Source: Modestobacter excelsi | GTDB taxonomy: Bacteria > Actinomycetota > Actinomycetes > Mycobacteriales > Geodermatophilaceae | Direction of reading: 5' to 3' | NCBI RefSeq assembly: GCF_005930495.1 | Contig: NZ_SJEX01000017.1 | Coordinates: 1-64,000 of the forward strand | Length of the DNA: 64,000 nucleotides | Part shown: piece by piece, positions 1 through 64,000 of the stretch | Position numbering within the stretch: position 1 is the stretch's first letter | How the letters are laid out: every line of letters begins with the position of its first letter | The notes under the pieces: generated by a model | What the model saw: the letters and a program-made list of their open reading frames with translations, nothing else | The model's database searches: none | Told to the model about the DNA's origin: nothing | Program-made: the position numbers and the translations under genes

Positions 1-33
1 GGTCGGAGCGGGGGAGCGCTGGGGCAGGGACAC
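1..33 (-). CDS. Start of a minus-strand gene cut by the left edge
   Basis: Only the first 11 codons are visible, from a GTG at position 33 reading MSLPQRSPAPT. A purine-rich GAGAGGAA sequence lies a few bases upstream of the GTG at good Shine-Dalgarno spacing, which is why I accept it as a start. The product cannot be identified. The upstream region (40-185) holds two inverted repeats, so the gene may be under repressor control. Confidence 0.4.
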   Translation of the reverse strand, partial: MSLPQRSPAPT

Positions 34-110
34 GTCGTTCCTCTCGGTGGCGGTCCACGGGGATGCGCAGGCCAGCTCGTCGCCGACAACGGTGCGCGTC
101 CGTGTTGAGA

Positions 111-138
111 CTGACCGTAACGGAATGGTGACGGTCAG
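111..138. promoter_or_regulatory. Inverted repeat upstream of the left-edge gene
   Basis: An 8-base arm CTGACCGT (111-118) is repeated as ACGGTCAG (131-138) with a 12-base spacer, in a non-coding stretch upstream of the minus-strand start at 33. It could be a regulator binding site. The regulator is unknown. Confidence 0.35.
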
Positions 139-159
139 CGCGAGCACAGCAGCGAACGA

Positions 160-180
160 GACGAACCGGTCCGGTTCGTC
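160..180. promoter_or_regulatory. Perfect 21-bp palindrome, operator-like
   Basis: Arms GACGAACCGG (160-169) and its exact complement (171-180) flank a single central T. This architecture is typical of operators for dimeric repressors such as the TetR family. It lies in the non-coding stretch upstream of the left-edge gene. From about 185 to 336 I see no convincing gene: short open frames there lack consistent codon bias. Confidence 0.45.
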
Positions 181-336
181 AGATGTTGACCGTGCGCCGG
201 ACGGGGGCCCGTGTGGTGCGCGAGGCGCCTGGGGACGGTCGCCGTGGCGATGGGCTTCCTGAACTCCGGCCTGGAGGTCTCGAGCCCGGACGCGACGAGC
301 TGTCCCCGGACTCCTGACCGCGGGGACCGCGGCGGG

Positions 337-480
337 TCACCGCCGGCAGAGCGACGTCCCGTACCGGCAGGCCACCAGCTCCGGGGTGTCGATCGGCCGG
401 CCGGCGTCGATGGCCCGGGCCAGCCGGATGGACCCGGCGCGGCTCCAGGACAGCGGGGTGTCGTCGGCGGACCGGGCCAT
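337..480 (-). CDS. Possible small protein, or C-terminal relic, after the NRDE gene
   Basis: An ATG at 480 opens 47 codons ending DTPELVACRYGTSLCRR. Codon bias typical of this genome starts well upstream of the ATG, directly after the TGA of the NRDE gene (574-576) and in the same frame, and runs about 79 codons without another stop. No ATG, GTG or TTG is available in the upstream part. It may be a small gene with an unusual start, the remains of a longer protein, or a read-through extension. No family is recognised. Confidence 0.3.
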   Translation of the reverse strand: MARSADDTPLSWSRAGSIRLARAIDAGRPIDTPELVACRYGTSLCRR

Positions 481-573
481 GGTGTCCGGACGCTCCTGCG
501 CGTCGATGCCGGCGGCGGGCTCGTACTCGCCCCGCTCACCGGTCAGCAGCGGCCAGCCGCGCCCGATCGTCGG

Positions 574-1263
574 TCACCCGCCGGCGAGGGTGAGGTCGGT
601 CCAGGGGCGGGTCGTCCACGGCTCACGGCTGTGCGACAGCCGGAGCAGCCCGGGAGCTGCCTCGAGCAGCTCGCCGAAGACGGTGGCGAACACCTGGCCG
701 TCCCGCTCGTGCCGCACGACCAGGGCGCCCGGGTCGTCCGCCGGGGGTCCGGTCCGCAGCAGGCCGGGCCAGTCGTCGGGGTCGGCGGCCCGGAACGCAG
801 CCAGGTGCCGCTCGGCCTTGCGGTCCTCCGGGCCGCCCGAGGTGACCATGACCGTCCCGGGGGCGTGCTCGGTCTCCTGCACCACGTCGCCGTCGACGTC
901 CCAGGTGACCAGCCGCTCGGGTGTCGCCAGGACGAGCAGGAAGGCGGCCATCCCCTCGACGCGTACGTGTGCCCGCCAGCCGGCCCCGTACGTGGCCCCG
1001 AGCAGCGGCAGGACGCCGCGACTCGGTGCTCCTGCCTCGGCTGCCCGGCCCTGGGGTCGGTTGAGGACCAGCGCGGTGGCCCCGCTCCGGATGTCGGTCG
1101 CGCACCAGGTCCCCCCGGCGGCCCGGTCGCGGCCGCCGGCGGCGTCCGGGAAATCGGGCCACCACCGTGCGGGGTCGTCGAACGGGCGGCTGGTCAGCTC
1201 GTCCCGCAGCGCCAGCACCCGGACGGGGTGTCCTGCGGACCAGCGGACCACCACGGTGCACAC
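574..1263 (-). CDS. NRDE (TANGO2) family protein
   Basis: The 229-aa product begins MCTVVVRW from a GTG, with the cysteine at position 2 that is invariant in the TANGO2/NRDE family. An 'ALRDELTSRP' segment near residue 20 matches the family's NRDE motif (NRDExxxRP in most members). Length is usual for the family (230-270 aa). Eukaryotic TANGO2 has been linked to Golgi organisation and haem or acyl-lipid handling; the bacterial role is not established. The next upstream gene on this strand (1306-1536) lies 42 bp away and may be co-transcribed. The frame continues with coding-like sequence past its stop. Confidence 0.8.
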   Translation of the reverse strand: MCTVVVRWSAGHPVRVLALRDELTSRPFDDPARWWPDFPDAAGGRDRAAGGTWCATDIRSGATALVLNRPQGRAAEAGAPSRGVLPLLGATYGAGWRAHVRVEGMAAFLLVLATPERLVTWDVDGDVVQETEHAPGTVMVTSGGPEDRKAERHLAAFRAADPDDWPGLLRTGPPADDPGALVVRHERDGQVFATVFGELLEAAPGLLRLSHSREPWTTRPWTDLTLAGG

Positions 1264-1305
1264 AGGTCCATCCTGCGGCCTGGGGCGCCCGGAGTGGAGC
1301 CCCGT

Positions 1306-1536
1306 TCAGCGGCGGGGCAGCCCGACCACCACCGAGTCGTGGACGTGCGCCGTGCCGGCGGGGTGGGCGTCCCGGCCCGTGAGGTGGCCGACCGTCCGCC
1401 ACTGTCCCGGAGCCCAGGCCCGCAGCATGAGCCCCTCGTCCGACAGGGCGAGCAGCGCGCCGCCCTCGGTCGTCAGCAGGTCGGCCTCGATCCGCTCGTC
1501 CTGGCCCTCCGTCGTCCCCACCGTCCAGATCGGCAT
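1306..1536 (-). CDS. Small hypothetical protein
   Basis: A 76-aa product starts MPIWTVGTTEGQDER from an ATG at 1536, with GGGGAG six bases upstream; a GTG two codons earlier is an alternative. Codon bias fits the genome. The sequence has no signal peptide or membrane segment and looks like a compact beta-rich domain (alternating short hydrophobic stretches such as GALLALSDEGLMLRAW). I do not recognise a family. It lies upstream of the NRDE gene on the same strand, so a shared transcript is likely. Confidence 0.55.
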   Translation of the reverse strand: MPIWTVGTTEGQDERIEADLLTTEGGALLALSDEGLMLRAWAPGQWRTVGHLTGRDAHPAGTAHVHDSVVVGLPRR

Positions 1537-1689
1537 GCGCACTCCCCGGCGTCGGGACGCCGCTGTTCAGCGCCCGGTACGTGCACGCAAGCGGCCTGCG
1601 GCGGAGCAGTCAACAACCTGCGGGCGCGCCATCGCTCTCAGTGAACAGGACGGTGTCGATTCGGAATATGACCCGCCGGGAGACCACTC

Positions 1690-1886
1690 GACTGCAGCCG
1701 CAGCGTGGTTCCGGGTGAGCCTGTCGGCGGACCGCGTCGCGGAGAGGACGGCGGCGTCGCGGGGCGGCAGCGTCCGCTCCGCCAGCTCCGCGCCGGAGTA
1801 GCGGGCCGCCGGGTCCGCGACCACGTGCCGGGGTCGTCCTGGGCGCTGAGCCCCTGGCGGACGAGCTCGTCGAGGCGGAACTGCTC
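1690..1886 (-). pseudogene. Frameshifted relic of a small gene
   Basis: Reading the minus strand away from the nudK stop, one frame gives PEQFRLDELVRQGLSAQDD with good codon bias to about 1825. The signal then passes to another frame (VADPAARYSGAELAERTL and on) to about 1690, after which codon bias collapses. Two consecutive coding-like segments in different frames suggest one small gene broken by an indel and then truncated. The family is not recognised. From about 1543 to 1690 I see nothing else that looks coding. Confidence 0.35.
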
Positions 1887-2574
1887 AGGCGGCGGCGGAG
1901 AAGGGTCCCGACAGCGCCGCCCACTGCAGCAGCATGATCGTCTTGGCGTCCACGATGCGGCCGTCGGTGGTCCCGGCGAGCGCGTCGTCGAAGCCGAGTT
2001 CGCACACCTCGATGTCCTCGCCCTCCTCGGCGAGCCCGCCGCCCCGGGCGGCGCGCGAGCCGGGGGAGTAGGGCGCGGCGTAGAAGTGCAGGCGCTCGGT
2101 CACCGAGCCGGGGCTCATGTAGACCTGGAAGACCTCCTGCATCTCGCCGATGACGACCCCGAGCTCCTCGGCGGCCTCGCGGCGGATCGCGGTGGCGGGG
2201 TCGTCGTCGTCCAGGAGGCCGGCGGCGGTCTCCAGCAGCACCCCGTCGGGGTGGCCGTTGACGTAGACGGGATAGCGGAACTGCCGCGCCAGGAGCACGG
2301 TGCGGCGGTCCGGGTCGTACAGCAGCACGGTGGCGCCGTTGCCGCGGTCGTAGGTCTCCCGCTGCTGCACCTGCCAGGTCCCGTCGCCGCGCCGCACCTC
2401 GAGGGTCGTGCGGCGCAGCACGTGCCAGGCCGCCGCCAGCAGCTCGACGTCCCGGACGCGGACGTCCGGGTTGCCGGTGAGGTCCCGCCCGACGCGGTCG
2501 AGGCCGGTGCGGCCGCGCGCGTCCGGGACGTGCAGGCCGGGACCCAGCCGCCGGCCGGCCCTGGACGCGGTCAT
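1885..2574 (-). CDS. nudK: Nudix hydrolase, NudK (GDP-mannose pyrophosphatase) type
   Basis: The 229-aa product resembles Escherichia coli NudK/YffH throughout. It has the RQFRYPVYVNG strand, a Nudix box ending RREAAEELG around residues 120-130, and the YMSPGSVTE segment typical of NudK and ADP-ribose pyrophosphatases. NudK cleaves GDP-mannose and related nucleoside diphosphate sugars in the cytoplasm with Mg2+. The N-terminus (about 30 residues, Arg/Gly-rich) is longer than usual. The ATG is supported by an ATGA overlap with the upstream gene at 2571, indicating translational coupling. The exact nucleotide-sugar substrate is inferred from family. Confidence 0.85.
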   Translation of the reverse strand: MTASRAGRRLGPGLHVPDARGRTGLDRVGRDLTGNPDVRVRDVELLAAAWHVLRRTTLEVRRGDGTWQVQQRETYDRGNGATVLLYDPDRRTVLLARQFRYPVYVNGHPDGVLLETAAGLLDDDDPATAIRREAAEELGVVIGEMQEVFQVYMSPGSVTERLHFYAAPYSPGSRAARGGGLAEEGEDIEVCELGFDDALAGTTDGRIVDAKTIMLLQWAALSGPFSAAA

Positions 2575-2960
2575 GCCGCGTCCACGACGAGGACGCCGGG
2601 GACGTCCTCGATGCGGTGGTACACCGGCAGCCCGCGCCCCCGCGCGATCGCGACGTCCTGGTCAGCGCCGGTCGACCCTCCCGGCAGGCGCAGCACCGCG
2701 TCGCACCGGGCCAGCAGCCGGGCAGCCGCGGGGTACAGCACCTGCTCCGCCAACGGGTCGTCGACGTCGGCCCCGGCGCTGCGGAGGACCGGCAGGGCGA
2801 CCCACTCGCCGATCATCGGGACGTGCCCGGCCCGGAACAACGGCCAGGCCGCCTCCTCCAGCCGGGCCAGGTTGGCCGCCATGAGGGCGGGGTCGCCGCC
2901 GGTGCCCGACCGGTACGGGCCCGCGATGAGGATGAGCAACGGCTGCTGCGTCGTGGTCAT
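2571..2960 (-). CDS. DUF4406-like (nucleoside deoxyribosyltransferase fold) protein
   Basis: The 129-aa product opens with 'LLILIAGPYRSGTGGD', the IAGPY(R/M) strand-loop shared by DUF4406 and nucleoside 2-deoxyribosyltransferase-like proteins. It contains 'GEWVALP' near residue 50 and 'CDAVLRLPGGSTGADQDVA' near 85-103, the usual place of the second half of the nucleotide-binding pocket. It overlaps nudK by four bases, so the pair may act on related nucleotides or nucleotide sugars (inference). The gene is divergent from the DeoR regulator, with 60 bp between the starts. Confidence 0.65.
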   Translation of the reverse strand: MTTTQQPLLILIAGPYRSGTGGDPALMAANLARLEEAAWPLFRAGHVPMIGEWVALPVLRSAGADVDDPLAEQVLYPAAARLLARCDAVLRLPGGSTGADQDVAIARGRGLPVYHRIEDVPGVLVVDAA

Positions 2961-3020
2961 GGCGCCGGAGAGTACGCTGAAGCAGGCAGAAACGTGAAGT
3001 ACCGTGCAGAGGAGGTCGGC

Positions 3021-3791
3021 GTGCTCGTCACCGAGCGCAGGGAGCTGCTGCTCGACCGGCTGCGTCGCGACGGCCGGGTCATCGCCAAGGACGTGGCCGG
3101 CGAGCTGGGCCTGAGCGAGGACAGCGTCCGGCGCGACCTGCGGGAGATGGCGGCCGCGGGGCTGTGCCAGCGCGTCTACGGCGGCGCCCTCCCGGCCTCA
3201 CCGGCGGCCGCGGACTACGCGACCCGGCAGGGCGTGGCCGTGGACAGCAAGGCGCGGGTGGCCGCGGCCGCCGTGCGGTTGATCGCCCCGGGGAGCACCG
3301 TCGTCCTCGACGGGGGCACGACGGCGCTCGCCGTCGCCTCGGCCCTGCCGCGGGACCTCGACGCGACGATCGTCACGCACAGCCCCACCGTCGCCGCCGC
3401 GCTGGTCGACCACCCGGGCGTGGAGGTCTACGTGCTCGGGGGCCGGCTGTTCAAGCACTCCGCCGTCACCTGCGGGGCGGCAGCGGTCGAGGCCGCCGCG
3501 GCGGTCAACGCCGACCTGTTCCTGCTGGGCGTGACCGGTGTGCACCCGGACAGCGGGCTGACCACCGGGGACGCCGACGAGGCGGCCATGAAGCGTGCGC
3601 TGGCCCGGCGGGCCGCGGACACGTACGTGCTGGCCAGCACCGAGAAGATCGGCGCTGCCTCCCCGTTCACGGTGCTGCCGCTGTCCGACGTCGCCGGGAT
3701 CGTCACCGACGCCCCGCCCACCCACGAGGTGGTGGTGCGGCTGGTGCAGCTGGGCGTGCCCGTCGTCCAGGCGGCCACCGGCCCGGGTTGA
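3021..3791 (+). CDS. DeoR-family transcriptional regulator
   Basis: The 256-aa product has an N-terminal winged helix ending in the DeoR signature (LGLSEDSVRRDLREMAAAG, residues about 27-45) and a C-terminal DeoR sensor domain from about residue 75, with 'VVLDGGTTALAVA' and 'DLFLLGVTGVHPDSGLTTGD' typical of sugar-phosphate-binding regulators. GTG at 3021 is chosen because GGAGG lies six bases upstream and the helix-turn-helix begins at the expected distance. It is divergent from the DUF4406/nudK pair and may control it; the effector is unknown. Confidence 0.85.
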   Translation: MLVTERRELLLDRLRRDGRVIAKDVAGELGLSEDSVRRDLREMAAAGLCQRVYGGALPASPAAADYATRQGVAVDSKARVAAAAVRLIAPGSTVVLDGGTTALAVASALPRDLDATIVTHSPTVAAALVDHPGVEVYVLGGRLFKHSAVTCGAAAVEAAAAVNADLFLLGVTGVHPDSGLTTGDADEAAMKRALARRAADTYVLASTEKIGAASPFTVLPLSDVAGIVTDAPPTHEVVVRLVQLGVPVVQAATGPG

Positions 3792-3804
3792 CCCCGGGTC
3801 AGCG

Positions 3805-3916
3805 CGGCACCGTCGGGGCAGGCGTCCAGCAGCTGCCCCGTGCTGGCGACACGGTGGCGGATGACGCCCATGTCGCGGTCGGCGGGCAGGGTGATCCGGT
3901 ACCGCATGGCGATCAT
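3805..3916 (-). pseudogene. N-terminal fragment of a DUF4865-like protein
   Basis: From an ATG at 3916 the minus strand reads MIAMRYRITLPADRDMGVI and continues RHRVASTGQLLDACPDG. This closely matches the start of DUF4865 proteins (MxYRITLPADYDMGxIRxRV) as I remember them. After about 37 codons the similarity stops and the frame runs into antisense of the DeoR gene. A full DUF4865 protein is near 190 aa, so most is missing. The rest of 3792-4121 holds no recognisable gene. Confidence 0.55.
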
Positions 3917-4107
3917 GCGAGGTCCTGGGCGGTCTGGAGGTGGCCGGTTCCGGCGACGGGGCCCGACGGTGCCGTCGTCCAGGAGCGAGGCGTCCGCACG
4001 TGACCGCGGTGGAGACCGGGTGCCGGTGCCGGTCCCGCGCCAGGGATGCTGGGACCGTGCCGGCCCCGGGCGGGGCGCTCCCCCGAGGGGCCGGCGACCG
4101 CGACGAC

Positions 4108-4115
4108 GGAGGAGG
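4108..4115 (+). promoter_or_regulatory. Shine-Dalgarno site for the DAHP synthase gene
   Basis: GGAGGAGG is among the strongest ribosome-binding sites in the window. It ends six bases before an in-frame ATC at 4122, not before any ATG, GTG or TTG. This places initiation at a non-canonical codon unless the sequence is wrong at one base. Confidence 0.6.
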
Positions 4116-4121
4116 CACCCC

Positions 4122-5339
4122 ATCCCGGCCGACCAGATCCTGGACCTGGCGACACGCGTCGCCGACCTGCTGCTGGAGGTCCAGACCCAGGTGAACGGGC
4201 AGATCGACGCGACCCTCGCGGAGCTGCTGCCCGCCGTCGAGCAGCAGCTGGGCGTCGCACCGGGCGACGACGTCGACCTCTCCGACCTGGTCAACGCCCG
4301 GATCACCGGTTCCAGCGTCGTCGTCACCCCGGCGGCGGTCGCGACCGTCGTCCCGCTGTCGGCCGAGTCCGCGGCGACCACCCGCGCCGGCCGCCGGGCG
4401 GTCACCGACATCGTCACCGGGCGCGACGACCGGTTGGCGGTCATCGCCGGCCCCTGCTCGATCCACGACCCGGCTGCCGCCCTGGAATACGCCGGGTTCA
4501 TCGCCCGGATGCGGGAACGGCACGGCGCGGACCTCGAGGTCCTGATGCGGACCTACACCGAGAAGCCGCGGACCGAGGTGGACTGGAAGGGCTTCGCCTA
4601 CGACCCGTTCCTCGACGGCTCGAGCCGGATCAGCGTCGGGCTCGTCGCCACCCGGCTGCTGATGGGCCGCATCACCGCCCTCGGTGTGCCGGTGGCCGCC
4701 GAGCCGCTGAACGCGCTCACCCCGCAGTACGTGAACGGGCTCGTCACCTACAACGGCGTCGGCGCGCGCAACGTCACCGACCAGACCGCCCGGGAGCGGG
4801 TCTCCGGCTTCTCCTCCGTCGTCGGCTTCAAGAACTCCCCGGAGGGCAGCATCGAGGCCGCCATCTCTGCGGTGCTGACCGCCCGGGCCCCGCACGAGTT
4901 CCTCGGCGTCGACCACCACGGGGTCAGCGCGCAGCTGTCGACGACCGGCAACGACACCGGCCACGTCATCCTGCGCGGCGACAAGGACGGGCCGAACTAC
5001 TCCGCGCGGCACATCGCCGACACCAAGCGGCGGCTGGCGGCCCGGGGCCTGCCCGAGGTCGTCGTGGTCGACGCCTCGCACGGCAACAGCCAGAAGGACC
5101 ACCGGCGCCAGGTCGACGTCGTCGCCGACCTGGCCGGGCAGGTCGCGGGGGGCGAGCAGGCCATCCGCGGCGTGATGGTGGAGAGCAACCTCGTCGCCGG
5201 GCGGCAGGACCTGGACCGCCGGCACCCCGGGAGGCTGCAGTACGGCAAGAGCGTCACCGACGCCTGCGTCGACCCCGGGACGACGGAGCTGGTGCTGGCC
5301 GAGCTGGCCGAGGCCGCCCGGGCCCGGCGCCGCCGCTGA
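4122..5339 (+). CDS. aroG: 3-deoxy-7-phosphoheptulonate synthase, class I (AroG/AroF type)
   Basis: This enzyme condenses phosphoenolpyruvate and erythrose 4-phosphate in the first step of the shikimate pathway. The product aligns with E. coli AroG: 'VIAGPCSIHDPAAALEYA', 'MRTYTEKPRTEVDWKG', 'GFKNSPEGS', 'HVILRGDKDGPNYSA', and the C-terminal 'GVMVESNLVAG' and 'YGKSVTDAC'. The N-terminal 90 or so residues diverge and could carry regulation. No usual start codon lies near the beginning of the coding signal. The strong GGAGGAGG points to ATC at 4122 (405 aa). In-frame GTGs upstream fall in sequence without coding bias. A terminator-like hairpin follows the stop. Confidence 0.85.
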   Translation: MPADQILDLATRVADLLLEVQTQVNGQIDATLAELLPAVEQQLGVAPGDDVDLSDLVNARITGSSVVVTPAAVATVVPLSAESAATTRAGRRAVTDIVTGRDDRLAVIAGPCSIHDPAAALEYAGFIARMRERHGADLEVLMRTYTEKPRTEVDWKGFAYDPFLDGSSRISVGLVATRLLMGRITALGVPVAAEPLNALTPQYVNGLVTYNGVGARNVTDQTARERVSGFSSVVGFKNSPEGSIEAAISAVLTARAPHEFLGVDHHGVSAQLSTTGNDTGHVILRGDKDGPNYSARHIADTKRRLAARGLPEVVVVDASHGNSQKDHRRQVDVVADLAGQVAGGEQAIRGVMVESNLVAGRQDLDRRHPGRLQYGKSVTDACVDPGTTELVLAELAEAARARRRR

Positions 5340-6740
<1,401 letters not shown>

Positions 6741-6750
6741 CCCCGGCCGC

Positions 6751-7593
6751 TCAGGTCCGCTGTGCCCGCCGCTGGACGGCCACCGCGAGCCGGGGGTAGG
6801 CCCGGGGGAGCAGCCGGACCAGCAGGTCGACGACCTTGGCGTCGTTGCCGACCAGGATGCGCGGTCGCCCGGCCTCCACGCCGGCCACGATGGTCCGCGC
6901 CGCCTGCTCCGGCGGCATCCGCAGCAGCTTGTCGTCGTACAGCGCCGCCCGCCGCTCGTCCTCCGGGGTCAGCACACCGCGCTCCCGGGCCCGCTCGACC
7001 GCCGCCGTCGAGATGTTGGTCCGCACCCCGCCCGGGTGCACCACGGTGACCTGCACCGGGTGCCCGGCCTGCAGCATCTCGCTGCGCAGCGCCTCGGTGA
7101 ACCCCCGGACGGCGAACTTGCTTGCGCTGTAGGCGTTGATCGACGCCTGCGCCATGATCCCGTTCAGGCTGGACACGTTCACCACGTGCCCGTCGCCGGA
7201 GGCGATGAGGTGGGGGAGGAACGCCTTCGTGCCGTGCAGGACGCCGAAGAGGTTGATGCCGAGGATCCGGTCGTAGTCCTCCCAGTCGCTGTCCAGCACG
7301 GTGCCACCGCCGGCGACCCCGGCGTTGTTGTAGACCTGGTGGACGACGCCGAAGTGGTCGGCGACCGCGGCCGCGTGGGCCAGCACGGCAGCCCGGTCGG
7401 CGACGTCCAGCCGGGAGGTGTGCACCTCGGCGCCGAGGGCTCGGGCCCGGTCGGCGGTCGCGGCCAGACCTGCCTCGTCGACGTCGGACAGCGCCAGCCG
7501 CGCGCCGCGCCGGGCCAGCTCGAGGGCCAGCGCCCGGCCGATGCCGGACCCGGCGCCGGTGACGACGGCGACCTTGCCGGCCACGGTGCTCAT
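6751..7593 (-). CDS. Short-chain dehydrogenase/reductase
   Basis: The 280-aa product is a classical SDR: 'VVTGAGSGIGRALA' NAD(P)-binding motif near residue 10, 'NNAGV' near 90, catalytic Ser in 'NVSSLNG' and 'YSASKFA' with the Tyr and Lys. The C-terminal 60 residues extend beyond the core. It is last in a translationally coupled set: its ATG overlaps the stop of the alpha/beta hydrolase (ATGA at 7590-7593), which in turn overlaps the monooxygenase. This context suggests oxidation or reduction of a ketone, alcohol or ester intermediate. The substrate is unknown. Confidence 0.88.
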   Translation of the reverse strand: MSTVAGKVAVVTGAGSGIGRALALELARRGARLALSDVDEAGLAATADRARALGAEVHTSRLDVADRAAVLAHAAAVADHFGVVHQVYNNAGVAGGGTVLDSDWEDYDRILGINLFGVLHGTKAFLPHLIASGDGHVVNVSSLNGIMAQASINAYSASKFAVRGFTEALRSEMLQAGHPVQVTVVHPGGVRTNISTAAVERARERGVLTPEDERRAALYDDKLLRMPPEQAARTIVAGVEAGRPRILVGNDAKVVDLLVRLLPRAYPRLAVAVQRRAQRT

Positions 7594-8306
7594 CGGGGTG
7601 CTCCTGCCGGCAGGGGGGCGCCCGGGACGGCGGCGGCCGTCGCCCGGCCGCCGGTCGGGTGCACCATCCGGTCGGTCGAGCCGTGGACGACGAGCGTCGG
7701 CGCGGTGATCCGCCGCAGCTCGGCGGTGCGGTCGCCGGAGGCCTGGATGGCGCTGATCCGCCGGGGCACGCCGGCCCGGGCGGCGACGCCGCCGCCGCGC
7801 TCCCAGAACCCGACGGCCCACGCGCGCTCGAGGTCGTCGTCGGGCAGCGCGGTCGGCGAGCCGATGTGCCGCAGCATCCCCAGGTGCCGCTGCACCGACT
7901 CCTCCACCGTGCGCGCCGGGCCCCGCGCCAGGCGGACCAGCGTGAACCGGGCCGGCTGCCCGACCCGCCGGTCCCCGGTGGTGGAGGAGATCGAGGTGAG
8001 GCTGGCGACCCGGTCGGGGTGCCGGGCGGCGACGGTCTGCGCGATCATCCCGCCCATCGACATGCCGACCAGGTGCACCCGGTCGATCCCCAGGTGCTGG
8101 AGCAGCCCGACGGTGTCCGCGGCCATGTCGGCGAGGTCGTAGGCGTCGGGACGCGGCCGGGCGAGCAGCTGGCGGAGCCGGCCCGGCGGGACGCCGTCGT
8201 CGGGCCCCTCGGTCCGGTGGCACAGCCGCGGCCCGGCCGGCAGGTCGGCGAACCGGTCGCCGGAGGTGTCCTCGGCGCGCACCGGACCGGAGGTCGGGGC
8301 GGTCAC
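7590..8306 (-). CDS. Alpha/beta hydrolase, internally truncated and lacking the catalytic histidine
   Basis: The 238-aa product keeps the nucleophile elbow (HLVGMSMGGMIAQ) and the acidic residue strand (TLVVHGSTDRMVHPTGG). Compared with relatives of about 300 aa, the N-terminal oxyanion-hole strand and neighbouring helices are missing: TEGPDDG runs directly into PPGRLRQLLARPRPDAYDL. The end GRATAAAVPGAPLPAGAPR lacks the GMGHD segment that carries the histidine. Start GTG overlaps the monooxygenase stop (GTGA), and its stop overlaps the SDR start (ATGA). The frame is open but classical triad activity is doubtful; it may be a decaying gene kept for coupling. Confidence 0.7.
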   Translation of the reverse strand: MTAPTSGPVRAEDTSGDRFADLPAGPRLCHRTEGPDDGVPPGRLRQLLARPRPDAYDLADMAADTVGLLQHLGIDRVHLVGMSMGGMIAQTVAARHPDRVASLTSISSTTGDRRVGQPARFTLVRLARGPARTVEESVQRHLGMLRHIGSPTALPDDDLERAWAVGFWERGGGVAARAGVPRRISAIQASGDRTAELRRITAPTLVVHGSTDRMVHPTGGRATAAAVPGAPLPAGAPR

Positions 8307-9796
8307 GCGCCCACCCCCGCCCGGACCGCGGCGCAGGAGAAGTGCAGCTCGGGGTCGACGACGCTGTCGGCCCGCAGCAGCTCCACGTCGGTGCGGTAGT
8401 CCATCGAGGTCAGCCACGGCACCCGGTCCCCCTGCTGGGGCAGCTGGTCGACCGCGCGCCGGATGTAGCCCGCACCGAAGTCCAGGAACGGCCGGGTGGG
8501 CATGGCCGGGTCCGCGAGCTCCGGTCGGCAGGTGTCGTACCCGTGGGTGTCCATGTGCCGCAGCAGCCGGGTGAAGTGCTCGCAGAGCAGGCCGACCTTC
8601 AGCGTCCAGGAGCTGTTGGTGTAGCCGATCGCGTAGGCGAGGTTGGGCACGCCGGACAGCATCATGCCCTTGTAGGCGACCGTCTCGGGCAGCCGCACCT
8701 CGGCGCCGTCCACGGTCAACCGGATGCCCCCGAGGGCCTGCACGTTCAGCCCGGTGGCGGTCACGATGACGTCGGCCGCCAGCTCGCGGCCGGACGCCAG
8801 CTGCACGCCCCGCTCGGTGAAGGTGGCGATCCGGTCGGTGACCACCTCCGCCGTCCCCTCCCGGATGGTGCGGAACAGGTCGCCGTCCGGGACGGCGCAC
8901 AGCCGCTGGTCCCAGGGCCCGTAGGGCGGGTTGAAGTGCTCGTCGACCGGATAGCCCTCGGGCAGGTGCTTGGTGTTGACCCAGCGGATCAACCTCCGCG
9001 CCCGCTCCGGGTGCTCCTGGCAGAAGCGCCAGATCAACCGGCCCTTGGCGATGTTCTTGCGCCGCACGATCGGGTAGGCGCGCTCCTCGCCGAGCACCTT
9101 CCGCAACCGGTTGGCCAGCTTGTCCTCGGCCGGCACCGGCAGCACGTAGCTCGGGGTGCGCTGCAGCATGGTCACGTGCCCGGCGGTCTCCGCGAGCGCG
9201 GGCACCAGGGTCACCGCGGTGGCGCCGCTGCCGATGACCACGACCCGCTTGCCGGCGGTGTCCAGGTCCGCGGGCCAGTGCTGCGGGTGCACGATCGGCC
9301 CGGCGAAGCGCTCACGCCCCTCGAAGTGCGGGGTGAAGCCCTCGTCGTAGCGGTAGTAGCCACCCGCGCAGAACAGCCAGCCGCAGGTGAGCGTCGTCCG
9401 CTCGCCGGTGCCGGTGCGCTCCACCTCGACGGTCCAGCGCGCCTCCGCCGAGGACCACGAGGCGCTGAGCACCGTCGAGTGGAACCGGACGTGCCGGTCG
9501 ATGCCGTGCTCGGCGGCGGTCTCCCGGAGGTAGGCCAGGATCCGGTCGGCCCCGGCGATGGACCGCTCGTCCCGCCACGGCTTGAACTCGTAGCCGAAGG
9601 TGTGCAGGTCCGAGTCCGACCGGATGCCCGGGTAGCGGAACAGGTCCCACGTTCCGCCGGTGGCCGCCCGCGCCTCGAGCAGCGCGAAGCTGCGCTGCGG
9701 GTGGTCGCGCTGCAGGTGGTACGCGGCGCCGATGCCGGAGATGCCGGCACCGACGACGAGGACGTCGAGGTGCTCGACCGGGGTCGGGAGGGTCAT
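8303..9796 (-). CDS. FAD-dependent Baeyer-Villiger-type monooxygenase, EthA-like
   Basis: The 497-aa product resembles mycobacterial EthA along its length: FAD motif 'VVGAGISGIGAAYHL' near residue 13, 'GGTWDLFRYPGIRSDSD', the fingerprint 'FAGPIVHPQHWP', an NADPH motif 'VIGSGATAVTLVPAL', and 'YKGMMLSGVPNLAY' near the end. These enzymes insert oxygen next to ketones or oxidise sulfur in thioamides. It is first of a three-gene minus-strand operon (monooxygenase, hydrolase, SDR). The classic logic for such a set is alcohol to ketone to ester to hydrolysis, but the hydrolase here looks impaired. A broken PucR regulator lies divergently 78 bp away. Confidence 0.92.
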   Translation of the reverse strand: MTLPTPVEHLDVLVVGAGISGIGAAYHLQRDHPQRSFALLEARAATGGTWDLFRYPGIRSDSDLHTFGYEFKPWRDERSIAGADRILAYLRETAAEHGIDRHVRFHSTVLSASWSSAEARWTVEVERTGTGERTTLTCGWLFCAGGYYRYDEGFTPHFEGRERFAGPIVHPQHWPADLDTAGKRVVVIGSGATAVTLVPALAETAGHVTMLQRTPSYVLPVPAEDKLANRLRKVLGEERAYPIVRRKNIAKGRLIWRFCQEHPERARRLIRWVNTKHLPEGYPVDEHFNPPYGPWDQRLCAVPDGDLFRTIREGTAEVVTDRIATFTERGVQLASGRELAADVIVTATGLNVQALGGIRLTVDGAEVRLPETVAYKGMMLSGVPNLAYAIGYTNSSWTLKVGLLCEHFTRLLRHMDTHGYDTCRPELADPAMPTRPFLDFGAGYIRRAVDQLPQQGDRVPWLTSMDYRTDVELLRADSVVDPELHFSCAAVRAGVGA

Positions 9797-9874
9797 GGGA
9801 GCTCCAGCATCGGGGACGACTGACTCCACTGTGCGTGACCCCGGCCACCTGCTGCCAGCACGGAGTGCACCTCC

Positions 9875-10576
9875 GTGGCCGCGGCGCGGATGGCCGCCGA
9901 GCGGGCCGAGCTGACCCGCGGTGCGCACGCCGAACGGCGGGCCGCGGTCTCGCTGCTGCTGGAGGGCGCGCCGCTGGGCCGGGCCCGGGCCGAGGCCCAG
10001 CTCGGCTACGGGCTCACCGGGCCGCCACACGGCGCTGATCGTCTGGGGCGGCTCGGGGGTCGGGGTGCCGGAGCAGCTGGAGGCCGCGGCGGAGGCGACC
10101 ATGCGGGCCGGTGGCGCCGCGCGGCGGCTGACCGTGGTGGCCGGCGCCACCGCCCTGTGGGTGTGGCTGCCGGTCGGCCGGGCAGCGACGTCGACGGCTT
10201 CCGGCGCAGCCACCTGGACGCGGCCACCACCCAGCAGGTGCTCGCCCGGCTCACCTCGCCGCAGCAGGTCGCCCGCTACGAGGACGCCCAGCTCGTCGCG
10301 CTGCTGACCAGTCAGCCCACCCGGGTCGACGAGTTCCTCGCCGACACCCTCGGCGGCCTGCTCGGTGCCGACCCCGAGCCGCAGCAGACGGTGCTGACCT
10401 ACGTGCGCGAGCTGGGCAACGCCACCCGGACGGCGCAGCAGCTCTACACGCACCGGAACACCGTGCTGCGCCGGCTGGCCCGCGCCGACGACCTGCTCCC
10501 ACGGCCGCTGGCCGACGACGTCCTCGCCGTCGCCACCGCCCTGGAGCTCCTCCGCTGGCGCGGGGCGGCCGGCTGA
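9875..10576 (+). pseudogene. PucR-family regulator, truncated and frameshifted
   Basis: The end reads as a normal PucR/CdaR C-terminus: 'LTYVRELGNATRTAQQLYTH' then 'RNTVLRRLARADDLLPRPL', the helix-turn-helix of this family. The first part (about 9875-10015) and last part (about 10185-10576) share one frame. The middle (reading TALIVWGGSGVGVPEQLEAA) is in another frame, so two compensating indels are present near 10015 and 10190. Relatives have about 400 residues, so the N-terminus is also missing. It lies divergently beside the monooxygenase operon and was probably its regulator. One intact frame does run from GTG 9875 to the stop, so a chimeric protein could be made. Confidence 0.7.
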
Positions 10577-10649
10577 GGACCCCCCGGGAGGCTGGACGGC
10601 GACGTACCCGGCGCGGGAGCCTCTCCCCAGCACAGGCTGAGGAGGCCGC

Positions 10650-11393
10650 GTGGGCGAGACGGTGCACGACCTCATCGCGCGGATGGTGGCGCTGCTGACC
10701 TCGCTGGAGGACGACGGCGACCCGGGCCGGTTCTTCCTCGGCACCTACCTGCGGATCACCCGGGCGGTGGCGGGCGCGCTGGGCGAGGGGCTGTTCGAGG
10801 ACCCCGACTGGGTCGAGGCGTGGGACGTCGACTTCGCCGGCCTCTACCTCGACGCGCTGGAGGCCTCCCGCCGGGACCCGGCCACCGCGCCGGCGCCGTG
10901 GCGGCGGGCGTTCGCGGCCTCGCCGACGCTGCGCCCGGAGGGGCACGTGCTGCTCGGCGTCAACGCGCACATCAACTTCGACCTGCCGCAGTCGCTGGTC
11001 CGGGTCATCCCGACCGAGGAGTTCGCCGACCCGGAGGCGATGGCCCGGCGCCGGCGTGACCACGAGCGGATCGACGGCGTGCTGGCCTCCCGGGTGGCCA
11101 CCGAGGACCTCGAGCTGCAGCGGGCGGGTGACCCGCGCACCTGGCTGGACCGGCTGCTCACCCCGGTCAACCACCTCGCCACCCGGGTCTTCCTGCGGGA
11201 GTCGCGGCGCAAGGTGTGGGCCAACACCACGGTGCTGCACCAGGCGCGGCTGGCCGGCGACCGGGAGTACCGGCGCCGGCTGGCCGAGCTCGAGACGCTC
11301 AGCGACGGCCGGGTCGCCGACCTGCTCCGGCCCGGCCCGGTGCTGCTCCGCCTGGCGGTGCGCGGCTTCGGCGTCTCGCTCGCTCCCGGCTGA
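10650..11393 (+). CDS. DUF5995 family protein
   Basis: A 247-aa protein starts from GTG 10650, preceded by GAGGAGG. Conserved family stretches include 'RFFLGTYLRITRAV' near residue 30 and 'HVLLGVNAHINFDLP' near 95, with a histidine-asparagine-histidine cluster, and a helical C-terminus with 'RESRRKVWANT'. No function has been established for the family. The histidine cluster could bind a metal (inference). It stands alone between the broken PucR gene and the STAND ATPase gene. Confidence 0.75.
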   Translation: MGETVHDLIARMVALLTSLEDDGDPGRFFLGTYLRITRAVAGALGEGLFEDPDWVEAWDVDFAGLYLDALEASRRDPATAPAPWRRAFAASPTLRPEGHVLLGVNAHINFDLPQSLVRVIPTEEFADPEAMARRRRDHERIDGVLASRVATEDLELQRAGDPRTWLDRLLTPVNHLATRVFLRESRRKVWANTTVLHQARLAGDREYRRRLAELETLSDGRVADLLRPGPVLLRLAVRGFGVSLAPG

Positions 11394-11467
11394 GACCCTG
11401 GCGCGGGTGCCCGCGGTGCGCCATGCTCGCTGGCGACCACGCCACTGCTCCCCCGGGAGGTGGGCCG

Positions 11468-14170
11468 GTGGACCGACCGCCGCCCGGTGCTGGGAACGGC
11501 GCGCGGTCGATCCCCACCCCGGACCAGCGCCTGCGGGTCTTCATCTCCTCGACCATGGTGGAGCTGGCCGAGGAGCGGCAGGCGGTCCGCGACGCCGTCA
11601 CCGGGCTGCGGCTGATCCCCGTGCTGTTCGAGCTCGGCGCGCGGGCGCACCCGCCGCGGGCCCTGTACCGCGCCTACCTGTCGCAGAGCGACGTCTTCGT
11701 GGGCGTCTACGGGGAGTCCTACGGCTGGGTGGCCCCCGACATGGAGGTGTCCGGCCTGGAGGACGAGTACGAGTTCTCGGCCGGCATGCCCCGGCTGGTC
11801 TACGTCCGGCGGTCGGCACCCGCGCGCGACCCCCGGCTCAGCGCGCTCATCGACCGGATGCAGGCCGCGGGCGACGTGTCCACGTCCTCCTACGACGACC
11901 CGGCGTCGCTGCGCGAGCTCGTCTCCGAGGACCTGGCCGTCCTGCTGTCGGAGCGGTTCGCCGCCCGGCGGGCCCCGCCGGGCCCCGTCCCCGGCCGGCT
12001 GCCCACCCCGGTGGCCCCCCTGGTCGACCGCACCGACGAGCGGGCGATGGTGCTGGGGCTGCTGCGCGACCCGGCCGTGCGGCTGGTGACGCTCACCGGC
12101 CCCGGCGGCACCGGCAAGACCCGGCTGGCGCTGGCCGCCGCCGAGGACCTGGTCGGCGAGCGGGACGACGTCTGGTGGGTCGACCTGGCCGCGGCGCGGG
12201 ACCCTGCAGCCGTCCCCAGCCTGGTCGCCGCCGCGATCGGGGTCCCCGCCGAGGGGCCGGTGCTGGAGCTCGTCGTCGAGCGGCTGGCCAGCCGGCGCGC
12301 GCTGCTCGTGATCGACAACGCCGAGCAGGTGCTGGCCGCCGCCCCGGACCTCTGGCACCTGCTGAGCCGCTGCGGCGGCACCCAGCTGCTGGTCACCAGC
12401 CGCAGCCTGCTGGGCCTGCGCGGGGAGCACGACGTGCCGCTCGGCCCGCTCGCCGTCCCGGGTGCGGGGGAGACGTCGCCGGACGTCGTGGCGACGGCGC
12501 CCGCCGTGCAGCTGTTCACCGCCCGCGCCCGTCGCGCCGACCCGTCGTTCACCGTGACGGCGGCCAACGCAGCGGCGGTGGCCGAGGTCGTCCGCCGGCT
12601 CGAGGGCCTGCCCCTCGCGGTGGAGCTGGCCGCCGCCCGGGTGCGGACGCTGCCGCCCGCCCTGCTGGTCCGCCGGCTGACCGCCGCACTGGACCAGGCG
12701 CTGGAGCTCCGCGACCCGGACGTGGATGCCCCGGACCGGCAGCGCACCCTCCGGACGACGATCGCCTGGAGCCACGACCTGCTCGACGACCCCGACCGGA
12801 CGCTGCTCGCCCGGCTCTCGCCGTGCACCGGCGGCTGCACGCTGGACACCGCCGAGCACATCGGCGCGGTCCACGGCGACCTCGACGTCCTGGAGAGCCT
12901 GTCGGCGCTGGTCGCGCACAGCATGCTGACCGCCACCGACACCGGGGAGGGGGAGCCGCGGTTCCGCATGTCGGCGCTGGTGCGGGCCTTCGCCGAGGAG
13001 CAGCTGCGCGAGCGGGGTGAGGAGGACCGGACCCGGCTGCGGCTGGCCGAGCACCTGGCGGCGGTGGCCCCCGCGGCGGGAGCCGGGTTGCTGGGGCCCG
13101 AGCGCGCCCGCTGGCAGGCCCGGCTGGAGGCGGAGACCGGCGACCTGCTCGCCGCCCTGGGCTGGGCGGTCGAGCACGACCGGGCCGACCTGGTCGTCCG
13201 GATCGCCGCACCGCTGGCCCGCTGGTGGTGGGCGCGCGGCCTGGTCGTCCCGCTCGCGGAGATCGCCGAGGAGACCGCCCGGCTGCCCTCCGCCGCAGCC
13301 CTCGACCCGGACGCCGGGGCGCGGCTGGCCTGGGCCTGCGGCCTGACCCGGGTGCTGCGCGGGCGGGCCGCGGGAGCGGCGGCGCTGCTGTCCAGCGTCG
13401 TCGCCGGGGCACGGGAGCGGGACGACCCCTGGCTGCTCGGGCACGGCCTGGTCGCCCTGGCCGGCACCCGCGCCCCGGACGACCCCGGGCTGCCCGGCCT
13501 GCTCGCCGAGGCGGGGACCGCCCTCCGGCGCAGCGGCGACGCCTGGTCGCTCGGCTACGCCCTGGCGTCCGCCGCCGACGCCGCAGGCGCCGTCGGCGAC
13601 CGTCCCGGCGCGGCCCGGGCCCACCGGGAGGCGCTGGAGCTGGCCCGCCGCACCGGCGACCCGCTGCTGGTCGCCGCCGTGCTGGACCGGCTCGGGATCG
13701 ACGCGGTGCTCGGCGGTGACCTCGGGGCCGCCCGGGACCGGCTGGCCGAGTCCGCGGAGCTGCACCGGCAGGTCCGCGACGCCGCGGGCCTGGCCACCTG
13801 CCTCGACGGCCTCGCCGGGCTGGTGCTGGCCCGAGGGGTGCCCCGGGCGGCGGCCCGGCTGGCCGGCGCCGCCGACGCGGCCCGGGCGGCGCTGGGCGTC
13901 GTCGGGGAGCCGCTGCTCCGCCCCTCGATCGACCGGCTGACCGCCGCCGTGCACGCCGCGCTGGACGCCGACGACGAGCCGCGGGAACGGACCGCCGGGG
14001 CGACCGCCGGCCCCTGGGCCGCGCTGGACGCCGGCCTGGCCGCGCTCGGTGCGGCCGAGGAGATCGCTGCTCGTCCCCCGTCCCGGGTCGACGGCCGTCC
14101 CGTCGCCCCGCACTCCCACCGATCGTGGAGGAGGCGACATGACCAAGCCGGCGTTGATGGCCGTCGATGA
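11468..14170 (+). CDS. STAND ATPase with N-terminal DUF4062 domain and TPR-like C-terminus
   Basis: The 900-aa protein starts at GTG 11468 behind GGGAGG. A DUF4062 domain (about 18-100, RVFISSTMVELAEERQAV) is followed by an AfsR/NB-ARC-type ATPase with P-loop 'GPGGTGKTR' near 212 and Walker B 'ALLVIDNAE' near 280, then a winged-helix-like segment and helical repeats (about 560-830). STAND proteins are ligand-triggered switches that oligomerise. DUF4062 is related to the TIR/nucleoside deoxyribosyltransferase-like fold used as a signalling or effector module. No DNA-binding domain is visible. The last 32 bases overlap the next gene. It could be a regulator or a defence-type sensor. Confidence 0.82.
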   Translation: MDRPPPGAGNGARSIPTPDQRLRVFISSTMVELAEERQAVRDAVTGLRLIPVLFELGARAHPPRALYRAYLSQSDVFVGVYGESYGWVAPDMEVSGLEDEYEFSAGMPRLVYVRRSAPARDPRLSALIDRMQAAGDVSTSSYDDPASLRELVSEDLAVLLSERFAARRAPPGPVPGRLPTPVAPLVDRTDERAMVLGLLRDPAVRLVTLTGPGGTGKTRLALAAAEDLVGERDDVWWVDLAAARDPAAVPSLVAAAIGVPAEGPVLELVVERLASRRALLVIDNAEQVLAAAPDLWHLLSRCGGTQLLVTSRSLLGLRGEHDVPLGPLAVPGAGETSPDVVATAPAVQLFTARARRADPSFTVTAANAAAVAEVVRRLEGLPLAVELAAARVRTLPPALLVRRLTAALDQALELRDPDVDAPDRQRTLRTTIAWSHDLLDDPDRTLLARLSPCTGGCTLDTAEHIGAVHGDLDVLESLSALVAHSMLTATDTGEGEPRFRMSALVRAFAEEQLRERGEEDRTRLRLAEHLAAVAPAAGAGLLGPERARWQARLEAETGDLLAALGWAVEHDRADLVVRIAAPLARWWWARGLVVPLAEIAEETARLPSAAALDPDAGARLAWACGLTRVLRGRAAGAAALLSSVVAGARERDDPWLLGHGLVALAGTRAPDDPGLPGLLAEAGTALRRSGDAWSLGYALASAADAAGAVGDRPGAARAHREALELARRTGDPLLVAAVLDRLGIDAVLGGDLGAARDRLAESAELHRQVRDAAGLATCLDGLAGLVLARGVPRAAARLAGAADAARAALGVVGEPLLRPSIDRLTAAVHAALDADDEPRERTAGATAGPWAALDAGLAALGAAEEIAARPPSRVDGRPVAPHSHRSWRRRHDQAGVDGRR

Positions 14171-15791
14171 CGACGGGCCGGTGCTGACCGCTGTGGAGCG
14201 GGACCTGCGGGCGCGGTACGCCGAGCACTACCAGGTGTACACGGCGTCCTCCGGGGAGCAGGGCCTGGACCTGCTGCGCCGGCTGCGGCTGCGCGAGGAC
14301 CCGGTGGCGCTGCTCCTGGTCGACCAGCGGATGCCCGGGATGAGCGGCGTGGAGCTGCTGGCGGCGGCGCGCAAGCTGCACCCGGAGGCCCGCCGGGTGC
14401 TGCTCACCGCCTACGCCGACACCGACGCGGCGATCAAGGCGATCAACGACGCCGACGTCCAGCACTACCTGCTCAAGCCGTGGGACCCGCCGGAGGACCG
14501 GCTCTACCCGGTGCTGGACGACCTGCTGCAGACCTGGCGGCCGCCGCCACCCGTGGCGAACCTGCGGGTGATCGGCGACCGGTGGTCGCAGGCCAGCCAC
14601 GCGGTGCGGGAGTTCCTGGCCCGGAACCTGGTCCCCTACCACTGGCTGGACGTGGAGACCGACGCGCAGGCCCGGGAGCTGCTCGACGTGGCCCAGCTCG
14701 ACGCCGGCGCGCTGCCGGTGGTCGTGCTGGACGACGGGGAGGTGCTCGTCCAGCCCGACCTGCACGAGGTGGGGGCCCGCATCGGGCTGCGGGCCCGCGC
14801 CGAGCGGCCCGGCTACGACCTGGTGGTGGTGGGCGCCGGGCCGGCCGGCCTGGCCGCCGCCGTGTACGGCGCGTCCGAGGGCCTGTCCACGCTGGTGGTC
14901 GAGTGCAGCGCTCCCGGCGGGCAGGCGGGCACCTCCAGCCGGATCGAGAACTACCTGGGCTTCCCGGTCGGCCTCTCCGGCGCGGACCTGACCATGCGCG
15001 CCCGGGAGCAGGCGATCCGGTTCGGCGCGGAGCTGCTCGTCCCCGCCGAGGTGGTCGGGGTGCGCCGGGCCGACCCCTACACGGTGGTCGCGCTGCAGGA
15101 CGGCAGCGAGGTCAGCGCCTCGACCCTGCTGGTCGCCACCGGCGTCAACTACCGCACGCTCGACGTGCCCGGGGCCGCCGGGCTCACCGGGGTCGGCGTC
15201 TACTACGGAGCGGGCCGGGCCGAGGGCGTCGACCACCAGGGCGACCGGGTGTTCGTGGTGGGCGGCGGGAACTCGGCCGGGCAGGCCGCGCTGTTCCTCT
15301 CCCAGTTCGCCGCCTCGGTGACGGTGCTGATCCGCGGCGCCGACCTGGAGTCGACCATGTCCCGGTACCTGGTCGACCGGCTGGCCGCCGAGGAGAAGAT
15401 CACCGTCGAGTACCGGACGGAGGTGGCCGGCGCGCTGGGCACCCGGCGGCTGGAGGGCCTGCGGCTCCGCTCGGGCACCGACGACCGGGAGACCCCGGCG
15501 GACGCGCTGTTCGTCTTCATCGGCCAGGCACCCCGGACCAGCTGGCTGGACGGCGTCGTCCGGCGCGACGAGCGCGGGTTCCTGCTCACCGGCACCGACC
15601 TGGGGACCGACGGCGGCATCGTCCCGCCGGACTGGCCGCTGCCCGTCCCGCCGCTGCCGCTGGAGACCTCCGTCCCGGGGGTGTTCGCGGCCGGCGACGT
15701 CCGGCACGGGTCGGGCACCCGGATCGCGTCGGCGGTGGGGGAGGGGGCGATGGCGGTCCGCTTCGCCCACCAGCGGCTGAGCTCCCGGTGA
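14139..15791 (+). CDS. Response-regulator receiver fused to thioredoxin-reductase-like flavoprotein
   Basis: The 550-aa product has three parts. A receiver domain (1-125) carries the acidic triplet DDD and phospho-acceptor Asp near 62 (LLLVDQRMPGMSG). A glutaredoxin-like linker domain spans about 130-220. The thioredoxin-reductase core has FAD motif 'VVGAGPAGLAAAVYG' near 228 and NAD(P) motif 'VVGGGNSAGQAALF' near 373. The redox CxxC of true thioredoxin reductase is absent; 'VGVYYGAGRAEG' stands there, as I remember for cNMP-linked members of this family. ATG 14139 has GGAGGAGG upstream. Its stop overlaps the kinase start, so receiver and kinase are made together. Confidence 0.88.
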   Translation: MTKPALMAVDDDGPVLTAVERDLRARYAEHYQVYTASSGEQGLDLLRRLRLREDPVALLLVDQRMPGMSGVELLAAARKLHPEARRVLLTAYADTDAAIKAINDADVQHYLLKPWDPPEDRLYPVLDDLLQTWRPPPPVANLRVIGDRWSQASHAVREFLARNLVPYHWLDVETDAQARELLDVAQLDAGALPVVVLDDGEVLVQPDLHEVGARIGLRARAERPGYDLVVVGAGPAGLAAAVYGASEGLSTLVVECSAPGGQAGTSSRIENYLGFPVGLSGADLTMRAREQAIRFGAELLVPAEVVGVRRADPYTVVALQDGSEVSASTLLVATGVNYRTLDVPGAAGLTGVGVYYGAGRAEGVDHQGDRVFVVGGGNSAGQAALFLSQFAASVTVLIRGADLESTMSRYLVDRLAAEEKITVEYRTEVAGALGTRRLEGLRLRSGTDDRETPADALFVFIGQAPRTSWLDGVVRRDERGFLLTGTDLGTDGGIVPPDWPLPVPPLPLETSVPGVFAAGDVRHGSGTRIASAVGEGAMAVRFAHQRLSSR

Positions 15792-17134
15792 CCCTGGCCC
15801 CGGACCGGGACCTCGCCACCGCGCTGCGGGGCTCCCGGTTGTTCGCGGAGCTGCCGGAGGCCGACCTCCACGTCCTGGCCGCCACCAGCCGCACCGTCGA
15901 CCTGGCGCCCGGCGAGGTGCTGATGGCCGAGGGCTCCCCACCGGAGGCGATGTACGTCGTCCTGGACGGCGAGCTGGAGGTGGCCCGGAACGTCGGTGGC
16001 TCCGACGTGCTGCTCAACGTGTGCGCCGCCGGGGACCTGCTCGGCGAGCTCGGCATCGCGCACCGCCGGCCCCGCTCCGCGACGGTCCGCGCCCGCACCC
16101 GCGCCCGGGTCCAGCGGATCGGCGCCGAGGCGCTGGACCGGCTGCTCACCCATCCGCAGTCGGCCCGGGCGCTGTTGCTGGCCGCCACCCGGCGGCTCGA
16201 CGTCGAGGAGGGGCTGGTGCGCCAGCACGAGCGGATGGCCGCGCTCGGCACGCTGTCGGCGGGCCTGCTGCACGAGCTGAACAACCCGGCGAGCGCCGTG
16301 CAGCGGGGCGCCTCCCGGCTGCGGTCGCTGCTGGCGGAGGCCACGGGCGCCGAGCAGCCGCTGCAGCGGCTGGTCGGCGCGGTACCGGCACCGGAGGACC
16401 CGCTGCTCCGCGCGGACGCCGAACGGGCGCTCACCGACGTCCTCGCCGCCGCCGGGGTGGACCGCGGCTGGGACGCCGCCGCGCGGCTGGTGCGGCTGGG
16501 CATCGACCCGGCCGCGCTGCGGACGGCGCTGGACGCCCTCCCCGCGGCCGAGCGGGGGCCGGCCGTGCACGGCACCGCCCGCGCCGGGGAGGTCGCCGCC
16601 CTCCTCGACGAGGTCTCCGCCGGCGCCGACCAGCTGTCCCGGATCGTGTCGGGGGTGCGCCCGCTGGCCTACTCCGCCGACGAGTCGATGACCGACGTCG
16701 ACGTGCACGCCAGCCTGGAGCAGGCGCTCGTGCTGCTCCGGCACAAGGTGCCCGCCGGGGTGCGACTGGTCCGTGACCTCGACCCGACCCCGCAGGTGGT
16801 CCAGGGCTGGCCCGCCGACCTGGCGCTGGTGTGGACCAATCTGCTGGACAACGCCCTGTCCGCCGTCGAGCCCGGCGGCACGGTGACGGTCCGCACCTGC
16901 GGGGAGGAGGACGCGGTGGTGGTCGACGTGGAGGACAGCGGGCCGACCGTGCCGCCGGAGGTGCTGGCCCGGGCCTTCGACGCCTTCTACACCACCAAGC
17001 CGGTCGGGGAGGGCACCGGGCTGGGGCTGGCGACCTCGCTGTCCGTGGTGGCGCAGAAGCACCACGGCCGGCTCACCCTGACCTCCGCGGACGACGTCAC
17101 CCGCGCCCGCGTCGTGCTGCCCCGGCGGCGCTGA
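15788..17134 (+). CDS. Histidine kinase with N-terminal cyclic-nucleotide-binding domain
   Basis: The 448-aa soluble protein has a cNMP-binding (Crp-like) domain at about 8-130 (GEVLMAEGSPPEAMYVVLDGE and GDLLGELGIAH). The dimerisation helix holds the phospho-acceptor His near 161 (GLLHELNNPASAV). A HATPase domain has N-box 'WTNLLDNALSAV' near 350 and 'TKPVGEGTGLGLATS' near 400. No transmembrane segment is seen, so it senses a cytoplasmic signal. The GTG overlaps the previous stop (GTGA), pairing it with the receiver-flavoprotein. The likely chain is nucleotide binding, autophosphorylation, then transfer to the receiver Asp. Confidence 0.88.
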   Translation: MTLAPDRDLATALRGSRLFAELPEADLHVLAATSRTVDLAPGEVLMAEGSPPEAMYVVLDGELEVARNVGGSDVLLNVCAAGDLLGELGIAHRRPRSATVRARTRARVQRIGAEALDRLLTHPQSARALLLAATRRLDVEEGLVRQHERMAALGTLSAGLLHELNNPASAVQRGASRLRSLLAEATGAEQPLQRLVGAVPAPEDPLLRADAERALTDVLAAAGVDRGWDAAARLVRLGIDPAALRTALDALPAAERGPAVHGTARAGEVAALLDEVSAGADQLSRIVSGVRPLAYSADESMTDVDVHASLEQALVLLRHKVPAGVRLVRDLDPTPQVVQGWPADLALVWTNLLDNALSAVEPGGTVTVRTCGEEDAVVVDVEDSGPTVPPEVLARAFDAFYTTKPVGEGTGLGLATSLSVVAQKHHGRLTLTSADDVTRARVVLPRRR

Positions 17135-17135
17135 G

Positions 17136-20100
17136 TCACGGGTCCAGCAGGGCGTCGGCGGCCGCCGCCCAGTCGCTGACGAAGGACGCCGGCATGTCCG
17201 CGCGCGCCTCCGCCAGGACCGTGCGCCAGTCGTCGGGCCGGGCCGGCGGCGGGATCGCCGCGAGCTCCAGCGCCGCGCGCAGCCGGCTCACCCGGTTGCC
17301 CTGCTCGATCGACACCCGGACGGCCTCCCGCAGGTCGGCCACCGCCTCCTCGGCCGCCGCCCCCCGGGCCAGCGCGTAGACCGCCCGCAGCCGCAGCAGC
17401 CCGGGCAGGTGCAGGTGCTCGGCCGCCTCCCGCACCGCGGCCAAGCCGTCGGAGATGTGCCCGGCGGCGCTGTCGAGGTCCCCGGCGGCCGCGTCCAGGC
17501 GGGCGAGGTAGATCAGGTGGGAGGCGGCGAAGGACTCGTGCCCCATGAGCCGCAGCGTGCCGACGGTCTGCTCCACGAACGCGCGGTCCGGCTCGTCCCC
17601 GGGCTCGGGGGCGGCCAGGTACACCGCGCCGAGCGCCGTCCAGAAGGCGTAGCCGTGCTCCCGGCCGAGGGCGAGTACCTCGGCGCCGAGCCGCCGTGTG
17701 CCCTCGTCGTTGCCGAGGAAGCGGCGGATCCAGGCGGCGTAGACCTGGACGAACGCCAGGCTCGACGGGCCGAGCGGCGGTCCGATCTCCCCGGCCCGGC
17801 GAAGCGCCTGCGCCTCCCACCGCGCCGCGTCGTCGAGCTCGCCCCGCGTTGCACTCACGCACGCCAGCGCGATGGCCGCCCCCGCCACCGGGTCGTTGGG
17901 CAGCGGCCACACCCGGGAGACCACCGCCTCCGGCGGCCGGGCGGCGAAGCCGGCCAGCGCACGCTCCAGGTGCACCGGGGCCGACAGGAGCCGGCCCTGG
18001 TGCAGGTCGGTGAACCCGGCGCACGTCGCCACCTCCGGCTCGAACCCGGCGAAGGCAGGCTGGCGCACCATGCCGGTGAGCCGGTCGACCAGTTCGCGGG
18101 CCGTGGTGAGGCCGCCGCTGGTGAAGCGGTAGGCCCACAGCGCGATCAGCGCGGGCAGCACCTCCGGTCGCCCCAGCCGGACGGCGAGCTCCTCGGCGCG
18201 CCGGTGGTCGGACTGCACCATCGGAGCGGCGTAGCCGTGCATCGAGCTGACGCTCAGCCCCCGCAGCAGCCGGGCGGTGAGCTCGCTGAGGTCGCGGTCC
18301 TCCGACGCCGGGAGGGTCTCCAGCAGCTCCAGAGCCCGGGTGAGCAGCTCGGTGGCCTCGGTGTGCGCCCCGCGGGCGTGCTGGGCCTGGGCGGAGACCA
18401 GGTAGAGCGCGGCGGCGCGAGCAGCGGCGCCGGCCAGGTCCAGGTGCTGGGCGATCAGGGCCGGCTCGGCGCCGGCCCCGGTGAGGGCGTCGGCCACCCG
18501 GGCGTGCGTCTCGCGGCGCACGTCGAGCACCTGGGTCTCGTAGGCGGCATCGCGCATCAGGGCGTGCCGGAAGCGGTAGCTGGCCACCGCCGGGCCGGCC
18601 GGTTCGACGATCCCCTGCTCGGCCAGCAGCCCGAGCTGCTCGGCGACGGCGGCGGGGTCGCCGACCACCGCCGAGACCGTCGCGGCGTCGAAGGTCGGCC
18701 CCACGGTGGCGGCGACCTGGACCACGCGGAGGTCGATGCCCGGCGCCTTGAGCCGCCAGGTGAACAGCTCCTGCAACCGGAGCGGCATCGGGTCGGAGCG
18801 GTGCTCGTCGAGGCTGGACCGGGTCAGCTCCTCCAGGAACAGCGGGATGCCCTCGGCGTGCGCGATGATCGAGGCCCGCTGGTCCGCGCCGAGTCCCCGC
18901 CCGGCTGTGAGGTTCTCCACCAGCCGCGTGGCGGCGGACCCGTCCAGCCTCCGCAGCTGCAGGACCTCGGCGGCGTCCCGCCAGGGCACCACCGCGTCTT
19001 CCCGGCTGGTCGCGACCAGCAGGACGCCGGGCAGCTGCCGGCCGACCAGCCGCCCCAGCAGCTCCAGGGTGGAGGGGTCGGCCCAGTGCAGGTCCTCGAC
19101 GGCGACCAGGTACGGCGGCCGGGCGGTCCGGGCGGCGACCCAGTCGGCGAGCCGGTCGAGGGTCTCGTCGAGCAGCGCGGTGGGGTCCAGCGCGGGCGCC
19201 GGGTGCTCGGGCGTCGGCGGGATCCCCAGGAGGGGGCCGAGGAAGGGCACCGACCCGGCCGGGTCCACCCCCAGCTGGTCGAGGTGGGCGAGTAGGGCGG
19301 GCAGCCGCTCGGCGTCGTCGGACACCGCGCCGACCTCGCGCTCCAGCATCTGCGCGATCGGCCAGAGCGAGACGTTCGCGTGGTAGGGCAGGCACGCCGC
19401 GCCGAGCACCCGGCCCCCGCTGGCCTCCACCCGGTCGAGCACCTCCGCCACCAGCCGGGACTTGCCGATGCCCGCCTCGCCGACGATCAGGAAGGTGGCG
19501 GCCGACGACGGCCCGGTCGTCCGCCGCACCACGCCCCACGCCGAGAGCAGCCGGTCCCGCGGGGCGTCCCGCCCGACCAGGCCGGCCTGCCGGTAGCGCT
19601 CGGCCTCGAACCGGGCCGCGGCGTACCGGGGCCGCTCCACGGCGAAGACCTCGACCGGCCGGCTGATCCCCTTGAGGTGCCGCTCGCCCAGGGAGTGCAG
19701 GACGAAGTCGGCGTCGACCAGCTGCTGGGTGACGTCGCTGATCACCACCATGCCCGGGTCGGCCGCCTGCTGGACGCGGGCGGCCAGGTTGGGGACCAGC
19801 CCGACGATCGAGTCCCGCTCGGCGACGCCGTCGTCCCCGCTCAGGTCGGTGACCACCACCCGGCCGGTGTGGAGGCCCACCCGCAGCTCGGGGGCCACCC
19901 CGAAGCGGCGGTCCAGCTCGGGCCGGGCGTCCCGCATGGTCACCAGCAGGTCGAGCGCGGCCAGCACCGCCCGGCGGGCGTCGTCCTCGTGGGTGGTGGG
20001 GTGCCCGAACCCGGCGAGGATGCCGTCGCCGGAGTACTGCATGACGTAGCCGCTGTACCGGTCGACGGCCTCCCGGGCCGCCGTCCGGTAGAAGCCGAAC

Positions 20101-20393
20101 AGGTCGCGGAGCTGCTCGGGCTCCACCCGCTCGGACAGCATCGTGGAGCCGACCAGGTCGGAGAACAGCAGGGTCATCAGCACCCGCTCGCCGGACGGTC
20201 CCAGCTGGCGGGCCGACACCCGGCGCAGCACCGAGGCCGCGCGCGGGTTGTCCGGGTCGACGGCGCGGACCTCCTCGGCGGTGGACCGGGCGAGCTCCAG
20301 CTCCCCGGCCGCGAGGAGGGTCTCCGCCGACCGGAGCAGCCGGTCCAGCAGGCGCTCCAGCCGCGCCTCCGCCGAGAGCGCGAGGTCGGTCAC
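17136..20393 (-). CDS. Class III nucleotide cyclase fused to AAA-type ATPase and TPR repeats
   Basis: The 1085-aa protein has an N-terminal helical stretch, then a class III adenylate/guanylate cyclase domain (about 75-245). Metal-binding Asp residues are in 'LLFSDLVGSTML' and 'YSGDGILAGFG'; the latter matches the family closely. An ATPase with 'VGEAGIGKSRLVAEV' follows near 305, with 'VAVEDLHWADPSTLELL' as Walker B. A long alpha-helical repeat region completes it, without a LuxR helix-turn-helix. It converges on the kinase gene with one base between stops. A GTG at 20393 is preferred because the open frame upstream lacks coding bias. Confidence 0.88.
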   Translation of the reverse strand: MTDLALSAEARLERLLDRLLRSAETLLAAGELELARSTAEEVRAVDPDNPRAASVLRRVSARQLGPSGERVLMTLLFSDLVGSTMLSERVEPEQLRDLFGFYRTAAREAVDRYSGYVMQYSGDGILAGFGHPTTHEDDARRAVLAALDLLVTMRDARPELDRRFGVAPELRVGLHTGRVVVTDLSGDDGVAERDSIVGLVPNLAARVQQAADPGMVVISDVTQQLVDADFVLHSLGERHLKGISRPVEVFAVERPRYAAARFEAERYRQAGLVGRDAPRDRLLSAWGVVRRTTGPSSAATFLIVGEAGIGKSRLVAEVLDRVEASGGRVLGAACLPYHANVSLWPIAQMLEREVGAVSDDAERLPALLAHLDQLGVDPAGSVPFLGPLLGIPPTPEHPAPALDPTALLDETLDRLADWVAARTARPPYLVAVEDLHWADPSTLELLGRLVGRQLPGVLLVATSREDAVVPWRDAAEVLQLRRLDGSAATRLVENLTAGRGLGADQRASIIAHAEGIPLFLEELTRSSLDEHRSDPMPLRLQELFTWRLKAPGIDLRVVQVAATVGPTFDAATVSAVVGDPAAVAEQLGLLAEQGIVEPAGPAVASYRFRHALMRDAAYETQVLDVRRETHARVADALTGAGAEPALIAQHLDLAGAAARAAALYLVSAQAQHARGAHTEATELLTRALELLETLPASEDRDLSELTARLLRGLSVSSMHGYAAPMVQSDHRRAEELAVRLGRPEVLPALIALWAYRFTSGGLTTARELVDRLTGMVRQPAFAGFEPEVATCAGFTDLHQGRLLSAPVHLERALAGFAARPPEAVVSRVWPLPNDPVAGAAIALACVSATRGELDDAARWEAQALRRAGEIGPPLGPSSLAFVQVYAAWIRRFLGNDEGTRRLGAEVLALGREHGYAFWTALGAVYLAAPEPGDEPDRAFVEQTVGTLRLMGHESFAASHLIYLARLDAAAGDLDSAAGHISDGLAAVREAAEHLHLPGLLRLRAVYALARGAAAEEAVADLREAVRVSIEQGNRVSRLRAALELAAIPPPARPDDWRTVLAEARADMPASFVSDWAAAADALLDP

Positions 20394-20592
20394 GGCCGCC
20401 ACCCCCGGGACCGGGCCGCGGCCCCGCCGGGCCTGTCGCAGCACCGGGGTCGCTGGCTCATGGTCGGTCCGCCTCGCTGTCGCGTTCCTCCCCGGCAGCC
20501 TAGGCCGGGACGGCGGGTTTCCCGGCGGTCCCGAGCGCCGTCGTCCCGCCCGGTCGTGACTCCGCGCGGCCCGGCGGGGGTAGAGCAGGTCC

Positions 20593-21381
20593 GTGCTCAC
20601 CCGCAGGGGGCTCCTCGCGGCGGCCGGCCAGCTGGCGGCCGCCGGGGTGCTCGCAGCCTGCGGCACCCGGCTGCCGGGCGGCGTCCTGGGCGGGGGAGGC
20701 GGGGACGCCGCCGTCCTCACCGCGCGACCGGGTGCCGGGCCGGCCGGTGCCTCCGGCGGGCTGGCCACGGTCCCGGGCACGCACCCGCTGGGTCTCGTGG
20801 CCCGACGGGACCCGCTGGTGCACGTCCCGCCGACCGGGACCCCGGACGCGGCCCTGCCGCTGGTGGTGACGCTGCACGGAGCGGGCGGGGACGCGGAGGC
20901 CGGGCTGTCCCTGCTGCGACCGCTGGCCGACGAACGCGGCCTGCTGCTCCTCGCGCCGGCGTCCCGGAGGCCGACGTGGGACGCCGTCCGCGGCAGGTAC
21001 GGGCCCGACGCCGCGCTCGTCGACCGCGCCCTGGCCCGGGTCTTCGCCGCCTTCACGGTGGACGTCGGTCGGGTGGCCGTCGCCGGGTTCTCCGACGGCG
21101 CCTCGTACGCGCTCGGCCTGGGGCTGGCCAACGGCGAGCTGTTCCGTCGGGTCGTCGCGTTCTCACCGGGCTTCGTGCCGCCGGGGACACCGCGGGTGGG
21201 GACGCCGCGGGTGTTCGTCTCCCACGGCGACGCCGACGACGTCCTCCCGATCGACCGGACCAGCCGGGAGATCGTGCCGGACCTGCGCGACGACGGGTAC
21301 GAGGTCACCTACCGGGAGTTCGCCGGGCCGCACGCGGTCCCCGCCGACGTCGTCCGGGAGGCGGTCGACTGGCTCGGCTGA
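20593..21381 (+). CDS. Secreted lipoprotein esterase, phospholipase/carboxylesterase family
   Basis: A 262-aa product starts MLTRRGLLAAAG with twin arginines before a hydrophobic stretch and a lipobox 'LAAC' near residue 22, so it is probably a Tat-exported lipoprotein. The hydrolase core has 'LPLVVTLHGAGGD', nucleophile 'VAGFSDGAS', Asp in 'SHGDADDVLP' and His in 'FAGPHAVPADVV', a complete triad. Relatives cleave short esters or feruloyl and poly-ester substrates; the substrate here is unknown. It is divergent from the cyclase gene. The intergenic 200 bp shows no clear promoter element to my eye. Confidence 0.85.
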   Translation: MLTRRGLLAAAGQLAAAGVLAACGTRLPGGVLGGGGGDAAVLTARPGAGPAGASGGLATVPGTHPLGLVARRDPLVHVPPTGTPDAALPLVVTLHGAGGDAEAGLSLLRPLADERGLLLLAPASRRPTWDAVRGRYGPDAALVDRALARVFAAFTVDVGRVAVAGFSDGASYALGLGLANGELFRRVVAFSPGFVPPGTPRVGTPRVFVSHGDADDVLPIDRTSREIVPDLRDDGYEVTYREFAGPHAVPADVVREAVDWLG

Positions 21382-21492
21382 GCGGGGCGACCTCGGGCCG
21401 GTCAGCACCTTGCGCGACCGGCGGCGTGCACCCACGCTGAAGCGTCGGCGTCGGCATGCGAGGTGGGGCTCGCGCGGACGGGAGGAGGCGCG

Positions 21493-22443
21493 ATGCCGGC
21501 CGGGCTTGTCCGGAGGTGCCCGTCGCGGGCAGCAGCTGTGCTGGCCCTGGCCTGCCTGGCGACGACGTCCTGCGGCCCCGCCGCCTCCGACGCCGCCCCA
21601 GGGGCGACGCCGTCCGCCGGAACACCCACCCGCGCCTCGACCGTCGACCCGCCGACCGCCGATCCGCCGGCTCCCGGGCTCGCCGCGGTCGCGGGGGACG
21701 CGCAGGCGGGCGTGCGCGGTCGGCTGCTGCAGTTCCGCCGGGACGTGGAGCGGCACCGGCTGGAGGTCCGGCTGGTCGCGGCGAACGCCGGTCTGGTGGT
21801 CGAGGGCCTGGACCTGCGCGCCCCGGGACTGACCACCGAGCCCGCGCTGGGCCCGGGCGCCGTGCTGGTCCCGGCGCCCGGGCTGGACCTCCCGGTGACC
21901 ATGGGCCCCGCCGACTGCACGGTGCCGCCCGCCGCCCCGGTCGTCTCGCTGCGGCTGCGCGACGGGACCGGGGCGCAGCGGACCGTGGAGGTGCCCCTGG
22001 AGGACGACGGCCTGGTGCAGCGGCTGCACGACCAGGACTGCGCCGAGCAGGCCTTGCGCGGCCAGGCCGACATCACGGTGGTCGCGGCGCAGCCCGTCCG
22101 GACGGTTCGGGGGCCCGCGATGCGCGTGTCGATCGAGCTGCGCCGGCTCACCGGGACCGACCCGGTCCACGTCACCGGCACCGGGTCGAACACCGTCTAC
22201 GACATCACCGCCGTGGGCCCGCTGCCCACCCTCGTCGACGGCTCCGCGGTCCTCGAGGTCGACATGGTGCCGGCCCGCTGCGACGTGCACGCCCTGGGCG
22301 AGAGCTACCGGACCGGGCTGATCGGGCTGGTCGTCGCGCTGGGGGAGGGCGCTCCCCGGCCGCTCGTGCTCACCCCCGCCGACGACGTGCGGAGCAGCCT
22401 GGAGACCTTCGCGGTGACCACCTGCCGCACGCCGCCCGACTGA
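21493..22443 (+). CDS. Putative lipoprotein of unknown function
   Basis: A 316-aa product starts from ATG 21493 with GGAGGAGG just upstream; an in-frame start 30 bases earlier is less well placed. The signal region ends in a lipobox-like 'LATTSCG' near residue 27, then a Pro/Thr-rich linker and a mature domain rich in short beta strands with several Cys (PADCTV, DQDCAEQ, PARCDV, VTTCRT), which may form disulfides outside the cell. No family is recognised. Its end abuts an SDR relic on the other strand. Confidence 0.72.
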   Translation: MPAGLVRRCPSRAAAVLALACLATTSCGPAASDAAPGATPSAGTPTRASTVDPPTADPPAPGLAAVAGDAQAGVRGRLLQFRRDVERHRLEVRLVAANAGLVVEGLDLRAPGLTTEPALGPGAVLVPAPGLDLPVTMGPADCTVPPAAPVVSLRLRDGTGAQRTVEVPLEDDGLVQRLHDQDCAEQALRGQADITVVAAQPVRTVRGPAMRVSIELRRLTGTDPVHVTGTGSNTVYDITAVGPLPTLVDGSAVLEVDMVPARCDVHALGESYRTGLIGLVVALGEGAPRPLVLTPADDVRSSLETFAVTTCRTPPD

Positions 22444-22444
22444 C

Positions 22445-22660
22445 CGACCCGCTGAACCGGCCCTCGGCCCGGGCGAGCAGGGCCACCCGGTCGCCGCGGC
22501 GGGCGAACGCGACGGTGAAGGCCCGGCCGATCCCGCCACTGGCACCGGTGACGACGACGGCCTTGGGCACGGGTCTCCCCAGCAGGGCCGGACGGGGTGT
22601 GCTGCCGGCGACGGTCACCGCCGGTCCGGCGAGCAGGTCGGCGGCGCTGTCGTCGGTCAT
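22445..22660 (-). pseudogene. N-terminal fragment of a short-chain dehydrogenase
   Basis: From ATG 22660, with GGGAGGAG upstream, the minus strand reads MTDDSAADLLAGPAVTV and then the SDR nucleotide-binding segment VVVTGASGGIGRAFTVAF and RRGDRVALLARAEG. After about 70 codons the similarity ends and the frame becomes antisense of the lipoprotein gene. The catalytic Ser-Tyr-Lys part is absent. The start and ribosome site look intact, so a deletion probably removed the rest. Confidence 0.6.
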
Positions 22661-22691
22661 GGGGGCTCCTCCCTGCCGCCGCGCGGCCCGG

Positions 22692-23057
22692 TCAGCCCAG
22701 CTGGGACAGCGCCAGGCCCGCACCTCCGGCCAGCACCGTCAGCAGCAGGCTGCCGACGGCGTTGACCGCGGCCTGCAGGCGCCGACCCGTCTGGAGCAGC
22801 CGGACCGTCTCGAAGGAGGCGGTGCTGAAGGTCGTGTAGCCGCCGCAGAACCCGGTCCCGACGACGATCCTGATCGCATCGGGCTCGCCGCGGAAGAGCA
22901 CCAGGCCGGTCAGCAGCCCGAGCAGGAGCGACCCGCTGACGTTGATCAGGAGCGTGGCCCAGGGGAAGGTCGTGGGCCACCGGCGCTTGATGCCGCCGTC
23001 CAGGCCGAAGCGCGCCAGCGCCCCGGCACTGCCGGCCAGCGCCACCCACACGGCCAT
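22692..23057 (-). CDS. crcB: Fluoride ion channel CrcB/Fluc, second subunit
   Basis: The 121-aa protein has four membrane segments with 'LLINVSGSLLLGLLTG' and the signature 'GTGFCGGYTTFSTAS' near residue 70, the conserved pore region of Fluc channels that expel fluoride. The start is ATG 23057 (or GTG 23060), overlapping the stop of the paired gene. Two adjacent crcB genes are usual in actinobacteria and may form a heterodimer. Confidence 0.9.
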   Translation of the reverse strand: MAVWVALAGSAGALARFGLDGGIKRRWPTTFPWATLLINVSGSLLLGLLTGLVLFRGEPDAIRIVVGTGFCGGYTTFSTASFETVRLLQTGRRLQAAVNAVGSLLLTVLAGGAGLALSQLG

Positions 23058-23542
23058 CACCGGGCGCCCCCGACGGCCGGGGAGTCCGCGGTCCGCGCCT
23101 GCCGGACCCGGTGGTGGCCCACCGCCACGGCGATGCCCGCGCCGGCCGCCACCAGGCCGGCGACCACGCTGGCCGCCCCGTACGCGACGGCGACCGGCCA
23201 GCGGTCGTGGTGGACCAGCAGGTCGACCTCGACCGCGAGGGTGCTGTAGGTGGTCAGCGCACCGCAGAAGCCGGTCCCGGCGAACAGCCGCAGCGCCCGC
23301 CGGCGACCGACGTCCGGGCCGCGGCGCGCGAGGGCCTCCAGCAGCAGGCCGAGCAGGAAGGCGCCGGCGAGGTTGACCAGGAACGTCGCGGTCGGCCAGC
23401 CCTCCGCCGGGGTGGGCAGCCACCGGCCGACGGCGTACCGGACGGGCGCACCGAGGAGCCCGCCCAGCGCCACCGCCAGCCAGAGCCGGGGGTGGTGGTG
23501 CGCCGGGCGACCCGCAGGGGGTGGCGGAGGAGCGTCGGTCAT
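23057..23542 (-). CDS. crcB: Fluoride ion channel CrcB/Fluc, first subunit
   Basis: A 161-aa product with a Pro-rich cytoplasmic N-terminus (MTDAPPPPPAGRPAHHH) and four membrane segments. 'ATFLVNLAGAFLLGLLLEAL' carries the conserved Asn, and 'GTGFCGALTTYSTLAVE' is the pore signature. The tail is longer than in the partner. It is translated directly into the second crcB gene. No fluoride riboswitch can be recognised in the 37 bp before it. Confidence 0.9.
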   Translation of the reverse strand: MTDAPPPPPAGRPAHHHPRLWLAVALGGLLGAPVRYAVGRWLPTPAEGWPTATFLVNLAGAFLLGLLLEALARRGPDVGRRRALRLFAGTGFCGALTTYSTLAVEVDLLVHHDRWPVAVAYGAASVVAGLVAAGAGIAVAVGHHRVRQARTADSPAVGGAR

Positions 23543-23579
23543 CGGGACCAGTCTCCCCGGTCCAGGACCGGACCCGGGG

Positions 23580-24089
23580 TCACCGGCAGGGCTGCTGCCG
23601 TCTGGTCGCCGCCAGGCGCGGCTTGGGCAGGGCGTCGACGACCTCCGACGGGGCCTCGGCGCGGGTGTGGTCGACCCGCGCCCAGACGGTCTTGCGCGCA
23701 CCGTCGGTGAACCAGCCGTGGGCTCCGCACACCCGGGCGACGACGTAGAGCCCCAGGCCGCCGAGCGCGGCGTCCCGGTCGACGGCGGGGTCGGGGCCGA
23801 CGTCGACGGCGGCGTCGCTCACCTCGAGCAGCCAGTGCGTGGACGTGCGGGTCAGGGTGATCTCCACCGGCCCGCGACCGTGCCGCAGCGCGTTCGAGCC
23901 GACCTCCTCGAACACCAGCAGCAACCGCTCGACCGCACCTCCGGTGACGGTCCCGGCCGCCTGCTCGGCGCCCAGCGCGGCCGCGAGCCGGCGCCGGCAC
24001 TGGGTCAGCTCGGCCGCGGACCCCGGGGTCCACCGCCCGTCGAGGACGGCACCGCCCTCGAGTGCGGGCGGGGGTCGGTTCCCCCACAT
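23580..24089 (-). CDS. Anti-sigma-factor-like ATP-binding protein (RsbW/SpoIIAB-type HATPase)
   Basis: The product of about 169 aa has a GHKL ATPase fold: N-box 'LLVFEEVGSNALRHGRGPV' with the Mg-binding Asn, and 'ALGGLGLYVVARVCGAHGW' as the G-box. This is the architecture of stand-alone anti-sigma or regulatory kinases abundant in actinobacteria. The partner is unknown; a STAS protein and sigma factor lie about 10 kb away and a GAF-ANTAR gene is adjacent. The start is uncertain: ATG 24089 (GTG just before) fits best. Confidence 0.75.
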   Translation of the reverse strand: MWGNRPPPALEGGAVLDGRWTPGSAAELTQCRRRLAAALGAEQAAGTVTGGAVERLLLVFEEVGSNALRHGRGPVEITLTRTSTHWLLEVSDAAVDVGPDPAVDRDAALGGLGLYVVARVCGAHGWFTDGARKTVWARVDHTRAEAPSEVVDALPKPRLAATRRQQPCR

Positions 24090-24272
24090 CACGTCGGTCA
24101 ACTGCCCTCCCCGTCCTGGCGGTGCTCCGCGAGGGGTCGTGCGCACCGCCCTGTGCTCCCGGCCCGCTCCCTCCATCGGCGGGCGGAGGCCCGGACGTGA
24201 TCGGCTGGAGCCAACCCGGCAGCGTGCGGTCGACAACGTACGACGACGACCCCGCCGCCCTGCCCTGCCGGG

Positions 24273-24929
24273 TCAGGGCAGCGCGCCGGTCTCGGTCAGC
24301 TCCCGCGCGATCTCGACCAGCTTGCGGTTGGTGCGCTGGGACACGCGCGCGAGCAGCAGGAAGGCGTCGTCCGCCCGCAGCTTGTAGCGCTCCATGAGGA
24401 TGCCCTTGGCCTGCCCGATCACGTCCCGGCTGCCCAGCGCCACCTGCAGGTCGTGCTCGTGCCGCGCGCCGGCGAGCGCCACCGCCGCGTGCGCGGCGAA
24501 GACCAGGCCGATGTCCTCGGACTCCTCGCCGAAGGTGTGCGGCTCGGTGGAGTAGAGGTTGAGCGCGCCCAGGTCGTCCTCCGTGACGAAGAGCCGGAAG
24601 CTCAGCGAGCTGCCGGCACCCAGCGCGGCGGCGCCGGCCGCGAACCGGGGCCAGCGCCGCTCGGTGGCCATGTCGTCGATGCGGACCGTCCGCTGGGTCC
24701 AGATCGAGTCCAGGCAGGGCCCCTCGTGCAGCCCGGTCTGCAGCTCGTCGGCCCGGCGGGACAGCTCACCGGTCGCCGCCCGGGACTCCACGGTGCGGCG
24801 CCCGGTCACGTAGCTGATGCTCGCCGAGCCGACACCCGGCACGGCGTCGACCGCCCCGGCGGTGATCGTCTGCAGCGTCGCCTCCACGTCGGCGTGCTCC
24901 TGCTGCAGCGACCGCGCGACCTCGCTCAT
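24273..24929 (-). CDS. GAF and ANTAR domain regulator
   Basis: The 218-aa product has a GAF sensor domain (about 15-150, including ELQTGLHEGPCLDSIW) and a C-terminal ANTAR domain (IGQAKGILMERYKLRADDAF). ANTAR binds paired hairpins in RNA and prevents termination. The ligand of the GAF domain is unknown. The start is uncertain: ATG 24929 begins the conserved helix MSEVARSLQQEHADV, while a GTG at 25046 would add 39 Arg/Ala-rich residues. No two-hairpin ANTAR target stands out in the neighbourhood. Confidence 0.85.
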   Translation of the reverse strand: MSEVARSLQQEHADVEATLQTITAGAVDAVPGVGSASISYVTGRRTVESRAATGELSRRADELQTGLHEGPCLDSIWTQRTVRIDDMATERRWPRFAAGAAALGAGSSLSFRLFVTEDDLGALNLYSTEPHTFGEESEDIGLVFAAHAAVALAGARHEHDLQVALGSRDVIGQAKGILMERYKLRADDAFLLLARVSQRTNRKLVEIARELTETGALP

Positions 24930-25124
24930 GACCTCGCCGAGGCCTCCGACCGCCCCGACGTCACGGCCACGCCGGGCACGGGCGGGAGCGGGTCGGCTCT
25001 GCGCCGACCGCCCCGCCCGCCGGGTGTCGCCGTCCTCGTGGGCCACCTCCGCAGGCTAGTCGCGTCCGGCTCCGGCGAGGTCCGTTCCTGCGGGCGGAGG
25101 TGGGGGGATCGGATCGCCCCGCGA

Positions 25125-25865
25125 TCAGCCGTCCACCCGGGCGGCGCTGCGAGGTGGCGCCGGGCGCGTGCCGGGGGCGAAGAGGTCGACCAACCCGTCC
25201 CAGCGGTTGCGCCGGCCGGCCGGGAAGCGCTCCTGGGCCCGGCGCGCGCGGTCGGACCCGGCGGGGTACCTGCGGCGGGCCCAGCGGGAGGTCGGCCGGG
25301 CCAGCCGCAGCGCGGCCACCACGGACACGGCCGGGACGAACACCCCCACCACCCCGGCCACCACCCGGCCCTTGAGGATGCTGATCAGCGCGAACACCGT
25401 GTTGACGACGACGGTGACCGCCACCGCGACCTCGCCGCCGGCCCCGTCGGTGTCGAAGGGGTTGGCGCCGAAGAGCAGCAGGCCGCCGACCAGCAGCGCC
25501 AGCAGCACCGCGTCGACGGAGCTGCGCCCCTCGGCGGACCAGTAGACGTCGTCCAGGTGCAGCCACAGCGCGAACTCGTCGAGCGTCAGCGCGGCACCGA
25601 CCCCGAACAGGGCCGCGAGCACGTACTGCCCCGCTCCGCCGGGGCGGTAGGTGAACTCGGCGGTGCCGGTGCCCAGCAGCAGGAAGATGCCGTAGACCTC
25701 GTGGTGCAGGTGGACCCCGCCGACGCTGGCGTCGCGGAACGGCCCCCGGCCGGCGCGGATGGCCCGGGTGACGAAGCGGGTCGTCAGGAAGGTGACCAGC
25801 AGCGCGGCCACCAGCCAGGCGACCACGGCCCGGCGGCCGCTGAGGAACGGCAGCAGTGCGTCCAC
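25125..25865 (-). CDS. Integral membrane protein of unknown function
   Basis: A 246-aa product starts from GTG 25865, with GGAGGTGGG upstream. It has about six hydrophobic segments. Between the first and second, 'VGGVHLHHEVYGIFLL' carries a His-rich HLHHE motif, and 'LTLDEFALWLHLDDVYW' follows, so a metal-binding membrane site is possible. The tail is basic and soluble. Similar HLHHE membrane proteins occur in actinobacteria without known role. Confidence 0.72.
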   Translation of the reverse strand: MDALLPFLSGRRAVVAWLVAALLVTFLTTRFVTRAIRAGRGPFRDASVGGVHLHHEVYGIFLLLGTGTAEFTYRPGGAGQYVLAALFGVGAALTLDEFALWLHLDDVYWSAEGRSSVDAVLLALLVGGLLLFGANPFDTDGAGGEVAVAVTVVVNTVFALISILKGRVVAGVVGVFVPAVSVVAALRLARPTSRWARRRYPAGSDRARRAQERFPAGRRNRWDGLVDLFAPGTRPAPPRSAARVDG

Positions 25866-25901
25866 GGACCCACCTCCCAGCCTCCGGACTGCCGAAGCTA
25901 G

Positions 25902-26738
<837 letters not shown>

Positions 26739-26754
26739 GGATGGGGCACTGACA

Positions 26755-27522
26755 ATGGGCATTCTCGAGGGCAAGAAGATCCTGGTCGCCGGCGTGCTCA
26801 CCGAGCAGTCGATCGCCTTCTCGGTGGCGCGCATCGCGCAGGAGCAGGGTGCCACCGTCGTCCTGTCCAACTTCGGCCGCGCCCTGTCGCTGTGCCAGCG
26901 GATCGCCAAGCGGCTGCCGCACGAGGCGGCGGTGGTCGAGCTGGACGTCACGAACACCGAGCACCTGTCGACCCTGGCCGACCGGCTGCGCGAGCACGTC
27001 GACGGTCTGGACGGCGTCGTCCACTCGATCGGCTTCGCTCCCCAGGAGGCGATGGGCGACGGGTTCACCGAGGTGGCGTGGGAGCACGCGGCCACCGCGT
27101 TCCAGGTGTCCAGCTGGTCGCTGGCCTCGCTCACCCAGGCCTGCCGCCCGCTGTTCGGCGACACCGCCTCCGTGGTCGGGCTGACCTTCGACGCGACCGT
27201 TGCCTGGCCGGTGTACGGCTGGATGGGCGCCGCGAAGGCGGCGCTGGAGTCGACCTCCCGCTACCTGGCCCGGGAGCTCGGCTCCGAGGGCGTGCGGGTG
27301 AACCTGGTCGCGGCCGGACCGCTGCGCACCATGGCGATGAAGTCTATCCCGGGCAGCGCGCAGTTCGAGGAGGCCTGGGAGGGTCGCGCGCCGCTGGGCT
27401 GGTCGGTCACCGACACCGAGCCTGCCGGCAAGGCCGTCGCCGCGCTGCTGTCGGACTGGTTCCCGGCGACGACCGGTGAGATCGTGCACGTCGACGGCGG
27501 CTTCCACGCCGTGGGCGTGTGA
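26755..27522 (+). CDS. fabI: Enoyl-ACP reductase (FabI/InhA family)
   Basis: The enzyme carries out the last reductive step of FAS-II, NADH-dependent reduction of trans-2-enoyl-ACP. The 255-aa product starts MGILEGKKILVAGVLTEQS, with the InhA-type pattern of nucleotide binding, 'VVHSIGFAP', catalytic Tyr/Lys in 'VYGWMGAAKAALES' and 'DGGFHAVG' at the end. Immediate linkage to fabG1 supports a FAS-II role. FabI is the neutral name; the neighbourhood resembles the mabA-inhA operon. Confidence 0.95.
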   Translation: MGILEGKKILVAGVLTEQSIAFSVARIAQEQGATVVLSNFGRALSLCQRIAKRLPHEAAVVELDVTNTEHLSTLADRLREHVDGLDGVVHSIGFAPQEAMGDGFTEVAWEHAATAFQVSSWSLASLTQACRPLFGDTASVVGLTFDATVAWPVYGWMGAAKAALESTSRYLARELGSEGVRVNLVAAGPLRTMAMKSIPGSAQFEEAWEGRAPLGWSVTDTEPAGKAVAALLSDWFPATTGEIVHVDGGFHAVGV

Positions 27523-27556
27523 TGACGGAGCCCCGCGGTGGGGGTGTGACGGTCCG

Positions 27557-28735
27557 GTGACCGACCTCGCACGCCCCCGGCACCCGATGCCCGCAGGTGC
27601 CTCCCTCACCCCTCCCGGCCAGCAGCCGGACCAGGACCCGTCGCTCGCCGTCCGCAACAACGGCGGCGTCGAGCCCTCGCGCGCACCCGCCCCCGCCGGC
27701 CGCCGCGAGGCGCTGCTGGTGCTCGGCTTCGGCGGCCCCGAGGGCACCGACGACGTGATGCCGTTCCTGGAGAACGTCACCCGTGGCCGCGGCATCCCGC
27801 GGGAGCGGCTCGAGGCTGTCGCCGAGCACTACCACCACTTCGGCGGGGTGAGCCCGATCAACGACCAGAACAAGGCGCTGGTCGCCGCCCTGCAGGCCGA
27901 GCTCGCCACGGCCGGCATCGAGATGCCGGTGTACTGGGGCAACCGCAACTGGGCGCCCTACGTCGAGGACGCCTGGCGGCAGATGGCCGAGGACGGCATC
28001 GCGCACGCCTACGTGCTCGCGACCTCGGCCTACGCCTCCTTCTCCGGCTGCCGGCAGTACCACGAGGACGTCGCCCGGGCCCGGGTCGCGCTGGAGCTCG
28101 ACCCGACCGCGCCGGCCGGCCCGACCGCGGAGAAGCTGCCGCACTACTTCGACGCACCCGGCTTCGTGCAGGCCAACGCGGAGGCGCTGGCCGCCGCGAT
28201 CGCCACGCTGCCCGAGGACGTGCGCGACACCGCCCGGCTGGTGGCCACCGCGCACAGCATCCCGGACGCGATGGCCGCCGTCGCCGGGCCGCAGGGCGGG
28301 GCGTACGAGGCCGAGCTGATGCGGGCGGCCCAGCTGGTCGTGGACGCCGCGGCCCCGGGGCGCCCGTTCGACCTGGTCTGGCAGAGCCGCAGCGGGCCGC
28401 CGTCGGTGCCGTGGCTGGAACCCGACGTCAACGACCACCTGCGGGCGCTGGCCGGGTCGGGGGAGAAGGCGGTCGTCGTCTTCCCGGTCGGGTTCATCAG
28501 CGACCACCTCGAGGTCATCTGGGACCTGGACAACGAGGCGGAGGAGACCGCCGGCGAGCTGGGGCTGGCGTTCGTCCGCGCGGGGACCGCCGGCACCCAC
28601 CCGGCCTTCGTCACCTCGCTGCGGGAGCTGCTGGAGGAACGGCGGGCCGGCGGCGAGCCGCGGCTGGGCACCAACTGCCCCGCGAGCTGCTGTTTCGTGC
28701 AGCGCCCCGCCCGGCCCGTCGGCAGCCGCGCCTAG
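27557..28735 (+). CDS. hemH: Ferrochelatase (coproporphyrin type in actinobacteria)
   Basis: The 392-aa product inserts Fe2+ into a porphyrin, most likely coproporphyrin III in Gram-positive haem synthesis. Key features are 'LLVLGFGGPEGTDDVMPFL', 'YWGNRNWAPYVEDA', active-site His in 'LVATAHSIPDAMA', and 'PWLEPDVNDHL'. Four cysteines, one in 'FSGCRQYH' and three in the C-terminal 'TNCPASCCF', match the [2Fe-2S] cluster ligands of actinobacterial ferrochelatases. A long Pro/Ala-rich N-terminus is unusual, so ATG 27587 is a possible alternative. It is third in the fabG1-fabI-hemH run. Its last four bases overlap the convergent gene. Confidence 0.93.
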   Translation: MTDLARPRHPMPAGASLTPPGQQPDQDPSLAVRNNGGVEPSRAPAPAGRREALLVLGFGGPEGTDDVMPFLENVTRGRGIPRERLEAVAEHYHHFGGVSPINDQNKALVAALQAELATAGIEMPVYWGNRNWAPYVEDAWRQMAEDGIAHAYVLATSAYASFSGCRQYHEDVARARVALELDPTAPAGPTAEKLPHYFDAPGFVQANAEALAAAIATLPEDVRDTARLVATAHSIPDAMAAVAGPQGGAYEAELMRAAQLVVDAAAPGRPFDLVWQSRSGPPSVPWLEPDVNDHLRALAGSGEKAVVVFPVGFISDHLEVIWDLDNEAEETAGELGLAFVRAGTAGTHPAFVTSLRELLEERRAGGEPRLGTNCPASCCFVQRPARPVGSRA

Positions 28736-29469
28736 CGAGGGATGGCGTTGTAGGCGGCGACCGTGGCGTGCCGGACGGCGTCGGCCAGCGGGCGGAGCGC
28801 GTCGTCCCGGGCCGCGGCCTGCGCGTGGGTCACGGCGGCGCCGGGGGCATCGGCCATCGCCAGGTCGAGCACCTGGGAGAGCCGCTGCGCCCGGCCCAGC
28901 ACCGACAGCGCCAGCGGGTCGTGGTCGGCGGGCAGCCCGGGTGCGCGGACGGTCTTGGCCAGCCCGGCCAGCAGCGCGGGCACCTCGGGGTTCCAGCGCG
29001 CCAGGTCCAGCGCCACCAGCGTGCGGGCCGCATCGCCGACGGCGAGGTCGAGCTCGCCGGAGACCGCCCGCAGGTTGCCCTCCACCGCCGGCGGGACCGG
29101 CGGGGCGCCGGCCAGGTCGACCGCCGTCCAGGAGACCGCCTCCGGGCCCAGGTCCTCGGGCACCAGTGCGACCCGCTCACCGACCGCGGCCTGGCCGGAC
29201 TCCAGCGCCGCCGCGACCAGCGAGGGGACGGCCGGGATGCCCCGGGTGTCCCCGGGCACCGGCAGCACCAGCCGCAGCCGCCGCTCCCCGAGCCCGCGCA
29301 GCGCGCTCAGCGCCCAGCCCAGCGGGACCGCCTCGTCGGTGCCGGGGAGCCCGACCACGCGGTGGGCGGTGTCGCCCAGCAGGGCGTCGAGGGCGGCGTC
29401 GTAGGAGGTCCGGCCGGAGAGCCAGGCGGTGGCCCAGACGGCGACCCGGCCGGCGGCGATGTCGTGCAC
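28732..29469 (-). CDS. Conserved actinobacterial hypothetical protein
   Basis: A 245-aa soluble protein starts from GTG 29469 (VHDIAAGRVAVWATAWLSGR). Features include 'DALLGDTAHRVVGLPG' and 'RLRLVLPVPGDTRGIP' in the first half and an Ala-rich helical C-terminus ending 'ATVAAYNAIPR'. I cannot assign a fold or function. It overlaps hemH tail to tail by four bases and is divergent from the NfeD gene (80 bp between starts). Confidence 0.72.
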   Translation of the reverse strand: MHDIAAGRVAVWATAWLSGRTSYDAALDALLGDTAHRVVGLPGTDEAVPLGWALSALRGLGERRLRLVLPVPGDTRGIPAVPSLVAAALESGQAAVGERVALVPEDLGPEAVSWTAVDLAGAPPVPPAVEGNLRAVSGELDLAVGDAARTLVALDLARWNPEVPALLAGLAKTVRAPGLPADHDPLALSVLGRAQRLSQVLDLAMADAPGAAVTHAQAAARDDALRPLADAVRHATVAAYNAIPR

Positions 29470-29548
29470 GACTGACGAGGCTACGACCCGCGCGCCACCC
29501 GTCGTCGAGGGCACCGCCGGACGGGCGGCGCGTGCCAGACTGCGAAGC

Positions 29549-29980
29549 GTGGCTGCCTGGTTGCTCTGGTTGATCGCCGCAGGCCTCTTCGCCGCCGGCG
29601 AGGTGGCCAGCCTGGACCTGGTGTTGCTGATGTTCGCCGGCGGTGCGCTGGGCGGGATGAGCGCGGCGTTCCTCACCGACAGCGTGCCGCTGCAGCTCCT
29701 CGCCTTCGCCGTCGTCTCGGTGGCCCTGCTGGTCGTCGTCCGCCCGGTCGCCAAGCGGCACCTGGTCGACCGGACCCCCGAGCAGATCGACGGCGTGGCC
29801 GTCTACGTCGGGCGCACGGCGGTGGTGAGCCAGCGGGTGGACAACGACTCCGGGCGCATCCGGATGGGCCACGACGAGTGGACGGCGCGCACCCAGCTCG
29901 ACGACGAGGTCTTCGAGGTGGGCGACGAGGTGCGGATCGTGCAGATCGAGGGGCCGGTCGCCTTCGTCGGCCGCTGCTGA
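29549..29980 (+). CDS. NfeD-like membrane protein
   Basis: The 143-aa product has N-terminal membrane segments (AAWLLWLIAAGLFAAGEV, and a second and third to about residue 65) and a C-terminal OB-fold domain (about 80-143, VAVYVGRTAVVSQRVDNDSG to VRIVQIEGPVAFVGR). NfeD proteins accompany SPFH/stomatin proteins in membrane microdomains. An SPFH gene follows 96 bp downstream, consistent with that partnership. Confidence 0.88.
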   Translation: MAAWLLWLIAAGLFAAGEVASLDLVLLMFAGGALGGMSAAFLTDSVPLQLLAFAVVSVALLVVVRPVAKRHLVDRTPEQIDGVAVYVGRTAVVSQRVDNDSGRIRMGHDEWTARTQLDDEVFEVGDEVRIVQIEGPVAFVGRC

Positions 29981-30076
29981 GCCCCGTCCGCGGAAGCCGG
30001 GAACGGAATCGGTGACGTGTCCGTCTCGGACGGTGCAGGATCGCTGGCACGCACCACCTCCTAGGAACGGAGCACC

Positions 30077-31303
30077 GTGGAACCCGCACTGATCGCGCTC
30101 ATCGTGATCGCGCTCTTCGTGGTCATCGTCCTCGCCAAGAGCGTGACGATCGTCCCGCAGGCCCAGGCGAAGGTCGTCGAGCGTCTGGGCCGGTACAGCC
30201 GGACGCTGTCACCCGGCCTGGCCCTGCTCGTCCCGTTCGTGGACCGGGTCCGCGCCACCATCGACCTGCGCGAGCAGGTCATCTCCTTCCCGCCGCAGCC
30301 GGTGATCACCGCGGACAACCTGCAGGTCGGCATCGACACGGTGGTGTACTTCCAGGTCACCGACCCGCGGCTGGCGGTGTACGGCATCGCCAACTACATC
30401 ACCGGCATGGAGCAGCTGACCACCACGACGCTGCGCAACGTCGTCGGCGGGCTCAATCTGGAAGGGGCGCTCACCGGCCGGGACGGCATCAACTCCCAGC
30501 TGCGTGAGGTCCTCGACGGCACCACCGGTCCGTGGGGGCTGCGGGTGGCGCGGGTGGAGATCAAGGCGATCGACCCGCCGCCGTCCATCCAGGACTCCAT
30601 GGAGAAGCAGATGCGCGCCGACCGGGACAAGCGCGCGGTCATCCTCACCGCCGAGGGGCAGCGCCAGTCGGCGATCACCACGGCCGAAGGGCAGAAGGCG
30701 TCGGCGATCCTCTCGGCCGAGGGCAAGAAGCAGGCCGCCATCCTCGATGCGGAGGCCGAGCGGCAGAGCCGGATCCTCCGCGCGGAGGGTGAGCGGGCGG
30801 CGCTGTTCCTGCAGGCGCAGGGCCAGGCGAAGTCGATCGAGACGGTGTTCCAGGCCATCCACGACGGCAAGCCCGACCAGGGGCTGCTGGCCTACCAGTA
30901 CCTGCAGACGCTGCCGAAGATCGCGCAGGGCGACGCCAACAAGATGTGGATCGTCCCCAGCGAGTTCAGCAAGGCGCTGGAGGGGCTGTCCCGGCTGGGC
31001 GGCTCGGACGGCGAGCAGCGGTCCTGGCTGGACGTCGATGCGTCGGCCAACGGCAACGGGGCCGCTGGCGAGGCTGCGGCGGTGGCCGCTCCGGCAGCCG
31101 CGGCCCAGTCGCTGGACACCAGCAGCTGGTTCGACTCGAACCTGCCGCCGGCCGCCGAGCAGCCCGAGGCGAAGATCTCGCTGTCCAGCATCGGCGTGGA
31201 GCCCGGCCTGCCCAGCGCCGCGCCGCCGCGGCCGTCCCTCGCCCAGGCCGCCGAGGACGTCCGCAGCACGCCGCCCCAGATCGGCGCCCCCGAGCAGGAG
31301 TAG
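30077..31303 (+). CDS. SPFH/Band 7 (stomatin-like, QmcA family) protein
   Basis: The 408-aa product has one N-terminal membrane helix (ALIALIVIALFVVIVLA), an SPFH domain (about 25-190; QAQAKVVERLGRYSRTLSPG), and an Ala/Glu/Gln-rich coiled coil with repeated 'AEGQ/AEGK' units (about 190-260). A 150-residue Pro/Ala-rich tail is longer than in most relatives. It scaffolds membrane microdomains with NfeD, encoded just upstream. GTG 30077 follows GGAG. A long inverted repeat lies just after the stop. Confidence 0.9.
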   Translation: MEPALIALIVIALFVVIVLAKSVTIVPQAQAKVVERLGRYSRTLSPGLALLVPFVDRVRATIDLREQVISFPPQPVITADNLQVGIDTVVYFQVTDPRLAVYGIANYITGMEQLTTTTLRNVVGGLNLEGALTGRDGINSQLREVLDGTTGPWGLRVARVEIKAIDPPPSIQDSMEKQMRADRDKRAVILTAEGQRQSAITTAEGQKASAILSAEGKKQAAILDAEAERQSRILRAEGERAALFLQAQGQAKSIETVFQAIHDGKPDQGLLAYQYLQTLPKIAQGDANKMWIVPSEFSKALEGLSRLGGSDGEQRSWLDVDASANGNGAAGEAAAVAAPAAAAQSLDTSSWFDSNLPPAAEQPEAKISLSSIGVEPGLPSAAPPRPSLAQAAEDVRSTPPQIGAPEQE

Positions 31304-31308
31304 CCCGA

Positions 31309-31356
31309 GACGACGAACGGCCGGTACCGCAGTTGCGGTACCGGCCGTTCGTCGTC
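31309..31356. terminator. Perfect 23-bp inverted repeat between convergent genes
   Basis: The arms 31309-31331 and 31334-31356 are exactly complementary, with only two bases between. They lie between the SPFH stop (31303) and the sigma-factor stop (31363). It should serve as a bidirectional terminator. It is the longest perfect hairpin I noticed in the window. Confidence 0.85.
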
Positions 31357-31362
31357 CGGGGC

Positions 31363-32415
31363 TCAGTCCTTCAACAGCCCCTCGCGGAGCTTGGCCAGGG
31401 TCTGGCTGAGCAGCCGCGAGACGTGCATCTGCGAGATGCCGATGTCCGCGGCGATCTGCGACTGGGTCATGTTCCCGAAGAACCGCAGGATCAGGATGCG
31501 GCGCTCGCGGGCCGGGATGGTGGCCAGCAGCGGCTGCAGCGACTCGCGGTACTCCACGCCCTCGAGCGCGGCGTCCTCCTCGCCCAGCGTCGCGGCCAGG
31601 GTGGGGGAGTCCTCCTCGCCGGACAGCCGCTCGTCCAGGGAGCTGCTGCGGTAGGCGTTGGCCACCGCCAGGCCCTCCAGGACCTCGGCGCGCGGGATGC
31701 CCAGGTGCTCGGCCAGCTCCGACGGCGTGGGGGCGTGCCCGTTCTTCTGGGACAGCTCGCTGACCGCCGCGTTCAGCGACAGGTGCAGCTCCTGCAGCCG
31801 CCGCGGCACCCGTACCGACCAGCCCTGGTCGCGGAAGTGCCGCTTGATCTCCCCGGTGATCGTGGGGACGGCGAAGGAGAGGAACTCCACCCCGCGGGTC
31901 GGGTCGAACCGGTCGATCGCCGCGATGAGGCCGAGCGTGCCGACCTGCAGCAGGTCGTCGAAGGGCTCCCCGCGGTTGCTGAACCGGCGGGCGAAGTGCC
32001 GGACCAGCGGCAGGTGCTCCTCGACCAGGATCTCCCGCAGCCGTTCCCGGCGCGGGTCGCCCTTCTCCAGGGTGGACAGCTCCAGGAACAGCGGCGCGGT
32101 CCGCTCGGCCCGGCTGCGGTTCTCCGACAGCGGGACCGCGGCCGGGGCCTCGGGTGCCGCGACGACCTCGGTCGCGACCTCGACCTCCTCGACGACCTCG
32201 ACCGCCTCGACGACGACGTCGTCCGGCGCCGGGTCGGCGGGGTCTCGTTCCGTGGGGGCGTCGTCGGGGTCCGTGGTCGTCTCCAGGGTCTCCGGGGCAG
32301 CTCCGGGGACGACCGGTGCGTCGTCCGCGGGAGTGCGGGGTCGGGCGGTCTCACCCGCGGCGAGGACGGCGGCGTCGTCGGCGGCCGGCGAGTCCGTGGC
32401 AGCCGCCGGGGTCAC
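31363..32415 (-). CDS. sigF: RNA polymerase sigma factor, SigB/SigF (general stress) type
   Basis: A 350-aa group 3 sigma factor. Region 2 has 'FDDLLQVGTLGLIAAIDRFD' and 'FLSFAVPTITGEIKRHFRD'; region 3 is near 215-265; region 4 has 'MTQSQIAADIGISQMHVSRL'. The first 95 or so residues are an Asp/Glu/Pro/Val-rich acidic extension unlike most SigF proteins. The GTG overlaps the stop of the anti-sigma gene (GTGA), the standard coupling. The long hairpin follows its stop. Confidence 0.92.
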   Translation of the reverse strand: MTPAAATDSPAADDAAVLAAGETARPRTPADDAPVVPGAAPETLETTTDPDDAPTERDPADPAPDDVVVEAVEVVEEVEVATEVVAAPEAPAAVPLSENRSRAERTAPLFLELSTLEKGDPRRERLREILVEEHLPLVRHFARRFSNRGEPFDDLLQVGTLGLIAAIDRFDPTRGVEFLSFAVPTITGEIKRHFRDQGWSVRVPRRLQELHLSLNAAVSELSQKNGHAPTPSELAEHLGIPRAEVLEGLAVANAYRSSSLDERLSGEEDSPTLAATLGEEDAALEGVEYRESLQPLLATIPARERRILILRFFGNMTQSQIAADIGISQMHVSRLLSQTLAKLREGLLKD

Positions 32416-32912
32416 CGGGCGACCGAGACGTCAGCGCCGGGCTCGGTGAGCAGGTCGTCCCGGCTGTACCGGCGCAGCTTCTTGACCAGGGCGATGCCGG
32501 CGACCGGGGTGTCCGAGCCGTTGCCGGCGGCCACCGTGGCCTGGTCGCTCGGGCCGGCCTCGACGGTGTCGACCAGCGCCTGCAGCACCGCCCAGCCGAA
32601 GCCGTCGCGCGGCACGTCGACGCCGGGGGAGGTGGGCACCCACGCATCGATGCGGAGGCCCTCGCGGCTGGCCTCGAAGACCACGGTCAGCGGGAAGCCG
32701 CCCAGCGCGACCGAGGCCAGCGTGGCGCAGGCCTCGTCGACGGCCAGCCGGAGGTCCTCGACCGCGTCGAGGTCGAAGTCCATCCGCATCGCGAGGTCAC
32801 CAGCCATCGCGCGCACCGCGGGGAGCTGCGTCGGCGAGGTCGGGACCTTCAGTTCCAGGCGCTCGGCGCGCCGTTCGCCGGTGGGGGCATCGGCGCCCGT
32901 CGTGTCGACCAT
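32412..32912 (-). CDS. rsbW: Anti-sigma factor, RsbW-type serine kinase
   Basis: The 166-aa product carries 'LRLAVDEACATLASVALGG' at the N-box position and 'GFGWAVLQALVDTV' near the G-box of GHKL ATPases. The Asn usually found in the N-box is Thr here (EACAT), which may weaken kinase activity. It should hold the sigma factor encoded next to it until an antagonist releases it. AAGGAG lies ten bases before the ATG. The STAS protein encoded at 34292-34690 is the obvious candidate antagonist. Confidence 0.85.
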   Translation of the reverse strand: MVDTTGADAPTGERRAERLELKVPTSPTQLPAVRAMAGDLAMRMDFDLDAVEDLRLAVDEACATLASVALGGFPLTVVFEASREGLRIDAWVPTSPGVDVPRDGFGWAVLQALVDTVEAGPSDQATVAAGNGSDTPVAGIALVKKLRRYSRDDLLTEPGADVSVAR

Positions 32913-33131
32913 GCGTCGTTCGCTCCTTCGTCGTCCCCACGTCCCGGACAGGAGCGTGGCGGTCCATCTCAGCGCACCCACCGCAGGCCCCGCCAGGCGC
33001 GCGAGCGCCGGACGGTGCGGAGGGGCCGGGCTGTGCCCGGAACCCCTGACGGTAGACCGGTCGGCCCGGATCCCCACCTCGGCACCGGGGCGACCCCCTC
33101 CTGCTGGCGATGACGGGCCCCTCCTCCGGGT

Positions 33132-34172
33132 TTGAGCCGACCCGATCGTGCCCATCCCAACGGCGTGAGACTGCGCCGTAGTGACCTGCACGCCCGGGGC
33201 TGGACGCGACGCCGCGCCGGACGCGGGTTCGCCTACTTCGACTCCGACGGCGTGCTGATCAGGGACGACCGGCTGGACCGGCTGAAGTCGCTGGCCATCC
33301 CGCCGGCCTGGAAGGACGTGTGGATCTGCCCGTGGCCCAACGGCCACATCCAGGCGGTCGGCACCGACGCCGCCGGTCGGCGGCAGTACCGGTACCACGA
33401 CCTGTGGCGGGTCAAGCGGGACGCCGCCAAGCACGAGCGGGTGCTGGAGATCAGCCACCAGCTGCCCGATGTCCGGGATGCCGTCCTGGACGCGCTGGGC
33501 ACGAAGGGCCTGAACCGCGACCGGGTGCTCGCCTGCGGTGTGCGGCTGCTGGACCTGGGGGCCTTCCGGGTGGGCAGCGAGCAGTACGCCGAGGACAACG
33601 GCACCTTCGGGCTGGCCACCCTGCGCCGCGAGCACGTCGAGGTGCGCGGCGAGCAGGTCTTCTTCCACTACACCGCCAAGGGCAGCATCGAGCGCGAGCT
33701 GGAGCTGATCGACAAGCCGACCGCGGTGGTGGTCCGGGAGCTGCTCAGGCGGCCGGCCGACCAGGGCCACGAGCTGCTGGGCTACCCGTTGGCCGACGGC
33801 AGCTGGCACGACATCACCAGCGACGAAATCAACGCCTACCTCAAGGAGATCAGCGGCGCGGAGATCACCGCGAAGGACTTCCGCACGTGGACCGCGACGG
33901 TGATGATGGCCGCCACGCTGGCCGAGGGTCCCCCGCCGAAGAGCAGGACGGCGCGGGGCAAGGTGGTCCGGCAGGCCTACGTGAAGGTCTCCGAGCAGCT
34001 GGGCAACACCCCGGCGGTGTGCAAGGCCAGCTACGTCGACCCGCGGGTGGTCGACCGGTACGAGCACGGCGAGACGATCGCCGACGCGCTGGCCGAGGCC
34101 TCCCAGGCACCCGACGACCGGACGGCGCAGCGGACCCTCGAGGCCGGCGTCTGCAGCCTGCTCAGCGCCTGA
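33132..34172 (+). CDS. DNA topoisomerase IB
   Basis: The 346-aa product is a bacterial/poxvirus-type topoisomerase IB, relaxing supercoils through a 3'-phosphotyrosine. Seen are 'IPPAWKDVWICPWPNGHIQA' in the N-terminal domain and, in the catalytic domain, 'CGVRLLDLGAFRVGSEQYA', 'KDFRTWTATVM' with the catalytic Arg, and the active-site Tyr in 'ASYVDPRVVDRYE' near 300. The start is a TTG at 33132; no better placed ATG or GTG precedes the conserved part. It lies between the anti-sigma gene and the STAS gene and may belong to the stress regulon. Confidence 0.9.
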   Translation: MSRPDRAHPNGVRLRRSDLHARGWTRRRAGRGFAYFDSDGVLIRDDRLDRLKSLAIPPAWKDVWICPWPNGHIQAVGTDAAGRRQYRYHDLWRVKRDAAKHERVLEISHQLPDVRDAVLDALGTKGLNRDRVLACGVRLLDLGAFRVGSEQYAEDNGTFGLATLRREHVEVRGEQVFFHYTAKGSIERELELIDKPTAVVVRELLRRPADQGHELLGYPLADGSWHDITSDEINAYLKEISGAEITAKDFRTWTATVMMAATLAEGPPPKSRTARGKVVRQAYVKVSEQLGNTPAVCKASYVDPRVVDRYEHGETIADALAEASQAPDDRTAQRTLEAGVCSLLSA

Positions 34173-34206
34173 CGAAGGACCCCGCTGCCCCCCCACGCTC
34201 GGCGCG

Positions 34207-34270
34207 GGCCCCTGCAGCGGGGCCGAACAGCACGACGGGCACCGCTCCCGAGAGAGGTGCCCGTCGTGCT
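34207..34270. terminator. Two hairpins between convergent topoisomerase and STAS genes
   Basis: A first stem has GGCCCC (34207-34212) pairing with GGGGCC (34219-34224). A second is stronger, with perfectly complementary 15-base arms (34229-34243 and 34256-34270) around a 12-base loop. They can stop transcription from both sides. Confidence 0.75.
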
Positions 34271-34291
34271 CTTCGCGGGAGGACCGGGGTG

Positions 34292-34690
34292 CTAGGCCTT
34301 CTCGGCGATCGTGAAGAGGTCGATGAGGCCGGTGACCTCCAGCGGGCGGGTCACGGCGCGGGTGTTGGCTACCAGCCGCAGACCGACGTCGCGGGAGCGC
34401 GCCGACTTCTGGGTCTCCACCAGGACGGCCAGCCCGGCCGAACCGAGGAACTGCACGCCGCACAGGTCGATGACCAGGGCGGTCGGCTGCTGCTCGAGCT
34501 GGGTGTCCAGGGATGCCCGCAGGACCGGGGCGGTGAAGGTGTCGACCTCGCCGACGACCGTCACGGTCACCGTGCCGTCGCCGTCGGTGGAGGTCGACAA
34601 CGTGATCACGTCGTCGAAGGGCGCTTCGTTCGAGTCAGCCGGGGCCGACACGTCGCGCGAGCCCTCGGCGGGCGACTCGGATGAGGTCAC
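34292..34690 (-). CDS. STAS-domain anti-sigma factor antagonist
   Basis: The 132-aa product has a STAS domain (about 30-130) with the phosphorylatable Ser context 'CGVQFLGSAGLAVLVE' near 80, as in RsbV/SpoIIAA. The first 28 residues are an unstructured Ser/Glu-rich tail. When dephosphorylated such proteins bind the anti-sigma kinase and free the sigma factor. GTG 34690 follows GAGAGGAG. It is not in the same operon as the sigma pair, being separated by the topoisomerase gene. Confidence 0.9.
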   Translation of the reverse strand: MTSSESPAEGSRDVSAPADSNEAPFDDVITLSTSTDGDGTVTVTVVGEVDTFTAPVLRASLDTQLEQQPTALVIDLCGVQFLGSAGLAVLVETQKSARSRDVGLRLVANTRAVTRPLEVTGLIDLFTIAEKA

Positions 34691-34902
34691 GGACTGCAGC
34701 TCCTCTCAGCGGCGATGCCCGTCGGGCACGCTCAACCCGGCCAATGTACTGCGGTGCACCGGCCGGTCCGACGCGGCCCGGGACACGCAGGGTGTTCCGG
34801 ACGCGCCCGCCCAGGGCCTGGGCAGGCGACGGCTGGCTGCTCAACCGTGGCGCCCAACCTAGCCTCGTGGTGAGGGAGGCACCAATCAGGCCGCCCGCGG
34901 GG

Positions 34903-35427
34903 TCAGCCGTCGGTGAGGTGCATGGCCCGCTCCTCGGGACCCTCCCCGCCGATCGGGTCCTCGCCGCTGGCGATCACGTCGTCGCTGACGCTGTCGGTGA
35001 ACGAGTCGGCCTGGTCGGACAGGCCGTCCTGGGAGATCTGCGGCACGGTCCGGTCGTGGGTCTCCGCGGCCCGCACGTCGTCGGTCGGGTCCAGCCCGGT
35101 GTCGGGCTCCTCCCGGTCGAGCCGGCCGGACAGCGACTCGCCCTCGGACTGCTCGAACGCGGTGGTGCCGACGTCGACGCTGGCGTTCGCCCGCTCACCG
35201 GGCACCGGGGCGAACTCCGGGTCCTCGGCCAGCTCCTCGGTCGGGTGGTCGTCGTCGGCGATGTCCGGGACACCGTCGTCCTCGTAGGAGATGTCGCGCG
35301 CGGTCTGGCCCTGGGGCTCGGTGCTGCCGCCCTCGCGGTCCAGGGTGCCGGTGATGCCGCGCTCGTCGTCGGGGAACTCCGCGTCGTTCAGCGCGGAGTC
35401 GCGGGCGGCCTGGTCGGGCTCGGTCAT
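34903..35427 (-). CDS. DUF5709 family acidic protein
   Basis: The 174-aa product is very rich in Asp and Glu and has no membrane segment. 'DERGITGTLDREGGSTEPQGQ' and 'LSGRLDREEPDTG' are the repeated G-x-LDxE type motifs of DUF5709. It is probably disordered and has no known function. ATG 35427 follows GGAGG. The 212 bp between it and the STAS start hold no recognised element. Confidence 0.78.
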   Translation of the reverse strand: MTEPDQAARDSALNDAEFPDDERGITGTLDREGGSTEPQGQTARDISYEDDGVPDIADDDHPTEELAEDPEFAPVPGERANASVDVGTTAFEQSEGESLSGRLDREEPDTGLDPTDDVRAAETHDRTVPQISQDGLSDQADSFTDSVSDDVIASGEDPIGGEGPEERAMHLTDG

Positions 35428-35606
35428 GGTGGTGCCTCCGTTCTGCGTGCCGCGGTGCGCGCACGCTCGCCGTCCGGTGGACGGGGGGAGCCGATCGGGT
35501 GACCGGCGTCGTGCGATCGCCCTACCCGCCAGTCCCGGCGCCATGCGTGACCCATCGCCGAGGCCGTCCGGGCTTGTCGATCACGTCAGGCGGGTAGCGA
35601 CCGGGA

Positions 35607-36173
35607 ATGGCGATGGCAGACGTGCGGGCGATGGGCGAGCCGGTCCGGCGATGGGCGCGCACCCAGAAGCAGGAGTACACGCAGGGCGAGGCGCGACCGT
35701 TGGGTGCGGACCTGGGGGCGATGGGCGTCTACCTCGGACTGGTGGGCACGGCAGCGGCCGCGATCCGGGCCACCGGCCGGGAGCTGCCCAGCAGGATCCC
35801 GGTGGGCGACGCCGTCCTGCTCACCGTCGGCACGTTCCGGCTGGCCCGACGGATCGCCAAGGACCCGGTCACCGCGCCCGTGCGCGCACCGTTCGTCAGA
35901 TACCAGGGGACGTCGGGGGAGGCAGAGGTCGCCGAGGTCGTGCGGGAGCACGGCGGGGTCAAGCACGCCGTGGGCGAGCTGCTGACCTGCCCCTTCTGCA
36001 TGGCGCAGTGGGTCGGCACCGGGTTCGTGCTCGGCTACGTGACCGCGCCTCGCGCCACCCGGCTGGCCGCCCTGACGATGACCATGGTCGCCGGCTCCGA
36101 CGTCCTGCAGTTCGTCTACGACGCGATCCAGAACGGTGCGCTGAAGGGCGGGGAGAGGACGGCGGGAGCCTGA
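35607..36173 (+). CDS. DUF1360 family membrane-associated protein
   Basis: The 188-aa product has hydrophobic segments near residues 35-55 and 130-165 and the family signature 'ELLTCPFCMAQWVGTGFV', including a CxxC-like pair, near 130. 'DAVLLTVGTFRLARRIAKDP' is the other conserved stretch. Function is unknown; related proteins occur in sporulating and stress contexts. A second ATG six bases downstream is a possible start. Confidence 0.78.
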   Translation: MAMADVRAMGEPVRRWARTQKQEYTQGEARPLGADLGAMGVYLGLVGTAAAAIRATGRELPSRIPVGDAVLLTVGTFRLARRIAKDPVTAPVRAPFVRYQGTSGEAEVAEVVREHGGVKHAVGELLTCPFCMAQWVGTGFVLGYVTAPRATRLAALTMTMVAGSDVLQFVYDAIQNGALKGGERTAGA

Positions 36174-36175
36174 CC

Positions 36176-36217
36176 GGCCAGGACGTCTGAGCCGTCGGCC
36201 AGGACGTCTGAGCCGTC
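36176..36217. repeat. Perfect tandem duplication of 21 bp
   Basis: Two identical 21-base copies lie head to tail (36176-36196 and 36197-36217), just after the DUF1360 stop at 36173. It looks like a recent slippage event in non-coding DNA. No function is evident. Confidence 0.8.
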
Positions 36218-36389
36218 GCGCTCAGGGTGCCTGGCCGCCCGGTGGTGGCCGCCTGCGGCCCGCCGGGTCACCCGACCGGGTGGTCGACCACGCAGCGTGG
36301 CCTCCTCGCGCTGCCGCGACGGGCCCGGACGCCCTATCCTGCGATCTTGACGGGACATGGGTGTCGCGGGCCCGAGCCAGGAGGTTGGC

Positions 36390-37385
36390 GTGCGTTCGAT
36401 CTGGAAGGGCGCGGTCTCCTTCGGCCTGGTCAGCATCGCGGTGAAGCTGTACTCGGCGACCGAGGACCACGACATCCGGTTCCACCAGGTGCACGTGACC
36501 GACGGCGGCCGGGTGAAGTACAAGCGGGTCTGCTCGGTCGACGGCGAGGAGGTCGAGTACGCCGACATCGCCAAGGGCTACGAGCTCCCTGACGGCCAGC
36601 TCGTCGTGCTGACCGACGAGGACCTCGACCAGCTGCCGCTGGGCACCACGCACGAGATCGAGGTGCTCCAGTTCGTCGACCAGGAGCAGATCGACCCGAT
36701 CCACTTCGAGAAGACCTACTACCTGGAGCCCGACGGGGTGGCCACCCGCCCCTACGTGCTGCTCCGCACCGCGCTGGAGAACGCCGGCCAGGTCGCGATC
36801 ACCAAGATCGCCATCCGGCAGCGGGAGTCGCTGGCCGCGCTGCGGGTCCGCGACGGCGTCCTGGTGCTGCACACCATGCGGTGGCCCGACGAGATCCGCC
36901 GGCCCGGCTTCGGCTTCCTCGACGAGGAGGTGCCGGTCAAGGCGGCCGAGCTGGCGATGGCCGAGTCGCTCATCTCGACGATGGCCGGCGACTTCGACCC
37001 CTCGGCGTTCACCGACGACTACCGCGAGGCGATGCAGCAGCTGCTGGAGGCCAAGCAGTCCGGCGGTGAGGTGCAGCAGGCGCCCGACGCCGCCGACGAC
37101 GGCGGTGGCGCGGTGGTCGACCTGATGAGCGCGCTGCGGCGCAGCGTCGAGCGGGCCGGCGGCAGCGCGCCGGCGGCCGGTGCGGACGACGACAGCTCGG
37201 ACGACGCCGACGAGGCGGCGCCGGCGAAGACCACCGCCCGCAAGGCCCCGGCGAAGAAGGCCACCACCGCCGCGAGGAAGGCGCCGGCCAAGAAGGCGCC
37301 CGCCAAGGAGGCCGCCGCCGGGAAGGCCGACGACGAGCCGGCCAAGCCGGCCAAGCGCGCGTCCCGGGCCCGCAAGACCGCCTGA
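36390..37385 (+). CDS. ku: Ku DNA end-binding protein for non-homologous end joining
   Basis: The 331-aa product opens RSIWKGAVSFGLVSIAVKLY, the hallmark of bacterial Ku, with 'IHFEKTYYLEPD' and 'YVLLRTAL' later in the core. After residue 260 comes a Lys/Ala/Pro-rich tail with repeated APAKK units, which in actinobacterial Ku binds DNA and helps threading. GTG 36390 is preceded by GGAGG at about six bases. The ligase gene follows after three bases and the polymerase overlaps that, forming one repair operon. Confidence 0.94.
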   Translation: MRSIWKGAVSFGLVSIAVKLYSATEDHDIRFHQVHVTDGGRVKYKRVCSVDGEEVEYADIAKGYELPDGQLVVLTDEDLDQLPLGTTHEIEVLQFVDQEQIDPIHFEKTYYLEPDGVATRPYVLLRTALENAGQVAITKIAIRQRESLAALRVRDGVLVLHTMRWPDEIRRPGFGFLDEEVPVKAAELAMAESLISTMAGDFDPSAFTDDYREAMQQLLEAKQSGGEVQQAPDAADDGGGAVVDLMSALRRSVERAGGSAPAAGADDDSSDDADEAAPAKTTARKAPAKKATTAARKAPAKKAPAKEAAAGKADDEPAKPAKRASRARKTA

Positions 37386-37388
37386 CCC

Positions 37389-38873
37389 GTGGCGCCTCAC
37401 GACCCCCTGGCTCCCTACCGGGCCAAGCGGGACCCGGCGCGCACCGCCGAGCCGGTGCCGCCGCCGGACCAGCCGCTGCCTGCCGGGGACGACGACACCT
37501 TCGTCGTGCACGAGCACCACACCCCCCGCGGCCGCACCGGCCAGCGGGTGCACTGGGACCTGCGGCTCGAGCGGGACGGCGTCCTGAAGAGCTGGGCGGT
37601 GCCCAAGGGGCCGCCGACCGAGCCGGGGGTCAACCGGCTCGCCGTCCCCACCGAGGACCACCCGCTGGAGTACGCCTCGTTCTCCGGCACCATCACCGCC
37701 GGCGAGTACGGCGGCGGGCAGGTGAGCATCTGGGACGCCGGCCGCTACGCCACCGAGAAGTGGGCCGACGACCACGTCACCGTCTCCTTCGACGGGCAGC
37801 GGCTGACCGGCCGGTACGTGGTGTTCCGGCTGCCCGACGGCAGCTGGAACGTGCGCAAGCTCGACGTCACACCTCCGGTGGGGAACCCGACACCGGTCGC
37901 CGGGGTGCCGGAGGACCTGCCGCCGATGCTCGCCGCGATCGGGGAGCTGCCCCGCATCGACGATCCGCGGTGGGGGTACGAGTTCAAGTGGGACGGCGTC
38001 CGGGCGCTGGCGCACGTGCGGGCGGGGAGGCTGCGGCTGCGGGCGCGCAGCGGCAACGACGTCACCGGCACCTATCCCGAGCTGCACCGGCTGCCCGAGG
38101 TGCTCGCCGGCCACGACGCCGTGCTCGACGGCGAGGTCGTCGCGCTGGACAGGCGCGGCCGGCCCGACTTCGGGCTGCTGCAGGGCCGGATGCACCGCAC
38201 CGGCCCGGAGATCGCCCGGATGGCGGCGGCCGCACCGGTGACCTACCTGGTGTTCGACCTGCTCGCGTTGGACGGCGAGAGCCTGCTCGCGCTGCCCTGG
38301 ACCGAGCGGCGGGAGCGCCTCGACGCGCTCGGCCTGGCCTCGGACCGCTGGGTCACCACCCCGTGGTTCCGGGGCAACGCCCCCCGGGTCGGCGAGCAGG
38401 TGCAGGCGGCCAGCCTGGAGAACGGGCTGGAGGGCGTGGTCGCCAAGCGGCTCGACTCGCCCTACCGGCCCGGCGGGCGGGGTCCGGACTGGCGCAAGGT
38501 GAAGAACCTGCGCACCCAGTCGGTGGTCGTCGGCGGCTGGCGGCCGGGCGAGGGCCGGCGGGCCGGCGGGATCGGCTCGCTGCTCGTCGGCGTGCACGAC
38601 GGCACCGGGCGGCTGGTCTTCGCCGGGCACGTCGGCACCGGCTTCACCGCCGCGGCACTGGCCGAGCTCGGCCGGCTGGTCACCGCGCGCACGTCCTCGC
38701 CGTTCGCCGACACGCTGCCCCGTGAGGTCGTCCGGGACGCGCACTGGGTGGAACCGCTGCTGGTCGGCGAGGTGCGGTACACCCAGTGGACCCGGGAGGG
38801 CCGGCTGCGGCACCCGGCCTGGCGGGGACTGAGGGACGACGTCGACCCGGCGGCGGTGGTGATCGAGCCGTGA
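37389..38873 (+). CDS. ligD: ATP-dependent DNA ligase with N-terminal LigD phosphoesterase domain
   Basis: The 494-aa product has a LigD 3'-phosphoesterase domain (about 30-165; 'QRVHWDLRLERDG' and 'GEYGGGQVSIWDAG') followed by an ATP-dependent ligase domain (175-494) with nucleotidyl Lys near 200 in 'FKWDGVRALAHV', 'LDGEVVALD', 'YLVFDLLALDGESLL' and 'EGVVAKRLDSPY'. The polymerase domain, fused in mycobacterial LigD, is encoded by the next gene, whose GTG overlaps this stop. It seals ends held by Ku. Confidence 0.93.
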   Translation: MAPHDPLAPYRAKRDPARTAEPVPPPDQPLPAGDDDTFVVHEHHTPRGRTGQRVHWDLRLERDGVLKSWAVPKGPPTEPGVNRLAVPTEDHPLEYASFSGTITAGEYGGGQVSIWDAGRYATEKWADDHVTVSFDGQRLTGRYVVFRLPDGSWNVRKLDVTPPVGNPTPVAGVPEDLPPMLAAIGELPRIDDPRWGYEFKWDGVRALAHVRAGRLRLRARSGNDVTGTYPELHRLPEVLAGHDAVLDGEVVALDRRGRPDFGLLQGRMHRTGPEIARMAAAAPVTYLVFDLLALDGESLLALPWTERRERLDALGLASDRWVTTPWFRGNAPRVGEQVQAASLENGLEGVVAKRLDSPYRPGGRGPDWRKVKNLRTQSVVVGGWRPGEGRRAGGIGSLLVGVHDGTGRLVFAGHVGTGFTAAALAELGRLVTARTSSPFADTLPREVVRDAHWVEPLLVGEVRYTQWTREGRLRHPAWRGLRDDVDPAAVVIEP

Positions 38874-39790
38874 GCCGTCAGCGGGTGCACATCGAGGGCC
38901 GCCAGCTCGAGGTCTCCAACCTGGACAAGGTGCTGTTCCCGGAGGTCTCGTTCACCAAGGCGCAGGTCATCGACTACTACGTGCGGATCGCGCCGGTGCT
39001 GCTGCCGCACGTCGCGCACCGGCCGGTCACCTTCACCCGGTGGCCGAACGGCGTCGACGGCCAGGCGTTCTTCGAGAAGAACAGCGCCCGGCACGCGCCG
39101 GGGTGGGTGGCGTCGGTGACCGTCCCGACCCCCGGCTCGTCGCGGGGCCGGGAGACGCTGGACATGGTGCTGCTGACCGCCGTCCCCGACCTGGTCTGGT
39201 CGGCGAACCTGGCCGCGCTGGAGGTGCACGTGCCGCAGTGGCAGGTGGACGACCAGGGCACGGCCCAGCTGCCGGACCTGCTCGTCCTCGACCTCGACCC
39301 CGGCCCGGGCACCGACGTCGTCGACTGCGCCCGGGTCGCGCACCGGCTGCGCGAGCAGCTGGCCGCCGACGGGCTGGACCCGGTGGTGAAGACGTCGGGG
39401 TCCAAGGGCCTGCAGGTGTACGCGCCGATCCGGTGCGAGGACAAGGAGCACCCCAGCCGGTACGCCAAGGCGCTGGCCCAGCGGCTGAGCGGCGAGACAC
39501 CCGAGCAGGTCGTGTGGCGGATGGAGAAGGCCCTGCGACCGGGCAAGGTGCTGGTCGACTGGAGCCAGAACAACACCGCGAAGACGACGGTCGCGCCGTA
39601 CTCGCTGCGCGCCCGCCCGTTCGCCACGGTCTCGACGCCGCTGCGGTGGACCGAGGTCGACGCGCTCCGCGACGGGAGGGACGCGGCGTCGGTCCGGTTC
39701 CGCACCGACGACGTCCTGGCCCGGGTGGAGGAGCACGGCGACCTCTTCGACGTCGCCGCCCGGCGGCGCGCCGACCTCCCGACGACCTGA
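38870..39790 (+). CDS. LigD-type polymerase (archaeo-eukaryotic primase superfamily)
   Basis: The 306-aa product matches the polymerase domain of LigD: 'LEVSNLDKVLFPE', 'VTFTRWPNGVDGQAFFEKN', metal-binding Asp residues in 'LLVLDLDPGPGTD' and 'KTSGSKGLQVYAPI'. It fills gaps and adds ribonucleotides during end joining. GTG 38870 overlaps the ligase stop. It ends at residue 306 without ligase or phosphoesterase parts, so this is a stand-alone polymerase. Confidence 0.92.
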   Translation: MSRQRVHIEGRQLEVSNLDKVLFPEVSFTKAQVIDYYVRIAPVLLPHVAHRPVTFTRWPNGVDGQAFFEKNSARHAPGWVASVTVPTPGSSRGRETLDMVLLTAVPDLVWSANLAALEVHVPQWQVDDQGTAQLPDLLVLDLDPGPGTDVVDCARVAHRLREQLAADGLDPVVKTSGSKGLQVYAPIRCEDKEHPSRYAKALAQRLSGETPEQVVWRMEKALRPGKVLVDWSQNNTAKTTVAPYSLRARPFATVSTPLRWTEVDALRDGRDAASVRFRTDDVLARVEEHGDLFDVAARRRADLPTT

Positions 39791-39812
39791 CGACGGACCC
39801 CTGGAGGACCTC

Positions 39813-40391
39813 GTGACCGATCCCCTGGCACCGCTGGCCGCCGCACTCGACGGCACCGGGCAGCTGGTCCACGCCGTGACCGACGACCAGTGGCAGCTGC
39901 CGACGCCGTGCCCGGGCTGGACCGTCCGCCAGCTGGTCGGCCACCTCGTCGGGGGCGGCCGGCTCTGCACCCGGGTGCTGCGCGGGGAACCGCTGCCGCC
40001 GCTGGACCAGCTCGGCCGCCGGGGGCACGTCGACCAGCTCGGCGACGACCCCGCCGCGGCCTACGACACCTCGGCCGCCGAGCTGCTGCAGGCGCTGGCT
40101 GCCCCGGGCGTCCTGGACCGGGCGCACACCCTGCCCGTCGGCACGTTGCCCGGGCCGGCGGTGGTGCACCTGCGGACCGTCGAGACGCTGGTGCACGGCT
40201 GGGACCTGGCCCGCGCGACCGGCCGCGCCGCGCCGTTCGCCGACGAGCTCGCCGACCGGGAGATGGCGTTCAGCCGCGACCTGCTCGGCCGGCTGCCGGA
40301 GGGCCGGCAGCCGTTCGCGCCGACCCTGCCGGCCGCCGAGGGGTCGCCGGCGATCGACCGGCTCGCCGCCCTGCTCGGCCGCCAGCCCTGA
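39813..40391 (+). CDS. TIGR03086 family (mycothiol-dependent maleylpyruvate isomerase/DinB-like) protein
   Basis: The 192-aa product begins with 'VTDDQWQLPTPCPGWTVRQL' then 'VGHLVGG', the metal-binding N-terminal pattern of the DinB/MDMPI fold, with other His residues at 'TLVHGWDLARATG' near 130. Members may use mycothiol; the reaction here is unknown. It lies 22 bp after the polymerase gene and could be on the same transcript. GTG 39813 follows GGAGGACC. Confidence 0.82.
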   Translation: MTDPLAPLAAALDGTGQLVHAVTDDQWQLPTPCPGWTVRQLVGHLVGGGRLCTRVLRGEPLPPLDQLGRRGHVDQLGDDPAAAYDTSAAELLQALAAPGVLDRAHTLPVGTLPGPAVVHLRTVETLVHGWDLARATGRAAPFADELADREMAFSRDLLGRLPEGRQPFAPTLPAAEGSPAIDRLAALLGRQP

Positions 40392-40485
40392 CCGGGGGCC
40401 GCCGACCCGGTGGTGCCGGCCCGGGCGGTGACCCGGCACGTCGAGGACCGGGGGACCGTCAAGGCCCGTCCATCCTCGCCTCCGC

Positions 40486-40518
40486 TTGATTTGACTGGCT
40501 CAAGAAAACGGGGTTGAG
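40486..40518 (+). promoter_or_regulatory. Candidate Fur-type operator and promoter of the fur-catalase pair
   Basis: An AT-richer patch just before the fur start holds TTGA and TCAA half-sites: TTGA-CTGGC-TCAA (40491-40503) and a further TTGA at 40514-40517. FurA/CatR regulators bind AT-rich dyads before their own genes, so this is the expected place. The exact recognition sequence is inferred. Confidence 0.5.
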
Positions 40519-40527
40519 TCGTCGGCG

Positions 40528-41007
40528 ATGGAGACGGCCTGGGAGGAGCAGCTGCGCAGCGCTGGGCTCCGCGTCACCCGGCCCCGGCTCGCGGTGCTGG
40601 ACGTCCTCGTCGGGCACCCGCACGTCGACGCCGACACCATCGCCACCGCGGCGCGCGCCGTGCACCCGTCGATCTCGCCGCAGGCGGTCTACGGGGTGCT
40701 GAAGGCGCTCGTCGGGAGCGGCCTCGCCCGCCGCATCGAGCCGGCCGGTGGGCCGGCGCTCTACGAGCTGCGGGTCGGCGACAACCACCACCACCTGGTC
40801 TGCCGGGAGTGCGGGCTGGTCGCGGACGTCGACTGCGTCGTGGGGGCGGCCCCGTGCCTGGCCCCCTCGGACGCAGCCGGGTTCGCCGTCGACGAGGCCG
40901 AGGTCGTCTTCTGGGGGCTCTGCGCGGACTGCCAGGTCGCGCGCAGGCAGCACGGGTACGGAACAGGCACCACCAGCAGTTCGATCCGAGAAGGAGTTCG
41001 CGCATGA
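40528..41007 (+). CDS. furA: Fur-family regulator (FurA/CatR-like)
   Basis: The 159-aa product has a winged-helix domain (about 5-80; [20 protein letters not shown]) and a dimerisation domain with '[18 protein letters not shown]' and a second CxxC in '[12 protein letters not shown]', giving the structural Zn site. Such regulators next to catalase genes respond to peroxide and repress their own operon. The stop overlaps the catalase ATG (ATGA at 41004-41007), so the two are co-translated. Confidence 0.92.
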
Positions 41008-42668
41008 CCGACGTCGCATCGCAGGGACCGGCGGCCAGTGAGGCCGACCGGCCGATCCTGACCAACCGTCAGGGCCACCCGGTCTACGACAACCAGAACC
41101 AGCGCACAGTGGGTGCCCGTGGCCCGGCCACGCTGGAGAACTACCAGTTCCTCGAGAAGATCAGCCACTTCGACCGGGAGCGCATCCCGGAGCGCGTGGT
41201 GCACGCCCGCGGCGCCACCGCGTTCGGTGTCTTCGTGGCCGACGGCACCGTCGGCGACGAGCCGATCTCGACGTACACCCGCGCCAAGCTGTTCCAGGAG
41301 AAGGGCAAGGAGACCCCGGTCGCCCTGCGCTTCTCCACCGTCGCCGGCGGCCGGGACTCCTCCGAGGCCACCCGCGACCCCCGCGGCTTCGCGGTGAAGT
41401 TCTACACCGAGGACGGCAACTGGGACCTGGTCGGCAACAACCTGGGTGTCTTCTTCATCCGGGACGCCATCAAGTTCCCGGACTTCATCCACTCGCAGAA
41501 GCCCGACCCGGTGAACTTCGACCGGCAGGTCGCCAACCGGGTGTTCGACTTCTGGTCGCAGTCGCCCGAGGCGATGCACATGATCACGCTGGTGCTGAGC
41601 CCGCGCGGCACGCCGTCGAGCTACCGCTTCATGCAGGGCTTCGGCGTGAACACCTACAAGTGGGTCAACGCCGCTGGTGAGACCAAGCTGGTGAAGTACC
41701 ACTGGCTGCCCCAGCAGGGCGTGAAGTCCTGGACCCAGGCCGACGCGGAGATCGCGCAGGGTCGTGAGCTGGGCGTGCACACGAAGGACCTCTACGAGGC
41801 CATCGAGCGCGGCGACTTCCCCTCCTGGGACCTGCACGTCCAGCTGATGGACGACCACGACCACCCGGAGCTGGACTTCGACCCGCTGGACGACACCAAG
41901 ACGTGGCCGGAGAACGACTTCCCGCTGCGCAAGGTCGGCACCCTGACGCTGAACCGCGCGCCGGAGGACTTCTTCGCCGAGAGCGAGCAGATCGCCTTCG
42001 GCACCGGCGTGCTGGTCGACGGGCTGGACTTCTCCGACGACAAGATGCTGGTCGGCCGGACGTTCTCCTACTCTGACACCCAGCGCTACCGGGTGGGCCC
42101 CAACTACCTGCAGCTGCCGGTGAACGCGCCCCGGACCCGGGTGGCGACCAACCAGCGCGACGGTCAGATGGCCTTCCACCAGGACCGCGCCGAGGGCACC
42201 AACCCGCACGTGAACTACGAGCCGTCGATCACCGGTGGCCTGCGTGAGGCGCAGTACCCGACGCACGACGAGCAGGGCCCGGAGATCACCGGCCGGCTCA
42301 CCCGCAAGCGGATCGACCGCACCGACGACTACACGCAGGCCGGCCAGCGGTACCTGCTGTCGGAGGAGTGGGAGAAGGACGACCTGGTGGCCAACCTGGT
42401 CGACGGCCTCTCCCAGTGCGACCGGCCGATCCAGGAGCGGATGGTCTGGCACCTGTTCATGGCCGAGGACGAGCTGGGGAAGCGCGTCGGCGACGGCATC
42501 GGCATCAGCGCGGACGACGTCCGTGGCCTGGCGCCGCTGCAGACCCAGACGCTCACCGAGGCGGAGCTGCAGCGCGCCGCCAACCTGGGCAAGAACGGCC
42601 CGCGTGACGTCAGCGGGCTGACGATGACCCACTGCGTGCCCAACGAGCACGAGGTGCTGGCCAGCTGA
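41004..42668 (+). CDS. katA: Monofunctional haem catalase
   Basis: A 554-aa clade-type catalase decomposing H2O2. Distal His is in '[15 protein letters not shown]', distal Asn in '[14 protein letters not shown]', and the proximal haem-ligand Tyr in '[15 protein letters not shown]' near residue 350. The C-terminal tail after residue 480 is short, without a flavodoxin-like domain. The gene is preceded and overlapped by furA, so it is likely induced by peroxide. A strong hairpin follows the stop. Confidence 0.96.
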
Positions 42669-42695
42669 GCCAGCGGGGCTGACGCCCCGACGGAC

Positions 42696-42734
42696 CTGCG
42701 GGCCGCGACCGGACTCCCCGGTCGCGGCCCGCAG
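42696..42734 (+). terminator. Terminator hairpin after the catalase gene
   Basis: Perfectly complementary 17-base arms (42696-42712 and 42718-42734) flank a 5-base loop, 27 bases after the catalase stop and 14 before the convergent hmp stop. It can act on both transcripts. Confidence 0.85.
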
Positions 42735-42748
42735 CGCTGTGCGGGGTC

Positions 42749-43996
42749 TCAGCGGGCGGGCACCCGGTGGGCATCGGGCGCGGGCTCGGTGGCCAGGTCG
42801 GCCTGCCACAGATCCGGGCCGAAGACCTCGTACTGGATGTCGCGCGCCGGGACGCCGCGGTCCAGGAGGGCGCTGCGCGCCGACCGCATGAACGGCAGCG
42901 GGCCGCACAGGTAGTAGGCGGCGCCCTCGGGCAGGGCGACGTCGTCCAGGTCCATCGTCCCGGCGTGCACCCCGTCGACCGGCAGGTCGGTGTGCGCCCC
43001 GCGCTCGTACCAGACGTGCATGGTGGAGTGCGGCAGCCGCGAGACGTCGCCGAACACCTGGTCCCGGAGCGCGAAGGACGCCTCGTCCAGGTCGGCGTGC
43101 AGCACGGTGATCGGCAGCCGGGAGCGCGCCGCGGTCAGGTGCGACAGCATCCCGGCCATCGGGGTGATGCCGATCCCGGCGCTGGCGAAGACCACCGGGC
43201 GGCCGGAGTCGTCGAGCACGACGTCACCGAAGGGCAGCGACAGCGTCAGCACGTCGCCCACCTGCACCTGGTCGCAGAGCAGGGCGGAGACCTCGCCGTC
43301 CGGCCGGTCACCGCCGTGGACCCGCTTGACGGAGAACTGCCGGTGCTCACCGTCGTCGGCGCGGGTCAGGCTGTACTGCCGCGGCTGGTGGACGCCGTCG
43401 GGCATCTGCACCTTCACCGTGACGTACTGGCCGGGCAGGGACGTCTTGACCAGCCGGTCGTCGGTGCGCCGGACCCGGAACGTGGTGACGTCGGGGGTCT
43501 CGGCGACCTTCTGGGTCACCTCCCACTCCCGCCAGACCGTCTCCGGCCGGACGCCGCGGGAGCTGTACAGCCCGCGCTCCATGTTGATCAGCGCGTAGGC
43601 CATCAGCCAGTAGACCTCGTCCCAGGCCTCGGCCACGGCCGGTGTCACGGCGTCGCCCAGCACGTCGACGATGGCCCAGAACAGGTGCTCGTGCACCACC
43701 TCGTACTGGGCCGGGGTGATCCCCAGCGAGGCGTGCTTGTGCGCGATCCGGGCCAGCAGGTGCTCGGGGACCTGCTCGGGGCTCTCGAGCAGCGCGTTGG
43801 CGAACACCGCGACGGACCCGGCCAGCGCCACCTGCTGGGTGCCCTCGGCCTGGTTCCCCCGGTTGAACGTGCCGTCCAGCAGCTCCGGGTGGGCGCCGAA
43901 CAGGTGGGCGTAGAAGCGTCGGGCGATCTCCTCGATGTTGTCGCCGACGATGGGCAGGGTGGCCTCGATGACCGGACGTGATCGATCGGACAGCAT
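42749..43996 (-). CDS. hmp: Flavohaemoglobin, nitric oxide dioxygenase
   Basis: The 415-aa product has a globin domain (1-140) with B10 Tyr in 'RRFYAHLFGAHPEL' and proximal His in 'IAHKHASLGITPAQY' near 86. It is followed by an FAD-binding ferredoxin-reductase domain (150-260; QPRQYSLTRADDG) and an NAD domain (VVFASAGIGITPMAGML; YYLCGPLPFM). It converts NO to nitrate under air. No NsrR-like palindrome is evident before the start. It converges on the catalase gene. Confidence 0.95.
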   Translation of the reverse strand: MLSDRSRPVIEATLPIVGDNIEEIARRFYAHLFGAHPELLDGTFNRGNQAEGTQQVALAGSVAVFANALLESPEQVPEHLLARIAHKHASLGITPAQYEVVHEHLFWAIVDVLGDAVTPAVAEAWDEVYWLMAYALINMERGLYSSRGVRPETVWREWEVTQKVAETPDVTTFRVRRTDDRLVKTSLPGQYVTVKVQMPDGVHQPRQYSLTRADDGEHRQFSVKRVHGGDRPDGEVSALLCDQVQVGDVLTLSLPFGDVVLDDSGRPVVFASAGIGITPMAGMLSHLTAARSRLPITVLHADLDEASFALRDQVFGDVSRLPHSTMHVWYERGAHTDLPVDGVHAGTMDLDDVALPEGAAYYLCGPLPFMRSARSALLDRGVPARDIQYEVFGPDLWQADLATEPAPDAHRVPAR

Positions 43997-44131
43997 GGGT
44001 CGCTCCTCGCGAGGTCGACTGTTCCGTTCCCCGCCCCCCGGCGCGGTCGGGGACGGGTGACCCGAGTCTCACCCGCCGCGGGGACCGGCGCAGGTCCGCC
44101 CCCGCGCCTCGACGTCGGCCACACTGGCGAC

Positions 44132-44431
44132 ATGGCGGACCAGGACGTGGACCTGCTGCTCGCCGCCGCCGAGCGGGTGGAGGCCCTCGCCGGGCGCACG
44201 ACCGGTGGCAGCTGGACCGTCCGGGGTCTGCTCGCCTCGCGTCCGGAGGTGGTCGCGGTGTCCGCCGACGGCGGGTCCGAGCACGTGGCCGAGGCCCGGG
44301 CGCGGACGGCGGAGTGGATCCGCACCCTGTCCCCGGCGGTCGCCGGTCCGCTCGCCGGCTGGCTGCGGACCGCGGCGCGCCCGCCGGTCGACCGGCACGC
44401 GCTCGCCGTCGCCCGGGTGCTGCTCGGCTGA
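44132..44431 (+). CDS. Small hypothetical protein
   Basis: A 99-aa soluble protein, MADQDVDLLLAAAERVEAL, with 'GGSWTVRGLLASRPEVVAV' and 'SEHVAEARARTAEWIRTL'. Codon bias is normal and the pattern resembles small conserved actinobacterial proteins, but I know no function. ATG 44132 is chosen over an upstream frame opening because the upstream residues are Pro/Gly-rich and unlike a conserved N-terminus. Confidence 0.65.
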   Translation: MADQDVDLLLAAAERVEALAGRTTGGSWTVRGLLASRPEVVAVSADGGSEHVAEARARTAEWIRTLSPAVAGPLAGWLRTAARPPVDRHALAVARVLLG

Positions 44432-44470
44432 CCGTGCCAGGGTCGGGTGGCGGCTGGGTACCGTCCCGCC

Positions 44471-44815
44471 ATGGACCGCATCGCCGCGCTGTACGAGGCC
44501 TTCACCGGCCGCGACATCGACGCCGTCGTGGCCCACCTCGCCCCGGACGTGGACTGGCCGGACGCGATGCGGGGCACCCGGGTGGTCGGTGCCGACGCCG
44601 TCCGCGCCTACTGGCTGGGCCAGTGGGAGGCGGTCGACCTGCAGGTGACACCCCGCCGGGTGCGCGAGCTGCCGGACGGCCGGGTCGAGGTGCTCGTCGA
44701 GCAGGTGGTGCGGGACTCCGACGGCGACCTGCTCAGCCACGCCTTCGTCCTGCACACCTACACCCTGGACGGGCCGCTGGTCCGCCGGATGGACGTGGGC
44801 GACCCGGAGACCTAG
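44471..44815 (+). CDS. SnoaL/NTF2-like fold protein
   Basis: The 114-aa product reads 'MDRIAALYEAFTGRDIDAVV' then 'AHLAPDVDWPDAMRG', the start of SnoaL-like domains, with a typical barrel-closing end 'AFVLHTYTLDGPLVRRMDVG'. These small alpha+beta cones bind hydrophobic ligands or act as isomerases. Function is not predictable. Its last four bases overlap the convergent PAC2 gene. Confidence 0.8.
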   Translation: MDRIAALYEAFTGRDIDAVVAHLAPDVDWPDAMRGTRVVGADAVRAYWLGQWEAVDLQVTPRRVRELPDGRVEVLVEQVVRDSDGDLLSHAFVLHTYTLDGPLVRRMDVGDPET

Positions 44816-45753
44816 TCGCCGTCCTGCTCGGCCAGGAACTGCTCGATCTGCGCGCCGAGCTCCTCGCCGCTGGGCATCTCCCCGCCGAAGCCGAGCAGCC
44901 CGGTGTCGTCGCGGGCGGCGGTGAAGGAGTCGAACTGCTCCTCCAGCGCGGCGACGACGGCGGTGTTCTCGCTCGACCGGCCGATCTGCTCGTCGACCTC
45001 GGTGCGGTTGGCCTCCGCGGCCTCGCGCAGCGTCTCGGTCGGCACGTGCAGCCCGGTCAGCGTCTCCAGGTGCTCCAACAGCGTGAGCGAGGCGGCCGGG
45101 TAGGTGGCCTGGGCCAGGTAGTGCGGCACGTGGGCGGCCACCCCGAGGGCGTCCACCCCGGCCTCGCCGAGCCGCAGCTCGAGCAGCGCGCCCACGCTGC
45201 CGGGGATGCGCATCTCGCCCCAGTAGACCGGGTAGGACTCGATGAGCTGCCGGCGCGTGGCGTGCGCGGTGACGGTGACCGGGCGGGTGTGCGGCACCGG
45301 CATCGGGATGGCGTGCAGCGCCACCACCGAGGTCACGCCCAGCCGGTCGACCAGCTGCTGCACCGCGGCGATGAACCGCTCCCAGGCGAAGTCCGGCTCG
45401 GCGCCGTGCAGCAGCAGGAACGGGGTGCCGCCGTCGTCCTCCAGCGCCCAGAGCCCGATCTCGGGGGCGACCACCGACTCGTACCGGTCGCCGCTGAACA
45501 CCATCCGGGGCCGGTGGCCGCGGTAGTCGACCAGCGCGTCGACGTCGAACCGGGCGATCAGCGTAGCGGGCAGGGCGTCGAGCAGGTGGGCGCCGGCCAG
45601 GGCGCCGGCGTGCGCGGCGTCGAACTCACCGGCCAGGTCGTGGACGAGGACCAGCCCGGCGCGCTCCTCGGGCGACGAGACCGCGGCCTCGCGGGCAAGG
45701 AGTGGCTCGGCGTCGGGGAGCACCTCGACGAGGTCCTCCGGTCGCTGCGGCAC
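44812..45753 (-). CDS. PAC2 family (proteasome assembly chaperone-like) protein
   Basis: The 313-aa product has the PAC2 fold pattern: 'LVLVHDLAGEFDAAHAGAL', 'DYRGHRPRMVFSGDRYE', 'LLLHGAEPDFAWERFIAAV', 'HAIPMPVPHTRP' and an acidic helical C-terminus. Actinobacteria with proteasomes often carry several such proteins; no bacterial function is proven. It lies 30 bp downstream of the AI-2E family exporter gene on the same strand. Confidence 0.85.
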   Translation of the reverse strand: MPQRPEDLVEVLPDAEPLLAREAAVSSPEERAGLVLVHDLAGEFDAAHAGALAGAHLLDALPATLIARFDVDALVDYRGHRPRMVFSGDRYESVVAPEIGLWALEDDGGTPFLLLHGAEPDFAWERFIAAVQQLVDRLGVTSVVALHAIPMPVPHTRPVTVTAHATRRQLIESYPVYWGEMRIPGSVGALLELRLGEAGVDALGVAAHVPHYLAQATYPAASLTLLEHLETLTGLHVPTETLREAAEANRTEVDEQIGRSSENTAVVAALEEQFDSFTAARDDTGLLGFGGEMPSGEELGAQIEQFLAEQDGD

Positions 45754-45783
45754 GGGTCCGTCCTCCCAGGGATGAGGGTGTCT

Positions 45784-47241
45784 TCACCGGTGAAGCCGCA
45801 GTCGACGCCGGGCATTCCCCAGCACCCCCAGCCCGCGACCGCCGGCCGCGGCCTCCTGCGGTGTGGCGTCCTCGGACTCGGGGTTGACCGGCGGCTCGGC
45901 CTCGGCGGGCCGCCGCACCAGCTGGGCGCCGGAGGAGTCCCCGGTGAGCTGGTGGCTGGTCCCGTCCGGGCCGACCTCCGGGGTGAGGCCGTCGAGCTGG
46001 TCGCGGCCGTACCGGTAGGCCACCGCGATCAGTGCGGCCACCGGCACCGACAGGAACGCGCCGATGATGCCGGCCAGGCTGCTGCCGGCGGTCACCGCGA
46101 GGATGACCACGGCCGCGTGCAGGTTGAGCCCGCGCCCCTGGATGATCGGCTGCAGGACGTTGCCCTCCAGCTGCTGCACCAGCAGCACGATGACCAGGAC
46201 CCAGATCGCGGTGGTGACGCCGTTGCTCACCAGCGCGATCAGCACCGCGAACGCGCCGGCGACGAAGGCACCGATGATCGGGATGAACGCGCCGAAGAAG
46301 GTCAGCACGGACAGCGGCAGGACCAGCGGCACGTCGAGGACCAGCAGGCCCAGCCCGATGAAGAACGCGTCGACGAAGCCGACCAGCGCCTGCTGGCGGA
46401 TGAACTCCGACAGCGTCGTCCAGGCCTTGCCGGAGAGCGCGGCCACGTGCGGCGCGGCGCGCGGGCCGGTCTGGGCGGCCAGCCACGGCGTCCACTTGGG
46501 GCCGTCCTTGAGGAAGAAGAAGGCCAGCACCAGCGCGAGGACCAGGTTGACCAGTGCGTTGCCGATCGTGGTCGCGGTGGTGACCGCGTAGCCGGCGATG
46601 TTCTGGGCGTTGCTCTGCACGGTGTTGATCACCGAGTCGACGGCGTTGCCGACCTGCTCGTCGCCCAGGTTGAACGGGGGCCCGGCCAGGTACTCCTGCA
46701 CCTGCTGCAGCCCGCCGGTGACGCCGTCGGCGAGCTCCTCGACCTGACCCACCACCTGCGGCGCGATCACCGCGATGATGCCGCCGATCGCGCCGAGGAA
46801 GACCAGCAGCACCGTCGCGGACGCCAGGGCCGGTGGCCAGTGGTGCTTGCGGAGGAACCGGGTGGCCGGCCACAGCACCGTGGTGAAGAGCAACCCGAGG
46901 ACGACGGGGAGCAGGACCACCCACAGCTTGCCGAACACGTACCCGAGGATCACCAGGGCGATCACGATCAGGATGAGCTGCGCGGAGGCGATCGCGACGC
47001 TGCGGGTCGCCGCCTGCATGCGCTCGGAGCGCTGCGGCCCCGGGACCGGCGCCCGGGTGCCGATGGTCTCCTGCTCGATGTCGTCCGGCCCGAGGGACGT
47101 CGCGCCGCTGACCCCGGCCTCCGGGGAGGTGTCGGCGGCAGCGGCAGCGCCGGCAGCAGGGGGGGTGTCGGCCGTCGGAGAGGCCCCGGCCGGCGGGCGG
47201 TCGGCGGCCGTGACGGGCTCGGCGGAACGGTCGGCGGGCAT
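45784..47241 (-). CDS. AI-2E/PerM family membrane transporter
   Basis: The 485-aa product has about eight membrane helices between residues 80 and 430 with the family features 'VLALVLAFFFLKDG' and 'LTFFGAFIPIIGAFVAGAF' and 'GNVLQPIIQGRGLNLHA'. The first 70 residues are Pro/Ala-rich and the last 60 are charged. The family includes TqsA-like exporters and Na+/H+ antiporters; the substrate is unknown. ATG 47241 is favoured. Confidence 0.88.
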   Translation of the reverse strand: MPADRSAEPVTAADRPPAGASPTADTPPAAGAAAAADTSPEAGVSGATSLGPDDIEQETIGTRAPVPGPQRSERMQAATRSVAIASAQLILIVIALVILGYVFGKLWVVLLPVVLGLLFTTVLWPATRFLRKHHWPPALASATVLLVFLGAIGGIIAVIAPQVVGQVEELADGVTGGLQQVQEYLAGPPFNLGDEQVGNAVDSVINTVQSNAQNIAGYAVTTATTIGNALVNLVLALVLAFFFLKDGPKWTPWLAAQTGPRAAPHVAALSGKAWTTLSEFIRQQALVGFVDAFFIGLGLLVLDVPLVLPLSVLTFFGAFIPIIGAFVAGAFAVLIALVSNGVTTAIWVLVIVLLVQQLEGNVLQPIIQGRGLNLHAAVVILAVTAGSSLAGIIGAFLSVPVAALIAVAYRYGRDQLDGLTPEVGPDGTSHQLTGDSSGAQLVRRPAEAEPPVNPESEDATPQEAAAGGRGLGVLGNARRRLRLHR

Positions 47242-47342
47242 GCGTTGATCCCAACACATCCGGCGTCCCCCCACCCGTCGCGCGGCGGGAGGCGCACGGA
47301 CGGTCCCGTCCCGCTGTCCTACCAGGGTCGTAGGTTCACCTC

Positions 47343-47795
47343 ATGCCACGGACCGCCACCGCCGACCGGGTCGAGCGCGACGAGCTGCTCGCCTTCCTCC
47401 GTCCCCGCCACAAGGCCCTGCTGCTCACCCACCGGGGCGACGGTTCGGCGCAGCTGTCGCCGGTCACCTGCGGCGTCGACGACCGGGGACGGGTGGTGGT
47501 CTCGACCTACCCGCAGCGGGCGAAGGTGGCCAACGCGCGGCGCGACCCGCGGGTGGCGCTCTGCGTGCTGTCCGACGACTTCGACGGCGCCTGGGTCCAG
47601 GTGGACGGTCGGGCCGAGGTGCTCGACCTGCCCGACGCCCTCGAGCCGCTGGTCGACTACTACCGCGCGATCAGCGGCGAGCACCCGGACTGGGACGAGT
47701 ACCGCGCCGCCATGCAGCGGCAGGGCAAGGCCTTGCTGCGGGTGACCATCGAGCGCTGGGGGCCGATCGCGACCGGCGGGTTCCCCCCGAGCTGA
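47343..47795 (+). CDS. PPOX-class F420-dependent oxidoreductase
   Basis: The 150-aa split-barrel protein has 'RPRHKALLLTHRGDGSAQLS', 'GRVVVSTYPQRAKVANARRD' and 'VALCVLSDDFDGAWVQVDG', typical of F420-dependent PPOX-class enzymes that reduce or bind F420, biliverdin or unknown substrates. It is monocistronic between the divergent exporter gene and the SatD-like gene. Confidence 0.87.
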   Translation: MPRTATADRVERDELLAFLRPRHKALLLTHRGDGSAQLSPVTCGVDDRGRVVVSTYPQRAKVANARRDPRVALCVLSDDFDGAWVQVDGRAEVLDLPDALEPLVDYYRAISGEHPDWDEYRAAMQRQGKALLRVTIERWGPIATGGFPPS

Positions 47796-47822
47796 CCGCC
47801 TCCTGACCCCGCCGGTGTCCGA

Positions 47823-47869
47823 CAAGCCTCTAGGCTTGCTTTTGTGTCCGCAAGGTGCTGGACTTGCGG
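47823..47869 (+). promoter_or_regulatory. Two inverted repeats before the SatD-like regulator
   Basis: CAAGCC-TCTA-GGCTTG (47823-47838) and CCGCAAG then CTTGCGG (47848-47854 and 47863-47869) are two dyads sharing CAAG/CTTG ends. They sit directly before the start at 47883, whose product ends in a helix-turn-helix, so they may be an autoregulatory operator. The first dyad also overlaps a T-rich patch that could hold the -10 region. Confidence 0.5.
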
Positions 47870-47882
47870 GGTGCCGTTCGTG

Positions 47883-48455
47883 ATGACCGTCGACCAGCGG
47901 GGCAGCAGGCGCAGCGCCGACCGGGTGCCCGGCGTGCTGGCCGCACTCTCGGGGGTGGCCACCGTGCTCCGCTTCGAGCGCACCGCCGGTGACGAGTTCC
48001 AGGGCGTGCTCGACGACCCGGTGGTGGTCGTCGACGTGGTCCGCCGGCTGGTCCGCGACGGCGGCTGGAGCGTCGGGATCGGCGCGGGTCCGGTGCAGAC
48101 CCCGTTGCCCGGCAGCACCCGCGCGGGCGCCGGGGCTGCCTTCATCGCCGCCCGTGCGGCGGTGGAGGCGGCCAAGCGGCGACCGGTCCGCGTCGCCGTC
48201 CGTGGTGTGGTCGCCGACCCGGCTGCCGACGCCCAGGCCGTGCTGACCGCGCTCGCCGCGCTGGTCGAGCGGCGCAGCGAGCAGGCGTGGGAGGCCATCG
48301 GGCTGGTCGAGGCGGGGCGCACCCAGGCCGAGGCCGCCACCGAGCTCCGCATCTCCCGGCAGGCGGTCGGTCAGCGACTGGCCGCCGGGCTCTGGGAGGT
48401 CGAGCGCGACCTGTGCCCGGCCGCGGCCCGGTTGCTGGCGCGGGCGGTCGGATGA
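47883..48455 (+). CDS. SatD-like protein with C-terminal helix-turn-helix
   Basis: The product of about 190 aa begins MTVDQRGSRRSADRVPGVL, as SatD family proteins do. 'TAGDEFQGVLDDPVVVVDVV' and 'SVGIGAGPVQTPLPGSTRAG' follow. The C-terminus 'EAGRTQAEAATELRISRQAV' is a helix-turn-helix. A GTG at 47844 would add 13 residues but would use part of the dyad DNA, so ATG 47883 is preferred. The stop overlaps the next gene. It probably regulates itself and the membrane partner. Confidence 0.75.
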   Translation: MTVDQRGSRRSADRVPGVLAALSGVATVLRFERTAGDEFQGVLDDPVVVVDVVRRLVRDGGWSVGIGAGPVQTPLPGSTRAGAGAAFIAARAAVEAAKRRPVRVAVRGVVADPAADAQAVLTALAALVERRSEQAWEAIGLVEAGRTQAEAATELRISRQAVGQRLAAGLWEVERDLCPAAARLLARAVG

Positions 48456-48973
48456 GCATCGCCACGCTCGTGCTGCTCGGCGTCCTCGCGGCCGCCGGCG
48501 CCGTCCTCACCCCGCGCAGCGACACCCGGCGCAGCGCGCTGAGCGCCTCGCTGCTGGTCGCGGTGCTCGGCGTCGCCGGCGCCCTGGCCTGGCGGACCGG
48601 CCGGGTGGGGGAGGACGTGCAGACCATCGGCGTGCTGCTCGCGGTGGCCGCCGCGGCCCTCGGCGGGGGTCCGGTCGCGACCGCGGTGCTCCGCGCCGCC
48701 GACCCCGACCGCGGCCCTTCCCGGCGGCGGGCGTCGGACCCGGAGGTGCTGCGCGGCGGGACGTGGATCGGGGTCCTGGAGCGCACCGCCATCGCGGCCA
48801 CGGTGCTCGCCGGCTTCGCCGAGGGGCTCGCCGTCCTGATCGCGGTGAAGGGGCTCGGGCGGTTCAACGAGCTGAAGGCCCCGGTCGCCTCGGAGCGCTT
48901 CATCATCGGCACGCTGGCCAGCGGCCTGTGGGCCCTCGCCTGCGTCGGCGTCGCCGTCCTGCTGAGGTCCTGA
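48452..48973 (+). CDS. Membrane protein coupled to the SatD-like gene
   Basis: The 173-aa product has about five hydrophobic segments (IATLVLLGVLAAAGAVL, LSASLLVAVLGVAGALAW, IGVLLAVAAAALGGG and two near the end). Its ATG overlaps the upstream stop (ATGA), so the two proteins are made together. No family is recognised. Similar regulator-membrane protein pairs exist in actinobacteria. Confidence 0.75.
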   Translation: MSIATLVLLGVLAAAGAVLTPRSDTRRSALSASLLVAVLGVAGALAWRTGRVGEDVQTIGVLLAVAAAALGGGPVATAVLRAADPDRGPSRRRASDPEVLRGGTWIGVLERTAIAATVLAGFAEGLAVLIAVKGLGRFNELKAPVASERFIIGTLASGLWALACVGVAVLLRS

Positions 48974-48984
48974 CCTCGAGAGCC

Positions 48985-49485
48985 ATGTCGGCCAACACGG
49001 CCCGCGCCTGTGGACGGCGAGGACGCGGACCCGGCGGCCCCGGCACGCTCCGGCAGGTGCGCAACCACCTGACCGGCGTGTTCGTCGGGAGTCACGCGAT
49101 CGCTGAGGGCGTCATCACCCGCAGGCAACTGCGCGAGCGCAGCTACCGGCGCCTGGTGCACGGGGTCTACGCAGATCCCGGCCTGGAGTTCGACCACCGG
49201 CTCCGGTGCTCCGCCGTGGCGCTGCTGCTCCCGGCCGGCACCACGATCGCGGGCCACTCGGCCGCCGCGTGGCACGGTGCGCCGTTCGCGGCGACCCACG
49301 ACCCTGTCACCGTGGTCCGGCCGCCGTCGGTCCTCTGGAGGGGCCCGCGTGAGGTGCGGGTGCACCAGATCGTCCGCGACGAGGCCCGGATCGCCCGGCT
49401 GGAGGCCGCCGGCTGGCGGGTGGTCCGGCTCAGCGCCGCCGATCTCCGCGACCTGGAGGGCGTGGTCGTCCCGCCCTGGACCTGA
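48985..49485 (+). CDS. AbiEi-like protein with internal deletion
   Basis: The 166-aa product starts with an AbiEi-type winged domain: 'AIAEGVITRRQLRERSYRRL', 'VHGVYADPG', 'AGHSAAAWHGAPF'. It then jumps at 'REVRVHQIVRDEARIARLEA' to 'AGWRVVRLSAADL', the end of a DUF559 (Vsr-like) endonuclease domain. Relatives are about 290-310 aa, so the central part and most of the nuclease are missing with the frame kept. It is unlikely to be active. A GTG at about 49057 is an alternative start. Confidence 0.65.
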   Translation: MSANTARACGRRGRGPGGPGTLRQVRNHLTGVFVGSHAIAEGVITRRQLRERSYRRLVHGVYADPGLEFDHRLRCSAVALLLPAGTTIAGHSAAAWHGAPFAATHDPVTVVRPPSVLWRGPREVRVHQIVRDEARIARLEAAGWRVVRLSAADLRDLEGVVVPPWT

Positions 49486-49505
49486 CGGTCGGCAGCCATC
49501 AGCGG

Positions 49506-49556
49506 CCCCCTTGCCGGGCCCCGCCACGAGCTTGCGAGTGGTGGGGGGCAAGGGGG
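49506..49556. terminator. Bidirectional terminator-like hairpin
   Basis: CCCCCTTGCC (49506-49515) pairs with GGCAAGGGGG (49547-49556), with a nested smaller stem between. It separates the plus-strand AbiEi-like gene from the convergent MurA-like gene (stop at 49564). Confidence 0.75.
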
Positions 49557-49563
49557 TCCTTCA

Positions 49564-51102
49564 TCAGAAGACCTCGATCTGGGCGCCCATCTCGACCAGG
49601 CGCTCGTAGAGCTGCTCGTAGCCGCGGGCGATGATGTCCACGTTGCGCAGCACCGACGTGCCCTTGGCCGCCAGCATCGCCAGCAGGATGCAGACCGCCG
49701 GCCGCAGCGCGGGCGGGCAGACGATCTCCGCGGCCGACCACCGGGTCGGCCCGGAGACCAGCACCCGGTGCGGGTCGAGCAGCCGGACGTCGGCGCCCAG
49801 CCGGGTCAGGTCGGACAGGTGGATGGCCCGGTTGTCGTACACCCAGTCGTGGATCACCGTCTCGCCGGTCGCGGTGGCGGCGATGACCGCGAAGAACGGC
49901 AGGTTGTCGATGTTGAGCCCGGGGAAGGGCATCGGGTGCACCTTGTCGATGGGCGCCCGCAGCTGCGAGGGGTGGATGGTGACGTCGACCAGCCGGGTGC
50001 GGCCGTTGTCGGCGGCGTACTCCGGCGAGAGGTCGAACCGCAGCCCCATCTCGGCGAGGATCGCCAGCTCGATCTCGAGGAACTCGATCGGGGCGCGGCG
50101 CACGGTCAGCTCCGAGCCGGTCACGATGCCGGCGGTCAGCAGGCTCATCGCCTCGACCGGGTCCTCGCTGAGCGGGTAGTCGACGTCGGCGTCGAGCACC
50201 GGCTGACCAGTGACCCGCAGCGTCGTCGTCCCGAAGCCCTCGATGCCCACGCCGAGCAGCTCCAGGTACAGGCAGAGGTCCTGGACCATGTAGTTCGGGC
50301 TGGCGTTGCGGATCGTCGTGGTGCCGTCGTGCCGCGCGGCGGCCAGCAGCGCGTTCTCCGTGACGGTGTCGCCCCGCTCGGTCAGCACGATCGTGCGGTC
50401 CCGGGACTCCGGCCGCTGCACGGTCGCGTGGTACTCCCCGGCCCGGGCCTCCACCGACAGGCCGAAGGGCCGCAGCGCGATCATGTGCGGCTCGATGGTG
50501 CGGGTGCCCAGGTCGCAGCCGCCGGCGTAGGGCAGCTCGAACTCCTCCGCGCGGTGCAGCAGCGGGCCGAGGAACATGATGATGCTCCGGGTCCGGCGGG
50601 CCGCGTCGGCGTCGATCGCCGACAGGTCCAGCTGCTCCGGGACGACGATCGTCAGGTCGCGGCCGGCCGCGTCCCAGGTGGCGGAGACGCCGATCGAGGT
50701 CAGCACCGCGAGGATCCGGTCCACCTCGACGATCCGGGACACGTTGCGCAGCGTCGTCCGGCCGCGGTTGAGCAGCGAGGCGCACAGCAGGGCCACCGCG
50801 GCGTTCTTCGACGACTTCACCGTCACGCTGCCGTGCAGCGGGGTGCCGCCGCTGACCCGCAGGTGGGTGGGGCCGGTTCGGCCGACGGTGATCAGCTCGC
50901 TCTCCAGTGCGGCCGACAGCCGGCCCAGCAGCTCCAGGGTCAGGTTCTGGTTGCCCTGCTCGATCCGGGCGATCGCGCTCTGGCTGGTGCCCAGCCGCTC
51001 GGCGAGCTGGGACTGGGTGAGGCCGTGGTGCCGGCGGGCGTCGCGGACCAGCGCGCCGATCTGGCGGAGCGACTGGCCGGTGGTGTCATCGGTGAGCGTC
51101 AT
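49564..51102 (-). CDS. MurA-like enolpyruvyl transferase with N-terminal XRE helix-turn-helix
   Basis: The 512-aa product joins an XRE domain (about 10-68; HGLTQSQLAERLGTSQSAIA then RIEQGNQNLTLELLGRL) to a UDP-N-acetylglucosamine 1-carboxyvinyltransferase-type domain (80-512). The MurA Lys/Asn pair is kept in 'VKSSKNAAVALL', and the catalytic Cys near 195 and Arg in 'GGCDLGTRTIEPHM'. MurA starts peptidoglycan precursor synthesis. Here the DNA-binding fusion suggests a paralogue that senses or regulates the pathway, or a specialised metabolite role. ATG 51102 begins just before the XRE helices. Confidence 0.88.
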   Translation of the reverse strand: MTLTDDTTGQSLRQIGALVRDARRHHGLTQSQLAERLGTSQSAIARIEQGNQNLTLELLGRLSAALESELITVGRTGPTHLRVSGGTPLHGSVTVKSSKNAAVALLCASLLNRGRTTLRNVSRIVEVDRILAVLTSIGVSATWDAAGRDLTIVVPEQLDLSAIDADAARRTRSIIMFLGPLLHRAEEFELPYAGGCDLGTRTIEPHMIALRPFGLSVEARAGEYHATVQRPESRDRTIVLTERGDTVTENALLAAARHDGTTTIRNASPNYMVQDLCLYLELLGVGIEGFGTTTLRVTGQPVLDADVDYPLSEDPVEAMSLLTAGIVTGSELTVRRAPIEFLEIELAILAEMGLRFDLSPEYAADNGRTRLVDVTIHPSQLRAPIDKVHPMPFPGLNIDNLPFFAVIAATATGETVIHDWVYDNRAIHLSDLTRLGADVRLLDPHRVLVSGPTRWSAAEIVCPPALRPAVCILLAMLAAKGTSVLRNVDIIARGYEQLYERLVEMGAQIEVF

Positions 51103-51176
51103 CGCCGCGCACCGTATCTCACACATGAGATGCGGACGGTGTGGTGCTGCGTCGTGTCGGTACGCCACCATGCGGC

Positions 51177-51392
51177 ATGGTCTGGTTCTGGCTCGTCCTG
51201 CTCGCGGCGCTGAGCGCCCTGCTGCTGGTGGGGTGGCTGATGGACCGCGCGGTCCGCCGCCGCGGCTCCCGGGTGCTGCACTCCGCCGACGTGTGGCGCG
51301 ACGTCCGCGAGTCACGGCGCGACGCCGAGGCGACCAGCGTGTTCAGCAACGACAACTCCTGGAGCAGCTGGAGCCGCCGCAACCGCCGGTGA
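51177..51392 (+). CDS. Small membrane protein
   Basis: The 71-aa product has one membrane helix (VWFWLVLLAALSALLLVGWL) followed by a basic, then Ser/Trp-rich tail ending SWSSWSRRNRR. It is divergent from the MurA-like gene, 74 bp from its start, so the two may share a control region. No family is recognised. Confidence 0.65.
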   Translation: MVWFWLVLLAALSALLLVGWLMDRAVRRRGSRVLHSADVWRDVRESRRDAEATSVFSNDNSWSSWSRRNRR

Positions 51393-51468
51393 CCGGCCGC
51401 GGGTGCCGCCGGGTTGATCACCCGGCAGGATGGGCACGCCGACCCGGCACCTGCTGCGAGGAGACCAC

Positions 51469-52017
51469 GTGTCCGACACCCCGACGCCTCCCGGCGCCGT
51501 CGCCCACCCCGAGCTGCTGGCCGTCTACTGCAACGACCACATCGCCTCCGCGGCGGGCGGCATCGAGCTGGTCACCCGGATGATCGGCGCGCATCGCGGC
51601 AGCCCCCACGAGGACGGCCTGCGCCAGCTGCTGGACGAGCTGCGCCAGGAGAAGAGCGACCTCACCGCCACCACGAAGGCGCTCGGGCTGCCGGTGCGGC
51701 AGTACAAGCAGGCCGCCGTGTGGGTCGCGGAGAAGGCCAGCCGGCTCAAGCTCAACGGGCACCTGCTCAGCCGCTCGCCGCTCAGCTCGCTGGTCGAGTT
51801 CGAGTTCCTGGCCTCCGCCGTCCGCGGCAAGCGCAGCGGCTTCGAGACGCTGCGGATCGCCGCGGAGGTCGACCCGCGGATCGACCCGGTGCTCTTCGAC
51901 TCGCTGATTGAGCAGGCGAACCGGCAGTACCGCTGGCTGACCGACGCCCGCCGTGAGGTGGCCGCGTCGGTGTTCGGCGGCGACCCCGGCGTGCTGGCGG
52001 GCACCGCCGACGCGTGA
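51469..52017 (+). CDS. Conserved actinobacterial helical protein
   Basis: The 182-aa product is all-alpha: 'VYCNDHIASAAGGIELVTRM', 'DELRQEKSDLTATTKALG' and 'LNGHLLSRSPLSSLVEFEFL'. The helix pattern resembles ferritin-like four-helix bundles but I see no clear metal ligands set. GTG 51469 has GAGGAG upstream. Function is unknown. Confidence 0.72.
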   Translation: MSDTPTPPGAVAHPELLAVYCNDHIASAAGGIELVTRMIGAHRGSPHEDGLRQLLDELRQEKSDLTATTKALGLPVRQYKQAAVWVAEKASRLKLNGHLLSRSPLSSLVEFEFLASAVRGKRSGFETLRIAAEVDPRIDPVLFDSLIEQANRQYRWLTDARREVAASVFGGDPGVLAGTADA

Positions 52018-52065
52018 GCGACCCCGGGCAGGCGGGGCGGCGGGAGCGCAGGTAGAACTCGGGGC

Positions 52066-52818
52066 ATGTGCCACGACCACGACAGCCGTCCGCCTGCACC
52101 GCCCCGCTCCGGGGACGTCGCCGAGCGCGGCTCCCTCACCCTCAGCGCCGCCGACGGCACCGAGTTCTCCGCCGCGTACGCAGCACCGGCCGGCCCGGCG
52201 CGGGCCGGCGTGGTGATCCTGCCCGACATCCGGGGCCTGCACCCGTACTACGTGGCGCTGGCCGAGCGGTTCGCCGAGGCCGGGCTGCCCGCGGTGGCGA
52301 TCGACTGGTTCGGGCGCACGGCGGGGGTGGCCGAGGGCGGCACCCGGGGGGAGGACTTCGACTGGAGGACCCACATCCCGCAGACCACCCCGGCCGGGGT
52401 GGACGCCGACACCGCCGCGGGCATCGAGTACCTCCGCAGCCGCACCGAGCCCGGTCTCCCGGTCATCACCGTCGGGTTCTGCTTCGGGGGCAGCCACGCG
52501 TGGCGGCAGTCCGCCGGCGAGCTGGACCTGGCCGGCAGCGCCGGCTTCTACGGCAAGCCCGAGATGGTGGGGGAGGCGGCCGGCGCCGCCCGCCGGCCGG
52601 TGGTCATGATCATCGCCGGGGCGGACGCGGCGACGCCGGTGGAGGACCAGCGCCGGCTCGCGGCGACCATGCGCGCCGCCGGGGCAGACGTCGACGACGT
52701 GGTCTACGAGGGGGCGCCGCACTCCTTCTTCGACCGCGCCTTCGGGGAGTGGGCCGAGGCCTGCGACGACGCCTGGCGGCACGTGCTCGCCCTCGCCGAC
52801 CGGGTCGCCGCACGCTGA
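52066..52818 (+). CDS. Dienelactone hydrolase family protein
   Basis: The 250-aa product is an alpha/beta hydrolase of the DLH type: Cys nucleophile in 'TVGFCFGGSHAWR' near 140, Asp in 'IIAGADAATP' and His in 'EGAPHSFFDR', with 'VVILPDIRGLHPYY' early on. DLH opens lactone rings in aromatic catabolism; many homologues act on other esters. The first residues MCHDHDSRPP are a Cys/His-rich tail. It is followed 53 bp later by the ankyrin gene. Confidence 0.88.
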   Translation: MCHDHDSRPPAPPRSGDVAERGSLTLSAADGTEFSAAYAAPAGPARAGVVILPDIRGLHPYYVALAERFAEAGLPAVAIDWFGRTAGVAEGGTRGEDFDWRTHIPQTTPAGVDADTAAGIEYLRSRTEPGLPVITVGFCFGGSHAWRQSAGELDLAGSAGFYGKPEMVGEAAGAARRPVVMIIAGADAATPVEDQRRLAATMRAAGADVDDVVYEGAPHSFFDRAFGEWAEACDDAWRHVLALADRVAAR

Positions 52819-52871
52819 CCGGGGAGCCGGTCCCGGCCGGAGCGCCGGGACCGGCACCTAGGCTCGGCACC

Positions 52872-53261
52872 GTGAGCGAACCGATCGACCCCGGTGTCAT
52901 CGCGCTGGCCGCCAAGGTCTTCGACCTCGCGCGCGAGGGCGACACCGAGCAGCTGACCGCCTACCTGGACGCGGGGGTGCCGGCCAACCTGACCAACGAC
53001 AAGGGCGACACGCTCCTCATCCTGGCCGCCTACCGCGGCCACGCCGGCACCGTCGCGGCGCTGCTGGAGCGCGGCGCCGACCACGCCCGGATCAACGACC
53101 GGGGGCAGAGCCCGCTGGCGGCCGCGGTGTTCAAGCAGTCGTCCGACGCAGTGCGGGCCCTGCTCGCCGCCGGAGCCGACCCGGACGCCGGCTCACCCAC
53201 CGCCCGCGCAACCGCGCAGTTCTTCGACCTGCCGGAGATGTCCGCACTGCTGGAGGCCTGA
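52872..53261 (+). CDS. Ankyrin repeat protein
   Basis: A small 129-aa protein with three ankyrin repeats: 'GDTEQLTAYLDAGVPANLTN', 'GDTLLILAAYRGHAGTVAAL' and 'GQSPLAAAVFKQSSDAVRAL'. No other domain is seen. Bacterial proteins of this size are found next to catalase or other genes and serve as binding modules; the partner is unknown. Confidence 0.85.
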   Translation: MSEPIDPGVIALAAKVFDLAREGDTEQLTAYLDAGVPANLTNDKGDTLLILAAYRGHAGTVAALLERGADHARINDRGQSPLAAAVFKQSSDAVRALLAAGADPDAGSPTARATAQFFDLPEMSALLEA

Positions 53262-53270
53262 CCGGTCCGC

Positions 53271-54704
53271 TCAGCGGGCCGGGGCGGCAGCGGTTGAAGG
53301 GGTGGGCGCCGGACGGGCACCGGCCGGCAGTGCCGCGGTGAGCAGGGCCAGCGCCACGCAGGCGCCGAGGCCGATCAGCCCGATGGCGGCGTAGCCGGAG
53401 GTGTCGGGCCACTCCGCCCCGCGGTCGGTCGCAGCCTCCAGCACCGTCGCGCTCAGCGCACTGCCGACGGCGAACCCGATGTAGCGGAGCACCTGGTTGA
53501 GGCTCATCGCGCTGCCGGTCTCCCCGGCGGGGACGGCGCCGACGATCAACGCCGGCAGCGCGGCGAACACCGTCCCCACCCCGAAGCCGGCGACGGCCAT
53601 GGCGGCGAAGACCTGCCACAGGTCGGTGCGGACGAAGGCGAACAGCACCTCGCCGGTGCCCAGCAGCACCGCACCGGCCGGGAGCACCCAACGCTTGCCG
53701 ACGGCGCGCTCCAGCGTCCGGGCCGCCCGGCTGGCCAGGAAGCTGGCGACGGAGAAGGGCAGCAGGACGAGCCCGGCGACGACGATCGAGGTCCCGAACC
53801 CGTAGCCGGTGGACTCCGGGGTCTGGGCCAGCCGCGGGACCGAGGCGAGCAGCAGGTAGTTGGCCAGCCCGACCAGCAGCGCCGCGCCGTGCGCGGTGGC
53901 CGCGGTGCGGCCGCGGGCCAGCCGCAGGTCGACCAGCGGCGCAGCCGCCCGCAGCTGCCACACCGCCCAGCCGGCCAGCGCCAGCACCGCCACGACGGCG
54001 AGCCCGAGGACCGCCGGCGAGGTCCAGCCCCACGTCTCCGCCTCGCCGAGCGCCAGCAGCCCGGTGGCCAGACCGGTGCCGAGCAGCAGCGCGCCGGCGA
54101 CGTCCAGCCGGCGCGGCGGGACCTCCGGGGACCGCGGGTAGACCAGCGCCGCGGCGACGATGGCCAGCGCGCTGGCGCCGGCGCCGAACCAGAACGCGGT
54201 GTGCACCCCGCCGAGCTCGGCGATCGCGCCGGTGAGCGGGTAGCCGAGCCCCACCCCGGCCGCGACGGTCACCGACAGCGCCGCGACCGTCGACCGGGAC
54301 CGCTCGCCGGCCAGCGCGGTGCGCGCGGTGGCGATGGCCAGCGGGGTGATCCCCAGGCCCACCCCCTGCAGGGCCCGCCCGGCGACCAGCCAGCCCAGGC
54401 CCAGCGGCAGCGCGGCCAGCACGCTGCCCAGCAGGACGACGGTGAGGACGACGAGCACCACGGCGCGGCGGTGCCGGCCGTCGCCGAGCCGGCCGATCAC
54501 CGGGGTGGCGACGGCGCCGACGACCAGGGTGACCGTCAGCGACCACTGGGCGCTGGTGACCGAGACGTGGTTGGCCGCCGCGATCGCCGGGACCAGCGGG
54601 GCGCCCAGGCTGCTGATGACCGCCACCAGCATCGCCAGGTACACCAGCACCGGAACCAGGCCGGGGCGGGCGGCGGGTGGTCCTGAGGTCCCCGGGGTGC
54701 TCAC
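53271..54704 (-). CDS. MFS transporter, DHA2-like drug efflux type
   Basis: The 477-aa product has about 14 hydrophobic segments with 'TPVIGRLGDGRHRRAVVLVV' (the MFS motif A) in loop 2-3 and 'GRALQGVGLGITPLAIATAR' (motif C region). This pattern belongs to drug:H+ antiporters. Substrate unknown. GTG 54704 gives the normal short N-terminus. It is divergent from the GH13 gene, 130 bp between starts. Confidence 0.86.
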   Translation of the reverse strand: MSTPGTSGPPAARPGLVPVLVYLAMLVAVISSLGAPLVPAIAAANHVSVTSAQWSLTVTLVVGAVATPVIGRLGDGRHRRAVVLVVLTVVLLGSVLAALPLGLGWLVAGRALQGVGLGITPLAIATARTALAGERSRSTVAALSVTVAAGVGLGYPLTGAIAELGGVHTAFWFGAGASALAIVAAALVYPRSPEVPPRRLDVAGALLLGTGLATGLLALGEAETWGWTSPAVLGLAVVAVLALAGWAVWQLRAAAPLVDLRLARGRTAATAHGAALLVGLANYLLLASVPRLAQTPESTGYGFGTSIVVAGLVLLPFSVASFLASRAARTLERAVGKRWVLPAGAVLLGTGEVLFAFVRTDLWQVFAAMAVAGFGVGTVFAALPALIVGAVPAGETGSAMSLNQVLRYIGFAVGSALSATVLEAATDRGAEWPDTSGYAAIGLIGLGACVALALLTAALPAGARPAPTPSTAAAPAR

Positions 54705-54834
54705 GTCCTCCGACGGTAGTTGCGGCGCGCCCCGGACCCCGGCTCCGGCTTCCGTCCAGCGGCCGTCGCCCGCCGGGAGGACGTGCGGTCGCCCTCCGTA
54801 GCGTTCGGGGCCGGACACCGGAGAGGGGACGGCG

Positions 54835-56142
54835 ATGCCGGACTGGGTGCAGGACGCGGTGTGGTGGCACGTCCACCCGCTCGGCTTCGTCGGCGCGGAG
54901 CGGGAGGCACCGGCCGACGGCGCGGTCACCCACCGGCTCGACCGGCTGACCTCGTGGCTGGACTACGCCGTCGAGCTCGGCGCCAACGGGCTCGCGCTGG
55001 GTCCGGTGTTCGCCTCGAGCACCCACGGCTACGACACCGTCGACCACGCGCGGATCGACCCGCGGCTGGGGGACGACGCCGACTTCGACGTCCTGGTGGC
55101 CGCCGCGCACGACCGCGGCCTGCGGGTGCTGCTGGACGGCGTCTTCAACCACGTGGGCCGGGAGCACCCGGCCTTCCGTGCCGTCCTCGACCAGGGCCCG
55201 GCGGCGCCGACGGCGGACTGGTTCCGGCTGCGCTGGCCGCACGGGCCGGACGCCGAGCCGGAGTACGGCACGTTCGAGGGCCACGGCCAGCTGGTGGCGC
55301 TGGACCACTCCGCGCCGGCGGTCGCGGACTGGGTCACCGAGGTGATGACCGCGTGGCTGGACCGCGGCGCCGACGGCTGGCGGCTGGACGCCGCCTACGC
55401 CGTCCCGGCGTCGTTCTGGGCCACCGTGCTCCCCCGGGTGCGGGCCCGGCACCCCGACGCCTACGTCGTCGGCGAGGTGATCCACGGCGACTACTCCCGG
55501 GTCGTGCAGGAGTCCGGCATGGACGCGGTCACCCAGTACGAGCTGTGGAAGGCGGTCTGGAGCTCGCTGAACGACGGCAACCTGCACGAGCTGGCGCACG
55601 CGCTGGGCCGGCACGACGGGTTCCTGGACTCGTTCGTGCCGCTGACCTTCGTCGGCAACCACGACGTCACCCGGATCGCCAGCCGGCTGACCGACGTCCG
55701 GCACCTGCCGCACGCGCTCGCCGTGCTGTTCACCGTCGGCGGCACGCCGTCGGTCTACGCCGGGGACGAGCAGGCCTTCACCGGCGTCAAGGAGGACCGG
55801 GCCGGCGGGGACGACGCCGTCCGGCCGCCGTTCCCCGGCACCCCCGACGAGCTCGCGCCGTTCGGTTGGCCGACCTACCGGCTGCACGTGGAGCTGATCG
55901 GCCTCCGCCGCCGGCACCGCTGGCTGCACCGGGCCCGGACGACGGCCCTGCACCGGGACAACCGCCAGCTCAGCTACGCGACGAGTGCCGACGGTGGCCG
56001 GCTGGTCGTGGCGCTGAACCTGGCCGACGAGCCGGCCCGGGTGCCGGCACCCGGCGTCGGTCCGGTGCTCGCGGGCGCCGGGGCGGTGCGCCGGGACTCC
56101 GTCGAGCTGGCTGCGCACGGCTGGGCGATCCTGGACGGGTGA
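54835..56142 (+). CDS. GH13 alpha-amylase family enzyme
   Basis: The 435-aa product contains a full GH13 barrel: 'VLLDGVFNHVGREHP', nucleophile Asp in 'GWRLDAAYAVP' near 180, acid/base Glu in 'YVVGEVIHGDYSR', stabiliser Asp in 'TFVGNHDVTRIA'. A short C-terminal beta domain follows. There is no signal peptide, so it acts inside the cell on a glucan, trehalose-type or sucrose-type substrate. The starting 'WVQDAVWWHVHPLGFVG' matches a group of actinobacterial maltodextrin enzymes. Confidence 0.88.
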   Translation: MPDWVQDAVWWHVHPLGFVGAEREAPADGAVTHRLDRLTSWLDYAVELGANGLALGPVFASSTHGYDTVDHARIDPRLGDDADFDVLVAAAHDRGLRVLLDGVFNHVGREHPAFRAVLDQGPAAPTADWFRLRWPHGPDAEPEYGTFEGHGQLVALDHSAPAVADWVTEVMTAWLDRGADGWRLDAAYAVPASFWATVLPRVRARHPDAYVVGEVIHGDYSRVVQESGMDAVTQYELWKAVWSSLNDGNLHELAHALGRHDGFLDSFVPLTFVGNHDVTRIASRLTDVRHLPHALAVLFTVGGTPSVYAGDEQAFTGVKEDRAGGDDAVRPPFPGTPDELAPFGWPTYRLHVELIGLRRRHRWLHRARTTALHRDNRQLSYATSADGGRLVVALNLADEPARVPAPGVGPVLAGAGAVRRDSVELAAHGWAILDG

Positions 56143-56179
56143 GGAACCGCACAGCCGTCGCCGGGAATGGCGCGTCGGC

Positions 56180-57547
56180 GTGGCGGCGTCGTCCCTGCAC
56201 GTGACCGCACCGACCGAGACCACGTCCTCGCGCGCCTACGCGATCTGGTTGGTCGGCCTGCTCGCCTACGCCGTCGCGATCTTCCACCGCGCCTCCCTCG
56301 GCGTCGCCGGGCTCGAGGCGCAGGAGCGGTTCTCCGCAGGTGCGTCGGCGATCTCGCTGTTCCTCGTGCTCCAGCTGGCGGTCTACGCCGCCCTGCAGGT
56401 GCCGGTCGGCGTCGCGCTGGACAGGTTCGGGTCCCGACGGGTCGTCATCGCCGGGGCGGTGACGATGGCCGCCGGCCAGCTCGTGCTCGCGCTGGCCACC
56501 GACGTGCCCACCGCGGTCATCGCCCGGGTGCTGGTCGGCGCCGGCGATGCCATGACCTTCATCAGCGTGCTCCGGCTCGTGCCGCTGTGGTTCCCCGGCC
56601 GCACCGTCCCGGTCATCACCCAGCTGACCGGCATCCTCGGCCAGGTCGGGCAGATCGTGGCCGCCTACCCGCTGGTGACCCTGCTGCACTCGGCGGGCTG
56701 GACGCCGACCTTCCTCGGTGCCGCCGCGGTCGGCGTGCTGGTGGCGGTCCTCGTCCTGGTCGCGCTGCGCGACGCCCCGCCCGGCACCCTGACCGCCCCG
56801 CCGGCCGGCATGGCGGTGGTCCGGCGCAACCTCGTCGCGGCCTGGCGTGAGCCGGGCACCCGGATCGGGCTGGCCACCCACCTGGTGACCCAGTTCTCCG
56901 GCACCGTGTTCGCGCTGCTCTGGGGCTATCCGTTCCTCACCATCGGGGAGGGTCTGTCGCCCGGCGCGGCGGCGTCGCTGCTCAGCCTGCTGGTGCTGGT
57001 CGGGATGGGCTTCGGTCCGCTGCTGGGCCAGCTGGTCGGCCGCTGGCCGCTGCGCCGGTCCAACCTGGTGTTCGGCATCCTCGGCGCCACCGCCACCGTC
57101 TGGACGGTGGTGCTGCTCTGGCCGGGCCGCGCGCCGCTCTGGCTCCTGGTGGTGCTGATCGTGGTGCTCGGCACCAACGGCCCCGGCTCGATGATCGGCT
57201 TCGACTACGCCCGCACCGAGAACCCGGTCGAGCGCTCCGGCAGCGCCAGCGGCGTGGTGAACGTCGGTGGCTTCGTCGCCTCGCTGTGCACCGTGCTGGC
57301 GATCGGCTTCGTGCTGGACGCGATGACCCCGGGCAGCTCGACCGACTACTCGCTGGACGCGTTCCGGGCGGCGTTCGCGGTGCAGTACGTCTTCTGGGTG
57401 CTCGGCGGGATCGGGGTGGTCGTCCACCGCCGCCAGCTGCGCGCCCGGATGGCCCGGGACGGCGTTGTCCTCGCCCCGCTGGTCGTGGCGGCGCGGGCCA
57501 GGATGCGCGGCGGGTCCGCCTACTCCGTGCCGTCGGCCGGCGACTGA
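56180..57547 (+). CDS. MFS transporter
   Basis: The 455-aa product has 12 hydrophobic segments with motif-A-like 'VGVALDRFGSRRVVIAG' and 'FHRASLGVAGLEAQERF' at the first loop, a pattern shared with nitrate/nitrite- and sugar-phosphate-type MFS proteins. 'GFDYARTENPVERSGSASGV' near 350 is the family's second half motif. The substrate is unknown. Its last 28 bases overlap the convergent spermidine synthase-like gene. Confidence 0.85.
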   Translation: MAASSLHVTAPTETTSSRAYAIWLVGLLAYAVAIFHRASLGVAGLEAQERFSAGASAISLFLVLQLAVYAALQVPVGVALDRFGSRRVVIAGAVTMAAGQLVLALATDVPTAVIARVLVGAGDAMTFISVLRLVPLWFPGRTVPVITQLTGILGQVGQIVAAYPLVTLLHSAGWTPTFLGAAAVGVLVAVLVLVALRDAPPGTLTAPPAGMAVVRRNLVAAWREPGTRIGLATHLVTQFSGTVFALLWGYPFLTIGEGLSPGAAASLLSLLVLVGMGFGPLLGQLVGRWPLRRSNLVFGILGATATVWTVVLLWPGRAPLWLLVVLIVVLGTNGPGSMIGFDYARTENPVERSGSASGVVNVGGFVASLCTVLAIGFVLDAMTPGSSTDYSLDAFRAAFAVQYVFWVLGGIGVVVHRRQLRARMARDGVVLAPLVVAARARMRGGSAYSVPSAGD

Positions 57548-58218
57548 GCGGCCCGGGCGACGACGATCGCGTAGTCGAAGCGCCGGCCGTCCCGCTCGAC
57601 TGGCAGGACCAGGTGCTCGACGGCCGCCGTCCCCGGCAGGGTGGCCAGCCGCTCGGCCAGCTCCGGCGCCGGGTCGCTGGACCAGATCCCCAGCACGCCG
57701 CCGGGACGGAGCGCGGCCAGCGCCGTCGTGAGGCCCGCGTCGGCGTAGAGCCCGGCGTTGGACTGGTGCACCAGGAACGCCGGGCCGTTGTCGACGTCCA
57801 GCAGGACGGCGTCCCAGTGCGAGGGGGAGCCGGCCAGGGTGTCCGCGACGTCGCCGGCGTGCAACCGCAGCCGCTCCGCGGGCAGCTCCGGCAGGCCGGG
57901 CAGCAGGCCGTCGGTGGCCCAGCCGACCAGCGCGGGCTGCAGCTCGGCGACGTCGAGCTCGGCGACCCGCGGGTCGGCCAGCACGGTCGCCGCGGTCCAG
58001 CCCAGGCCGAGCCCGCCGACCAGCACCCGCAGGTCCGCCCCGGGGCAGCGGCGCAGCGCCTCCGTGGCCAGCGCGCGCTCGGTGGAGGTGTCGACGTCGT
58101 CCATGGCGAAGACGCCGTCGACGACCAGCTCGGTGACCGTTCCTCGGCGGCGCAGCACCACCTCGCCGTGCACACCGGAGTCCCGGCCCAGCTCGTGGAG
58201 CTCGTCGTCGGCGATCAC
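57520..58218 (-). CDS. Spermidine synthase-like methyltransferase-fold protein
   Basis: The 232-aa product has a Rossmann methyltransferase core: 'LRVLVGGLGLGWTAATVLAD' as motif I, and 'WDAVLLDVDNGPAFLVHQSN' after it. This is the spermidine synthase/spermine synthase-like fold, but the usual substrate-binding 'GGGDG' is 'GGLGLG', so a true aminopropyltransferase role is doubtful. Its ATG overlaps the end of the hydrolase gene (ATGA), forming a two-gene unit. Confidence 0.82.
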   Translation of the reverse strand: MIADDELHELGRDSGVHGEVVLRRRGTVTELVVDGVFAMDDVDTSTERALATEALRRCPGADLRVLVGGLGLGWTAATVLADPRVAELDVAELQPALVGWATDGLLPGLPELPAERLRLHAGDVADTLAGSPSHWDAVLLDVDNGPAFLVHQSNAGLYADAGLTTALAALRPGGVLGIWSSDPAPELAERLATLPGTAAVEHLVLPVERDGRRFDYAIVVARAAQSPADGTE

Positions 58219-59165
58219 GCCGTCGAGTCCCGATGGGGCGGCCGGTCACGGTGCAGCCGGGGCCCGTCCCCGAGCCAGGCCAGGAGCTGCCCGGCGGTCC
58301 ACCCCGGGTCCTCGATCGCGAGCAGGTGGCCGACACCGGGGCGGACGCGGAAGGGCCAGTCCGGCCGGGTCGCCGCCAGGGCGGCCGCCTGGTCGGCCCG
58401 GGCGAGCGGGTCGTCGGCACCCTGCAGCCACAGCACCGGGACGGTGATGCCGGCGAGGGTCTCCCGCCAGGCGGCGGCGTGGCCGAGCAGCGCCATCGTG
58501 TGGAGGATCCCGGCCCACTGCACGGCCTGCGCGCGGGTCGCGTCCGGCTGGCCGGCGCGGCGGCGGGTCTCGACCACCACGGGGGCGACCCCCTCGGCCG
58601 GGATGCGGTCGACGTGCGGCGTCGCCTGGCGCAGCTGCTGCGCGACGACCTGCTCGGCGGGGAGCCGGGCGAGCTTCCGGGCGACGGCGGCCGCGACCCC
58701 GGGCAGCCGGAGGAGGGCCCGGCGGGCCAGCAGTGCCAGGTCGAGACGGCCCGAGGAGCCGGGCACCGGCGGGCTCAGCAGAGCGAGCCGGTCGACGTCG
58801 TTGGGGTGCTGGGCGGTGTGCTGCAGCGCCAGCACGCCGCCCATCGAGTGACCCAGCAGCACGACCGGCCGGCCGACCACCTCGGATACGAACCGGTGCA
58901 GCAGCCGCAGGTCGTCCGCGAGCGCGGGCCTGCCGGCGGGGACGCCGCTGCCCCCGTGCCCCCACAGGTCGACGGCGAGCACCCGGTGGGTGGCCGTGAG
59001 CCGCGGCGCGAGCAGCCCCCAGGTCAGCGCGGAGCCGCCCAGGCCGTGCACCGCCAGGACGACCGGCGCGTCCACCGGCCCGCCGAGGTCCAGGTGGTGC
59101 ACCGGGCCGCCGAGGTCGGTGACCTGCGAGGTCGCGCCGGCGGGCCAGTCGACGGGTCGGGGCAC
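58215..59165 (-). CDS. Alpha/beta hydrolase
   Basis: The 316-aa product has a complete triad: 'VVLLGHSMGGVLALQH' (Ser), 'VLWLQGADDPLARAD' (Asp) and 'RPGVGHLLAIEDP' (His), with the oxyanion strand 'VLAVHGLGGSALTWGLLAP'. A cap region lies at about 150-230. The substrate is unknown. It runs directly into the spermidine synthase-like gene by a four-base overlap. Confidence 0.88.
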   Translation of the reverse strand: MPRPVDWPAGATSQVTDLGGPVHHLDLGGPVDAPVVLAVHGLGGSALTWGLLAPRLTATHRVLAVDLWGHGGSGVPAGRPALADDLRLLHRFVSEVVGRPVVLLGHSMGGVLALQHTAQHPNDVDRLALLSPPVPGSSGRLDLALLARRALLRLPGVAAAVARKLARLPAEQVVAQQLRQATPHVDRIPAEGVAPVVVETRRRAGQPDATRAQAVQWAGILHTMALLGHAAAWRETLAGITVPVLWLQGADDPLARADQAAALAATRPDWPFRVRPGVGHLLAIEDPGWTAGQLLAWLGDGPRLHRDRPPHRDSTA

Positions 59166-59205
59166 GCAGGAGGTCTACCGGGCCGACCGCCGTCGCGTCC
59201 AGCGG

Positions 59206-60045
59206 TCAGCGGGCGCGGAACCGCAGTTCCTGGCCGGGCCGGAGCTGTGCGCACCGGTCCACGTCGGCGTCCACGACGTAGCCGATCACCGGGTAGCCAC
59301 CGGTGACCGGGTGGTCGGCGAGGAAGAGCACCGGGGTGCCGGCCGGCGGCACCTGCAGCGCGCCGCGGACCATGCCCTCGCTGGGCAGCTCGCCGGACCG
59401 CAGCCGGTCGAGCGGGACGCCGTCCAGGCGCACCCCGACCCGGTTGCTGTCGCTGCTGACGGTCCACGGCCGCCCGACCAGGCCGGACCAGCCGGCGGCG
59501 CCGAACCAGTCGGCCCGGGGTCCGGGCAGCACCGCGACGGTCACCGCCCCGGCGGGTGGGTCGGCCACCGGGGCGAGGTCCACCCCGGCCGGGGGAGCGG
59601 TCGGGGGGCCCACCGGCAGCACGTCGCCGGCGGCGACGACCGGCGGGCCCAGCCCGGCGAGGACGTCGGTGGCGCGGGAGCCGAGCACGGGCGGGACGGC
59701 GATGCCGCCGCGGACGGCGAGGTAGCTGCGCAGCCCGCCGGCGGGGGCGCCGAGCCGCAGCTCCGCGCCGCTGCGGAGCACCGTCGGGGCGGCGTGCGGC
59801 GCACCCGGGCAGCGGGCGCCCGTGGTCACCACGAGCAGGTCGGCCCCGGCGCGCACCGCCAGCCCGCCGAACGTCACCTCGAGCACCGCCGCGTCCGCGG
59901 GGTTGCCGACCAGCCGGTTCGCCAGCGCCGCCGAGGCGCGGTCGCAGACGCCGGAGCGCCCGATGCCCAGTGCCGCCTGCCCGGGACGCCCCTCGTCCTG
60001 GACGGTCGTGAGCGGCCCGGTGGCCAGCACGGTGAGGGTCCTCAT
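59206..60045 (-). CDS. pxpC: 5-oxoprolinase subunit C (biotin-dependent carboxyltransferase family)
   Basis: The 279-aa product has the KipA/PxpC features 'GPLTTVQDEGRPGQAALGIG' near the start, 'LEVTFGGLAVRA', 'YLAVRGGIAVPPVLGSRATD' and 'DHPVTGGYPVIGYV' near the end. With PxpA and PxpB it splits 5-oxo-L-proline to glutamate with ATP. It is last of three overlapping genes (ATGA overlap with pxpB). Confidence 0.93.
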   Translation of the reverse strand: MRTLTVLATGPLTTVQDEGRPGQAALGIGRSGVCDRASAALANRLVGNPADAAVLEVTFGGLAVRAGADLLVVTTGARCPGAPHAAPTVLRSGAELRLGAPAGGLRSYLAVRGGIAVPPVLGSRATDVLAGLGPPVVAAGDVLPVGPPTAPPAGVDLAPVADPPAGAVTVAVLPGPRADWFGAAGWSGLVGRPWTVSSDSNRVGVRLDGVPLDRLRSGELPSEGMVRGALQVPPAGTPVLFLADHPVTGGYPVIGYVVDADVDRCAQLRPGQELRFRAR

Positions 60046-60650
60046 GCGACCTCGAACCGCACCCGGTTGCCCGGTCGGAGCAGGGCCGCCGGATCGCGGT
60101 CCAGGTCGAAGACCGCCACGTCCGTGCGCCCGATCAGCTGCCAGCCGCCGGGGGACTCCCGTGGGTAGACGCCGCTGAACTCCCCGGCGAGCGCCACGGA
60201 GCCCGGTGGGACCTTGGTCCGCGGGGTGGACCGGCGCGGCACCTCCCACCCGGCGCCGGGCTGGGCCAGGTAGCCGAAGCCCGGCGAGAAGCCGCAGAAG
60301 GCGACCGTCCACTCGGCTTCGGTGTGCCGCTGCACCAGCTGCTCGATCGACATCGACAGCAGGTCGGCGGCCTCGGCGAGGTCCGCGCCGTCGTAGTGCA
60401 CCGGCAGGCTGACGGAGTCCCCGTCGGCGCGGGCGTCCGGACGGGGCGTGGTCCGGCGCACCGCGTCGGCCACCGCTGCCAGGGTGGTGCGGGCCGGGTC
60501 GGTGACCAGCAGCACCGTGCGCGCGGCCGGGACGACGTCGACGACGCCCACCGGCGGCTCGGCGGCCAGTGCCGCGTACAGCGCGAGGACGTCGTCGAGA
60601 GCGTCCAGCTCGACCAGCAGGGCGGTGCTGCCGCTGGGCAGGAGCCGCAT
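60042..60650 (-). CDS. pxpB: 5-oxoprolinase subunit B
   Basis: The 202-aa product belongs to the KipI/PxpB (allophanate hydrolase subunit 1-like) family: 'FCGFSPGFGYLAQPG' near 120 and 'RRSTPRTKVPPGSVALAGEF', 'GVYPRESPGGWQLIGRT' near 150. It forms the complex with PxpC and PxpA. Its start overlaps the pxpA stop (TGATG at 60650), and its stop overlaps the pxpC start. Confidence 0.93.
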   Translation of the reverse strand: MRLLPSGSTALLVELDALDDVLALYAALAAEPPVGVVDVVPAARTVLLVTDPARTTLAAVADAVRRTTPRPDARADGDSVSLPVHYDGADLAEAADLLSMSIEQLVQRHTEAEWTVAFCGFSPGFGYLAQPGAGWEVPRRSTPRTKVPPGSVALAGEFSGVYPRESPGGWQLIGRTDVAVFDLDRDPAALLRPGNRVRFEVA

Positions 60651-61402
60651 CAGCCGGCGAACGGGGCCAGCTCGACCCCCGCGGCGGTGAGTGCCTCGCG
60701 CACCTGCCGGGCGATCCCCACCGCACCCGGGGTGTCGCCGTGCACGCAGATCGAGTCCGGACGCAGGGTGAGCTCGCCGCCCTCGACGTCCCGGATCGGC
60801 TCGCCAGCGGCCATCGCCACGCACCGCCGGGCGATCTCTGCCGCGTCGCGCAGTACCGCGCCGGCCAGCCGGCGGGAGACCAGCGTGCCCTGCGGCGTGT
60901 AGCCCCGATCGGCGAACGCCTCGTGCACGACGGTGAGCCCGGCCTCCCCGGCGAGCCTCAACCACGCGGAGCCGGGCAGGCCGAGCACCGGCAGCGTGCG
61001 GTCGTAGTCGACGATCGCCTCGACCACGGCGGCGGCCTGTTCCTCGTGGTGCACGATCGCGTTGTAGAGCGCGCCGTGCGGTTTGACGTAGCGGACCCGG
61101 TCGCCGGCGATCCGGGCGAAGGCCTCCAGCGCGCCGAGCTGGTAGACGACGTCGGCGGTCAGCGCCGCGGGCTCCATGTCGATGAACCGCCGGCCGAAGC
61201 CGGGCAGGTCGCGGTAACCGACCTGCGCACCGATGGCGACGCCGGACTCGACGGCCTTCGCGCAGACCCGCAGCATGATGCTGGCGTCGCTCGCGTGGAA
61301 GCCGCAGGCGACGTTGGCGCTGGTGACCACGCCGAGCAGCGCGTCGTCGTCACCGAGCGTCCACTGACCGAAGCCCTCGCCGAGGTCGGAGTTGAGGTCC
61401 AC
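60650..61402 (-). CDS. pxpA: 5-oxoprolinase subunit A (LamB/YcsF family)
   Basis: The 250-aa product opens with the metal-binding pattern '[20 protein letters not shown]', and has '[19 protein letters not shown]', '[17 protein letters not shown]', '[11 protein letters not shown]' and '[18 protein letters not shown]'. This is the YcsF family subunit of prokaryotic 5-oxoprolinase. GTG 61402 has GGGAGG eight bases upstream. The Nramp-like gene ends 14 bp before this start. Confidence 0.94.
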
Positions 61403-61416
61403 CAGCCCAGCCTCCC

Positions 61417-62667
61417 TCACGAGAACAGGTCGATCACCGGTCGCACCGAGTTGACCGCGAGGTACAGGGTCAGCAACCAGGCGGCCCAGCCGATCGCCAG
61501 CAGCCAGCGTGGGTAGCGGTAGCCGCGCAGCAGGTCGGTGCGGCGGGTGGCGACCCAGAGCACCACCGCGATCCCGATCGGCAGCAGCAACCCGTTGAAC
61601 GCGCCGGCGAACACCAGCAGGGTGGTGGGCGCCGTCCCGATCAGCAGGAAGGCCAGCGTGGTGACGCCGATGAACGCGACCACCAGCAGCGTGCGGGTGC
61701 GGTCGCTGGTGCCGGTCCGGGAGGTCACGAACGACACCGTCGTGTACGAGGCGCCGATGACACTGGTGATCGCCGCGGCCCACAGCACGATGCCGAACAC
61801 CCGCATGCCGACGTCGCCCGCGGCGGCTTCGAAGGCGGAGGCGGCCTGGTTCGACGGGTCGAGCGCGGCGCCGCCGCTGACCACCCCGAGGATGGCCAGG
61901 AACAGCACGACCCGCATGATCGCGGTGATCAGGATGCCGGTGACCGAGCCGCGGGTGATGTCGCGGACGTGCGCGACGCCGGTGATGCCGGAGTCGAGCA
62001 GCCGGTGCGCGCCGGCGTAGACGATGTAGCCGCCGATCGTGCCGCCGACCAGCGTGGTGATCGCCAGGACGTCGACCTCCTCGGGCAGGACGACGTTGCG
62101 CAGCGCCTGGCCGACCGGCGGGCCGGAGGTGATGGCCACGTACGTCGTCAGGGCGATCATCACCAGCCCGAGGAGGACGACGATCCGGTCGACGGCCACT
62201 CCGGCCCGCTTGCTGAGGAAGATCCCGATCGCGATCAGCGCCGAGAGGCCGCCGCCGATCTTCGGGTCCAGCCCGAGCATCGCGTCAGTGCCGAGCCCCG
62301 CGCCGCTGACGTTGCCGATGTTGAACACCAGCCCGCCGATCAGCAGGAACCCGGCCATCACCCAGCCGAGGCCGGGGAGGACGAGGTTGCCCAGCTCCTG
62401 CGCGCGCCGGCCGGAGACGCCGATGACCCGCCACACGTTCAGTTGCAGCGCGATGTCGATCAGGATCGAGATGACGATGGCGAAGGCGAACGCCGCGCCC
62501 AGCTGCACGGTGAAGGTCGTGGTCTGGGTGATGAAGCCCGGGCCGATGGCCGAGGTGGCCATCAGGAACATGGCGCCGAGCAGGGTCGAGCGGGTGCTCG
62601 CGGCCAGCCGTGTCGACGGCGGCGCCGCCGCGGTCTCCGCGCCGGGCTGCTCCGGGGTGTGCGACAT
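61417..62667 (-). CDS. Nramp-family-like membrane transporter linked to 5-oxoprolinase genes
   Basis: The 416-aa product has about 11 membrane segments. The region equivalent to TM1 reads '[15 protein letters not shown]'; metal-transporting Nramp proteins have DPGN there, so the metal-binding Asp and Asn are absent. At the TM6 position '[16 protein letters not shown]' stands instead of MPH. A different substrate is therefore likely, and the position ahead of pxpABC suggests an amino-acid-derived compound. Divergent from the DUF1445 gene by 108 bp. Confidence 0.85.
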
Positions 62668-62775
62668 GGGCGCTCCAGGGTTCCTGCGGGCCTGCGGATC
62701 CGGGAACTGCGCTGTTGCCTGGTGATCGCCGACCGTAGGGTCGACCACGTCCTCCGGCAATTCGAGGAAGGTCCG

Positions 62776-63588
62776 ATGACCACGATCCCCGTCGTCGCCG
62801 ACGCCGACCGAGCTGCCCCGCGCATGCCCGCTGACGCGCGGGCGCGCTACCGGGCCGGTCTCACGGTGCCCAGCTCCGGGGAGGCCCCGGGGTTCACCCA
62901 GGCCAACCTCGTCGTCCTGCCTCGCGACTGGGCGTGGGACATGCTGCTGTTCGGTCAGCGCAACCCCCAGCCGGTGCCGCTGCTCGACGTCACCGACGCG
63001 GGCTCGTACCGCACGGTGCTCGCCCCCGACGCCGACCTGCGCACCGATCTGCCGCGCTACCGGGTGTGGCGCGACGGCGCGCTGGTCGCCGAGCCGACCG
63101 ACGTCACGGGGCTGTGGACCGACGACCTGGTCGCCTTCCTCATCGGCTGCAGCTTCAGCTTCGAGACGGCGTTGCTCGACGCCGGGGTACCGGTGCGCAA
63201 CATCGAGCAGGGGCGGAACGTGTCGATGTACCGCACCGACCGCGACTGCCGCCCCGCCGGCCGGCTGGCCGGGCCGCTGGTGGTCTCGATGCGGCCGGTC
63301 CCCGGTCACCTGGTGGCCACCGCGGTCCAGGTTACCGCCCGGATGCCGCAGGTGCACGGCGCGCCCGTGCACGTCGGCTCGCCGTCGTCCCTGGGCATCC
63401 CCGACCTCGGGCGGCCTGACTTCGGCGACCCGGTCGAGAGCGAGAACGGTGACGTCCCGGTGTTCTGGGCCTGCGGGGTGACGCCGCAGGCAGCCCTGAT
63501 GGCCTCCCGGCCGCCGTTCGCGATCACGCACGCGCCCGGGCACATGTTCATCACCGACGTCCCCGACGCGGCCTACCGGCAGGCGTGA
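62776..63588 (+). CDS. DUF1445/D-glutamate cyclase family (putative hydro-lyase)
   Basis: The 270-aa product has the family pattern '[20 protein letters not shown]', '[18 protein letters not shown]', '[20 protein letters not shown]' and '[17 protein letters not shown]'. The mammalian homologue DGLUCY converts D-glutamate to 5-oxo-D-proline. The neighbouring pxpABC genes use 5-oxoproline, so a role in this metabolism is reasonable. ATG 62776 has GAGGAAGG upstream. Confidence 0.88.
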
Positions 63589-64000
63589 GCGCCACCGTCG
63601 TCGCCCGGCTGCGTGCCGCCGGCTGCGTCTTCGCCGAGGACGAGGCAGCGCTGCTGCTGGAAGCAGGCGGGGACCTGGACGCTCTCGTCGCCCGCCGGGT
63701 CGCCGGTGAGCCGCTGGAGCAGGTGCTGGGCTGGGCGGAGTTCTGCGGGCTGCGGTTCGCCGTCGCGCCCGGGGTGTTCGTGCCCCGGCAGCGCACCCGG
63801 TTGCTGGTGCAGGAGGCGGTGGCGCTGGCGCGGCCGGGGGCGGTCGTCCTGGACCTGTGCTGCGGCACCGGCGCGGTGGGTGTGGCCGTCGCAGCCGCCG
63901 TCGGGTCGGTCGACCTGCACGCCGCGGACGTCGACCCGGCGGCGGTGTCCTGCGCCCGGCGCAACGGCGCGGGCTCGGTGTACGAGGGGGACCTCTATGA
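63585..64000 (+). CDS. PrmC/HemK-like protein N5-glutamine methyltransferase, cut by the right edge
   Basis: The first 138 codons from GTG 63585 read '[18 protein letters not shown]', '[20 protein letters not shown]', '[19 protein letters not shown]' and the SAM motif '[17 protein letters not shown]'. These match the HemK/PrmC family, which methylates the GGQ Gln of release factors; a paralogue of 'putative N5-glutamine methyltransferase' type is possible. The start overlaps the DUF1445 stop (GTGA). The catalytic NPPY segment lies beyond the edge. Confidence 0.85.

What the first reader, a model, noticed from the sequence alone, without database searches (positions are those of the whole stretch)
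11468..20393. Possible cNMP-to-redox phosphorelay: STAND ATPase, receiver-flavoprotein, cNMP-binding kinase and nucleotide cyclase side by side
Seen: genes 11468-14170, 14139-15791 and 15788-17134 overlap in order, and the cyclase gene (17136-20393) ends one base away on the other strand. Modules are DUF4062-STAND; receiver plus thioredoxin-reductase-like flavoprotein; cNMP-binding histidine kinase; class III cyclase-ATPase-TPR. Known: class III cyclases make cAMP or cGMP, and cNMP-binding domains sense them. Inference: the cyclase supplies a signal read by the kinase, which phosphorylates a receiver that controls a flavoenzyme directly rather than DNA. I do not know of this four-part set being described.
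Basis: partly seen in the sequence, partly recalled or inferred. Interest (0 to 1): 0.8.

Follow-up and report, generated by a model that had tools for sequence, protein, structure and literature searches.

The report
Cyclic-nucleotide kinase wired to flavoenzyme
A soil bacterium's neighbouring genes look like a chain in which a small cyclic-nucleotide messenger is made, sensed by a kinase and passed on to switch a redox enzyme directly, and related genomes mostly keep a messenger-making gene beside the pair even where it is of a different kind.

Summary
Comparison supports the inferred chain cyclase -> cNMP-binding kinase -> receiver-flavoprotein, with corrections. (1) The kinase/flavoprotein pair is common in Actinomycetes, but outside the window's clade every cNMP domain read has lost its phosphate-binding cassette (33 of 33; 29 of 29). 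(2) Among 112 Geodermatophilaceae genomes 15 carry the window-type kinase; 15 of 15 keep the cassette; 14 have a class III cyclase domain within 10 kb (0.27 expected), against 0 of 34 other pairs. The cyclases are of four architectures, implying about three or four separate associations. (3) The receiver phospho-site is intact in 40 of 40 flavoproteins with the kinase adjacent, in 0 of 24 without. (4) The flavoprotein lacks the thioredoxin-reductase CxxC. (5) The STAND gene is present in only 3 of 15 loci, though its close relatives sit beside other flavoproteins of this family. (6) A CBS-domain gene lies near the kinase in the 9 loci without the window's cyclase type. No biochemistry was possible; cAMP versus cGMP is open.

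The parts
11468..14170 (+). DUF4062-STAND ATPase protein (900 aa), probable accessory
   Evidence: Pfam; in the set only in window, L009, L107; 11 relatives at 62-68% lie divergently beside other flavoprotein genes of this family
14139..15791 (+). Receiver - glutaredoxin-like - TrxR-like flavoprotein (550 aa)
14151..14492 (+). receiver domain (residues 5-118), phospho-acceptor D62
   Evidence: Pfam; intact D-D/D/T/K
14559..14783 (+). glutaredoxin-like domain without cysteine (residues about 141-215)
   Evidence: weak, below Pfam cut-off
14811..15773 (+). TrxR-like FAD/NAD(P) module (residues 225-545)
15198..15236 (+). place of the TrxR CxxC, here VYYGAGRAEGVDH (residues 354-366)
15788..17134 (+). 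cNMP-binding histidine kinase (448 aa)
16031..16102 (+). intact phosphate-binding cassette of the cNMP domain (residues 82-105)
   Evidence: GEL...PRSA in 15 of 15 window-type kinases; 0 of 33 and 0 of 29 others
16271..16273 (+). phospho-accepting His162 (inferred; H-box HELNNP)
   Evidence: invariant in the 30 rows
17136..20393 (-). class III nucleotide cyclase - AAA ATPase protein (1085 aa), convergent
   Evidence: orthologue in the same place in 6 of 15 loci
19644..20177 (-). cyclase catalytic domain; Q and S at the usual K/D substrate-specificity positions

Best explanation
A cyclic-nucleotide-gated two-component system whose output is an enzyme, not a promoter. The class III cyclase makes a 3',5'-cyclic nucleotide (inferred; cAMP is a guess, cGMP open). 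The cNMP domain of the kinase binds it through its intact cassette (inferred from residues), changing autophosphorylation on H162 (inferred). The phosphoryl group goes to D62 of the receiver fused to a glutaredoxin-like/TrxR-like flavoprotein encoded by the overlapping gene (inferred from the residue/adjacency concordance). Receiver phosphorylation then changes the NAD(P)H-dependent activity or partner binding of the flavoprotein, which lacks the CxxC needed for normal thioredoxin-reductase chemistry (loss shown; effect inferred). The AAA part of the window's cyclase, and in other loci membrane or hydrolase parts and a CBS-pair protein, would feed different inputs into the same output (inferred). 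The STAND protein is an optional partner of this flavoprotein family.
For: Pair: 38 of 63 flavoprotein hits in 57 family genomes have the kinase next downstream on the same strand; 29 of 29 class-wide kinase loci read have the flavoprotein upstream. Receiver site intact in 40 of 40 with the kinase, 0 of 24 without. Cassette intact in 15 of 15 window-type kinases, 0 of 33 and 0 of 29 elsewhere. Class III cyclase domain within 10 kb (in fact 7 kb) of 14 of 15 window-type kinases, 0.27 expected; 0 of 34 other pairs. Four architectures: orthologue of the window's in 6 loci, another cyclase-AAA-TPR in 3, a cyclase with 6-7 hydrophobic segments in 5, an alpha/beta-hydrolase-cyclase in 3 that also have another.
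Against: No biochemistry. The 15 loci are one clade, so independent cyclase associations number about three or four; the five membrane-cyclase loci share wider surroundings. In 11 of 15 the cyclase is convergent, so not co-transcribed. The window's cyclase has Q/S at the specificity positions; of two copies in G. africanus one has the transition-state Asn changed, and the hydrolase-cyclases lack it and match Pfam only weakly (22-27 bits); the second cyclase of L017 looks interrupted. Locus G468 shows no cyclase on its contig (10 kb, cut upstream). A Crp-like protein with an intact cassette elsewhere in the genome could be the real cNMP target. A CBS gene is associated in 9 of 15, so cyclases are not the only recurring neighbour.
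Confidence: 0.6

Rival explanations
1. The kinase and receiver-flavoprotein form a real two-component pair, but the cNMP domain is structural or senses another ligand, and the neighbouring cyclases signal to a Crp-like regulator elsewhere; cyclase adjacency is inherited synteny.
For: The other pairs read lack an intact cassette and, in the family, a near cyclase; a Crp-like protein with an intact cassette exists at G000:C132; 11 of 15 cyclases are convergent; the loci are one clade.
Against: Four cyclase architectures on either side and strand within one clade, with the cassette kept there; cyclase domains are scarce (60 in 15 genomes).
Confidence: 0.25
2. A Pycsar-like anti-phage system: the cyclase answers infection and the cNMP-domain protein is the effector.
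For: PADLOC PycC models match the window's cyclase (best 47 bits) and more strongly those of L019 (69 bits) and L018 (81 bits); the kinase's cNMP domain matches PycTIR and other effector models (37-40 bits). STAND ATPases occur in defence systems (recalled).
Against: The cNMP protein carries a histidine kinase, not a TM or TIR effector; PycC models score shared class III cyclase sequence; no PADLOC match for STAND or flavoprotein; kinase and flavoprotein go together widely without an intact cNMP site.
Confidence: 0.06
3. Unlinked signalling genes that happen to be neighbours.
For: The full four-gene order is found in only 3 of 15 window-type loci.
Against: for three of the four genes.
Confidence: 0.05

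Closest known systems
REC-thioredoxin-reductase response regulators ('Mycobacterium-like combination', PMC5847659, passages seen)
   Same: receiver fused to a TrxR-like module
   Different: the passages seen only name the architecture; nothing on a cNMP kinase, a cyclase or a missing CxxC was in them
cNMP-domain-TrxR fusion enzymes, e.g. ATII-TrxR (PMC6544261, passages seen)
   Same: about 550 aa, regulatory N-terminal domain (13-146), a stretch of about 87 residues, then TrxR-like module (234-522)
   Different: there the cNMP domain sits on the flavoenzyme itself and DTNB/thioredoxin reduction is reported; here the cNMP domain sits on a kinase and the flavoenzyme bears a receiver
AhpF (4o5q, 1hyu), top Foldseek rows for the model
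   Same: thioredoxin-fold domains before a TrxR-like core (AhpF architecture recalled)
   Different: no receiver in AhpF; its CxxC pairs (recalled) absent here; the model is poor (mean pLDDT 61, TM 0.27) so this is weak
Pycsar (PADLOC PycC/PycTIR models)
   Same: class III-like cyclase beside a cNMP-domain protein
   Different: kinase instead of toxic effector; a kinase/flavoprotein pair that is kept without cyclases elsewhere

Membership tests
Two-component system | kinase with H-box, N and G boxes | tested here: met
Two-component system | receiver with D-D, D, T/S, K | tested here: met
Two-component system | phosphotransfer between the two | not testable with these tools
   needs in vitro assay
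Low-Mr thioredoxin reductase | FAD and NAD(P) Rossmann motifs | tested here: met
   GAGPAG, GGGNSA, AGDV
Low-Mr thioredoxin reductase | redox-active CxxC | tested here: not met
   VYYGAGRAEGVDH where 2q7v and 5uth have CATCDG; no CxxC at residues 345-375 in 64 aligned rows (L076 is out of frame in that stretch)
cNMP-binding (CRP/PKA-R type) domain | phosphate-binding cassette G-E...R-S/T-A (rule recalled) | tested here: met
   15 of 15 window-type kinases
cNMP-binding (CRP/PKA-R type) domain | binds cAMP or cGMP | not testable with these tools
   needs binding assay
Class III nucleotide cyclase | two metal Asp, transition-state Asn/Arg (rule recalled) | tested here: met
   FSDLVGST, SGDG, PNLAAR
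Class III adenylate cyclase | Lys and Asp/Thr substrate-specifying residues (rule recalled) | tested here: not met
   Q and S in the window; H or Q at the Lys place in its orthologues
Pycsar defence | cyclase plus TM or TIR effector with cNMP domain | tested here: not met
   cNMP domain is on a histidine kinase; PADLOC: PycC models match the cyclases, no TIR or TM part found
cNMP-domain-TrxR fusion | cNMP domain in the same chain as the TrxR module | tested here: not met
   receiver there instead

The most novel reading that the evidence does not exclude
A three-tier cascade in which a second messenger gates a histidine kinase and the phosphoryl group acts allosterically on a TrxR-derived flavoenzyme without a catalytic dithiol, with the upstream cyclase exchanged among soluble AAA/TPR, membrane and hydrolase-fused types while the core stays fixed: a 'plug-in input' cNMP-to-redox relay that bypasses transcription.
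Probability: 0.5. Interest if true: 0.78.

Novelty: new variant of a known kind. Interest (0 to 1): 0.63.

Why it matters
If true it joins two bacterial signalling currencies (cyclic nucleotides and phosphotransfer) in one short path that ends at a redox flavoenzyme rather than at DNA. The natural contrast (cassette kept where a cyclase is near, lost where none is; receiver kept with the kinase, lost without) makes each step testable with point mutants, and points to a large Actinomycete kinase/flavoprotein family for which my searches showed no described substrate.

Tried and rejected
Chance neighbours: rejected for kinase + flavoprotein + cyclase. Four-gene set as a conserved unit: rejected, STAND in 3 of 15. 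Gene fusion of flavoprotein and kinase in G460 (L112, one 995-aa frame): rejected, the flavoprotein's C-terminus continues in another frame and the cyclase there is also out of frame in part, so probably assembly errors. 'No cyclase elsewhere': a search with the whole cyclase protein found only 2 other genomes of 57, and in G038 not beside the pair; a domain search reversed this. Kinase model: mean pLDDT 60.6, not used. Flavoprotein model: mean pLDDT 61, only local secondary structure used. Papers: ten searches listed no paper on a cNMP-binding kinase with a REC-TrxR partner; this covers only the open PMC library, and for only the 12-15 best rows of 34-857. Passages of the Deinococcus paper PMC8945050 held nothing on this.

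Rows dropped or limited: of 43 STAND hits the first 20 (40% or more identical, starting within the first 14 residues) went into; the other 23 were not checked for linkage. One search used the 64 flavoprotein rows of 500 aa or more out of 69 rows (5 fragments from L014 and L075 left out); L013 is a metagenome-assembled record; of the 25 kinase-less hits, two (G050, G030:C6) were not read. Of the 24 non-intact receivers, three (L031, L060, L061) keep D62 and K113 but have lost D11 and T90. Of the 34 other pairs the cassette was read in 33 (not G005), and several lie near contig ends, so a cyclase there could be unseen. Of 65 class-wide kinase matches the 29 non-window loci that the tool fetched were read. 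In-54 locus L009 stands for genome G490, taken to be the same organism from identical kinase identity; L114, L115, L116 are the same contigs, by length, as L010, L011, L012. The binomial p treats related loci as independent and is not to be taken at face value; genome size there is rounded. One search used crude gene calls and printed 16 clusters.
Full report
WHAT IS THERE. The window is part of contig C80 of a 5.26-Mb genome; the nearest named relative found is Modestobacter altitudinis (L009, flavoprotein 97% identical). The flavoprotein also has a glutaredoxin-like domain between receiver and TrxR-like core: Pfam Glutaredoxin at 19.2 bits, below its 22.9 cut-off, and a matching local fold in an otherwise poor model. 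The TrxR CxxC is absent: VYYGAGRAEGVDH stands where the solved reductases 2q7v and 5uth have CATCDG, and none of 64 aligned relatives has CxxC at residues 345-375.

THE PAIR IS REAL AND WIDESPREAD. In 57 family genomes the flavoprotein has 63 hits at E <= 1e-40; 38 have a P0003-like kinase next downstream on the same strand (gaps of -7 to 100 nt for all but three, G030, G005 and G010, where the matches are partial), 25 have none within 5 kb. In 394 genomes of the class, 61 have a kinase match at E <= 1e-55; of the 29 non-window loci fetched, 29 have a flavoprotein match upstream on the same strand. Receiver residues read in 64 aligned flavoproteins: D-D/D/T/K intact in 40 of 40 with the kinase adjacent, not intact in 24 of 24 without it; 21 of those 24 have lost D62, and three keep D62 and K113 but have lost D11 and T90. 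That is what phosphotransfer from this kinase would predict.

ONLY THE WINDOW'S CLADE KEEPS THE cNMP SITE. The cassette pattern is present in 8 of 8 window-type kinases and in 0 of 33 others of the family, and in 0 of 29 others of the class. All 112 held Geodermatophilaceae genomes were searched; 15 have the window-type kinase (E <= 1e-100, 63-100% identical). All 15 keep GEL...PRSA, and the 14 flavoproteins that could be read beside them have intact receiver residues.

AND THERE A CYCLASE IS NEXT DOOR. Class III cyclase domains (E <= 0.001) number 103 in the 57 genomes and 60 in the 15. Of the 15 window-type kinases, 14 have one within 10 kb, the farthest at 6.8 kb; 0.27 loci would be expected from density. 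The fifteenth (G468) begins 57 bases from a contig end and has none on the remaining 10 kb. Of the 34 other pairs, 0 have one within 10 kb, the nearest seen at 45 kb, though several lie near contig ends. The cyclases differ. A: orthologues of the window's, convergent (window, L009, L107, L108, L114 with two copies, L115). B: another cyclase-AAA-TPR protein (L116 downstream, L018 and L017 upstream; interrupted in L017). C: a cyclase with 6-7 hydrophobic segments, convergent (L019, L110, L111, L112, L113). D: alpha/beta-hydrolase-cyclase (L017 downstream, L110 and L111 upstream). In the kinase tree type C forms one supported clade (99/100) while A and B are not resolved, so there were probably three or four associations, not fourteen. 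The five type-C loci also share other neighbours. Families shared between loci of different surroundings in that crude comparison were the flavoprotein and kinase, cyclases, a CBS gene and an aldo/keto reductase (L018 and three type-C loci; Pfam), the last being a large general family; antisense frames made one spurious cluster.

A FIFTH PLAYER. The CBS gene encodes a two-CBS protein. A homologue lies within 1.4 kb of the kinase in 9 of 15 loci, that is each locus that is not type A: next to the kinase in eight, beyond the hydrolase-cyclase in L017. None was found in the 6 type-A loci. CBS pairs often bind adenosine nucleotides (recalled), which suggests an energy input; this is inference. In the window the AAA part of the cyclase may fill that role.

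THE STAND GENE. Only window, L009 and L107 have it here (3 of 15). Yet of the 20 STAND hits analysed, the 12 at 62% or more lie beside a flavoprotein gene of this family: 11 divergently, from a class whose receiver residues are lost (L066 has no Response_reg match), plus the window; none of the 8 at 40-44% do. So STAND proteins of this subfamily go with this flavoprotein family, and in Modestobacter one sits next to the kinase-linked version.

WHAT THE ENZYME MAY DO. The kinase-linked flavoproteins outside the clade have one Cys at the place of residue 366 (32 of 32 rows, one of them, L076, out of frame there), where the 8 window-type rows read all have His; the TrxR-like part of these 8 has one Cys and the glutaredoxin-like part none. 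Classical disulfide reduction is therefore unlikely; an NAD(P)H-dependent electron transfer to a partner, quinone, oxygen or metal is my guess. In the window's cyclase the residues that set ATP versus GTP in class III enzymes (rule recalled) are Q and S, so the product is not predictable.

COMPARISON WITH PRINT. REC-TrxR proteins are named in PMC5847659 (passages). A cNMP-TrxR fusion enzyme with reported thioredoxin and DTNB reduction is in PMC6544261 (passages): there the cNMP domain is on the enzyme, here it is one phosphotransfer away. Ten searches of the open library (named under Tried and rejected, four of them with capped lists) showed no description of the combination. PADLOC's PycC models match the cyclases (47 bits for the window's, up to 81 for L018), so a Pycsar-like role was weighed; the kinase in place of an effector speaks against it.

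VERDICT. The inferred path is well supported by comparative evidence for three of the four genes, unproven biochemically, and needs correcting on the enzyme (not a thioredoxin reductase by its active site) and on the STAND gene as a fixed part.

Noticed in passing
L018:6470-6916 and homologues in L017, L019, L109-L113, L116: Gene for a two-CBS-domain protein near the kinase in 9 of 15 window-type loci, not found in the 6 with the window's cyclase type.
   Followed up: partly
L121:1-2085 (G000:C122): Na+/H+ antiporter fused to a DsbA-like and a cNMP-binding domain, followed by a stretch that by eye resembles the flavoprotein's glutaredoxin-like domain.
   Followed up: partly
L066-L072, L074, L032, L035, L036: DUF4062-STAND gene divergent from a flavoprotein gene whose receiver has lost its phospho-site, 0.2-1.2 kb apart; in 11 genomes.
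   Followed up: partly
L114:2237-9096: Geodermatophilus africanus (same contig as L010, by length) has two tandem orthologues of the window's cyclase; one has the transition-state Asn changed.
   Followed up: no
L112 (G460): Flavoprotein gene is out of frame near its 3' end and the neighbouring cyclase is out of frame in part, probably assembly errors.
   Followed up: partly
L017:13670-17204: The upstream cyclase-AAA-TPR gene of G053 appears interrupted: matches fall in three successive pieces.
   Followed up: no
window 10650-11393 +: DUF5995 protein (PF19458, 187 bits) directly upstream of the STAND gene.
   Followed up: no
G000:C145:25575-28639 and G000:C163:6318-7961: The same genome has a second kinase/flavoprotein pair with a cassette-less cNMP domain, and a flavoprotein with a non-intact receiver and no such kinase nearby.
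   Followed up: yes
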